Positions 1 through 38,293 of a stretch of 38,293 nucleotides of DNA are shown piece by piece (positions within the stretch are counted from its first letter, which is position 1; every line of letters begins with the position of its first letter). Source of the DNA: Streptomyces hirsutus (lineage in GTDB: Bacteria > Actinomycetota > Actinomycetes > Streptomycetales > Streptomycetaceae). The translations under genes were made by a program, and so were the position numbers. The notes beneath the pieces are model-generated. The model was given only the letters and a program-made list of their open reading frames with translations, was not told where the DNA came from and ran no database searches. Location of the stretch: NCBI RefSeq assembly GCF_001418415.1, contig NZ_LIQT01000212.1, forward strand, positions 1 to 38,293, in the 5' to 3' direction.

Positions 1-245
1 GGCCCGACGCCGCTGGCGGTCTGCAGCAGTTCGAAGGTCTGCCGCTCGTCGTCGTCCGCGAAGCCGTAGAGGGTGAGCGAGTCCTCGCGTACGACGAGGG
101 AGGTGGCGAGCCGGGCGGTCTGGCCGACGCGCAGCGTGGACAGCGTGTTCGGCGTGCACTGGACGGCCATGCCGACGCCGCCGATCTCGACGACCGCGGT
201 GTCGGGGGCGAGTGCGGCGACCGTGCCGCTGACGAAGGCGATCAT
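1..245 (-). CDS. ruvA: Holliday junction DNA helicase subunit RuvA (partial, N-terminal part)
   Basis: RuvA binds the four-way Holliday junction and loads the RuvB motor for branch migration during recombination. Only the first 81 codons are inside the window; the rest lies beyond the left edge. The visible part begins [20 protein letters not shown] and contains the domain I pattern [19 protein letters not shown] and [15 protein letters not shown], typical of the OB-fold and the first helix-hairpin-helix of RuvA. The ATG overlaps the ruvC stop codon in an ATGA arrangement, so the two are translationally coupled, as expected for a ruvC-ruvA-ruvB operon. Identity is secure; the incompleteness is a window artefact. 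Confidence 0.95.
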
Positions 246-880
246 GCGGTGCGCCCCTTCGATGGGTTGGGCGATGGGTTCGATGAGGGGATCGGTGCTG
301 TGGGTGTTCTCCGGCCGGACGCCTTCGAGGCGGCCGTGCGCGCAGGGGTCGCGCGCGGGGCGGTGCGGGAGGCGTGCAGGGCGGCGGCCTGCTGGAGGCG
401 GTTCTGCGCGGGGGCCCGCCAGATGTGGCAGATGGCGAGGGCGAGAGCGTCTGCCGCGTCGGCGGGCTTCGGAGGCGCGTCCAGCCGCAGCAGACGGGTG
501 ACCATCGCACCGACCTGGGCCTTGTCCGCGCGCCCGGAACCGGTCACGGCCGCCTTGACCTCGCTGGGGGTGTGCAGGGCGACGGGGATCCCGCGGCGGG
601 AGGCGCACAGCAGGGCGACGGCGCTCGCCTGGGCGGTGCCCATCACCGTACGGACGTTGTGCTGGCTGAAGACGCGCTCGACGGCGACGAACTCCGGCCG
701 ATACTCGTCCAGCCACTGCTCGAGGCCCTGCTCGACGGCGACGAGACGGTGACCGAGGTCGGCGTCGGCGGGCGTGCGCACGACGCCCACACCGAGCATG
801 GTCAGCGGTCGCCCCGCGACCCCTTCGACCACCCCGACACCGCACCTCGTCAGTCCCGGGTCCACCCCCAGTACACGCAC
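242..880 (-). CDS. ruvC: Crossover junction endodeoxyribonuclease RuvC
   Basis: RuvC resolves Holliday junctions by symmetric metal-dependent cleavage. The 212-aa product starts with GTG ([13 protein letters not shown]), preceded by an AGAGGGG ribosome binding site. The open frame continues 64 codons further upstream, but that part lacks family similarity. The four acidic catalytic residues of the family are visible: D7 (GVDPG), E68 (VAVERVF), D141 and D144 ([12 protein letters not shown]). The RuvC fold ends near residue 155 at CHIWRAP. It is followed by an Ala/Ser/Pro/Arg-rich tail of about 50 residues that looks disordered. The gene overlaps ruvA by 4 bases and lies 201 bases downstream of yebC, with a hairpin in between. 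Confidence 0.96.
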
Positions 881-1021
881 CCTGCACCCCTCTTCGCGGC
901 TGATCCGCCGCCGCTCCCGCGGACCTGGTCGATCGCCGTCGGGGTTCCTCAATCGATGGTTGCGGTCCGGCGGACGGTGATCCTTGACGTGTGCCAGGCT
1001 ATCGGCTGCCACCGACAGGAG

Positions 1022-1058
1022 CGGCGGGCCGATGGGGAGGTGTCCCATCGGCCCGCCG
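1022..1058 (-). terminator. Hairpin terminator between yebC and ruvC
   Basis: A perfect 15-bp inverted repeat (1022-1036 pairing with 1044-1058) with a 7-base loop lies just after the yebC stop codon on the minus strand. There is no U-tract, which is common in high-GC actinomycetes. It probably separates or attenuates transcription between yebC and ruvCAB. Confidence 0.6.
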
Positions 1059-1081
1059 GAACCGTCGTGCACGCGGCAGCG

Positions 1082-1834
1082 CTACGCGTCGACCTTCTCC
1101 ATGATCTCGTCGCTCACGTCGAAGTTGGCGAAGACGTTCTGCACGTCGTCGCTGTCCTCCAGCGCGTCGATCAGCTTGAAGATCTTCTTGGCGCCCTCCT
1201 CGTCCAGCTCGACCTGCATGGTCGGGACGAAGTTGGCCTCGGCGGAGTCGTAGTCGATCCCGGCGTCCTGCAGAGCGGTACGGACCTCGACCAGATCGGT
1301 GGCCTCGCTGAGCACCTCAAAGGACTCACCGAGGTCGTTGACCTCCTCGGCGCCCGCGTCCAGGACGGCGGTGAGGACGTCGTCCTCGGTCAGCTCGCCC
1401 TTGGGGACGATCACGACGCCCTTGCGGTGGAACAGGTACGACACCGAACCCGGGTCGGCCATCGAGCCGCCGTTGCGGGTCATCGCGACGCGCACGTCGG
1501 AGGCGGCACGGTTGCGGTTGTCGGTGAGGCACTCGATGAGCACCGCGACACCGTTCGGGCCGTAGCCCTCGTACATGATCGTCTCGTAGTCGGCGCCACC
1601 GGCCTCGAGACCGCCGCCGCGCTTGATGGCGGAGTCGATGTTCTTGTTCGGCACCGACTGCTTCTTGGCCTTCTGAACGGCGTCGTAGAGGGTCGGGTTG
1701 CCCTCCAGATCGACACCGCCCATACGCGCGGCGACCTCGATGTTCTTGATCAGCTTCGCGAAGAGTTTGCCGCGCTTGGCGTCGATCACGGCCTTCTTGT
1801 GCTTCGTCGTGGCCCATTTAGAGTGGCCGGACAT
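1082..1834 (-). CDS. yebC: YebC/PmpR family transcription/translation regulator
   Basis: The 250-aa protein begins [23 protein letters not shown], the hallmark N-terminus of the YebC/TACO1 family. It carries the usual following segments ([45 protein letters not shown] and the acidic C-terminal domain). Family members act as DNA-binding regulators (PmpR) or as factors that help ribosomes translate proline stretches. Which role applies here cannot be read from the sequence. The start is supported by AAGGAGAC about 7 bases upstream. It sits between pdxT and ruvC, the conserved actinobacterial position. Length is standard for the family. Confidence 0.94.
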
Positions 1835-1882
1835 CTGCCTGTCTCCTTCGCGTAACCCATCTCTGCAACGAACGCAGGAATC

Positions 1883-2488
1883 CTACAAGGGTCCGGCCGC
1901 CTTGTACCCGCGTGCCATGTCGACGAACAGGCCGTGCACCCGGTGATCTCCCGTCAGTTCCGGGTGGAACGACGTGGCCAGTGCGTTGCCCTGACGGACG
2001 GCGACGATGTGGCCGTCGTGCTCGGCGATCACCTCCGCACCGGCGCCGGCGGACTCGACCCAGGGAGCGCGGATGAAGACTCCGTGCACGGGGCCGCCCT
2101 CGACGCCCCTGACCTCGACCGCCGCCTCGAACGACTCGTTCTGCCGTCCGAACGCGTTGCGGCGCACGATCATGTCGACGCCTCCCACGGTCTCCTGACC
2201 GGAGCGCGGGTCGAGGATCTTGTCGGCGAGCAGGATCATCCCGGCGCAGGTGCCGTAGACCGGCATACCGCCTTGCACGCGTGCGCGCAGGGGCTCCATC
2301 AGACCGAACAGGACGGCCAGCTTGGAGATGGTGGTGGACTCCCCGCCGGGGAGCACCAAGCCGTCGACCTCGGCGAGTTCCTCCGGGCGCCGCACCGGCC
2401 TGGCGACGGCGCCGGCCGCGGCCAGGGCGACGAGGTGCTCCCGTACGTCGCCCTGGAGGGCCAGGACACCGATGACGATGTCGCTCAT
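1883..2488 (-). CDS. pdxT: Pyridoxal 5'-phosphate synthase glutaminase subunit PdxT
   Basis: PdxT hydrolyses glutamine and channels ammonia to PdxS for DXP-independent PLP synthesis. The 201-aa protein shows the class I glutaminase features: GGEST at residues 48-52 (oxyanion region), nucleophile C81 in YGTCAGM, and the H175-x-E177 pair in [21 protein letters not shown] is the typical PdxT N-terminus. The gene follows pdxS with only 9 intervening bases, so the two subunits should be made from one message. Length is normal and no key residue is missing. Confidence 0.96.
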
Positions 2489-2497
2489 GCCCGGTGC

Positions 2498-3409
2498 CTA
2501 CCAGCCGCGGTTGGCGTAGCGCTCGGTCTCGGGAAGGGTGTCGCAGTTGATGCCGACCATGGCCTCGCCGAGATTGCGGGACGCCTCCGCGATCACCTTG
2601 GGGTCGTCGAAGAAGGTGGTCGCCTTGACGATGGCGGCCGCACGCTTGGCCGGGTCGCCGGACTTGAAGATGCCGGAGCCGACGAAGACGCCCTCGGCGC
2701 CGAGCTGACGCATCAGGGCGGCGTCGGCGGGGGTGGCGACACCACCGGCGGAGAACAGCACCACCGGCAGCTTGCCCAGCTCGGCAACCTCCTTGACCAG
2801 CTCGTACGGGGCGCGCAGCTCCTTGGCGGCGGCGTACAGCTCGTGGTTGTCGAAGCCGCGCAGCCGGGCGATCTCGTTCTTGATCTGACGCAGGTGGCGC
2901 ACGGCCTCGACGACGTTGCCGGTGCCGGCCTCGCCCTTGGAGCGGATCATCGCGGCGCCCTCGGCGATGCGGCGCAGGGCCTCGCCGAGGTTGGTGGCAC
3001 CGCAGACGAAGGGGGTGGTGAACGACCACTTGTCGGAGTGGTTGACCTCGTCGGCCGGGGTGAGGACCTCGGACTCGTCGATGTAGTCGACGCCGAGCGA
3101 CTGCAGCACCTGCGCCTCGACGAAGTGGCCGATGCGGGACTTGGCCATGACCGGGATGGAGACCGCCGCGATGATGCCCTCGATCATGTCCGGGTCGGAC
3201 ATACGGGCCACGCCGCCGTCCTTGCGGATGTCGGCGGGCACGCGCTCCAGCGCCATGACGGCGACGGCGCCCGCGTCCTCGGCGATCTTCGCCTGCTCCG
3301 GCGTGACGACGTCCATGATCACGCCGCCCTTGAGCTGCTCGGCCATGCCGCGCTTCACGCGGGCGGTGCCGGTCTCGGGACCCTGGTTTTCGGAGAGCGT
3401 GCTGGACAC
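2498..3409 (-). CDS. pdxS: Pyridoxal 5'-phosphate synthase lyase subunit PdxS
   Basis: PdxS condenses ribose 5-phosphate, glyceraldehyde 3-phosphate and ammonia (from PdxT) into PLP. The 303-aa product is read from a GTG at 3409 ([20 protein letters not shown]); the frame stays open upstream, but only from here does it match the family. TIM-barrel landmarks are clear: D33 in [10 protein letters not shown]90 in [10 protein letters not shown] (the residue that forms the ribose-phosphate imine) and K158 in [11 protein letters not shown]. PdxS lies immediately upstream of pdxT. The 185 bases upstream of it should hold the promoter of the pdxST unit. Confidence 0.96.
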
Positions 3410-3594
3410 GAGTGACCTCACTGATGACGAAGGGGGAGTTCTACAGCACTGAGGAAACGTGAACGAACCAGTCCACAGCAAGAGCCAATGAAGAGGCGGT
3501 GGATCGTTTTGGGCGGAGCTCCCGGCAGCTCTCCCGGTGAGTGCCGCCGACCGGGGCCCGCCCGGCGGATCATTCCGGAGACGCGGGACAGGCC

Positions 3595-4137
3595 CTAGGC
3601 CGCGCGTTCGATCAGGGCGGCCGGCGGTTCGTCGTCCATTTCGAACGCCATCGGGAACGGCGCGTGTCCCGCCAGCCGGAACCAGCGCACCTTCCGGTGC
3701 CGGCGCAGGGCGCGTGCGGCCCGTACGGTGTCGTTGTGGAAACGGCGGGCCATGGGCACCCTGCGGACCGCCTCGGCGAGTTCCACGGTCGCGTTCTCTC
3801 CCCCGGGAGCCTCCTTGACCGCGTCGACCTGCTGCGGCTCGGCGAAAACGGCCCGCAGCGCCTGGCTCAGTTCGCTCTCGGCGACCTCCCGCTGCTCCTC
3901 CACCGCCTGCCGCGCGGCGTGCGCGGCCTCGTAGAGCACGATCGAGGCGGCGGGGTCGAGCACCCCTGACGTGGCCAGTTCCTGGGCCACGGAGGCGCGG
4001 CGCAGCAACTGCGCGTCCATTGCGGCGCGGGCGGCGTCGATCCGGGCGTGCAGCCGGTCCAGCCGCCCCGCCGTCCAGCTCAGGTAGAGGCCGATCACGA
4101 CGAGGGCGACAAGGATCCAGATCAGGGTTGCGGTCAC
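3595..4137 (-). CDS. LemA-like membrane-anchored protein of unknown function
   Basis: The 180-aa product begins with one hydrophobic segment (residues 2-20, [20 protein letters not shown]). A helical region follows with [31 protein letters not shown], which resembles the LemA helix motif (the part with IDVQLKRR in classical members). The rest is helical and charged, with a final segment [19 protein letters not shown] single N-terminal anchor with a helical domain outside or inside the membrane is the simplest topology. GTG at 4137 is chosen; a TTG at 4146 is possible and neither has a strong ribosome binding site. The gene lies between pimA and pdxS, where mycobacteria carry other genes. Function is unknown; the LemA relation is an inference from pattern. 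Confidence 0.72.
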
Positions 4138-4288
4138 GGGCGGCAAGGCTACCGGGACACCGCACCCGCCCGGCCGAGCGCCCGGGGCGCCCCGGGGGCC
4201 GGCGCCGGCGCTCGTCGCCGTTCACCGGAGGTGCGGGCTGCCGTGTCCTGGGCCCGGCCGAACAACTGCCCTCGGTCCTCGGCCGCCC

Positions 4289-5452
4289 TCAGTCCCTCGC
4301 CAGCCCGAAGCGCGACCACAGCCCCGTCGTCCGTTCGTCTGCGGCCACCGCCGCCGCTCCGGCGGTCACCGTCTCGTAGACGGACATGATGTCCGCGCCG
4401 ACGGTCGACCAGTCGAAGCGGCGGACGTGGGCGCTGCCCCGCTCGCGCAGCTTCGCGCGCCGCTCCGGGTCCCCCAGGAGGCGTACCGCGGCCTCGGCGA
4501 GCGCGTCGGCGTCCTCGTTGGGGAACAGTTCGCCGGCCGCCCCCCGGTCGAGCACCTGGGCGAAGGCGTCCAGGTCGGAGGCGAGCACCGGCGCCCCCGC
4601 GGACATCGCCTCGACCAGGATGATGCCGAAGCTCTCGCCGCCGGTGTTGGGCGCCACGTACAGGTCGACGCTGCGCAGGAAGCGGGCCTTGTCCTCGTCG
4701 CTGACCATGCCGAGGAACTCGACCCGGGAACGGAGTTCGGCGGGCAGGTCCTCCACCGCCTCCTTCTCGTCGCCGCGCCCCGCGACCAGCAGCCGCGTCT
4801 GCGGGCGGGCGGCGAGGATCTTCGGCAGGGCGCCCATCAGCACCGGCAGGCCCTTGCGGGGCTCGTCGATGCGGCCGATGAAGCCGATCGTGTCGCCCTG
4901 CCACTCGGGCCGGGGCTCGGCGCGGGCGAAGAAGTCGACGTCCACCCCGTTCGGGATCACCACCGCGTCGCCGCCGAGGTGTTCGACGAGCGTGCGGCGG
5001 GCGTACTCGCTCACCGCGATCCGTGCGCTGATCTTCTCCAGTGCCGCCTGCAGGATGGAGTACGCGGCGACCATGGCCCTGGAGCGCGGATTGGACGTGT
5101 GGAAGGTGGCGACGATGGGTCCCTGGGCCGCCCAGCAGGCCAGCAGGCCGAGCGAGGGCGAGGTCGGCTCGTGGATGTGGATCACGTCGAAGGCGCCCTC
5201 GTGGAGCCAACGCCGTACCCGGGCCGCCGACAGGAAGCCGAAGTTGAGCCGGGCCACCGAGCCGTTGTACGGCACCGGCACCGCACGGCCGGCCGAGACG
5301 ACGTACGGCGGCAGCGGCGTCTCGTCGTCGGCCGGGGCGAGGACGGACACCTCGTGGCCGAGGCGGATGAAGTACTCGGCCAGATCGCGGATGTGGAACT
5401 GGACGCCGCCCGGCACGTCCCAGGAGTACGGGCAGACGATGCCGATCCTCAT
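4289..5452 (-). CDS. pimA: PimA-like phosphatidylinositol alpha-mannosyltransferase (GT4)
   Basis: The 387-aa protein is a GT-B glycosyltransferase of family GT4. It begins MRIGIVCPYSWDVPGGVQFH, the PimA-type N-terminus with the GGVQ glycine loop. The donor side has GRIDEPRKG and the E-x7-E motif ESFGIILVEAM used to bind nucleotide sugars. By synteny with mycobacterial pgsA1-acyltransferase-pimA, it should transfer the first mannose from GDP-mannose to phosphatidylinositol on the cytoplasmic face of the membrane. The ATG overlaps the stop of the preceding acyltransferase (ATGA), indicating coupling. Substrate is inferred from context and motif, not proven. Confidence 0.9.
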   Translation of the reverse strand: MRIGIVCPYSWDVPGGVQFHIRDLAEYFIRLGHEVSVLAPADDETPLPPYVVSAGRAVPVPYNGSVARLNFGFLSAARVRRWLHEGAFDVIHIHEPTSPSLGLLACWAAQGPIVATFHTSNPRSRAMVAAYSILQAALEKISARIAVSEYARRTLVEHLGGDAVVIPNGVDVDFFARAEPRPEWQGDTIGFIGRIDEPRKGLPVLMGALPKILAARPQTRLLVAGRGDEKEAVEDLPAELRSRVEFLGMVSDEDKARFLRSVDLYVAPNTGGESFGIILVEAMSAGAPVLASDLDAFAQVLDRGAAGELFPNEDADALAEAAVRLLGDPERRAKLRERGSAHVRRFDWSTVGADIMSVYETVTAGAAAVAADERTTGLWSRFGLARD

Positions 5453-6381
5453 GGGGTTCCCTCCCGGGCGTCCTGATCGGGTTCCCGCGCGGGATCGAGA
5501 TCCTTGAGCCACAACCGCTGCAACATGTGCCAGTCCTCCGGGTGGTCGGCGATCCCCGTGGCGAAGGCGTCGGCCAGCGCCTGTGTCATGACGGACGTCT
5601 TCTCGGCCCGCGTACCTGACTCGGGGACCGGGACCGCTGGATGGACCCGGCCCCGCATCACGGGCGAGTCGTCGTACCAGAGCGTCGCCGGCAGCAGCAG
5701 CGCCCCGGTGTGCTGGGCGAGCAGGGCGGGGCCGGCCGGCATCCGCGCGGTCTCGCCGAAGAACTCGACCTCCACGCCGGAGGCCGACAGGTCGCGGTCG
5801 GCGACCAGGCAGACCAGCCCCCCGTCGCGCAGCCGCCGGGCCAGCGTGCCGAACGCGCTGCCGCCGCTGTGCGGGAGCACCTCCATGCCGAGGCCCTCCC
5901 GGTAGGCGACGAAGCGGTCGTACAGCGTTTCCGGCTTCAGCCGTTCGGCGACGGTGGTGAACGGGATGCCGAGCCCGGTGGTGGCCCAGGCGCCCGCGAG
6001 ATCCCAGTTGGCGAGGTGCGGCAGCGCGAGGACGACGCCCTTGCCGGCCGCCATGCCGTCGGTCACTCGGTGGATGTCCTTGATGTCGATGCCGTTCGCG
6101 ATGCGCTCCGGACTCCAGGCGGGCAGCCGGAAGGACTCCATCCAGTACCGCAGGTACGAACGCATGCCCGCGCGGGACAGTTCGGCGAGCCGCTCGGGGC
6201 TCGCGTCGGGCACCACGCGCGCGTAGTTGCTCTCCAGCCGCTGCACGCCCTGGCCGCGCCGCTTCCAGGCGAGGTCGGCGATGGTCCGGCCGAGCCGCAC
6301 GGCGACGGGTTCGGGGAGCTTCTTGACGGTGGCCCAGCCGGCACCGTACAGAGCGTCGCTCAGGCGGTCCCGCGCGCTCAC
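5449..6381 (-). CDS. PatA-like lysophospholipid/phosphatidylinositol mannoside acyltransferase
   Basis: The 310-aa protein belongs to the HtrB/LpxL-type acyltransferases. The diagnostic H-x4-D motif is in ALPHLANWDLAGAW, and the later blocks GLVCLVADRD, FFGETARMPAGPALLA and WHMLQRLW are also present. In mycobacteria the syntenic gene (PatA) acylates the mannose of PIM; the same role is likely here because the gene lies between the PI synthase and pimA. The GTG start overlaps the upstream stop codon (GTGA), and its own stop overlaps the pimA start. The open frame continues upstream through the overlapping gene but has no family similarity there. Confidence 0.9.
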   Translation of the reverse strand: MSARDRLSDALYGAGWATVKKLPEPVAVRLGRTIADLAWKRRGQGVQRLESNYARVVPDASPERLAELSRAGMRSYLRYWMESFRLPAWSPERIANGIDIKDIHRVTDGMAAGKGVVLALPHLANWDLAGAWATTGLGIPFTTVAERLKPETLYDRFVAYREGLGMEVLPHSGGSAFGTLARRLRDGGLVCLVADRDLSASGVEVEFFGETARMPAGPALLAQHTGALLLPATLWYDDSPVMRGRVHPAVPVPESGTRAEKTSVMTQALADAFATGIADHPEDWHMLQRLWLKDLDPAREPDQDAREGTP

Positions 6382-7067
6382 TTCGCGGCCCCGCTCCCGC
6401 GGGCCTCCTGCTCCCCGGCGGCCTCCTGCTCCTCCGCGGCCTCCGCCTCGGCGGACTCCCGGCGCACCGTGACGACCCGCTGGATCAACGTGATCAGGCT
6501 GCCGACGGCGACGATCCACAGGGCGACCGGCAGCAGGTACTGGATGCCGGGCACACCGAAGGCGTGCAGGCCCGCCAGACCGGCCGCGACCAGCGAGATC
6601 ACGAGCCGCTCGGCCCGCTCGATCAGCCCGTTCACGGCCACCGGCAGTCCGATCGACTCGCCGCGCGCCTTGGTGTACGACACCACCTGGCCGCTGGCCA
6701 GGCAGAAGATCGACACGGCGCACAGGACGATGTCGTCGCCCCCGCCCGCGTACCACAGGGCGAAGCCGCCGAAGACGGCCCCGTCGGCGACCCGGTCGAG
6801 GGTGGAGTCGAGGAAGGCCCCCCAGCGGCTGGAGCGGCCCAGCTGGCGGGCCATGTTGCCGTCGACGAGGTCGGAGAACACGAACAGCGTGATCACGACC
6901 GTGCCCCAGAAGAACTCGCCCATGGGGTAGAAGACCAGCGCGCCCGCGACCACGCCGGCGGTGCCGATGAGCGTGACCGTGTCCGGGCTGACCCCCCGCC
7001 GGATGAGAAACGCGGCGAACGGTGTGAGGACACGCGTGAAGAATGCACGCGCGTACTTGTTCAGCAT
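6378..7067 (-). CDS. pgsA: CDP-alcohol phosphatidyltransferase (phosphatidylinositol phosphate synthase)
   Basis: The 229-aa integral membrane enzyme carries the full CDP-alcohol phosphotransferase motif D66-x2-D69-G70-x2-A73-R74-x8-G83-x3-D87-x3-D91 (SDLVDGNMAR...GAFLDSTLD). It has about six hydrophobic segments and a Glu/Ala-rich C-terminal tail. Given its neighbours it probably joins CDP-diacylglycerol to inositol phosphate, the actinobacterial PIP-synthase reaction that feeds PI and PIM synthesis. ATG at 7067 (MLNKYARAFF) has GGGAAGG upstream; an ATG 23 codons earlier (7136) is a possible alternative. It is the first gene of the coupled three-gene membrane-lipid operon. Confidence 0.9.
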   Translation of the reverse strand: MLNKYARAFFTRVLTPFAAFLIRRGVSPDTVTLIGTAGVVAGALVFYPMGEFFWGTVVITLFVFSDLVDGNMARQLGRSSRWGAFLDSTLDRVADGAVFGGFALWYAGGGDDIVLCAVSIFCLASGQVVSYTKARGESIGLPVAVNGLIERAERLVISLVAAGLAGLHAFGVPGIQYLLPVALWIVAVGSLITLIQRVVTVRRESAEAEAAEEQEAAGEQEARGSGAAK

Positions 7068-7442
7068 GGCCTTCCCGACGGTCGGTGTGGCCGTGTGGCC
7101 CCACTGGCCACCGGCTGGCCCATCGTAGTCACGCATGCGTGTCACCGACGGCCGGGCACCCGAGGACCCGGTACGGGGACCGCCGTCGCACGGGTCCGCG
7201 GGCCGGACCGGGCCGGAAGTCTCGGCCGGGGCCGGACTCGGGACGTCCGGGGGCACGGCCGGGTGGCGCCGGGAGGCGGGATCGCGTCCTTCGTATGGAC
7301 GCACCGTGACGGGAGTGGAAAGCTCGAAGGACCGCGGGCGTCGCCGGAGCCGTCACCGCTCGGGGTGCCCCGGGCCAGGCCCCGGGGAGGATTCCGCGAG
7401 TCCGCGCCCACAGTGACCTCACCGTGCACGGGAGGCAGGACC
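7068..7442. other. Divergent intergenic region between the lipid operon and the EF-G paralogue
   Basis: About 375 bases without a convincing gene. It must hold the promoters for pgsA (leftward) and the EF-G-like gene (rightward). A perfect 12-bp palindrome at 7130-7141 (CACGCATGCGTG) is the only compact symmetrical element I see; it could be an operator, but nothing further supports this. Confidence 0.5.
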
Positions 7443-9638
7443 ATGGGCGACAAGGCGCACACACAGCCCGGAGCCGCCGGAAGGGCACAGGCGGCCGACC
7501 ACCCCACGTCCGTACGGAATGTGGTGCTGGTCGGCCACTCCGGATCGGGCAAGACCACCTTGGTGGAGGCTCTCGCACTGACCGCCGGAGCCGTGAACCG
7601 GGCGGGCCGGGTGGAGGACGGCGGGACCGTCTCCGACTACGACGACATCGAGCACCGGCAGCAGCGCTCGGTACAGCTCTCCCTGGTGCCCCTCGAATGG
7701 GACGGCATCAAGATCAACCTGTTGGACACCCCCGGGTACGCCGACTTCGTCGGTGAGCTCAGGGCCGGTCTGCGAGCGGCGGACGCGGCCCTTTTCGTCG
7801 TCTCGGCCTCCGACGGGGTGGACGGCTCCACCCGCATGGTGTGGGACGAGTGCGCGGCCGTCGGCATGCCGCGGGCCATCGTCGTCACGCACCTGGAGGC
7901 GGCACGCGCGAACTTCGACGAGATGACGCGCGTGTGCGCGGAGACGTTCGGCGGGGACGACCCCGACGCCGTACTGCCGCTGTACCTGCCGCTGCACGGT
8001 TTGGAGGGGGCCGACGGGCACGCGCCCGTGACGGGTCTGATCGGGCTGCTGACCCAGAAGTTGTTCGACTACTCCTCCGGCGAGCGCGAGGAGCACGAGC
8101 CCGAACCGGACCGGCTGCCGCTGATCGAGGAGGCCCGCAACCGGCTGATCGAGGGGATCATCGCGGAGAGCGAGGACGAGACCCTCATGGACCGCTACCT
8201 CGGCGGCGAGTCGTGCGACGTCAAGACCCTGATCGAGGACCTGGAGAAGGCCGTCGCGCGCGGTGCGTTCTTCCCCGTCCTGGCCGCCGCCCCCGCGGCC
8301 GAGGATGCCCGCCAGGGCCTCGGCACGGTCGAACTGCTGGAGCTGATCACCGGCGGCTTCCCGACCCCGCTGGAACACGGCACACCGCCGGTGACCACCA
8401 TCGACGGCACACCGCGCGAGCTGAACCCGTGCGACCCCGACGCCCCGCTGGTCGCGGAGGTCGTCAAGACGTCGTCCGACCCGTACGTCGGGCGGATCTC
8501 GCTGATCCGGCTGTTCTCCGGCACCCTGCGCGCCGACCAGACGGTGCACGTCTCGGGGCACGGACTGGTCGACCGGGGCCACGAGGACCACGACGTCGAC
8601 GAACGGATCGGCGCCCTGTCCACGCCGTTCGGCAAGCAGCAGCGCCCGGTGTCCCACGTCATCGCGGGCGATCTCGCGTGCGTGGCGAAACTGGGCCGCG
8701 CGGAGACCGGGGACACCCTGTCCGCCAAGGACGATCCCCTGCTGATGGAACCCTGGGAGATGCCCGACCCACTGCTGCCCCTGGCCATCCAGGCCCACAG
8801 CAAACCGGACGAGGACAAGCTCTCGCAGGGGCTGGCCCGCCTCGTCGCGGAGGACCCCACCATGCGCCTGGAGCACAACCAGGACACCCACCAGGTGGTC
8901 CTGTGGTGCCTGGGCGAGGCCCACGCGGACGTGGCCCTGGAGCGCCTGCGCAACCGGTACGGCGTCCAGGTGGACGTCGTGGCCCACCGGGTGCCGCTGC
9001 GCGAGACGTTCGGCGACAAGGCCTCCGGGCGCGGACGGCACGTCAAGCAGTCCGGCGGGCACGGACAGTTCGCCATCTGCGAGATCGACGTGGAGCCGCT
9101 GCCGGGCGGTTCGGGCATCGAGTTCGTGGACAAGGTCGTCGGCGGCGCGGTGCCACGGCAGTTCATCCCGTCCGTCGAGAAGGGCGTACGGGCCCAGGCC
9201 GCCAAGGGAGTCGCGGCCGGTCACCCGCTGATCGACGTACGGGTGACGCTGAGGGACGGCAAGGCGCACTCGGTGGACTCCTCCGACGCGGCCTTCCAGA
9301 CGGCCGGCGCGCTGGCGCTGCGGGAGGCGGCCGCGGACGCGCGGATCAATCTCCTGGAGCCGGTGGCCGAGGTGAGCGTGCTGGTCGGTGACGACTACGT
9401 GGGTCCGGTGATGAGCGATCTGTCCGGCCGGCGCGGCCGGGTGCTCGGCACCGAACAGTCGGCGGGCGGCCGGACCCTCATCAGGGCCGAGGTCCCGGAG
9501 ATCGAGATCGGCCGGTACAGCGTGGATCTGCGGGCGCTCTCGCACGGCACCGCGCGCTTCAGCCGCCGGTACGTGCGGCACGAGCCGATGCCGTCGCAGG
9601 TCGCCGAGCGGGTCCGGGAGGAGGCGCTCAGCGCCTGA
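7443..9638 (+). CDS. Elongation factor G-like protein (FusA2-type paralogue)
   Basis: The 731-aa protein has the complete EF-G layout. The GTPase domain has the P-loop GHSGSGKTT at 31-39 and DTPG at 95-98. Domain II (VKTSSDPYVGRISLIRLFSGTL) and domains III-V (QSGGHGQFA, GKAHSVDSSDAAFQ, GRRGRVLGTE) follow. Two signature motifs are altered. The switch I RGIT is RSVQ (75-78), and the guanine-specificity NKxD is THLE (149-152). It is therefore not the housekeeping translocase but belongs to the EF-G-like class II group known in Streptomyces and mycobacteria; its function is uncertain. The start has GGGAGGCAGG upstream. It is divergent from the lipid operon and followed by a strong hairpin. Confidence 0.9.
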   Translation: MGDKAHTQPGAAGRAQAADHPTSVRNVVLVGHSGSGKTTLVEALALTAGAVNRAGRVEDGGTVSDYDDIEHRQQRSVQLSLVPLEWDGIKINLLDTPGYADFVGELRAGLRAADAALFVVSASDGVDGSTRMVWDECAAVGMPRAIVVTHLEAARANFDEMTRVCAETFGGDDPDAVLPLYLPLHGLEGADGHAPVTGLIGLLTQKLFDYSSGEREEHEPEPDRLPLIEEARNRLIEGIIAESEDETLMDRYLGGESCDVKTLIEDLEKAVARGAFFPVLAAAPAAEDARQGLGTVELLELITGGFPTPLEHGTPPVTTIDGTPRELNPCDPDAPLVAEVVKTSSDPYVGRISLIRLFSGTLRADQTVHVSGHGLVDRGHEDHDVDERIGALSTPFGKQQRPVSHVIAGDLACVAKLGRAETGDTLSAKDDPLLMEPWEMPDPLLPLAIQAHSKPDEDKLSQGLARLVAEDPTMRLEHNQDTHQVVLWCLGEAHADVALERLRNRYGVQVDVVAHRVPLRETFGDKASGRGRHVKQSGGHGQFAICEIDVEPLPGGSGIEFVDKVVGGAVPRQFIPSVEKGVRAQAAKGVAAGHPLIDVRVTLRDGKAHSVDSSDAAFQTAGALALREAAADARINLLEPVAEVSVLVGDDYVGPVMSDLSGRRGRVLGTEQSAGGRTLIRAEVPEIEIGRYSVDLRALSHGTARFSRRYVRHEPMPSQVAERVREEALSA

Positions 9639-9945
9639 CGGCGGACGGGGCACATGCCTCCTCCTCATCGCCACGGCCCGGAATTCGGCGCCGGGCGCCC
9701 GCGGGACCGTTCCGGCGGCCCCGCGGGCGCCCGCGCACCACCGCGCCCGGACATAAGCCCGTGCACGCGTCCGCAAGTGACGGAACACGTCCCGGGAAGC
9801 CTCACTTCGTACCGGCAGGCGGCTTTCGGCCGTCCGCCGACGGACGCCGTCGGCGACGGATACCCTGAAGACCAGTTCAACAGGTGTGCGGAGCAAGGAA
9901 GTCGGGAAGGCCGCAAGACGACAGTCGCGGCGATCGGGGGCGGGA
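9639..9945. other. Intergenic region with terminator and upstream region of the next gene
   Basis: Some 307 bases without a supported gene. The first part holds the hairpin terminator at 9692-9733. The rest (roughly 9760-9945) is less GC-rich in places and presumably carries the promoter of the membrane-protein gene that starts at 9946. Confidence 0.5.
9692..9733 (+). terminator. Hairpin terminator after the EF-G-like gene
   Basis: A perfect 14-bp inverted repeat (9692-9705 with 9720-9733) around a 14-base loop lies 53 bases after the stop codon. There is no U-tract. Confidence 0.6.
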
Positions 9946-11601
9946 ATGGCCGTTGAAGGCGGTTACGCGGAGTTCTTCGGTCCGCAGGTGCCACGCACCG
10001 GCGACGAGGGGCAGACCCCGACGTTCGCGCTGGCTTCGGCCGCCTACCGGGACAATGAGGCCGACGAGATACTCAAGGCCAACACCGAGTGGCACAAGTC
10101 GTCCGTCAGCAAGCCCCGGATCGCGTTGTTCCGGCCGAATCTGGGCGAGGCGTTCTCCCGGGCGATCATCGACCGGATGCTGGGTTCCGGGCGGGCACCG
10201 CTCATCCAGTCCTTCGGCACCCAGCCGCAGGCGGTCGTGGAGCACAGCCTCGCGGCCCACCGCATCCGCAGGGAACGGGACAACTGGCTCAGTGCCGTGA
10301 TGGTGCTGTGCGGTGTGCTGTTCCTGCCCGGACTGCTGGTCTGGCTGCTGGTCTTCCAGATCCGCACCACCATCGCCCGGCGCGAGGACAAGCGGGCCGG
10401 CGCGCTCGCCACCACGCTGCTGGTCGCGATGGGACTCCTCGCCGTGGTCTTCCTGCTCCGGATGCCCTTCGACGGATTCTGGGGCTGGTACGCGCGCGCT
10501 TGTGTCGTCGCCCCGGTGATCGGCTGGTTCTGGGCCAAGCGGATCTGCGAGCGCACGGCACGGGACCTCAGGGAGCGCTGGAGCAGCCTCCTCTCCGGCG
10601 GCAGCGTGGGCGCCAAGGTGCCCGAGGCGGTGCCGAGCAGCCCCGGCGAGACGGCCGCCGAGGAGCTGCGGCAGTCGCTGGCCCGGCTCAGCGCCGAGCA
10701 GCAGTCCAATTCCGTGTTCTACGCCGGGCCCAAGGGGATACTCGGCATGGGCACGCGTTGGGGCAGCTGGCAGCTCGCCGAGGAGCTGCTCCCGATCGAC
10801 CCGGACCGGGAGATCAACCCGTTCCGCAGCTGGGACGTCATCAAGGCCGTCCACGACCGGCTGCGGATGCTGGAGCGCGGCCCGCTGCACACCGGCGGCT
10901 TCCCCAAGCCGACGGTGCGGCACTGGATCGTCACGCCGATCGGGGAGAACGCGGACGGGGTCTCCCGGCCCGACGGCACCGACGTCGAGGCCTACCGGAT
11001 CAAGCCGCACGCCATACAGGAGATCTGCAACAACCAGCAGTTCGGCGCGGGCGACCGGCACTATCTGGGCGTGCAGTGGACCCTGTGGGACGGCCAGCTG
11101 GTCCTCACCATGCTGATCACGGTGACGGTGCTGCACGAGACGCTGCGCATCGAGGTCACCGGACACGCCCTGGGCCCGGTGCACTCCCTGTTCACGAGCA
11201 AGCCGGCCGCCAAGGAGAAGAGCGTCCAGAAGTCGGTCAGGTTCTGGGAGACCCGGACGGTGAAGCTCCCGCTGGTCGACACCGACGAGGTGGTGCGCCT
11301 GGCCGCCCGTGCGCCGCTGACCTGGTATCCGCCGCTGCTCTACTGGCTGGGCGGCAAGCTCTCGCTGCCCGAGCCCTTCGGGCTGCGGCACGCCTGGGCG
11401 GACAAGCCGTGGCGGCACCGCTTCATGGCCGACGACGCGCTGCGCGCGGCCACGCCGGTCCTCCGGGCGGTGCACTCGGCGGCGATCAAGGTGCTGAAGG
11501 AGAACGGCGTGGACACGGAGAAGTTCGGTGCCCGGTCCTCGTCCCTCAGCGGGGCGATCCAGGACGCGGCGCCCAAGAAGGCCGACGTGTACGACGCGTA
11601 G
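9946..11601 (+). CDS. Conserved multi-pass membrane protein of unknown function
   Basis: The 551-aa product has an N-terminal soluble part of about 110 residues. Three hydrophobic helices follow near 113-138 (WLSAVMVLCGVLFLPGLLVW), 151-171 and 177-197, then a long C-terminal soluble domain of about 350 residues. I do not recognise an enzymatic motif. The C-terminal domain has regularly spaced Trp/Arg-rich patches (RHWIVTPIGENADG, GDRHYLGVQW) and may bind a ligand or partner. ATG at 9946 is chosen because GGGGGCGGGA precedes it; an in-frame ATG 20 codons upstream is less well placed. It is convergent with the HIT gene. It sits at the position between the EF-G paralogue and HIT/thrS, so it is likely a conserved Streptomyces gene rather than an insertion. 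Confidence 0.8.
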   Translation: MAVEGGYAEFFGPQVPRTGDEGQTPTFALASAAYRDNEADEILKANTEWHKSSVSKPRIALFRPNLGEAFSRAIIDRMLGSGRAPLIQSFGTQPQAVVEHSLAAHRIRRERDNWLSAVMVLCGVLFLPGLLVWLLVFQIRTTIARREDKRAGALATTLLVAMGLLAVVFLLRMPFDGFWGWYARACVVAPVIGWFWAKRICERTARDLRERWSSLLSGGSVGAKVPEAVPSSPGETAAEELRQSLARLSAEQQSNSVFYAGPKGILGMGTRWGSWQLAEELLPIDPDREINPFRSWDVIKAVHDRLRMLERGPLHTGGFPKPTVRHWIVTPIGENADGVSRPDGTDVEAYRIKPHAIQEICNNQQFGAGDRHYLGVQWTLWDGQLVLTMLITVTVLHETLRIEVTGHALGPVHSLFTSKPAAKEKSVQKSVRFWETRTVKLPLVDTDEVVRLAARAPLTWYPPLLYWLGGKLSLPEPFGLRHAWADKPWRHRFMADDALRAATPVLRAVHSAAIKVLKENGVDTEKFGARSSSLSGAIQDAAPKKADVYDA

Positions 11602-11614
11602 GCCTCCGGCCGTG

Positions 11615-11646
11615 GGCGGGGCAGTCGCCGAGGCTGCTGTCCCGCC
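11615..11646. terminator. Hairpin between convergent genes
   Basis: A 10-bp stem with one G-T wobble (11615-11624 with 11637-11646) lies in the 63-base gap between the converging membrane-protein and HIT genes. It could terminate transcription in both directions. Confidence 0.45.
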
Positions 11647-11664
11647 GCTCGCCGCACGGGCGGA

Positions 11665-12213
11665 TCACGCCGTGGGCCAGGCCTCCGCGAGCATCTTGCG
11701 GGTGTCGGCCAGCAGTTGCGGCAGTACCCTCGTGTGGCCGATCACGGGAAGGAAATTGGTGTCGCCGCCCCAACGCGGCACGATGTGCTGGTGCAGGTGG
11801 GCAGCGATGCCCGCGCCGGCCGCCGAACCCTGGTTCATTCCGATATTGAAGCCATGAGCGCCGGACGCGGCGCGCAGAGCTGTCATCGCTTGCTTGGTCA
11901 GTTCGGCCAACTCGACCGTTTCCGCGTCGGTGAGATCCGTGTAGTCGGCGACATGTCGATAGGGCACGGTCATCAGGTGGCCACCGTTGTAGGGGTAGAG
12001 GTTGAGCACCACGTACACATGCTCACCCCGCTTGACGATCAGCCCGTCGTCGTCGGACTTGGCCGGGATCGAGCAGAAGGGGCACCCGTCGTCGGCGCCG
12101 GGACCGCTCGGCTTGCTCTCGCCCTGGATGTAGGCCATCCGGTGCGGCGTCCACAGACGCTGGAACGCGTCGGGCGTTCCCACTCCCAGCTGCTGTTCCG
12201 GCTCACTCGTCAT
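11665..12213 (-). CDS. HIT family nucleotide hydrolase/transferase
   Basis: The 182-aa protein has the histidine-triad motif in HLHQHIVPRW (H-x-H-x-H) near residue 145. A CPFC segment (GCPFCSIPA) is typical of the HIT proteins encoded next to thrS in actinobacteria. HIT enzymes hydrolyse or transfer nucleoside phosphates such as Ap4A or aminoacyl-AMP by-products. Its mycobacterial homologue in the same place is related to Ap4A phosphorylases. Starts at 12213 (MTSEPEQQ) and 12225 (MLDLMTSEPEQQ) are both plausible; neither has a strong ribosome binding site. The gene is downstream of thrS on the same strand, but a terminator-like hairpin lies between them. Confidence 0.9.
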   Translation of the reverse strand: MTSEPEQQLGVGTPDAFQRLWTPHRMAYIQGESKPSGPGADDGCPFCSIPAKSDDDGLIVKRGEHVYVVLNLYPYNGGHLMTVPYRHVADYTDLTDAETVELAELTKQAMTALRAASGAHGFNIGMNQGSAAGAGIAAHLHQHIVPRWGGDTNFLPVIGHTRVLPQLLADTRKMLAEAWPTA

Positions 12214-12252
12214 GAGGTCCAGCATATGGCTTCGCCACAGGGGTAGGACAAA

Positions 12253-12278
12253 GGCCCCCGGGCTCGCTCCCGGGGGCC
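12253..12278 (-). terminator. Rho-independent-like terminator between thrS and HIT
   Basis: On the minus strand a perfect 10-bp stem (GGCCCCCGGG and its complement) with a 6-base loop is followed by TTTGTCC. This is one of the few hairpins here with a T-run, so it is likely a true terminator or attenuator at the end of the thrS transcript, upstream of the HIT gene. Confidence 0.7.
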
Positions 12279-12364
12279 GATCCCCGCGTCGGCGGGGAGT
12301 AACAGCACCTTCATGTGTCCGACAACCGGTATGAACGGACCATCCCCGCGGCGGCGGGGACCGC
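12275..12364 (-). repeat. Two CRISPR-like (type I-E style) palindromic repeats with one spacer-sized gap
   Basis: Two 28-base units (minus strand 12364-12337 and 12302-12275) agree at 21 of 28 positions. They share the core TCCCCGCCG-N-CGCGGGGAT and end in CC. The copies start 62 bases apart, leaving a 34-base gap (12303-12336) that is about 53% GC in a roughly 72% GC genome. The form (CCCCGC/GCGGGG stem, GGGGATGGTCC end) is like the type I-E repeats I know from Streptomyces. There are no cas genes nearby and only two units, so it may be a remnant or solo mini-array, or simply two hairpins after thrS. Confidence 0.4.
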
Positions 12365-12365
12365 G

Positions 12366-14342
12366 TCACACCTGAACGCGACGCTCCACCACATCAACGA
12401 GCTTGGCGATGGCCTCGTCACGCGGAATGCCGTTCTCCTGCGAACCGTCGCGGTAGCGGAAGGAGACCGTGCCCGCGTTCATGTCGTCGTCGCCGACGAT
12501 GACCATGAACGGGACCTTGAGCTTCTGCTGCGTGCGGATCTTCTTCTGCATGCGGTCCGAGGAGGAGTCCACCTCGACGCGCAGGCCCTTGCGCTTCGCG
12601 TCGGCGGCGAACTTCTCCAGGTACTCCACGTGGGCGTCGCCGACCGGGATGCCCACCGCCTGCACCGGTGCCAGCCACGCCGGGAAGGCACCCGCGTAGT
12701 GCTCCAGCATCACCGCGAAGAACCGCTCGATCGATCCGAACAGCGCGCGGTGGATCATGACCGGGCGGGTCTTGGAGCCGTCCGCGGCCGTGTACTCCAG
12801 GTCGAAGCGCTCCGGCAGGTTGAAGTCGAGCTGGATCGTCGACATCTGCCAGGTGCGGCCGATGGCGTCCTTGGTCTGCACCGAGATCTTCGGGCCGTAG
12901 AAGGCGGCGCCGCCCGGGTCCGGGACCAGCGGCAGGCCCTGCTTCTCGGCGACCTGGCGCAGTGTCTCGGTGGCCTCTTCCCAGGCCTCGTCGGTGCCGA
13001 CGAACTTTTCCGGATCCTTGGTGGACAGCTCCAGGTAGAAGTCGGTCAGGCCGTAGTCGCGCAGCAGGCCGAGCACGAAGGTGAGCGTCTTGTCGAGCTC
13101 GTCCGCCATCTGCTCGCGGGTGCAGTAGATGTGCGCGTCGTCCTGGGTGAAGCCGCGGGCGCGGGTCAGACCGTGCACGACACCCGACTTCTCGTAGCGG
13201 TAGACCGTGCCGAACTCGAAGAGCCTCAAGGGCAGTTCACGGTACGACCGGCCGCGCGCGTCGAAGATCAGGTTGTGCATCGGGCAGTTCATGGGCTTGA
13301 GGTAGTAGTCCACGCCCTCGTCGAGCTGCATGGGCGGGTACATGCCGTCGGCGTACCAGTCCAGGTGGCCCGAGGTCTCGAAGAGCTTCCCCTTCGTCGC
13401 GTGCGGGGTGTAGACGAACTCGTAGCCCTCCTCCTCGTGGCGGCGCCGCGAGTAGTCCTCCATGACCCGGCGGATGATGCCGCCCTTGGGGTGGAAGACG
13501 GCGAGGCCGGAGCCGATCTGCTCCGGGATGGAGAACAGGTCCAGCTCGGAGCCGAGCTTGCGGTGGTCGCGCTTCTCGGCTTCGGCGAGGAACTCCAGGT
13601 GCGCCTTCAGCTCGTCCTTGGACGGCCAGGCGGTGCCGTAGATGCGCTGGAGCATCGGGTTCTTCTCGCTGCCGCGCCAGTAGGCGGCGGCGTTGCGCAT
13701 CAGCTTGAACGCCGGGATGTTCCGGGTGGTCGGCAGGTGGGGACCGCGACAGAGGTCCTTCCAGCACAGGTCGCCGGTCTTGGCGTCGAGGTTGTCGTAG
13801 ATCGTCAGCTCGCCGGCGCCGACCTCGACGTCCGCGCCGTCGTCGTGCGACGCGGAGCCCTTGAGGCCGATCAGCTCGAGCTTGTACGGCTCGTCGGCCA
13901 GTTCCTCGCGGGCCTCGTCGTCCGTGACCACGCGGCGGGCGAAGCGCTGCCCGCGCTTCTGGATCTCCTGCATGCGCTTCTCGATGGCCTTGAGGTCATC
14001 GGGGTGGAAGGGCTTGTCGACGTCGAAGTCGTAGTAGAAGCCGTCCTTGACCGGCGGGCCGATGCCCAGCTTGGCCTCGGGGAACAGCTCCTGCACGGCC
14101 TGGGCCATGACGTGCGCGGTGGAGTGGCGCAGGATGGCGAGGCCGTCCGGGGACGAGATCTCGACGGCTTCGACGGTGTCGCCGTCGCTGACCTCATGGG
14201 CGAGGTCCTTGAGCTCACCGGCCACCCGCGCGGCGATGACCGAGCGTTCGCCGGCGAAGAGCTCGGCGGCCGTGGTGCCCGTCGTCACCACGCGTTCTTC
14301 CCGCTCGGAATCGCGTTGGATGATCACACGGACGTCTGACAC
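12366..14342 (-). CDS. thrS: Threonyl-tRNA synthetase
   Basis: The 658-aa class II synthetase charges tRNA-Thr. The N-terminal TGS domain (1-62, [11 protein letters not shown]...) is followed by the editing domain with [10 protein letters not shown] and the catalytic core. The core has the zinc-site cysteine in [10 protein letters not shown], motif 2 in [16 protein letters not shown] and motif 3 near [20 protein letters not shown]. The C-terminal anticodon-binding domain ends [16 protein letters not shown]. The GTG at 14342 has CAGGAGA 7 bases upstream; the frame remains open above it without similarity. No T-box-like leader is evident in the 240 bases upstream. All editing and catalytic blocks are present. 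Confidence 0.97.
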
Positions 14343-14550
14343 CGGTCTCTCCTGACTGAAGGCTGGGCCGCGGCGCCATACCTGAGCGCACGCATAGGTG
14401 CGATCGTACCGACCCGGACCGGTGCGGGTCGAAATCATTGCCGCGACCGTACGTGCCGCCGTCCCCGCCCGCGTCCCTCGCGCCGTGCCGGTGGCCGCCA
14501 TTGGCGGTGCGGAGTTTTTTCCGGGCACGTGGATGGCCCTGAGCGCGAAG

Positions 14551-14579
14551 AAGCCGGTCCGCCTGGGGCGGACCGGCTT
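14551..14579 (-). terminator. Terminator of the upstream tRNA-Val(CAC)
   Basis: A 13-bp perfect stem (14551-14563 with 14567-14579) with a 3-base loop lies directly after the tRNA. On the minus strand it is followed by CTTCTTCGC. It separates the tRNA transcript from thrS. Confidence 0.7.
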
Positions 14580-14585
14580 TCCCGG

Positions 14586-14657
14586 TGGGCGATACTGGGT
14601 TCGAACCAGTGACCTCTTCGGTGTGAACGAAGCGCTCTCCCACTGAGCTAATCGCCC
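14586..14657 (-). tRNA. tRNA-Val (anticodon CAC)
   Basis: A 72-nt cloverleaf: acceptor GGGCGAT pairs with ATCGCCC, discriminator A, D-arm AGCTCAGTGGGAGAGC. The anticodon stem CTTCG/CGAAG encloses TTCACAC, giving anticodon CAC for GUG codons. The T-arm is CTGGTTCGAACCCAG. The CCA end is not encoded. The gene is identical to the copy at 22311-22382. Confidence 0.95.
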
Positions 14658-14670
14658 GGGAACGGACTGA

Positions 14671-14700
14671 ACGATACAGGGCCGGACGTGCTCGGTTCAA
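14671..14700 (-). promoter_or_regulatory. Vegetative-type promoter for tRNA-Val(CAC)
   Basis: On the minus strand TTGAAC (14700-14695) and TATCGT (14676-14671) are separated by 18 bases, ending 13 bases before the tRNA 5' end. This fits the main housekeeping sigma factor consensus. The -35 element covers the stop codon of the gene at 14697. Confidence 0.65.
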
Positions 14701-15146
14701 ACCGCTTGGAGGTAAGCGGTCAGGCCGCGCCGCCCGGAGCGCATCATCAGGGCGTGGTTGGCGTGGAAGAGGGGGCGTCCTGGCACGGCGAGGCGGCGCA
14801 GCAGGGGTTTGCGGAGGCCGGCCTCCTGGTCGTAGCGGGCGAGTGTGCCGCCGGGGCCGGTGGGGGTGACGGTCCAGCGGGCCCAGCCGTCGAGATCCCC
14901 GGACAGACGTACTTCGAGGACTCCGGCCAAGGGGTCGCGCCGGGTCTCCCGCAGGGTCGTCACCAGGTCGAGGGGCAGCACGGAGCGGATCCGGACGACC
15001 CCGCCGGTGGCGTCGAGCCGGGCCACCTCACGCACCTGCGGCCACCAGCGGGGATAGTCCTCGATGCGCTCCAGGGCGTCGTACACCGGTCCGGCGGGCG
15101 CGGGCAGGCTCCACAGGCTGCGGAAGCGGTAATGGTTCCGGTCCAT
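14697..15146 (-). CDS. SRPBCC (START/polyketide-cyclase-like) family protein
   Basis: The 149-aa protein has the start of an SRPBCC hydrophobic-cavity fold: FRSLWSLPAPAGPVYDALERIEDYPRWWPQVREV. This is the typical first strand, helix and WWP turn of the polyketide cyclase/dehydrase family. Strands VVRIRSVLPLDLVTTLRETRRD and ARWTVTPTGPGGTLARYDQEAG follow, then a C-terminal helix. Members bind lipids or aromatic ligands; no catalytic residue can be assigned. It lies 50 bases downstream of the rhamnogalacturonan-lyase-like gene on the same strand but is probably independent. Its last codons overlap the tRNA promoter. Confidence 0.82.
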   Translation of the reverse strand: MDRNHYRFRSLWSLPAPAGPVYDALERIEDYPRWWPQVREVARLDATGGVVRIRSVLPLDLVTTLRETRRDPLAGVLEVRLSGDLDGWARWTVTPTGPGGTLARYDQEAGLRKPLLRRLAVPGRPLFHANHALMMRSGRRGLTAYLQAV

Positions 15147-15196
15147 GGAGGGAGTGTGCCCGCCCGCACCCGGGACGTACGGTCTGCTGCCGCCTC

Positions 15197-17932
15197 TTAC
15201 GGCATCCGGTGTCCCAGCAGGGCGAGGTTCTCGATGGCGGCGAGGCCGTAGAGCGCGGTGTCGTTGGTGGACACCCAGGCGGCCTCACTGCCGGCGACCA
15301 GGGCGGTCGGTCCGGTCACCTTCTCGGTCTTCCAGGGCGCGGACTCCTGGTAGCCGTCGGAGCGGTAGAACTTGTCCCACGCCCGGTCGGCGAGCTTGTC
15401 GTCACCGGTCTGCACGGCGGCGTAGGCGTCCAGGCGGGAATGGCCCTGGAAGAGGATCAGGCTGCCGAAGTTCGAGCCGTAACGGGCCGCCTGCTCCGCC
15501 TTGGTGGCGTTGAAGTAGCGGCAGTAGTCGTAGTAGGCCTCGTCGAAGGCCGGCATGTCGACCAGGTCGATGAGTTCGGCGCACAGTTCGTTCAGGCCGA
15601 AGACGGCCGACAAGTGGGAGACGCCGACCACGGGTTCCTCGGCGATCGCGAACTTCCCGGTGTCCAGGTCGTACAGTCCGGTGCCCTGGACGAATCCGTT
15701 GGGCTGGGCCGCGATGGTCTCCATGGTGGACAGGACGCGTGCTTTCGCCTTCTTCCATTTCGGGCCCCGGCGTTCCCATTCGGTGAGCCAGGCCGAGACC
15801 AGGCCGCTCCAGTCGGTGCCGAAGCCGATGGACAGGGCGTGCCGGTCGGGGGTGTACGGCTCGGTGCGGATCTTGCGGATGGGGTCGAGGACGAGGAAGG
15901 TCTCGTCGGAGTCGACGTTGGCGTGCATGAGGTCGCCGACGCGTTCGTCGGCGGTGAGGAAGTAGTAGTAGCGCCGGTAGGTGGTGTTGGCGATGCGCTG
16001 CTGCTTGGCGCTGTCGGCCCAGTGCTGGACGCCGTGCCGGGTGCCGAGGCCGGCCCACTTGCCCAGGTGGTAGACGTCGACCTCGCCGGTGTGCCGGGTC
16101 ATCGCCTCGGCGAAGCGGAAGATGTCGGCGCGGCCGGAGCGCAGGTAGGCGTACCAGAGCCAGAGGTCGGGCGAGAGTTCGGAGTTGTCCCAGGCGTAGC
16201 CGCCGACGTCGTAGCGCCACTGGTGGCGGACGGTGTCGTAGGTGTGCATGATGTCGCCGTAGTCCCAGAAGCCGTACCAACGGCGCATCTCCACCTGGTC
16301 CTTGTAGTAGGTGAAGAGGAAGTCGAGGTGGTCCTCGATCTTCGCCTTGGCCGGGGTGGAGCGGTCGGGTGCGGAGAACAGGCCGGGGCCGAACACCTTC
16401 GCGCCGATGAGCTGCTTCGGCGGTGCGGCGAGCTGCGGGAGGACGCGGACGGCCTCGACCTGTTGGGCGAGTTCCTCGGCGCTCGGGGTCGACTCGTTGG
16501 CCCAGAAGAGGAGTTCGGAGGTGCGGGCGATGCCGTAGGGGGTGCCGAACTCGGGCTCGTAGTCCTCGTAGGTGATGTTCAGGCCTTCGAGCTGTTCGGG
16601 GAAGGTGTCCTGACCCATGCCGTCGTGGTAGAAGCGCAGGTCCATGGGTTGCGCTTCCGGCGACCAGAGCCAGAGGGTGACCTCGGCCGCGTCGGTGTGG
16701 GCGTCGCGGATGTCGAGCTGGGCGGGGTGCTTCTCCCAGAAGTCGCGCAGACCGAAGGAGAGTCCGCCGCCGACTCCGCCGACGTAGCCGAAGCCGGAGG
16801 CTCGTCGTCCGCCGCCTGCGCCGATCCAGCCGTAGCCCTTCTTGGTGCGCTTGCGCAGGGCGAAGCCGTCGGCGGAGAGCTGGGAGAGGGTGTAGTCGCC
16901 CCATTCGGGGATGTACTGCAGGCGGGTGGTGACCCGTTGGTCCCAGGTGGCGGGATCGGGCAGCTTCTCGCCCGCGAACTGGGCGGCCTGCACGGCGGCG
17001 CCCGGGTCGCGGCGCAGTCCGGTGATGCCCTTGACGGCCTCGCGCAGCATTCCCGTGCCCTCGCCGCCGAGGCGGATGTGCCGGTCGTAGGACTCGTCGC
17101 GCAGGGGCACGGTGAAGCGGACGCCGATGCCGCGGATGAAGTCGCCGCTCGCCCTGCCGGGTTCCTGCTGTCCGTCGTAGGTGACGGTGTGCACCATGCG
17201 GAAGGAGTCGGCGCCCGCGTAGAAGTAGAGGCGGATGGAGAAGGGCAGCCAACTGCGGTGGCCCTTGCGGTGTTTGCCGTCGACGCGGACGACGGCGCGG
17301 ACCGGTCCCGCCTGTTCGACGGTGACCTCGTCGATGGCGCCGTCGAAGCGCTCGGTCCTGACGGTGGTCTGGTCGCCGTCCTCGGACTCGGGCTGGCGCA
17401 GCAGGACGAGGCGTCCGTTCCTGGCGATCTCGGTCGGGCCGCGGGTGACGGACTTGACGAGGGTGGCGCCGGACCTGCCGATTCTCGCGGTGATGACGCC
17501 GGTCGAGATGTCGATGGTGGCGCCGCGCCGGTCGACGGTGACCTTCTTCTGCGGTGCCGCGGGAGCGCCGGTGGTCAGGGTGAGCTTGCCGGTGCTGGAA
17601 CTGACCGCGTGCGCGGTCCACTTCAGGGAGCCGTCGGGCCAGTAGGCGAGGGGCCAGGACTGTACGGGGACGGCCCTGCCGTCGGCGTCGCTCAACGCGA
17701 AGGTCTGGTCGTCGCGGTGGACGCCCTTGGGCCAGGGCACGCCGACGGTGGATCCGGGTGCCGCGCCGAGGCCGCCGTCCTCGAGCCAGTCCAGGATCAC
17801 GGGGTCGTCGCCGGCGTTCTCGGCCCTCGGTGCGGCGGCGGCGTCGCGGCTGCCGAGGGCCCGGCTGAACTGGGCGGCGGCGCCTGCCACGGCGGCTGCC
17901 TTCAGGAGGGACCTGCGGGGGATGGGGGACAT
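15197..17932 (-). CDS. Tat-exported exo-rhamnogalacturonan lyase family protein (PcRGLX/YetA-like)
   Basis: The 911-aa protein starts with a twin-arginine signal peptide (MSPIPRRSLLKAAAVAGAAA, cleavage near 30-35). The body resembles the PcRGLX/YetA family, whose fungal member is an exo-type rhamnogalacturonan lyase (PL26): N-terminal barrel (VPWPKGVHR, VPVQSWPLAYWPDGSLKW), central beta-sandwich, and a C-terminal helical toroid rich in Trp/Tyr (RRWYGFWDYGDIMHTYD, WDNSELSPDLWLWYAYLRSG). It likely removes unsaturated disaccharides from pectin backbone outside the cell. It is the last gene of an operon with a sugar ABC importer and a YesL-like protein. GGAAAGG precedes the ATG. Substrate is inferred from family and context, not shown. 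Confidence 0.85.
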   Translation of the reverse strand: MSPIPRRSLLKAAAVAGAAAQFSRALGSRDAAAAPRAENAGDDPVILDWLEDGGLGAAPGSTVGVPWPKGVHRDDQTFALSDADGRAVPVQSWPLAYWPDGSLKWTAHAVSSSTGKLTLTTGAPAAPQKKVTVDRRGATIDISTGVITARIGRSGATLVKSVTRGPTEIARNGRLVLLRQPESEDGDQTTVRTERFDGAIDEVTVEQAGPVRAVVRVDGKHRKGHRSWLPFSIRLYFYAGADSFRMVHTVTYDGQQEPGRASGDFIRGIGVRFTVPLRDESYDRHIRLGGEGTGMLREAVKGITGLRRDPGAAVQAAQFAGEKLPDPATWDQRVTTRLQYIPEWGDYTLSQLSADGFALRKRTKKGYGWIGAGGGRRASGFGYVGGVGGGLSFGLRDFWEKHPAQLDIRDAHTDAAEVTLWLWSPEAQPMDLRFYHDGMGQDTFPEQLEGLNITYEDYEPEFGTPYGIARTSELLFWANESTPSAEELAQQVEAVRVLPQLAAPPKQLIGAKVFGPGLFSAPDRSTPAKAKIEDHLDFLFTYYKDQVEMRRWYGFWDYGDIMHTYDTVRHQWRYDVGGYAWDNSELSPDLWLWYAYLRSGRADIFRFAEAMTRHTGEVDVYHLGKWAGLGTRHGVQHWADSAKQQRIANTTYRRYYYFLTADERVGDLMHANVDSDETFLVLDPIRKIRTEPYTPDRHALSIGFGTDWSGLVSAWLTEWERRGPKWKKAKARVLSTMETIAAQPNGFVQGTGLYDLDTGKFAIAEEPVVGVSHLSAVFGLNELCAELIDLVDMPAFDEAYYDYCRYFNATKAEQAARYGSNFGSLILFQGHSRLDAYAAVQTGDDKLADRAWDKFYRSDGYQESAPWKTEKVTGPTALVAGSEAAWVSTNDTALYGLAAIENLALLGHRMP

Positions 17933-18031
17933 GGCCTTTCCTTTCCGTGCGGGATGCAAGGGGATGTCAAGGGCATGACAGGCAAGGGTGCGGCGCCGGG
18001 GCACCGTCCCTGGTACGGAAGGCACCGCCCG

Positions 18032-18631
18032 TCAGCGGTGCCGGTGGCGCTCCTCCACGGCGACGGCCGCCGCCGCGACCGCGCCCAGGACGGGCAGAGC
18101 GAGCGGCGCGCTGAACCAGGCGGAGCAGACCACCACGGCCAGCCCGCCGACGATCAGGAAGGACCCGACGGGATCGAGCACGGTGCGGCGGGCAGCCTGC
18201 GCGCCCAGCGACCGCCAGGAGGCCCCGGGCCACCAGGAGGCCGCCGCGCGCAGCCCGGCGACGACCGCCGCGATCAGGGCGAGCACGCCGACGGCGCCCA
18301 CGAGCTCGCCGCCCGGCAGTCCGGCCCGTACGGCCCGCACGTCCACCCAGACCACGGCGAGGGCGGCCCACCCGGCGAGTCCGACGAGCCAACCGCCGCG
18401 CAGCGCCGACCGGAAGTCGGCCGTGAACTCCCTCAGCCCGCCGCGTTCATGGGCGAGCTGCCGTCCGAGGTGCCGCGAGCCGGCCGCGAACGCGGCGGGG
18501 TAGGTGACCAGCGGCAGCGAGGCCAGCGCGATCCACACCCCGGTGAGCAGGCACTCGGCGAACAGGGCGAACTTCCCGGCGAGCGGTGACTCGCCGCGTG
18601 CGGCACGGTTCCCGGTGCGGGCCTCGGTCAC
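18032..18631 (-). CDS. YesL/DUF624 family membrane protein
   Basis: The 199-aa protein has about five hydrophobic segments (CLLTGVWIALASLPLVTYPA, GWLVGLAGWAALAVVWVDV, LVGAVGVLALIAAVVAGLRA, PVGSFLIVGGLAVVVCSAWF, LALPVLGAVAAAAVAV). The first helix pattern, ending LPLVTYPAAFAA and followed by ERGG, fits the YesL/DUF624 family. In Bacillus subtilis yesL sits in the rhamnogalacturonan-utilisation cluster, which matches this setting. Its role is unknown, perhaps accessory to the ABC importer. GTG at 18631 has GAGGTGA upstream, and the gene begins 12 bases after the permease stop. Confidence 0.82.
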   Translation of the reverse strand: MTEARTGNRAARGESPLAGKFALFAECLLTGVWIALASLPLVTYPAAFAAGSRHLGRQLAHERGGLREFTADFRSALRGGWLVGLAGWAALAVVWVDVRAVRAGLPGGELVGAVGVLALIAAVVAGLRAAASWWPGASWRSLGAQAARRTVLDPVGSFLIVGGLAVVVCSAWFSAPLALPVLGAVAAAAVAVEERHRHR

Positions 18632-18643
18632 GATCGGTTCACC

Positions 18644-19576
18644 TCAGCCCTTCAGCCCGGACGTGGCCATGCCGTCGATGAGGTAGCGCTGGAAGGCCAG
18701 GAAGAAGGCCAGCACCGGCAGGAGCGCGACGAGGGACATGGCGATCATGCCGCCGTAGTTCGCCACCCCTTCCTGGTCGACGAACATCTTCAGCCCGAGT
18801 GAAACGGTGTACTTGCCGGGCTCGTTGAGGTAGATCAGCGGACCCATGAAGTCGTTCCAGACGTTGATGAAGGTGAAGATGGCACTGGTGATCAGGGCCG
18901 GCCGGCACAGCGGGAGCACGATCGACCAGTAGATGCGGAAGTGCCCGCAGCCGTCGAGGCGTGCCGCCTCGTCGAGTTCCCTGGGCAGGTTGCGCATGAA
19001 CTGCACCATCAGGAAGACGAAGAACGCCTCCGTGGCCAGGTACTTCCCCAGCAGGAGCGGGGTGTACGTGTTGATCATGTCCATGTTGCGGAAGAGCACG
19101 TACTGCGGGATGAGCAGCACGTGGTACGGCAGCAGCAGGGTGCCGATCATCAGGGTGAAGAGCAGATTGCGGCCGGTGAACCTGATCTTCGCGAAGGCGT
19201 AGGCGGTCAGTGAGCAGGACACCACGATCCCGACCACCGAACCGACGGCGAGAAAGAGCGAGTTGACGAAGAACGTGGAGATCTGGATGTCCGCGATGCC
19301 GTCGGCGAGGCTCGTGTAGTTGGCGGTGATCGGGTCGGCCGGGAAGAGGTCCAGGCTGCCGACGATGTCCTCACTGTTCTTGAAGGACCCGCCGATGACC
19401 CAGATCACCGGGTAGAGGATCACCGCGAGGATCGCCAGCGATCCTGTGTGCCAGGCGAGCGAGCCGGGCAGACGGCGCCGCAGGGCCCCCGCCCTCGTGG
19501 ACCGGGCCGGTGTGCCGTCGGGGGCCGAGGGGGGTGCCCCCCGACCGAGCGAAGTCGAGAGATCGGGGGAGCTCAT
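18644..19576 (-). CDS. Sugar ABC transporter permease (MalG-like, CUT1)
   Basis: The 310-aa protein has six hydrophobic helices and the EAA loop ELDEAARLDGCGHFRIYWSIVLP, which docks on the ATPase subunit. It ends ...FFLAFQRYLIDGMATSGLKG, the usual MalG/AraQ C-terminus. It is the second permease of a CUT1 importer, overlapping the first permease by 4 bases (ATGA). No ATPase gene is present; Streptomyces CUT1 systems commonly share the MsiK ATPase encoded elsewhere. The cytoplasmic N-terminal tail is about 40 residues long. Substrate is probably a pectin-derived oligosaccharide, by context. Confidence 0.93.
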   Translation of the reverse strand: MSSPDLSTSLGRGAPPSAPDGTPARSTRAGALRRRLPGSLAWHTGSLAILAVILYPVIWVIGGSFKNSEDIVGSLDLFPADPITANYTSLADGIADIQISTFFVNSLFLAVGSVVGIVVSCSLTAYAFAKIRFTGRNLLFTLMIGTLLLPYHVLLIPQYVLFRNMDMINTYTPLLLGKYLATEAFFVFLMVQFMRNLPRELDEAARLDGCGHFRIYWSIVLPLCRPALITSAIFTFINVWNDFMGPLIYLNEPGKYTVSLGLKMFVDQEGVANYGGMIAMSLVALLPVLAFFLAFQRYLIDGMATSGLKG

Positions 19577-20574
19577 CGGCCGCCCTCCTCGTAGTGCACC
19601 CAGCGCTTCTGGGACCAGAAGAGCACCGCGGTGACCAGGGCGACCGCGACCAGCAGCATCCACGCCATCGCGGAGGCCAGGCCCATCCGGCTGTTCTCGA
19701 AGCCCTGGACGTACAGATAACAGGTATAGACCATGGTTCCGTCCGCGGGACCGCAGGCGTTGCCCCCGGCGCCGCCGCCGACGATGTAGGCCGAGCTGAA
19801 GATCTGGAAGGAGTGGATGGTCTCCAGCAGCACGTTGAAGAAGAGGACCGGGGAGATCATCGGCAGGGTGATGTTCCAGAACTGCCGGAGTCTGCCCGCT
19901 CCGTCGACGTCCGCCGCCTCGTACAGTTCGCGCGGCACCTGCTTCAGGCCGGCCAGGAAGATGACCATGGGGGCGCCGAACTGCCAGACGGTGAGCGCCA
20001 CCAGGCTGTAGATGATCAGGTCCGGGTCACCGGTCCAGCCGCCGGCGTCGATGCCGAAGAGCTTCTGCGTGCGGTCGACGACCGCGTCGTCGGAGAAGAT
20101 CGCCTTCCACACGATGGCGACGGAGACGCTCGCCCCGATCAGCGACGGCGCGTAGAAGGCGGCCCGGTAGAAGGCCTGCCCGCGCCGCTTCTGGGCCAGC
20201 AGCAGCGCCACCCCGAGCGCCGCGATCAGTTTGATCGGCGTACCCACGACCACGTACCAGAGCGTGACCTGCACCGAGTGGCGCCAGCGCGGGTCCGCGA
20301 ACATCTCGGAGAAGTTGTCCAGGCCGATCCACCGGGGAGCGTCGAACAGGTTGTAGTCGGTGAACGCGAAGTAGAGCGAGGCGGCCATCGGGCCCGCCGT
20401 CAGCAGCAGGAACCCGGCGATCCAGGGCGACATGAAGAGGTAGCCGGCCAGGTTCTCCCGGCGGCCCCGCCGCTTGAGGGCGGCGGGGCGCGGGGACTTC
20501 ACCGGACCGTGCCGCGGCTCGGAGTCCCGGGTGAGGTCCTCCGTCGCAGGGGCGTGTGTCACGGCGCTTCCCAT
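19573..20574 (-). CDS. Sugar ABC transporter permease (MalF-like, CUT1)
   Basis: The 333-aa protein has a 45-residue cytoplasmic tail, a first helix YLFMSPWIAGFLLLTAGPMAASLYFAF and the family YNLF-x-W-x-GLDNF segment. The EAA loop is ELYEAADVDGAGRLRQFWNITLPM. It pairs with the downstream MalG-like permease to form the transmembrane channel of a CUT1 importer. The start codon shares its A with the stop codon of the binding-protein gene (TGATG). A Gly/Cys-containing periplasmic loop near residue 275 (GGGAGGNACGPADG) is a small peculiarity. Confidence 0.93.
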   Translation of the reverse strand: MGSAVTHAPATEDLTRDSEPRHGPVKSPRPAALKRRGRRENLAGYLFMSPWIAGFLLLTAGPMAASLYFAFTDYNLFDAPRWIGLDNFSEMFADPRWRHSVQVTLWYVVVGTPIKLIAALGVALLLAQKRRGQAFYRAAFYAPSLIGASVSVAIVWKAIFSDDAVVDRTQKLFGIDAGGWTGDPDLIIYSLVALTVWQFGAPMVIFLAGLKQVPRELYEAADVDGAGRLRQFWNITLPMISPVLFFNVLLETIHSFQIFSSAYIVGGGAGGNACGPADGTMVYTCYLYVQGFENSRMGLASAMAWMLLVAVALVTAVLFWSQKRWVHYEEGGR

Positions 20575-21875
20575 CAGCCGGCGAGAGCCGTCTTCGACTC
20601 GGTGAAGAACTGCTTGACGGCGTCCGCCACGGAGCGCTTGCCCAGGCCCAGCTCCTCGGCGATGCGCAGGAACGCGGCCTCGCAGATGTCGGCGCCGTTC
20701 GGGTGCGGGGTGATGGGCTCCAGGACGTCCGCCTCGACGAGGGACTGCTCGTAGGCCGCGATCGCCTTGTTGACCGGGTCGGTCGGCCGGTACGCGTCGA
20801 ACTGGGCCTGCGTCGTGGGCACACCGCGGTCGTATCCCATGATCTTGGCGACCTCGGGATCGTGCACCATGAAGTCGATGAACCGGGCCACTTCCTCGGG
20901 GTGCTGGGTGCGCTTGGAGGCACTGAGCATCAGGGAGCCGAGGTACTGACCGGTCTTCCTGCCGTCCGTGGTCGGGATGGGCGCGAGGCCGTACTCGCTC
21001 TTGCCCTCGGAGGTGTAGCGGACGGTGAAGTTGTCCCAGGTGAACTCGCTTCCGGCGAGTTCGGCGGAGAGCGCCGACTTGGGCTTGATCTGGGCGACCT
21101 TCTTCGGGTCGGCGAACAGGCCGGTCCTGACGCCCTTCTCCGCCTTGGTCCACCACTGGGTCAGATCCGCCTCGGTGAAGCCCAGGCCGTCCTCGGTGAA
21201 GAACACCTTTCCGTTCTGCCGCAGATACAGGTCGTAGAGGTACATGACGCCGTACATGCCGCTGTCTCCGGCCCGGCCCGCCCTGTCGCGGATCCTCACC
21301 ATCGCCTCGTCGAAGTCGTCCCAGGTCCACCCCTGTTCGGGCTTGATGCCGGCCCGGGTGTAGACGGGCTTGTCGATGACCAGGGCCAGCGAGTTCGACC
21401 CCACGGGCACGCCGAGGAGCTTGCCGTCGACCTCGCCGAACTTCTCCAGACCCGCCCGGAATCCGTCCATGGAGAGGTTGCCGGCCTTCACCTGCCCGTT
21501 GAGGTCGAGCAGCACATTCTTCGCATCGTATTTGCGGAGGAATCCGATGGCATTCTGGAACACGTCCGGAGGATTCCCTCCGGACGCCTGCGTGTTGAAC
21601 TTCTTCCAGAAGTCGGGGTATGGCTGGAAGTCGGTCTTGATCTTGATCTTCGGGTACTTCTCCTCGAAGAGCGCGATGGTCTTGTTGATGCGTTCGGCCC
21701 GGTCCTCGGCGCCCCACCAGGAGTAACGGAGTGTCACAGTCCCCTTGCTCGATCCGCTTCCCCCGCCGCACGCGGTGGCCGTGGCGCCCAGCCCCGCTAC
21801 GGCCAGCGAGGCTCCCGCCGCTTTGAGGACCGTCCGCCTTCCGGCCTGCCCCTCCGCATTCCCGCCCTGCTGCAT
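20574..21875 (-). CDS. Sugar ABC transporter substrate-binding lipoprotein
   Basis: The 433-aa protein starts with a signal sequence carrying RR (GRRTVLKAAG) and a lipobox LGATATAC, followed by the flexible GGGSGSSKG spacer. It is therefore probably an exported lipoprotein, perhaps through Tat. The mature part is a cluster-B/family 1 sugar-binding protein (LRYSWWGAEDRAERINKTIALFEEKYPKIKI). It starts an operon for two permeases, a YesL-like protein and a rhamnogalacturonan-lyase-like enzyme. GGGGAGG lies 7 bases before the chosen ATG; an in-frame ATG at 21908 is less likely. The ligand is probably a pectin fragment, judged only from the neighbouring lyase. Confidence 0.92.
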   Translation of the reverse strand: MQQGGNAEGQAGRRTVLKAAGASLAVAGLGATATACGGGSGSSKGTVTLRYSWWGAEDRAERINKTIALFEEKYPKIKIKTDFQPYPDFWKKFNTQASGGNPPDVFQNAIGFLRKYDAKNVLLDLNGQVKAGNLSMDGFRAGLEKFGEVDGKLLGVPVGSNSLALVIDKPVYTRAGIKPEQGWTWDDFDEAMVRIRDRAGRAGDSGMYGVMYLYDLYLRQNGKVFFTEDGLGFTEADLTQWWTKAEKGVRTGLFADPKKVAQIKPKSALSAELAGSEFTWDNFTVRYTSEGKSEYGLAPIPTTDGRKTGQYLGSLMLSASKRTQHPEEVARFIDFMVHDPEVAKIMGYDRGVPTTQAQFDAYRPTDPVNKAIAAYEQSLVEADVLEPITPHPNGADICEAAFLRIAEELGLGKRSVADAVKQFFTESKTALAG

Positions 21876-21907
21876 ACGAGCCTCCCCGCGACGTCGCGTC
21901 CGCCTCA

Positions 21908-21932
21908 TGAATCGTTTCAAGTAAGCGCTTGC
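21908..21932 (-). promoter_or_regulatory. Tandem LacI-family operator candidates upstream of the sugar operon
   Basis: Two symmetrical elements lie side by side, 33 bases before the binding-protein start: TGAATCGTTTCA (10 of 12 positions symmetric around CG) and GTAAGCGCTTGC (symmetric AAGCGCTT core). A central CG or GC flanked by A and T runs is typical of LacI/GalR-family operators in Streptomyces sugar operons. No regulator gene is in the window. Confidence 0.5.
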
Positions 21933-22259
21933 TGGCACAAAGTACGGAGGACCCACGAGCGCGTCAATGATTCGGACAGGAATTGATGGGCGCACCGGCC
22001 GGGCGGGAGCCGCGACGGCTCGCACCCCTTCGGCCGAGACGGACGGAGACGGACGGAAACACCCAGGTCCACGCGGCCCGACCGAGGGACCGAACACCGC
22101 CGGGCCCGCCGGAGCGCGGGGCCCGCAAGGTCACGGTTGAGTGAAGGCCGGCGCGGGCAGGGCGGTCGCACCACCTGTCGGGCGGGCGCGGGGCACCGGG
22201 CGGAGGCATCGCGCGGCCTCACCGCCACACACCCGCGCGCGCCGCCGGGGACACGCGGA

Positions 22260-22304
22260 CGCACCGCGGCCCGGCTCACTGTCGGTGAGCCGGGCTGCGG
22301 TGCG
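22260..22304 (-). terminator. Terminator of the second tRNA-Val(CAC)
   Basis: A 20-bp stem with a single G-T wobble (22260-22279 with 22285-22304) and a 5-base loop lies directly after the tRNA on the minus strand. It is one of the strongest hairpins in the window. There is no U-tract. Confidence 0.7.
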
Positions 22305-22310
22305 ATCCGG

Positions 22311-22382
22311 TGGGCGATACTGGGTTCGAACCAGTGACCTCTTCGGTGTGAACGAAGCGCTCTCCCACTGAGCTAATCGCCC
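22311..22382 (-). tRNA. tRNA-Val (anticodon CAC), second copy
   Basis: All 72 bases match the tRNA at 14586-14657, including the acceptor GGGCGAT/ATCGCCC and anticodon loop TTCACAC. Orientation is the same. Flanking sequence diverges within a few bases, and the terminators of the two copies are unrelated. Confidence 0.95.
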
Positions 22383-22460
22383 GGACGCAGGAAGAACATT
22401 ACCCCATGTCAGGGAGTGCCCGTGACGGGCGGGGACCGGTGCTCGCACCCCCGCCGCGGC

Positions 22461-22922
22461 TCACTGGTTCTCGATCTTCCAGGGCATCACGAGGCCGAAC
22501 TTCCACAGGTAGATCCCGGCCAGCGCGGTCCCGATCACGAGGGCGACGGTGGTCAGGATGATGTTCCGGCGCCGCACCCGGGGATCGAGTGCGCGCTGCG
22601 CCGCCTCGGTGACCTTGCGCTTGGTCCACCGGAGCACCAGCTGGGCCCAGACGAACTCGGTCGCCCAGATCGCCATGCCGCCGAAGATCACCACCCAGCC
22701 CGGCCCGGGGAGCACCAGCATGGCGGCACCGGCCATCACGACCGCGAGCCCCACGACGAAGACGCCCACCTGCCAGCTCAGGTGCAGGGTGCGGCGCGCT
22801 TTGACGAAGGCCGGCGCCCTGGAACCCAGCGCCCGTTCGTCCGATGCCTGGTCTGCCCTGTCCATCCCCGCTCGATCCGCCGTCATGGCCGCCTCGCCGG
22901 GTGTGTCACTCCCCGTGTTCAT
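22461..22922 (-). CDS. PGPGW-motif membrane protein (TIGR02611 family)
   Basis: The 153-aa protein has a hydrophilic N-terminus of about 45 residues and then a membrane region containing LVLPGPGWVVIFGGMAIW, the defining PGPGW transmembrane motif. A basic loop (RWTKRKVTEAAQRALDPRVRRR) and a last helix IILTTVALVIGTALAGIYLW follow. The function of the family is unknown. The gene is divergent from ssgB. ATG at 22922 (MNTGSDTPGE) is preferred; an in-frame ATG four codons upstream (MFGRMNTG) is possible. No good ribosome binding site precedes either. Confidence 0.8.
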   Translation of the reverse strand: MNTGSDTPGEAAMTADRAGMDRADQASDERALGSRAPAFVKARRTLHLSWQVGVFVVGLAVVMAGAAMLVLPGPGWVVIFGGMAIWATEFVWAQLVLRWTKRKVTEAAQRALDPRVRRRNIILTTVALVIGTALAGIYLWKFGLVMPWKIENQ

Positions 22923-23113
22923 ACGGCCAAACACTACCGGAGCCCCTCACTTCACCGGAACGGGCTCAGCTCGCGAACGATCTTTCGGCCGGTTGAGTTA
23001 CGTAAATCCATGCAAAACACTCAGAGGGGTTTACAACGGCACCGCAGGTGGCATGTCGATTTCGCCGACGTGCGAATCCCCGAGCGCACACTGAGCGAAA
23101 GGCCCTGGCGCTT

Positions 23114-23527
23114 ATGAACACCACGGTCAGCTGCGAGCTGCACCTGCGCCTCGTTGTGTCGAGCGAGTCTTCCCTGCCTGTCCCCGCAGGCCTGCGGTAC
23201 GACACGGCCGACCCCTACGCCGTGCACGCCACCTTCCATACCGGAGCCGAGGAGACCGTCGAGTGGGTGTTCGCCCGCGACCTCCTCGCCGAGGGGCTTC
23301 ACCGCCCCACGGGCACCGGCGACGTCCGCGTCTGGCCGTCGCGCAGTCATGGTCAGGGCGTCGTCTGCATCGCCCTGAGCTCTCCGGAGGGAGAGGCTCT
23401 GCTCGAGGCCCCGGCACGGGCTCTGGAGTCCTTCCTGAAGCGTACGGACGTCGCCGTGCCTCCCGGCACGGAACACCGGCACTTCGATCTCGATCAGGAG
23501 CTCTCGCACATCCTGGCGGAAAGCTAG
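23114..23527 (+). CDS. ssgB: Sporulation-specific cell division protein SsgB
   Basis: The 137-aa protein reads MNTTVSCELHLRLVVSSESS through to ELSHILAES and is essentially the invariant SsgB sequence of Streptomyces. SsgB, with SsgA, localises to future septum sites in aerial hyphae and recruits FtsZ for sporulation-specific division. The ATG is preceded by GAAAGG about 10 bases upstream. In S. coelicolor ssgB expression depends on the stress/development sigma factor SigH; I cannot identify its promoter with confidence, although 22970-23035 is unusually AT-rich for this genome. A strong hairpin follows the gene. Confidence 0.97.
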   Translation: MNTTVSCELHLRLVVSSESSLPVPAGLRYDTADPYAVHATFHTGAEETVEWVFARDLLAEGLHRPTGTGDVRVWPSRSHGQGVVCIALSSPEGEALLEAPARALESFLKRTDVAVPPGTEHRHFDLDQELSHILAES

Positions 23528-23601
23528 GCGAGGGTTCACCAAGCTGCCCGACGCCGTCGACTCGGGGTGACGGCTCGGGCCCTGACAGCCGTGCAACGGC
23601 A

Positions 23602-23647
23602 CACAACGGCGCCGACGCCGCGGGACACCGCGGGCGGCGCCGTTGTG
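23602..23647 (+). terminator. Two-part hairpin terminator after ssgB
   Basis: A 13-bp perfect outer stem (23602-23614 with 23635-23647) encloses a second CCGCGG/CCGCGG stem, 75 bases after the ssgB stop. It likely ends the ssgB transcript. Confidence 0.6.
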
Positions 23648-23803
23648 CTGCGCTCGAGCTCCGGCACGGAACCCCGGCGGGACCGTTCCTCCGCGACCCT
23701 CGAAGCCGTGTGCGAGCGAGGAGCGCTCATGGGCTTGCGGGAGCCACTACCATCGGCCAGCATCGGCGGGCGCCCGCCCGACCCTCAGGCCAGGGAGCGA
23801 ATC

Positions 23804-24364
23804 GTGCTGATCACCCACGACACCCGGTGCGCGCTGGACACCGTGGTGGATCTGGTGAACTCCGCGCCGGAGGACGACTCGGCACCGGACGGGCTGCCGG
23901 ACCTCCAGGCTCTCGAGGCCTTCGTGCGCAGCCACGAGGTCAGCGAGGTCGGGGTCCTCACGGAGTTCGACCTGTCGGCGGTGCGCAGGATCCGCGGACG
24001 GTTCGCCTCGGTCTTCGCCGCTCCCGACGCCCACAGCGCGGCCAAACTGATCAACGAGCTGATCGCGGCCGCGGGCACCACGCCCCGGCTCACCAACCAC
24101 GACGGCTACGACTGGCACGTGCACTACTTCGCCCCCGGTGCCTCGGTCACCGATCACCTGGCGGCGGACTGCGGGATGGCACTGGCGTTCTTCGTGGTCG
24201 CCGGAGAACAGGAGCGGCTGCGGCGCTGCGATGCACCGGACTGCCGGCACGCCTTCGTCGACCTCTCCCGCAACCGCTCCCGCCGCTACTGCGACAGCCG
24301 CACCTGCGGCAACCGCCTGCACGTCGCCGCGTACCGCGCACGCCGCAAGGAGGCGGCGGGCTGA
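23804..24364 (+). CDS. ABATE/CGNR zinc-finger family protein, putative regulator
   Basis: The 186-aa product starts with GTG (LITHDTRCALDTVVDLVNSAPE), preceded by AGGGAGCG. The frame is open 79 codons further up but without similarity. The N-terminal part resembles the stress-associated ABATE domain. The C-terminus is a CGNR zinc finger with ligands in RRCDAPDCRHAFVDLSRNRSRRYCDSRTCGNR (C-x4-C and C-x4-C pairs), a DNA-binding module named for its CGNR motif. It is likely a transcription factor with a sensor domain; ligand and targets are unknown. It follows ssgB on the same strand after a terminator. Confidence 0.85.
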   Translation: MLITHDTRCALDTVVDLVNSAPEDDSAPDGLPDLQALEAFVRSHEVSEVGVLTEFDLSAVRRIRGRFASVFAAPDAHSAAKLINELIAAAGTTPRLTNHDGYDWHVHYFAPGASVTDHLAADCGMALAFFVVAGEQERLRRCDAPDCRHAFVDLSRNRSRRYCDSRTCGNRLHVAAYRARRKEAAG

Positions 24365-24407
24365 GCGTACGCAGCGGGGCGGGGGCGCACTCCGGGGCCG
24401 AGCCGAG

Positions 24408-24434
24408 CTGCCTGGGCTGCCTGGGCTGCCTGGG
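24408..24434 (+). repeat. Three tandem copies of a 9-base unit
   Basis: CTGCCTGGG is repeated three times without a mismatch in the intergenic gap between the CGNR gene and the small membrane protein. It is most likely a slippage-type repeat; I see no regulatory meaning. Confidence 0.7.
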
Positions 24435-24513
24435 CCGGTCGTCCGGGCGGGCGATGTGGCGATGCCGTGCCGACGCGGTCCCGACGGGTGGCGCCGGGTA
24501 CCGCGGGTACGGC

Positions 24514-24687
24514 TCACAGCCAGAGCAGGTCGTGCAGGGCGGCCGTGAGCAGCAGACACCCGATCACCGCAAGGAAGATCATCAGCGGTGGCTGGGAAAG
24601 GGCGAAGAGGCATCCACGCGGCTCGTCCTGCGGCGGCGCGGCCTCGCTCTGTGTCGTGTCCAGCATCTCGCGGGGATCATGACGCAT
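24514..24687 (-). CDS. Small single-pass membrane protein (57 aa)
   Basis: A short frame encodes MRHDPREMLDTTQSEAAPPQ, then DEPRGCLFALSQPP, then a hydrophobic helix LMIFLAVIGCLLLTAALHDLLWL to the stop. The acidic/Pro-rich soluble N-terminus, single C-terminal helix and strong G/C third-position bias support a real gene. A possible start at 24666 (MLDTTQSEAA) would shorten it by 7 residues; no clear ribosome binding site favours either. Orientation matches the next small membrane protein upstream, 182 bases away. Function is unknown, and such genes are often missed by length cut-offs. Confidence 0.65.
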   Translation of the reverse strand: MRHDPREMLDTTQSEAAPPQDEPRGCLFALSQPPLMIFLAVIGCLLLTAALHDLLWL

Positions 24688-24869
24688 CGGGAGCGCCCGA
24701 TGCGATCACCACTCACGGACTGAACGCGAGGGTCCGATTTCCACGATCCCTCGTCCGAGCTGTGATCGTTTGCGCACGCTCCGGGACCGCCTGTGACGCT
24801 TCGGCCCGCTGCCTCCCGCTCCCGCGTCACCCCGTCACCTGCGGTGCGGCGCGTCCGCCCAGGACAGCT

Positions 24870-25331
24870 TCATATGCCGTGCTTCTTGAGGATCGCCTCG
24901 ATGTCGCTGAAGTCGTCGTCGCTCTTGGGCGCGGCCGTGGGGCGGGTCGCCGCCGGGCGGGAGCCCGGGCCCAGGGAGGGGGCCGAGGCTGCGGGAGCCA
25001 CTGCCCCGGGTTGTCCGGACGCCCCGGCCGCCCGGCGCTGCTGCTTGCGTTCCTTCCGCTCCTGGCGGGTGCCGCCGCGCCGGCGCTCCACCGCGCGCGT
25101 GGTCATGAACAGCACCCAGGACAGGCCCAGCACACCGAAGCCCGCCCAGGCCGTGGGGCTGAAGGCGGTGTCGGCCAGCCACTCGACGACACCGGTCATC
25201 ACCAGGCCGATGGGAACGAGCGCATAGGCGGCGATGCGGGTCGCGGTGAGGAATCGCTTGCGGTAGGCCGTGACCAGCGCGATGCCCAGGCCTGCCGCGG
25301 ACACGGCGGAGCAGACGGTCTCGGCAATCAT
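24870..25331 (-). CDS. Small membrane protein with conserved acidic C-terminal tail
   Basis: The 153-aa protein starts MIAETVCSAVSAAGLGIALVTAYRK. Three hydrophobic segments are visible: residues 3-22, about 35-52 (IAAYALVPIGLVMTGVVEWL) and 62-78 (WAGFGVLGLSWVLFMTT). A Lys/Arg- and Ala/Pro-rich linker leads to a terminal DDDFSDIEAILKKHGI segment, which looks like a conserved interaction peptide. GGAGGACCGG directly before the ATG settles the start; an upstream in-frame extension of 24 codons has no support. The function is unknown to me. It is divergent from the DsbA-like gene. Confidence 0.78.
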   Translation of the reverse strand: MIAETVCSAVSAAGLGIALVTAYRKRFLTATRIAAYALVPIGLVMTGVVEWLADTAFSPTAWAGFGVLGLSWVLFMTTRAVERRRGGTRQERKERKQQRRAAGASGQPGAVAPAASAPSLGPGSRPAATRPTAAPKSDDDFSDIEAILKKHGI

Positions 25332-25624
25332 CCGGTCCTCCAGGCAGGGGTTCGGTGGCATCGGGCACTTCGTCCCTTCCATCCTGCACCTTCCGGACCC
25401 CACCGGGCCATGCTCCGGCCGCAGATCAGGGACATCTCCGGGTCGGCTCCTCCGCAGGTGCCGGTGCGGCGTACTCCCCGGAGCCCGTCGTCCCGATCAT
25501 GCCGGGCTCACGGGCTCACGGGCTCCGGTGCCTGATACAGCCTGATCCGCACGAAAGGCCCTCGGGCCGGACAGGCGACAGGTCCGATTGGGTGCCGCGG
25601 CGCGGGGCTGGAAGACTGTCGGCC

Positions 25625-26149
25625 ATGAGCGACTCCTCCCCCGCCCGCGCCGCCGCCCCCGTACTCGACGTGTGGTGCGATCTGCAGTGCCCGGACTGCC
25701 GTGACGCCCTCGACGATCTCCACGCCCTGCGGGCTCGGTACGGCGACCGTCTGGAGCTGCGGCTGCGGCACTTCCCGCTGGAGAAGCACAAGCACGCCTT
25801 CGCCGCCGCCCAGGCCTCCGAGGAGGCAGCCGAGCAGGGGCAGGGCTGGGCCTACGCCGAGGCCGTACTGGGACGGGTCGAGGAACTGAGCCGTGCGGGA
25901 GAACCCTTCCTGGTCGAGGTCGCCCGGGAACTCGGACTGGACGCCGAGGAGTTCGACACCGCGCTGATCGACGGCCGGCACATCCTGATCGTGGACGCCG
26001 ACCAGGCCGAGGGCAAGGCGATCGGGGTGACCGGCACCCCGACCTATGTCATCGGCGGTGAGCTTCTCGACGGCGGCAAGAGCCAGGAGGGCCTGCGCGA
26101 ACGCGTCGAGGAGATCGCGGACCGGCTCCTCGCCGAGCAGGACGGCTGA
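25625..26149 (+). CDS. DsbA-family thioredoxin-fold protein
   Basis: The 174-aa protein has the redox motif C22-P-D-C25 after the first strand (VLDVWCDLQCPDC). It has a helical insertion with HFPLEKHKHAFAAAQASEEA and the cis-proline loop GVTGTPTYVIGG near residue 145. This is the DsbA/FrnE-like thioredoxin fold. There is no signal peptide or membrane helix, so it should act in the cytoplasm as a disulfide oxidoreductase rather than as an exported DsbA. The open frame extends upstream, but the ATG at 25625 is where similarity begins. It is convergent with the GNAT gene, 25 bases apart. Confidence 0.87.
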   Translation: MSDSSPARAAAPVLDVWCDLQCPDCRDALDDLHALRARYGDRLELRLRHFPLEKHKHAFAAAQASEEAAEQGQGWAYAEAVLGRVEELSRAGEPFLVEVARELGLDAEEFDTALIDGRHILIVDADQAEGKAIGVTGTPTYVIGGELLDGGKSQEGLRERVEEIADRLLAEQDG

Positions 26150-26174
26150 CCGAGGAACTCCCCGGCCCCGGCCC

Positions 26175-27065
26175 CTACAGCAGGTGCTTGTACATCGTGT
26201 ACCGCGTCGTCCCGTAACCGAGTGACGCGTACAGCCGCTCCGCCGGGGTGTTGTCCGCGAAGACGTTGAGACCGATGGCGCTTTTCCCCGCGGCGATCGA
26301 CTGCGCCTCGGCGAGCAGCATGAGGGACCGTCCGTGCCCCCGGCCGCGGTGTGCGGCGTCGGCCTCGACGTCGAACACGTATCCATGGTCCTCGCGTACC
26401 GCGAGCCACAGCGTGCCCACGGGGATGCCCTCGTGTTCGAGGACGCTGAGGAGCATGTCCTCCGAGTCCCGTCCGTCGGGGAGCAGGTCGGCCTGCTCCC
26501 TGGCCGCCTTGGTCCGCGCCTCGGCCTCCGGGACACCGCGCTCGATCCAGCTCCGCGCGTACTCCGCCTCGCTCCTGACCGACCAGGGGCCGAACTCGGC
26601 GTCGGTCATCGGCCGTCCGCGACTGCCCTCCGGCAGGGCGGGCGGGACGTCCTCCAGCGCCTTCTCCATGGCGTAGTTGCGCACGACGTAGCCGAGCGCC
26701 GTGGCGAGGCGGAGCGCGGGCCCGGCAGGGGCACCGGCCCCGGCCGCCCGTGTCTCCGCCCCTCCGGCTTCGGCTTCGGCTTCGACTTCGACTTCGGCGG
26801 GGATCGTCACCTCGATGCGGCGGCAGCCCCAGCCGCGGGCGATCTCCTCGGCGGCGAGCGCGGCCACCGTGCCCCGGCCGCGCCTGCGGTCCGGCTCCTC
26901 GATCCACAGGTTCGTGATCCGGGCCACGGCGTCACCGAAGACGGGATGCGTACCGATGTGTATGCGTCCGACGGGACGGCTGTTGACGCACACCTGGTAG
27001 CGGCGGGAGCGCGTGCCGTCGGGATTCTGCTGGAGCGGCTCGGCCGGCCGCAGGGTCGTGGTCAT
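26175..27065 (-). CDS. Tandem GNAT-domain N-acetyltransferase
   Basis: The 296-aa protein appears to hold two GNAT folds. The N-terminal one contains ITNLWIEEPDRRRGRGTVAALAAEE (acetyl-CoA pyrophosphate loop RRRGRG). The C-terminal one contains VFDVEADAAHRGRGHGRSLMLLAE (HRGRGHG) and ends NVFADNTPAERLYASLGYGTTRYTMYKHLL. Both loops look competent to bind acetyl-CoA. The substrate is unknown. A short Glu-Val/Glu-Ala repeat (EVEVEAEAEA) interrupts the first domain and comes from a hexamer repeat in the DNA. The gene lies upstream of pabC in the same direction but is read away from it. Confidence 0.87.
   Translation of the reverse strand: MTTTLRPAEPLQQNPDGTRSRRYQVCVNSRPVGRIHIGTHPVFGDAVARITNLWIEEPDRRRGRGTVAALAAEEIARGWGCRRIEVTIPAEVEVEAEAEAGGAETRAAGAGAPAGPALRLATALGYVVRNYAMEKALEDVPPALPEGSRGRPMTDAEFGPWSVRSEAEYARSWIERGVPEAEARTKAAREQADLLPDGRDSEDMLLSVLEHEGIPVGTLWLAVREDHGYVFDVEADAAHRGRGHGRSLMLLAEAQSIAAGKSAIGLNVFADNTPAERLYASLGYGTTRYTMYKHLL
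26766..26795 (-). repeat. Five tandem hexamers inside the GNAT gene
   Basis: Three copies of GGCTTC followed by two of GACTTC (plus-strand reading) encode alternating Glu-Ala/Glu-Val pairs. This is a slippage-prone tract that could vary between strains without changing the frame. Confidence 0.7.
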
Positions 27066-27142
27066 CAGTGATGTTCTACCCCTGCGACCGCCCGGATCAG
27101 CCGCATGTCACGCACCGGCCTCGTACCCGGTCCCAAGCCTCG

Positions 27143-27964
27143 TCACGGATCGAGGTCGGCCGCCGCGTGCTCGTCGAAGATCCGCATGGCCTTGGCCGTC
27201 ACCGGGCCCGGGGCGCCGGGCAGTTCACGGTCGTCGACGCGCCGCACACCCTGCACGTCCCGCAGGGTGGAGGTGAGGAAGACCTCGTCGGCCCGCTGGA
27301 GGACGTCCATCGGCAGATCGGTCTCGGCGGCGCCGGTCCACTCGACGGCCAGCGCCCGGGTGATGCCCGCGAGGCAGCCGGAGGCGACCGGCGGGGTGTG
27401 GATCTCACCGTCCAGGACGACGAAGACGTTGGACCCCGTGCCCTCGCAGAGCCGGCCGACTGTGTTGCCGAACAGCGCCTCCGAGGCGCCCTGTTCGCGG
27501 GCGCGGGCGAGGGCGACCACGTTCTCGGCGTAGGAGGTGGTCTTCAGGCCGGTGAGCGCGCCGCGTTCGTTGCGGGTCCAGGGAACGGTGATCACGGCGG
27601 TGGAGTCGGGGCGGCGGGTGGTGTCGCCCAGGGCGACGACGAGGGTCGGGCCGTGCTCGCCGCGGTCGGAGCCGAGGGGGCCGTGGCCGCCGGTGAAGGT
27701 GATGCGCAGCCGGCCGAGCGGCATCGGGTTGGCCTCGATGACGGCCGCGCAGGCGCGGCGGACCTCGTCGAGGTCCGGTTCGGGCAGGCCGAGCCCCCGG
27801 GCGGAGCGGGCCAGCCGGTCGAGATGCCGGGTCAGCGCGAACGGCCTGCCGTTCACGGTCTTCACCGTCTCGAAAATGCCGTCGCCCACGGTCAGTCCGT
27901 GGTCGAAGACGGAGACGCGGGCGGACTCGATGTCCTGCAACCCGCCGTCGAGCCAGATCTTCAC
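27143..27964 (-). CDS. pabC: Aminodeoxychorismate lyase (fold-type IV PLP enzyme)
   Basis: The 273-aa protein belongs to the class IV aminotransferase fold. It starts GTG (KIWLDGGLQDIESARVSVFDHGLTVGDGIFETVKT) and has the PLP lysine K141 in LTGLKTTSYAENVVA. The phosphate-binding segment EGTGSNVFVV and GCLAGITRALAVEW follow. With pabB upstream it should release pyruvate from 4-amino-4-deoxychorismate to give p-aminobenzoate for folate. A D-amino acid or branched-chain aminotransferase is the alternative within the fold, but the neighbour favours PabC. The GTG overlaps the pabB stop (GTGA). Confidence 0.88.
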   Translation of the reverse strand: MKIWLDGGLQDIESARVSVFDHGLTVGDGIFETVKTVNGRPFALTRHLDRLARSARGLGLPEPDLDEVRRACAAVIEANPMPLGRLRITFTGGHGPLGSDRGEHGPTLVVALGDTTRRPDSTAVITVPWTRNERGALTGLKTTSYAENVVALARAREQGASEALFGNTVGRLCEGTGSNVFVVLDGEIHTPPVASGCLAGITRALAVEWTGAAETDLPMDVLQRADEVFLTSTLRDVQGVRRVDDRELPGAPGPVTAKAMRIFDEHAAADLDP

Positions 27965-29013
27965 CTCAGGGTCCCTTCGCTCACCTCGTGCCTGCCCGAC
28001 GCTACCGCGAGCAGCCGGGACGCCTTCAGCTCGGTCTCCCGCCACTCCCCCTCCGGGTCGGATCCCCAGGTGATGCCGGCACCGGTGCCGAACCGGAGCA
28101 CGGCACCGCCGTCCGGCTCCCGGTCGATCCAGAAGGTACGGATGCCCACCGCCAGCCCGGCGGTGCCCCGGTCGGCGTCGACCCAGCCGATGCCGCCGCA
28201 GTACGGGCCCCGGGGCGCCGTCTCCAGGGTGTCGATGATCCGCAGGGCGCTCGACTTGGGCGCGCCGGTGACGGAGCCGGGCGGGAACGCGGCGGCGAAC
28301 AGCTCGGGCCAGCCGGTCCCGGGCCGCAGCTCGCCCCGCACCGTCGACACCAGGTGCACCAGCCCCGGATGCTTCTCGACGGCGCACAGGTCGGGCACCG
28401 TGACGCTGCCGGTGGAGCAGACCTGGCCGAGGTCGTTGCGGACCAGGTCGACGATCATCACGTTCTCGGCGTAATCCTTGTCGAGGAGGTCGGCCTCGGT
28501 GCGTCCGGTGCCTTTGATCGGCCCGGACTCGACGACGCGCCCCTCGCGGCTCAGGAAGAGCTCGGGCGAGGCGGTGGCGACCTCCACGCCGTGCCCCGGC
28601 AGGCGGATCGTTCCTGCGTACGGTGCCGGGTTGCCGCGGGCCAGCAGGGCGGTGAGAGCGTCCACGTCGGCGTCGGCCGGGACGGGGGCGGACAGTACAC
28701 GGCAGAGGTTGGCCTGGTACACCTCGCCGGCGGCTATCTGCTCGCGGATGCGCCGTACGCCGGCCACGTACGCGGCGTGGTCCAGGGAGGACGTCCAGTC
28801 ACCGGTGGCCGGCCCGCGCCAGCCGCCCGGCAGCGGCGCGGGTACCGGCTGCTCGCGTACGTCACGGAAGCGCGCGCAGGTCAGACGGCCCTCGAAGTCC
28901 GCGCAGACGGCCCAGAAACCGTGCGAGTCCAGGGCCGCCGGGTCGTCGGTGACCTCGAGGAGACCGGTCGCGACGCGGCTGCCGAAGCGGGCGAGGGGTG
29001 GGAGATCGAGCAC
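27961..29013 (-). CDS. pabB: Aminodeoxychorismate synthase component I
   Basis: The 350-aa protein is a chorismate-utilising enzyme with PIKGTGRTEADL. The lysine in PIKGT is typical of PabB, whereas TrpE has PIAGT. YAENVMIVDLVRNDLG and the C-terminal core VTGAPKSSALRIID are also present. It aminates chorismate using ammonia from a PabA/TrpG glutaminase that is not in the window. The N-terminal domain is short. The GTG at 29013 lies 7 bases after a TAGACT element with no clear ribosome binding site, so the transcript may be leaderless. It is divergent from the tRNA operon and coupled to pabC. Confidence 0.9.
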   Translation of the reverse strand: MLDLPPLARFGSRVATGLLEVTDDPAALDSHGFWAVCADFEGRLTCARFRDVREQPVPAPLPGGWRGPATGDWTSSLDHAAYVAGVRRIREQIAAGEVYQANLCRVLSAPVPADADVDALTALLARGNPAPYAGTIRLPGHGVEVATASPELFLSREGRVVESGPIKGTGRTEADLLDKDYAENVMIVDLVRNDLGQVCSTGSVTVPDLCAVEKHPGLVHLVSTVRGELRPGTGWPELFAAAFPPGSVTGAPKSSALRIIDTLETAPRGPYCGGIGWVDADRGTAGLAVGIRTFWIDREPDGGAVLRFGTGAGITWGSDPEGEWRETELKASRLLAVASGRHEVSEGTLR

Positions 29014-29099
29014 ACCGTCGAGTCTATGGCGGGGGCCGTCGAGGTGACCTGGCCGTGTCCGTGAGCAGACGCAGCGCAGCACGCTGCACAAACGGGTTT

Positions 29100-29127
29100 T
29101 TGTACTGGCCCCGGAATCCGCTAGAGT
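29100..29127 (+). promoter_or_regulatory. Promoter of the tRNA-Gly-Cys-Val operon
   Basis: TTGTAC (29100-29105) and TAGAGT (29122-29127) with a 16-base spacer fit the vegetative sigma factor consensus. The -10 element lies 41 bases upstream of the first tRNA. The surrounding sequence is distinctly AT-rich for this genome. Confidence 0.65.
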
Positions 29128-29168
29128 TCACCACGTCGCCGGGACGCGCAAGCGGACCGGACCGACAG

Positions 29169-29241
29169 GCGGACGTAGCTCAGTTGGTAGAGCGCAACCT
29201 TGCCAAGGTTGAGGTCGCGAGTTCGAACCTCGTCGTCCGCT
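29169..29241 (+). tRNA. tRNA-Gly (anticodon GCC)
   Basis: 73 nt; acceptor GCGGACG/CGTCCGC, discriminator U. The anticodon stem CAACC/GGTTG encloses TTGCCAA, giving GCC. The T-loop is GTTCGAAC. It is the first gene of a five-tRNA cluster. Confidence 0.96.
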
Positions 29242-29277
29242 CGAAGGATCGGGGGCCTCCCGGGCCCCTGCACTCCT

Positions 29278-29348
29278 GGTGGAGTGGCCGAGAGGCGAGG
29301 CAACGGCCTGCAAAGCCGTCTACACGGGTTCAAATCCCGTCTCCACCT
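29278..29348 (+). tRNA. tRNA-Cys (anticodon GCA)
   Basis: 71 nt; acceptor GGTGGAG/CTCCACC with discriminator U73, the CysRS identity base. The anticodon stem ACGGC/GCCGT encloses CTGCAAA, giving GCA. It sits between tRNA-Gly and the tRNA-Val copies. Confidence 0.96.
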
Positions 29349-29352
29349 CCAT

Positions 29353-29424
29353 GGACGATTAGCTCAGCGGGAGAGCGCTTCCCTGACACGGAAGAGGTCA
29401 CTGGTTCAATCCCAGTATCGTCCA
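29353..29424 (+). tRNA. tRNA-Val (anticodon GAC), copy 1
   Basis: 72 nt; acceptor GGACGAT/ATCGTCC, discriminator A. The anticodon stem CTTCC/GGAAG encloses CTGACAC, giving GAC for GUC/GUU codons. CCA is not encoded. Confidence 0.96.
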
Positions 29425-29443
29425 CTGGATCTTCGGATCCTCC

Positions 29444-29515
29444 GCGCGATTAGCTCAGCGGGAGAGCGCTTCCCTGACACGGAAGAGGTCACTGGTTCAA
29501 TCCCAGTATCGCGCA
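29444..29515 (+). tRNA. tRNA-Val (anticodon GAC), copy 2 with variant acceptor stem
   Basis: 72 nt; the body is identical to copies 1 and 3. The acceptor stem is GCGCGAT/ATCGCGC instead of GGACGAT/ATCGTCC. The two changed positions on each strand are compensated so pairing stays perfect, so it should be functional. Confidence 0.95.
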
Positions 29516-29558
29516 CGCAGCACCCATGATCCGCTTTTCGGAGTGGTCGTGGTCCCGA

Positions 29559-29630
29559 GGACGATTAGCTCAGCGGGAGAGCGCTTCCCTGACACGGAAG
29601 AGGTCACTGGTTCAATCCCAGTATCGTCCA
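29559..29630 (+). tRNA. tRNA-Val (anticodon GAC), copy 3
   Basis: 72 nt, identical to copy 1 (acceptor GGACGAT/ATCGTCC, anticodon loop CTGACAC). It is the last gene of the cluster, followed directly by a strong hairpin. Confidence 0.96.
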
Positions 29631-29639
29631 CATCACCCC

Positions 29640-29673
29640 GGAACCCCCGGCCGCTCAGGCGGCCGGGGGTTCC
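29640..29673. terminator. Bidirectional terminator after the tRNA operon
   Basis: A perfect 15-bp stem (29640-29654 with 29659-29673) with a 4-base loop lies between the tRNA cluster (plus) and the zinc-ribbon gene (minus, stop at 29678), serving both convergent transcripts. Confidence 0.75.
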
Positions 29674-29677
29674 GTCG

Positions 29678-29971
29678 TCAGGACGAGAAGAGCATGCGGC
29701 CGAAGCCCTTGTTCCGGTGGTGGCCGTAGTGGTGGCCCCCGTGGTGACCGCCGTGCGGGGCGCCCCACGCGGGCTGGGGCGCCGCCGGGTACGCCTGCGG
29801 GGCCGCGGGAGGCGGCGGCGCGGCCTGCTGGGACCACTGGGACTCCAGCCGGGTCAGCGACTCCAGCTCGCCGTAGTCGAGGAAGATCCCTCGGCAGCCG
29901 CTGCACTGCTCGATCTGGACACCGTTGCGGTTGTAGGTGTGCATCGGCGCACGACACTTCGGACACTGCAT
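29678..29971 (-). CDS. TFIIB-type zinc-ribbon protein with His-rich tail
   Basis: The 97-aa protein opens with MQCPKCRAPMHTYNRNGVQIEQCSGCRGIFLD, a zf-TFIIB ribbon with two C-x2-C knuckles (C3/C6 and C23/C26) and the conserved GIFLDYGELE segment. A Pro/Ala-rich linker leads to a tail with HGGHHGGHHYGHH, which could bind metal. Such small proteins are widespread but of unknown function. It lies 80 bases downstream of the APH-type kinase gene on the same strand. Confidence 0.87.
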   Translation of the reverse strand: MQCPKCRAPMHTYNRNGVQIEQCSGCRGIFLDYGELESLTRLESQWSQQAAPPPPAAPQAYPAAPQPAWGAPHGGHHGGHHYGHHRNKGFGRMLFSS

Positions 29972-30051
29972 GATCGGTTCAACTCCTCGCCGGTCGGACC
30001 TGCTTCAGGTATCTCCAGGACAGACTCTGTCCGACTGCGGTCGGTTGCACC

Positions 30052-30984
30052 CTACTTCGTCGATTCGTGCGCCAATTCGGCTGGGACCGCGGCTATTCGC
30101 CGGCAGGCGTCGATCAGGGCGTGGTCCACCTCGTCCAGGGGCCGCCCGTCCGCCACCGCCTTGGTGACCGTCCGCGCGGCGGTCTGCACGGTGAGGGCGC
30201 GGGCCGGCACGTCCAGGACGGCCCAGGGGTCTTCGGCGGCGTCGAGGGCGGGGCCGCCCGCGGCCCGGTACGCGTCGAGGAACCGCCCCCACTCCTGCGG
30301 CGCCAGCAGCCCGCAGGCGAACCAGGCGGCGGGACGGCCGAGATCCCAGGCCGGGGTGCCCGCGCCCAGGTCGTCGACGTCGATCAGTCGCCAGGACGCT
30401 CCGGGCGTCCGTACGAGCTGGCCGAGGTGGAGGTCGCCGTGGCACAGGGCGGCCGGCTGCGGCATGGGCGCCTCGGCGCGCGCCCAGGCGGGCAGGGTCA
30501 CCCAGGCATCCCGTACGGGGGCCACGGCCGGGTGGTCGCCGACGGCACGGAGCCCGGCGACGGCACGGGCCGCCTTGAGCGGGCCGCGCATGACCGGCGC
30601 CGCCTCGGGGACCGGCGTGCGGTGCAACAGGGCGAGCAGGGTGCCGACGGCCTCCCAGGGGGCGGCGTCGGGATCGTCCGGGTCGACCGGGCTGCCGTAC
30701 GGCCAGAAGGTCACGAGCCTGCCGTGCAGGTCGGCCGGTACCGAATCGAGCGGGGGCAGGAGCACGTCCGGGTGGCGGGAGGCGAGGGCGAGGCGCCGGG
30801 TCAGCTCGGTGGCGTCGGCGTCCGGCGCGTGGGCCTTCGCGACGGTGTCCGCGTGCCGGACGACGGTGCCGTCGGGCCGGTCCGCGAGGGTGCCGCTCGC
30901 CTCGCAGGAACAGGCGGGGGTGCGGGTGTGGGCGATTCCTTCGGCCCGGGCGGTGAGTTCGGGAAGGAGGGGGATGGCTGTCAT
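30052..30984 (-). CDS. Aminoglycoside phosphotransferase (APH)-family kinase
   Basis: The 310-aa protein has the APH catalytic loop LCHGDLHLGQLV, with the H-G-D catalytic aspartate. The metal-binding LIDVDDLGAG (equivalent of the DFG/DxD region) and a C-terminal helical lobe are also present. The N-lobe has VVRHADTVAKAHAPD, containing the probable ATP lysine. The fold covers antibiotic, choline, homoserine and other small-molecule kinases, so the substrate is open; a resistance role should not be assumed. ATG at 30984 has GGGAGACCC upstream. A small open frame immediately upstream overlaps this start by 4 bases. Confidence 0.87.
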   Translation of the reverse strand: MTAIPLLPELTARAEGIAHTRTPACSCEASGTLADRPDGTVVRHADTVAKAHAPDADATELTRRLALASRHPDVLLPPLDSVPADLHGRLVTFWPYGSPVDPDDPDAAPWEAVGTLLALLHRTPVPEAAPVMRGPLKAARAVAGLRAVGDHPAVAPVRDAWVTLPAWARAEAPMPQPAALCHGDLHLGQLVRTPGASWRLIDVDDLGAGTPAWDLGRPAAWFACGLLAPQEWGRFLDAYRAAGGPALDAAEDPWAVLDVPARALTVQTAARTVTKAVADGRPLDEVDHALIDACRRIAAVPAELAHESTK

Positions 30985-31166
30985 GGGTCTCCCTGATGCG
31001 GCCTGCGGAGAGAGTAAGCGGGAGCGTGACCGGCGTTGGCCGGTGGCGCGGGGAAAGACACGACGGCCCGTGGTTGCAACGCACCGGTGGTGCAGTGGCG
31101 GCTGCGCGACTCGGCGACGCTGACGAACACCGCCCGCAGCAACACCCCCGTAGGCACCGCAACCAT
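30981..31166 (-). CDS. Candidate small upstream ORF overlapping the APH-type gene
   Basis: A 61-codon frame begins MVAVPTGVLLRAVFVSVAESRSRH and ends with a TGA overlapping the APH-type gene ATG (ATGA). The N-terminal half looks gene-like in codon use (third positions nearly all G or C); the second half does not. The peptide is basic with a hydrophobic start. An ATG at 31193 would add nine residues. It could be a translationally coupled leader or chance, because the overlap falls at a good ribosome binding site. Confidence 0.3.
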   Translation of the reverse strand: MVAVPTGVLLRAVFVSVAESRSRHCTTGALQPRAVVSFPAPPANAGHAPAYSLRRPHQGDP

Positions 31167-31353
31167 TGATTGAGCAACCCCCACAGCCGGCAACCACCTC
31201 CGCGAAAGCGGCGCCGGTTCAGGCGCACAGAAAAGTGCCGGCGCAGCTCCCCAGCTGCGCCGGCATTCCTGCCGTCCGTCGCACCCCCGTCCCCACGGGG
31301 TTTCATGGGTGGATGTCCCCGCCCGGACCGCTCTTCCGGGCCTGGGGCGCCGC
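30985..31353. other. Gap upstream of the APH-type gene
   Basis: About 369 bases with the low-confidence small ORF (30981-31166) on the left and the terminator of the next gene (31236-31265) on the right. No other supported element is visible. Confidence 0.5.
31236..31265 (-). terminator. Rho-independent terminator after the 69-aa protein gene
   Basis: A perfect 13-bp stem (TGCCGGCGCAGCT and its complement) with a CCCC/GGGG loop is followed on the minus strand by CTTTTCTG, a genuine U-run. It is a textbook terminator for the gene at 31354-31563. Confidence 0.8.
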
Positions 31354-31563
31354 TCAGCGCCCCAGCATCTCTCCCACGGACGACGCCTGTGTGGCCACCG
31401 TCTCCCACCCGTCGAAGACGAGGAGGAGCAGGACCGCCAGGGGAAGAGCCATCAGTGTCGCCACCACCGGGTGACGACGGCCCTCGCGGCTCGGGCGGAA
31501 CATGGCGGCTCCCGCCTTGTGTGCCCGTGTGCGGACGACTGTCCGCGATGCCGTATGGGCCAT
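31354..31563 (-). CDS. Small single-pass membrane protein (69 aa)
   Basis: The product begins MAHTASRTVVRTRAHKAGAAM, a basic soluble segment, then RPSREGRRHPVVATLMALPLAVLLLLVFDGWETV, with one hydrophobic helix (residues 33-49), and a short tail ASSVGEMLGR. AGGAGAGGGG precedes the ATG, deciding the start against a longer frame reading from 31680. A strong terminator follows. Function is unknown. Orientation and size suggest a membrane-tethered regulator or accessory protein. Confidence 0.8.
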   Translation of the reverse strand: MAHTASRTVVRTRAHKAGAAMFRPSREGRRHPVVATLMALPLAVLLLLVFDGWETVATQASSVGEMLGR

Positions 31564-31842
31564 GGCCCCTCTCCTGACCGTTTCTGTTGTCGTGGTGCCT
31601 CGGGTGCTGTGTGCGAACCTCTGGCAGCGGCGGGCGTCCGACCTCGGGGGACGAGTACCGCACCCGCCGCTTGACCTCAAATCTAGGTGCCCGGCGCTTC
31701 CCGGACGTCATGCCCTCGTACCGATTGCCGGGCCTCCCGGAGGATGAGCCGTGACCTGCGGCGTACTCCCCTGGGTGGAGACGGGCCGCTCCGTGTCAGG
31801 GACATCCCCGAGGGGACGTCCGGTCCGCCCCCTTCTCGTCGC

Positions 31843-32076
31843 TCATGTCTCCGAGTCCTCCACCCGCGGCACCGGGTGCTCGACCAGTGCGAGGACCCGG
31901 TTCGCCATGAACCGGGCTGTTCGCACCGCAGTTCCCGTACGCGTGACTTCACTCACTTCGACCACGCCCCGGCGCACCGCCGTCTCCACCCTGCGGCCCG
32001 CCCTGCTCGCCACCACCTCGTACGTGCGCGTCGTGTCCCCGGCGTCCACGACTATCTCCACACGGTCGCCCTTCAT
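31843..32076 (-). CDS. Small conserved protein of unknown function (77 aa)
   Basis: The product starts MKGDRVEIVVDAGDTTRTYEVVASRAGRRVETAVRRGVVEVSEVTRTGT and ends ARFMANRVLALVEHPVPRVEDSET. It has beta-rich alternating hydrophobics, no membrane helix, and charged basic and acidic patches. GAAGGGGG lies about 10 bases before the ATG; an upstream extension of 27 codons is not supported. It is divergent from the Ser/Thr kinase gene, so it might be controlled together with it. I do not recognise the family. Confidence 0.72.
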   Translation of the reverse strand: MKGDRVEIVVDAGDTTRTYEVVASRAGRRVETAVRRGVVEVSEVTRTGTAVRTARFMANRVLALVEHPVPRVEDSET

Positions 32077-32272
32077 GTGATCAATCCCCCTTCGGTATCG
32101 AATGGTTGGGACCGCCACCTCGCGCGAACCCGGCCTGTCCGCGCGTCCCCCGACCACTCTTCAAGTCTCCCACCCACCACTGACAATCCGCCGCTCCGAG
32201 AGGGCGCGGCCTCTGCGCAAGGGCGCCCGGGGAAACGTAAGCTGGGGCACGTCACAGGACCGGGCAGCGGGG

Positions 32273-33631
32273 ATGAACATGGCGATGATGCGCCTGAGGC
32301 GCGAGGACCCGCGCGTCGTCGGCTCTTTCAGACTTCACCGACGGCTCGGCGCGGGTGGGATGGGCGTTGTCTATCTCGGTTCCGACAAGAAGGGGCAGCG
32401 GGTCGCACTGAAGGTCATCCGGCCCGATCTGGCGGAGGACCAGGAGTTCCGCTCGCGGTTCGCGCGGGAGGTGTCCGCGGCGCGCCGCATCCGTGGCGGG
32501 TGCACGGCCCGTCTGGTGGCCGCCGACCTCGACGCAGACCGGCCGTGGTTCGCCACGCAGTACGTGCCCGGCCCGTCGCTGCACGACCGGGTCGCCGACG
32601 GGGGGCCGCTCGGCGCGGCCGAGGTCGCCGCGGTCGGCGCGGCCCTGTCGGAGGGGCTGGTCGCCGTGCACGAGGCCGGGGTCGTGCACCGGGATCTGAA
32701 GCCGTCCAACATCCTGCTGTCCCCGAAGGGACCGCGGATCATCGACTTCGGCATCGCCTGGGCCACCGGCGCCTCGACGCTCACCCACGTCGGCACGGCG
32801 GTCGGCTCGCCCGGCTTCCTCGCGCCGGAGCAGGTGCGGGGCGCGGCCGTCACACCGGCCACGGACGTGTTCTCGCTGGGCGCCACGCTGGCGTACGCGT
32901 CGATGGGCGACTCGCCCTTCGGGCACGGCAGTTCCGAGGTGATGCTGTACCGCGTGGTGCACGAGGAGGCCCATCTGCAGGATGTCCCGGACGCGTTGGC
33001 GCCGCTCGTCCGCGCGTGCCTCGCGAAGGACCCCGAGGAGCGGCCGAGCACGCTCCAGCTGTCGCTGCGGCTCAAGGAGATCGCCGCCCGGGAGGGTCAG
33101 GGATTCACCGGCGTCCGTCCGCCGGCTCCGCGCGGCGCGGAGTCGGAGCGTGCGGCGGGGCGCTTGGCCGACACCTACCCGGACCGTGCGCAGCGTCGGG
33201 TGCCGGGGCAGCAGGGTGCGCCCGAGGGGCAGGCCACCACTCCCCCGCCGCAGGGCGCGGCCCCGGGTCGCGGCGCCGGTCCGGCCGGGGGCGGGGCGCC
33301 GCGGCGGCGCGGCAACCGGAGCGTGCCGCCGTCGCGCGGGAGCGGCGCGTCACGCGGCGGCAGTGCCTCGCGCGGCGGCGCCTCCCGCGGTGGCAAGCCT
33401 TCCCGGTCCGGGTCCCGGTCCACGTCGGGTTCCCGGTCCACGTCCGGATCACGGTCCACGTCCGGGTCACGGGACTCGACGCGGTCGGGCACCGGCCCCC
33501 GTCGCCCCGGGCCCCGGACGACGGGGAGCGGCCTGCGGCCGGCCAATCCACGGCTGCTCCTGCAGCGGCTGTTCGTGTTCGTCGTGGTGACACTGGTGGT
33601 CGCGGTCGGCATCGCCCTGATCCAGGGCTGA
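32273..33631 (+). CDS. Membrane-anchored Ser/Thr protein kinase (PknB-type)
   Basis: The 452-aa protein has a full kinase domain (about 17-275): P-loop GAGGMGVVYLG, ATP lysine K47 (VALKVI), catalytic HRDLKPSN (D141), DFG at 158-160 and APE at 184-186. A long Pro/Gly/Ser/Arg-rich linker follows, including three tandem 18-bp repeats encoding SRSTSG. A terminal helix LLLQRLFVFVVVTLVVAVGIALIQG inserts in the membrane. There is no extracellular sensor domain, so the kinase faces the cytoplasm with a C-terminal anchor. The ATG at 32273 has a poor ribosome binding site; the ATG at 32279, behind GCGGGGATGAAC, may be the real start. Targets are unknown. Confidence 0.92.
   Translation: MNMAMMRLRREDPRVVGSFRLHRRLGAGGMGVVYLGSDKKGQRVALKVIRPDLAEDQEFRSRFAREVSAARRIRGGCTARLVAADLDADRPWFATQYVPGPSLHDRVADGGPLGAAEVAAVGAALSEGLVAVHEAGVVHRDLKPSNILLSPKGPRIIDFGIAWATGASTLTHVGTAVGSPGFLAPEQVRGAAVTPATDVFSLGATLAYASMGDSPFGHGSSEVMLYRVVHEEAHLQDVPDALAPLVRACLAKDPEERPSTLQLSLRLKEIAAREGQGFTGVRPPAPRGAESERAAGRLADTYPDRAQRRVPGQQGAPEGQATTPPPQGAAPGRGAGPAGGGAPRRRGNRSVPPSRGSGASRGGSASRGGASRGGKPSRSGSRSTSGSRSTSGSRSTSGSRDSTRSGTGPRRPGPRTTGSGLRPANPRLLLQRLFVFVVVTLVVAVGIALIQG
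33413..33466 (+). repeat. Three tandem 18-bp repeats in the kinase linker
   Basis: Units beginning TCCCGGTCCACGTC or TCACGGTCCACGTC repeat every 18 bases and encode SRSTSG three times in a disordered linker. Copy number may vary between strains without frame loss. Confidence 0.75.
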
Positions 33632-33698
33632 CAGGACCGGCCCGCGGCCTCGGCGACGACGGCAGGGGCGCGGTGGCTGCCGGTCACCGGAGCAGGGC

Positions 33699-33722
33699 GT
33701 CGGCCGACTCGGGACGGCCGAC
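33699..33722. terminator. Hairpin between convergent kinase and methyltransferase genes
   Basis: An 8-bp perfect stem (GTCGGCCG) with an 8-base loop lies in the 149-base gap between two convergent genes, a plausible shared terminator. Confidence 0.4.
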
Positions 33723-33780
33723 TCCGCCCGAGTACCTGCCGGGGCCGCGCCCGAGCCGGGGTCGGGCGGGCTCGGCGGGT

Positions 33781-34626
33781 TCACGGCGCGGGCGGGCTCG
33801 CCCCGTCCTGTCCCGTCGGCCGGCCCGTCGCCACCGCGTAGAAGGCGACCGCGGCCGCCGCGCCCACGTTGAGCGAGTCGACGCCGTGGGACATCGGGAT
33901 GCGGACCCATTCGTCGGCGGCGACCAGGGCCTGGGTGGACAGCCCGGCGCCCTCCGCGCCCAGCATCAGGGCGACCCTGTCCATCCGGTGCGGGGCGGCC
34001 TCGTCGAGGCTGCGGGCCTTCTCGTCGGGGGTCAGGGCGAGCAGCGTGAAGCCCGCCTCACGGACCGATTCCAGGTCCCTGGGCCAGCTGGTGAGCCTGG
34101 CGTACGGCACGGAGAAGACCGCCCCCATGGAGACCTTGACGCTGCGGCGGTAGAGCGGGTCGGCGCAGTCCGGGGAGAGCAGGACCGCGTCCATGCCGAG
34201 GGCTGCCGCCGAGCGGAAGATGGCACCGATGTTGGTGTGGTCGTTGACGGACTCCAGGATCACCACCCGGCGGGCGGTGCGCAGCAGTTCGGCAGCCGTG
34301 GGCAGGGGGGTGCGCTGCATGGAGGCGAGCGCGCCGCGGTGCACGTGGTAGCCGGTGACCTGTTCGGCGAGTTCCGGGCTCACGGCGTAGACCGGGGCGG
34401 GGAGTTCGTCGATGACGTCGCGCATGGCGTCGACCCACTTGGCCGAGAGCAGCATGGAGCGCATCTCGTAGCCCGCGTCCTTGGCGCGTCTGATGACTTT
34501 CTCGCCCTCGGCGATGAACAGGCCTTCGACGGGTTCGCGTGTGCGGCGCAGCTCCACGTCGGTCAGGCCCGTGTAGTCGTGCAGGCGCGGGTCGTCGGGG
34601 TCCTCAACGGTGATGAGATCGGCCAC
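33781..34626 (-). CDS. TrmH/SpoU family RNA methyltransferase
   Basis: The 281-aa SPOUT enzyme shows the three TrmH motifs: NIGAIFRSAAALGMDAVLL (motif 1), LMLGAEGAGLS (motif 2) and IPMSHGVDSLNVGAAAAVAFY (motif 3), which form the trefoil-knot AdoMet site. An N-terminal substrate-binding domain (EPVEGLFIAEGEKVIRRA) is present, as in rRNA 2'-O-methyltransferases. The target, rRNA or tRNA, is not readable. GTG at 34626 (ADLITVEDPDDPRL) is chosen by similarity; it has no strong ribosome binding site. A weak hairpin lies between it and the siroheme synthase gene upstream on the same strand. Confidence 0.9.
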   Translation of the reverse strand: MADLITVEDPDDPRLHDYTGLTDVELRRTREPVEGLFIAEGEKVIRRAKDAGYEMRSMLLSAKWVDAMRDVIDELPAPVYAVSPELAEQVTGYHVHRGALASMQRTPLPTAAELLRTARRVVILESVNDHTNIGAIFRSAAALGMDAVLLSPDCADPLYRRSVKVSMGAVFSVPYARLTSWPRDLESVREAGFTLLALTPDEKARSLDEAAPHRMDRVALMLGAEGAGLSTQALVAADEWVRIPMSHGVDSLNVGAAAAVAFYAVATGRPTGQDGASPPAP

Positions 34627-34735
34627 GGGGGTGATACTGCCTTGTCCTGGGTGTGGTGCCAACGGCCGGGATCGGCCGTGTTACCGGGGGTTACTGCCGG
34701 GGATGTCGCCTGCGGTCCACAAGGGTCGCGAAGGC

Positions 34736-35992
34736 TTACGAGGGCTGCGCGGGCTGCGGAGCCCGCGCGGCAGGAAGTCCGACGTTCACGACCTCGCCGA
34801 TGACGATGACCGCCGGCGGCTTGACCCCCTCGGCCCGGACGGTCTCGCCGACCGTGGCGAGGGTGGCGTCGACGCGGCGCTGGGCGGCCGTGGTGCCCTC
34901 CTGGACCAGGGCGACCGGGGTCTCCGGCGACCTGCCGTGCGCCACGAGGGTCTCGGCGATCCGGCCGATCTTGTCGACGCCCATGAGCACCACGAGGGTG
35001 CCGGTCAGCTTCGCCAGCGACGGCCAGTCGACCAGGGAACGCTCGTCGTCGGGCGCGACGTGGCCGCTGACCACGGTGAACTCGTGGGCCACGCCACGGT
35101 GGGTGACCGGAATCCCGGCCGCGCCCGGGACCGAGATGGAGCTGGAGATGCCGGGGACCACGGTGCACGCGATGCCCGCCTCGGCGAGCGCGTGCAGTTC
35201 CTCCATGCCGCGGCCGAAGACATACGGGTCCCCGCCCTTGAGCCGGACCACCGACTTGCCCTGCCTGGCGTGTTCGATCAGCGCGTGGTTGATGGCCTCC
35301 TGCGCCATGAACCGGCCGTACGGGATCTTCGCCGCGTCGATCACCTCGACGTGCGGCGGGAGTTCGGCCAGCAGGTCGCGCGGGCCGAGCCGGTCGGCGA
35401 TGACGACGTCCGCCTCGGCGAGCAGCCGGCGTCCGCGCACGGTGATCAGGTCCGGGTCGCCGGGACCGCCGCCGACGAGGGCGACGCCCGGGGTGCGGGT
35501 GCGGTGGTGCCGGGCGACGAGCGTGCCGTCGCGCAGACCCTCGACCACGGCGTCGCGGATCGCGGCGGTGTGGCGGGGGTCGCGGCCCTTGACGTCCGTG
35601 GTGAGGACGGCGACCGTGACTCCCTCGCTGTGCCCGGTGGCCGGGGTCCAGGCCGTGGCCTGGTCGGCGTCGTCGGAGCGGACGCACCAGACGCGGTGGC
35701 GTTCGGCCTCGGCGGAGGCGCGGGCGTTGGCCTCGCCGTCGCCGGTGGCGATCAGCGCGTACCAGGCGTCCGTGAGGTCGCCCTCGGCGTAGCGGCGCCG
35801 CTCCCAGGTGATCTCACCGGCGTCCGCCATCGCCTCCACGGAGGGCGTCGCCTCCGGTGAGATCAGAACGATGGACCCGCCGGCCGCTATGAGGGCGGGC
35901 AGCCGGCGCTGGGCGACCTGGCCGCCGCCGAGCACCACGACTCGACGGCCGGTGAGGCGGAGGCCCACGGGGTAGGCGGGGTGTTCGGCCAT
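34736..35992 (-). CDS. cysG: Siroheme synthase CysG-type fusion (SirC-like oxidase/chelatase plus uroporphyrinogen-III methyltransferase)
   Basis: The 418-aa protein is a two-domain fusion. Residues 1-155 form a Rossmann domain (GRRVVVLGGGQVAQRRLPALIAAG) of the precorrin-2 dehydrogenase/ferrochelatase type. Residues 165-405 are a SUMT/CobA methyltransferase (VALVGGGPGDPDLITVRG, VRLKGGDPYVFGRGMEE, VPGISSSISVPGAAGIPVTHRG). It makes precorrin-2 and can carry it to siroheme, the cofactor of sulfite and nitrite reductases. AGGAG precedes the ATG. It lies downstream of the BluB-CobT fusion on the same strand, linking it to tetrapyrrole metabolism. It is slightly shorter than enterobacterial CysG (about 457 aa). 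Confidence 0.9.
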   Translation of the reverse strand: MAEHPAYPVGLRLTGRRVVVLGGGQVAQRRLPALIAAGGSIVLISPEATPSVEAMADAGEITWERRRYAEGDLTDAWYALIATGDGEANARASAEAERHRVWCVRSDDADQATAWTPATGHSEGVTVAVLTTDVKGRDPRHTAAIRDAVVEGLRDGTLVARHHRTRTPGVALVGGGPGDPDLITVRGRRLLAEADVVIADRLGPRDLLAELPPHVEVIDAAKIPYGRFMAQEAINHALIEHARQGKSVVRLKGGDPYVFGRGMEELHALAEAGIACTVVPGISSSISVPGAAGIPVTHRGVAHEFTVVSGHVAPDDERSLVDWPSLAKLTGTLVVLMGVDKIGRIAETLVAHGRSPETPVALVQEGTTAAQRRVDATLATVGETVRAEGVKPPAVIVIGEVVNVGLPAARAPQPAQPS

Positions 35993-36167
35993 GAGGCTGC
36001 GGCTCCTCGTACAGGCGGGCGTGCGAGGGGCGCTACGGCACTGGAGCGGCCCTGACGTGCGGTGTGCGGATGTGGGACCAGCGTACGGCGGTGGGGTCGG
36101 CGTACGGCGGGGGTGGGACGGCGACGGCGGAACACCGGGCGCCGCGCCCCACCCCTCCGGGGTACTG

Positions 36168-38293
36168 CTACTTCTCGGTGACGCCCGCCGAGTCGAACGT
36201 CGCCACCTCGTGCATGGCTCGCGCGGTGCTCTGCACCATCGGCAGGGCGAGCAGCGCACCCGTGCCCTCGCCGAGGCGCAGGTCCAGGTCGACCAGCGGA
36301 CGCAGGCCCAGCTTGTTGAGCGCGGCCACGTGGCCGGGCTCGGCGCTGCGGTGTCCCGCGATGCACGCGGCCAGCACCTCGGGAGCGATGGCACGGGCCA
36401 CCAGGGCGGCGGCCCCGGCGCTGACGCCGTCCAGGATCACCGGCGTCCGCAGGGACGCGCCGCCGAGGAGCAGGCCCACCATGGCCGCGTGCTCGAACCC
36501 GCCGACGGCGGCGAGGACGCCGATGGGGTCGGCGGGGTCCGGCTGGTGCAGTTCGAGGGCGCGGCGCACGACGTCGGTCTTGCGGACCAGGGTCTCGTCG
36601 TTGATGCCGGTGCCCCGGCCGGTGACCTCGGCCGGGTCCGCGCCGGTGAAGACGGAGATCAGGGCGGCGGACGCGGTGGTGTTCGCGATACCCATCTCAC
36701 CGGTGAGCAGGGCCTTGTTGCCGGCGGCGACCAGGTCGCGGGCGGTCTCGATGCCGACCTCGATGGCCTGCTTGGCCTCCTCGCGGGTCATCGCGAGGCC
36801 GGCGGTCATGTCGGAGGTGCCGGCCCGGACCTTGCGCGGCAGCAGTCCCGGGGTGGCCGGGAGGTCGGAGGCCACACCGACGTCGACCACGCAGACCTCG
36901 GCGCCCACCTGCGTGGCGAAGGCGTTGCAGACCGCTCCGCCGCCGAGGAAGTTGGCCACCATCTGGGCGGTGACCTCCTGCGGCCACGGGGTGACGCCCT
37001 GGGCGTGAACACCGTGGTCGCCCGCGAAGACCGCGACGGCCGCGGGCTCCGGAATGGGCGGCGGGCACTGCCGGGACAGTCCGGACAGCTGAGCGGAGAT
37101 GATCTCCAGCATGCCGAGCGCGCCGGCCGGCTTGGTCATCCGCTTCTGCCGCTCCCAGGCCTCACCGAGTGCCTTGGCGTCCAGCGGGCGGATCTGCGCG
37201 ACGGTCTCGGCGAGCAGGTCGTGCGGCTCCTCGCCGGGCAGCACCCGCCTGCCGTACGTCTCCTCGTGCACGACCCACGACAGCGGGCGGCGCTTGGACC
37301 AGCCGGCCTGCATCAGCTCGGGCTCGTCTGGGAACTCGTCGACGTAACCCACGCACAGGTAGGCGACCACTTCGAGGTGCTCGGGCAGGCCCAGGGAGCG
37401 GACCATCTCGCGCTCGTCGAAGAAGCTGACCCAGCCGACCCCGAGGCCCTCGGCGCGCGCGGCGAGCCACAGGTTCTGGACCGCCAGGGCGGAGGAGTAC
37501 GGCGCCATCTGCGGCTGGGTGTGCCGGCCCAGGGTGTGCCGGCCGCCGCGGGTCGAGTCGGCGGTGACGACGATGTTCACCGGGGTGTCGAGGATGGCCT
37601 CGATCTTCAGTTCCTTGAACTGCTTCGCCCGTCCCTTGGGCAGGGACTTGGCGTAGGCCTCGCGCTGGCGCTCGGCCAGTTCGTGCATGCTGCGCCGGGT
37701 CTCGGCGGAGCGGATGACGACGAAGTCCCAGGGCTGCGAGTGGCCCACGGAGGGCGCGGTGTGGGCGGCCTCCAGGACGCGGAGCAGGACCTCGTGCGGG
37801 ATGGGGTCGTCGCGGAACCCGTTGCGGATGTCCCGGCGCTCCCGCATGACCTTCCGCACGGCCTCGCGCTCGGCCTCGTCGTAGCCGGGGGCGGCGGGGC
37901 CGGCGGCCGGCGCGGCGTGCACCGCTTCGGCGCCTCGGGTGTCGAGGTCGTCGGGGTTCTGGGCCGGTACGGGCTGGGCCGGTTCGGGCGAAGCCGGTAC
38001 GGCCTGGATCGGCTCGGTCTCCGCGGACGGGTGCTCGCCCGGCGCGTTCTCCGCGAGGCCCTGCTCGGCCGGCGGCTCGACGGCCGGTTCCGGGACGGGA
38101 GCGACGGGAACGGCGCCGGTGTCGGCCCGGCGGGGCACGGGGACCGGACCTGCGGCCTCCGGCACGGGCTGTTCCTCGGCGGGGAGGGTCAACGGCTGCG
38201 GCGGGGTCGGTGCGAGATGCGGGGTGGTCGGCACGGCTCCCTCGACGGGGACGAACTCCCCCAGGGTCTGGTCCGGCCGCGTCTCCGGGGGAA
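36168..38293 (-). CDS. BluB-CobT fusion: 5,6-dimethylbenzimidazole synthase plus nicotinate-nucleotide-DMB phosphoribosyltransferase (N-terminus beyond the edge)
   Basis: The reading frame is open to the right edge, so the N-terminus is missing; a GTG at 38234 is the first possible start but need not be the real one. The visible part has a Pro/Ala/Glu-rich segment (about 115 residues) and then a BluB nitroreductase-like domain (around 37230-37885). BluB signatures are RRDIRNGFRDDPIP, SVGHSQPWDFVVI and LGVGWVSFFDEREMVRSLGLP. A CobT domain (around 36170-37200) follows, with MTKPAGALG, AVFAGDHGVHAQGVTPWP, MGIANTTASAAL and GRGTGINDETLVRK. The enzyme would make the lower ligand base and activate it to alpha-ribazole phosphate. 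A similar BluB/CobT2 fusion is known in Propionibacterium. The adjacent cysG-type gene fits cobalamin/siroheme synthesis. Confidence 0.92.
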   Translation of the reverse strand, partial: PPETRPDQTLGEFVPVEGAVPTTPHLAPTPPQPLTLPAEEQPVPEAAGPVPVPRRADTGAVPVAPVPEPAVEPPAEQGLAENAPGEHPSAETEPIQAVPASPEPAQPVPAQNPDDLDTRGAEAVHAAPAAGPAAPGYDEAEREAVRKVMRERRDIRNGFRDDPIPHEVLLRVLEAAHTAPSVGHSQPWDFVVIRSAETRRSMHELAERQREAYAKSLPKGRAKQFKELKIEAILDTPVNIVVTADSTRGGRHTLGRHTQPQMAPYSSALAVQNLWLAARAEGLGVGWVSFFDEREMVRSLGLPEHLEVVAYLCVGYVDEFPDEPELMQAGWSKRRPLSWVVHEETYGRRVLPGEEPHDLLAETVAQIRPLDAKALGEAWERQKRMTKPAGALGMLEIISAQLSGLSRQCPPPIPEPAAVAVFAGDHGVHAQGVTPWPQEVTAQMVANFLGGGAVCNAFATQVGAEVCVVDVGVASDLPATPGLLPRKVRAGTSDMTAGLAMTREEAKQAIEVGIETARDLVAAGNKALLTGEMGIANTTASAALISVFTGADPAEVTGRGTGINDETLVRKTDVVRRALELHQPDPADPIGVLAAVGGFEHAAMVGLLLGGASLRTPVILDGVSAGAAALVARAIAPEVLAACIAGHRSAEPGHVAALNKLGLRPLVDLDLRLGEGTGALLALPMVQSTARAMHEVATFDSAGVTEK

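Follow-up and report, generated by a model that had tools for sequence, protein, structure and literature searches.

One-spacer type I-E mini-arrays beside Streptomyces core genes carry guides that resemble the neighboring gene of other strains

Introduction

CRISPR arrays of type I-E are known from Streptomyces and E. coli. The I-E system of S. avermitilis is active, and its conserved AAG PAM has been measured (PMC4762764). In Cascade every sixth position is flipped out and unpaired (PMC5904413; preprint PMC12871591). The mini-array described here shares with a canonical I-E array its stem, handle, period of about 61 nt, AAG-type PAM and every-sixth-base rule. In contrast to a canonical array, it has no room for a leader, no adjacent cas gene and one spacer, it lies at a fixed site after a core gene, and its guide matches that neighboring core gene.

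Single spacers between degenerate repeats outside arrays are also found in CreTA/CreA, Cas-regulating RNAs and scaRNA. Of the two repeats of haloarchaeal CreTA, the first has diverged more (PMC9458426), whereas in our mini-array the first repeat (R1) keeps its handle and the second (R2) is degenerate. Furthermore, unlike CreTA, no toxin was noticed by the mini-array, and the match to the strain's own gene is reduced rather than kept.

Free-standing homing endonucleases such as T4 SegF and SegG are known for intronless homing and marker exclusion. Like them, the mini-array is a small element by its target gene, aimed at the alleles of relatives, with a diverged allele of its own. It differs in that an RNA guide would borrow the host's Cascade-Cas3, in residing on a bacterial chromosome, and in that spread is conjectural here. 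No endonuclease is encoded in the gap that holds the array, which at about 150 bp is too short; Cascade-Cas3 is encoded elsewhere in the genome. Synthetic Cleave-and-Rescue and toxin-antidote CRISPR drives likewise link a guide against a wild-type gene to a resistant functional copy, whereas the mini-array is natural, has no Cas gene in the cassette and has the resident gene as its resistant copy. Virus-borne mini-CRISPR arrays in interviral conflict are another case in which a short array would borrow host Cas against relatives (PMC6858448); the Streptomyces arrays differ in being chromosomal and at fixed core-gene sites. In the open-access PMC literature, we found no description of guides by a neighboring core gene with an escaped own allele.

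Results and Discussion

A type I-E mini-array lies between thrS and a HIT-domain gene

The window, that is, the whole 38,293-nt stretch of DNA that was analyzed, is contig C127 of the 8.5-Mb assembly G000, which its relatives place in the genus Streptomyces. It contains two minus-strand repeat units, at 12337-12364 and 12275-12303, whose starts are 62 nt apart, as a sequence-only reading had reported. The units form a 24-nt direct repeat that is 88% identical. The exact core TCCCCGCCGNCGCGGGGAT has two occurrences in the 8.5-Mb genome, both in this mini-array. When up to 2 mismatches are allowed, it gives 42 forward and 37 reverse matches genome-wide, compared to 0 and 2 with the reversed pattern.

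The first unit in transcription order, R1 (12337..12364, minus strand), has the stem CCCCGC-CGCC-GCGGGG and an intact 3' handle, ATGGTCC, the predicted source of the crRNA 5' handle. It ends GCGGGGATGGTCC, and the same 13 bases end most of the long-array repeats on contigs C334 and C568. In R2 (12275..12303, minus strand) the stem CCCCGC-CGAC-GCGGGG is intact and the 3' end is degenerate; a crRNA 3' hairpin requires the stem alone. Between the units lies the spacer, or guide (12304..12336, minus strand), which is 33 nt long including the PAM-derived first base and matches the HIT gene of other Streptomyces. The stem, the 3' handle and the period of about 61 nt are those of type I-E repeats. 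Because the repeats match the genome's own I-E arrays (C334, C568), as their earlier description as I-E-like had anticipated, the units are a real type I-E mini-array. That much of the earlier interpretation stood. The units are better described in this way than as "decayed", as a "mobile repeat" or as a "terminator pair".

The mini-array is on the strand of the upstream gene at 12366..14342 (minus), which by similarity we take to be thrS (threonyl-tRNA synthetase). It lies between the thrS stop codon and the downstream HIT-domain gene (11665..12213, minus; PF01230, E = 1.5e-12), which is the guide's target. The array starts few bases past the stop codon, leaving no room for a leader, and has two repeats and one spacer only. 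A separate terminator-like hairpin, GGCCCCCGGG-AGCGAG-CCCGGGGGCC followed by TTT, overlaps the end of R2 (12250..12278, minus; sequence and fold). The pair of units had also been considered as terminators, and was rejected as such with this separate hairpin following R2. No cas gene was noticed beside the mini-array within the window, in line with the earlier observation. Two type I-E loci are present elsewhere in the genome: contig C612 encodes Cas3, Cas8e, Cas7e, Cas5e, Cas6e, Cas1e and Cas2e, and contig C334 encodes Cas3, Cas8e, Cas7e, Cas5e and Cas6e, up to the contig end.

Similar arrays occupy fixed sites in other genomes

A strict pattern detected a thrS-site array in 10 of 392 Streptomyces genomes (12 matches, of which those in G181 and G299 were located elsewhere and dropped). 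Adding G310 and G333 brings the carriers to at least 12. A scan of a collection of 84,980 species matched 45 stretches, and 34 thrS-site arrays remained after 11 stretches without thrS were dropped. These arrays were found in Streptomyces, in Kitasatospora xanthocidica and in a strain labelled Saccharothrix sp. ST-888. Of 38 thrS-site arrays, 37 were parsed, with that of G310 (L204) left out. In some other species, the thrS-HIT gap shows the same layout with different spacers, rather than one conserved sequence lacking spacer variation, which the sequence-only reading had named as an outcome that would tell against an array.

The handle G[AG]TGNNCC, which was not in the search pattern, follows the R1 stem in 33/37 thrS-site arrays and the R2 stem in 3/37. 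An R1 handle and an R2 hairpin are what is required to make one crRNA. Stem conservation holds by construction, because the search patterns fixed most of the stem. Loops vary, and the spacing is 61 or 62 in 35/37 arrays, where the pattern would have accepted 50-64. In 37/37 arrays, 6-8 nt separate the thrS stop codon from the CCCG stem (0-14 accepted). Among 29 relatives whose thrS gap was read by eye, 27 are without a two-stem array (one gap holds a run of N). A single repeat-like stem just after the thrS stop was seen by eye in 4 of these 27 non-carriers (L025, L030, L031, L036), and such single stems are possibly remnants of lost arrays.

Solo arrays also occur beside other genes. In the genome of the window, a search for the stem pair outside long arrays returned the window pair, one pair each on C222 and C429, and one apparent chance match (C235), compared to 0 for the reversed control. 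The C222 and C429 mini-arrays each have two repeats with a spacing of 61. The second mini-array (C429:8494-8573; L009:2995-3074) is between glnD and ffh, and its spacer matches ffh of other strains at up to 28/33 and the strain's own ffh at 25/33, with PAM TCC. The third (C222:4084-4168; L010) is by a convergent uvrA. Its spacer matches the 3' end of uvrA of other strains at up to 27/33, mostly with an AAG PAM, and the own copy at 19/33. With a wider pattern, 100/392 genomes matched, many of the matches being ordinary-array ends by eye. From the matches listed, 40 regions were picked by eye and 6 ordinary arrays were dropped. Within the regions so covered, solo arrays were found at least beside ffh, cobN plus a chelatase-type gene, uvrA, and DUF3817, RecN-like, DAHP synthase and UbiA-type genes, as assigned by Pfam family. 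Two further docking sites that recur, judged from similar 3' flanks, are at the DUF3817 gene (L237, L245, L259, L264) and in the cobN region (L241, L244, L248, L253, L256), with a different spacer in each genome.

Guides match the neighboring core gene of other genomes

Of the 37 thrS-site spacers, 36 match thrS (32) or HIT (4) of other genomes, with a best foreign match of 25-33 of 33. The odd one out, from Streptomyces sp. MUM 178J (L160), is without a neighbor target (21/33). The matches fall at 12 target sites if those 3 nt apart are merged (14 otherwise), all in coding sequence, and 5 spacers match the opposite strand. Most genomes have AAG or AAC as the triplet preceding the match at most sites; at target site -505, AAG is present in 25/58. 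For the wider set of solo arrays, 21/37 spacers beat shuffles (p <= 0.02) in their own neighborhood. For the thrS-site guides, which were compared to the neighboring genes, the matches found lie in coding sequence of the adjoining core gene, and other genomes mostly give the better match.

The window spacer matches HIT of other genomes at up to 29/33, with PAM AAC in 44/56, and its mismatches to the HIT consensus are at positions 1, 7, 13, 19, 24 and 25. Low G+C had earlier hinted at a foreign spacer. This hint was not borne out: among the matches listed, the best plasmid match has E = 0.3 and phage matches stand at E = 5, and phage or plasmid origin was rejected on matches this weak. By its letters, the spacer resembles a core gene and not a mobile element. 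A second thrS paralogue was also considered as the target and rejected, as spacers fit the orthologue or HIT instead. Such paralogues, at 36-44% identity, are present in 4 of 12 genomes searched (G014, G116, G070, G181), the others giving weak matches only.

Mismatches concentrate at every sixth base

When numbering starts at the PAM-derived first base, spacer positions 7, 13, 19, 25 and 31 correspond to crRNA positions 6, 12, 18, 24 and 30, the ones flipped out in Cascade. The 36 thrS-site guides were merged where at least 28/33 alike, giving 25 distinct guides. When these were compared to the cross-genome consensus, mismatches were present at 65/125 of the flipped positions and at 90/650 of the other positions 2-32 (Fisher P = 5e-19), while non-flipped positions of the same codon phase had 35/125 (P = 1.7e-4). 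These tests take the guides as independent and ignore phylogeny. Against the nearest genome, the same guides had 53/125 mismatches at unread positions, 46/650 at other positions and 18/125 at the same codon phase.

A second set of guides gave the same pattern. It consists of the 19 guides, among 37 solo arrays at other loci, that have a foreign match of at least 25 in the DNA compared; the 37 include L098, added by hand, and L239, which proved to be a thrS-site array and lies outside the 19. Relative to the best foreign region, mismatches were present at 52/95 unread positions, at 42/494 others (P = 4e-23) and at 18/95 of the same codon phase (P = 5e-7), again with phylogeny ignored. Thus, the guides have remained complementary to the neighbor gene of other strains where Cascade reads the base, and have drifted where it does not.

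The carrier's own copy matches less well

The own target was readable in 32/36 carriers. We defined a copy as targetable if it has AAG or AAC, at most 1 seed mismatch and at most 4 mismatches at read positions, with cut-offs set after seeing the data. By this definition the own target is targetable in 1/32 carriers (L194), compared to a mean of 48% of other genomes. Counting a missing PAM as five mismatches, more than half of other genomes match better than the own copy in 26/32 carriers; for five more carriers (L187, L197, L176, L059, L198) half or fewer match better. The own PAM is not AAG or AAC in 11/32. Escape routes include PAM changes (AAG to CGC, CGT or CGG; AAC to AAT), seed changes and mid-spacer changes. 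Seven own targets keep the PAM and a perfect seed, and Cascade might still bind there.

Divergence from other genomes is also concentrated at the own target. The own target is readable in 28 carriers with thrS targets, 25 of which had the sequence for this comparison. In these 25, divergence at the target is 2.31x the gene mean, compared to 1.12x for the same stretch in other genomes (P = 6e-7, uncorrected for phylogeny). In S. caatingaensis (L164) a run of changes crosses the own target. The window strain's own HIT copy (target and PAM at 11723..11758, minus strand) has AAT instead of AAC and 10 spacer mismatches, 5 of them at Cascade-read positions. AAT alone is not unique to this strain, since 9/56 other genomes have it. 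AT-rich third codon positions in this target are not unusual (3/13 codons, compared to 27/171 in the gene); therefore, we do not claim rare-codon recoding for the window.

For arrays at the other loci, the foreign copy matched better in 16/19, the own copy in 1 and 2 were ties, a count that is biased because the best of many foreign regions is set against one own region. For 12 guides, fixed panels of 27 ffh or 29 uvrA copies were used. The own match was below the panel median for 6 of the 12 (L009, L117, L246, L262, L265, L010), and the other 6 reached or exceeded it. Among these other 6, L098 equaled the median, L240 and L260 are above the median and keep the AA PAM, and the own PAM of L247, L257 and L261, like that of L009, is TCC or CGT, whereas AA is found in 15-27 of the 27 panel copies. 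The carrier's own allele looks mostly spared.

Guides differ at one site, and many carriers lack Cas6e

Two carriers, L161 and L188, have thrS genes that differ at 49/1968 bases (97.5% identical), yet their guides are unrelated (11/33). The guides are aimed 90 bases apart and each strain carries changes at both sites; differences within this pair are not concentrated at the targets (P = 0.11). Close pairs that share one target site count the same stretch twice, and their P values were not used. Copies were targetable in 297/623 tests of non-carriers and 282/748 of other carriers (per guide P = 0.01, guides taken as independent); the non-carrier panel has 26 loci, including a few with single stems that are maybe former carriers. 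At the level of sequence, these data suggest successive guides at one site. Where guides are related, the identity profiles of the surrounding DNA gave no distinction between vertical and horizontal inheritance.

Cas6e (PF08798) was found in 9/11 thrS carriers and 18/50 genomes without a pattern match (Fisher P = 0.008); it was not found in thrS carriers G070 and G175. Among carriers chosen for other sites, Cas6e was present in 5/19 (in two pieces in G223) and absent from 14/19. Reassigning G333 as a thrS carrier gives 9/12 (P = 0.02) and 5/18 (P = 0.6). Since many carriers lack Cas6e, numerous arrays may be silent today. A carrier without Cas may have an inactive copy or rely on the Cas of recipients. 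Such carriers count against a purely host-beneficial role, and also against universal activity.

A proposed pairing of guide and spared allele

We think it probable, with real reservations, that these arrays and their neighboring alleles are linked cassettes of guide and immune allele that turn resident I-E Cascade-Cas3 on the alleles of non-carriers, as RNA-guided allele exclusion or homing. Transcription of thrS would run into the array, and Cas6e would cut at the two hairpins to give one crRNA with an 8-nt R1 handle, the spacer and the R2 3' hairpin. After loading into Cascade, this crRNA would recognize the neighboring core gene of many other Streptomyces (HIT in the window strain, thrS in most thrS-site relatives) at an AAG or AAC PAM, tolerating every-sixth-base changes. 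The carrier's own neighbor allele would be spared because its PAM, its seed or its mid-spacer match has been lost. In an I-E-positive cell that receives chromosomal DNA of both kinds, the allele of the non-carrier would be attacked. Such an attack would exclude foreign alleles, and repair from the carrier allele would spread that allele together with its linked guide, biasing inheritance and possibly turning guides over by selection. The cassette would then be an RNA-guided analog of the free-standing homing endonucleases of phages, or a cleave-and-rescue element of natural origin. As in homing and marker exclusion, the array is linked to its target, the own allele appears resistant and relatives appear sensitive, with exceptions such as L194, L240 and L260. 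The sequence signature expected of Cleave-and-Rescue is likewise present, and the guide may cut the wild-type gene; other-site targets include DUF3817, cobN and recN-like genes, which are not necessarily essential.

The same matching and self-escape data could come from a mating barrier for host benefit, in which ordinary immunity acts on chromosomal DNA conjugated from other species and the own gene diverged solely as an escape from autoimmunity. In haloarchaea, mating reportedly leaves spacers that target the chromosomal genes of another species, and the guides do fit about half of non-carrier genomes (297/623 tests). However, a barrier leaves unexplained why 36/37 guides are aimed at the directly adjoining gene from a fixed site, and why Cas6e is so often absent from other-site carriers. 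In a selfish pair, guide and spared allele should be tightly linked, whereas a barrier that serves the host would not need such linkage, and we regard the barrier as unlikely. Less likely still is self-regulation, with the crRNA weakly binding and repressing the strain's own thrS, HIT or ffh in the manner of CreA, Cas-regulating RNAs or scaRNA. CreA has the same layout, with a single spacer flanked by degenerate ectopic repeats (PMC9458426). In E. coli, AAG plus about 5 seed bases can suffice for Cascade binding (PMC5904413), and the seven own targets with PAM and seed would offer this. Self-regulation is disfavored because the own match is reduced: the own PAM is neither AAG nor AAC in 11/32 carriers, others match better in 26/32, and divergence is concentrated at the own target. 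The targets are also spread over 12 places in coding sequence and on both strands.

Degenerate repeats, the many carriers without Cas6e and the single stems in 4/27 non-carrier gaps (by eye) would suit decaying relics of self-derived DNA that Cas1-Cas2 integrated accidentally outside arrays. We find this very improbable, as decaying arrays would not restrict their mismatches to each sixth base in two separate guide sets, nor keep the R1 handle while losing that of R2, nor preserve a 61-62 nt spacing. Antiviral or antiplasmid memory would fit the type I-E anatomy; with weak phage and plasmid matches for the window spacer and a neighboring core gene matched by 36/37 spacers, its chances are slim indeed. 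G+C-rich hairpins after a stop codon would fit two paired terminators or a family of palindromic repeats. This reading is contradicted by the separate terminator-like hairpin after R2, the fixed 61-62 spacing, the handle kept in R1 only and the guide-target matching, and we give it almost no weight.

If guides and spared alleles do form selfish pairs, bacteria have evolved CRISPR guides that act on alleles of their own core genes and spare the carrier, on the same principle as synthetic cleave-and-rescue drives. CRISPR repeats would then serve a purpose other than antiviral memory or self-regulation, which would explain odd one-spacer arrays in Streptomyces. It would also point to an influence of CRISPR on gene flow and on sequence choice in housekeeping genes, and would make Cascade's every-sixth-base rule visible in evolutionary data. 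A broader proposal, which we put forward tentatively and believe somewhat less readily than its opposite, is that Streptomyces chromosomes host a network of gene-drive-like RNA-guided elements. These would sit at fixed docking sites by core genes, use whatever I-E system is present, spread by repair, have their guides replaced upon resistance and leave escape marks in housekeeping genes.

Other I-E-like repeats in the genome

A lone I-E-like repeat is present at C612:39130-39148 (L013:3131-3149), about 500 bp upstream of cas8e. It was checked as a possible Cas-regulating RNA, and no 9-nt seed match was seen near cas8e or its promoter. A probable fourth mini-array is located on C267 at about 6220-6300 (L019), with a degenerate first repeat. 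Its spacer resembles, by eye, the solo spacer that lies beside a UbiA-type gene in G301.
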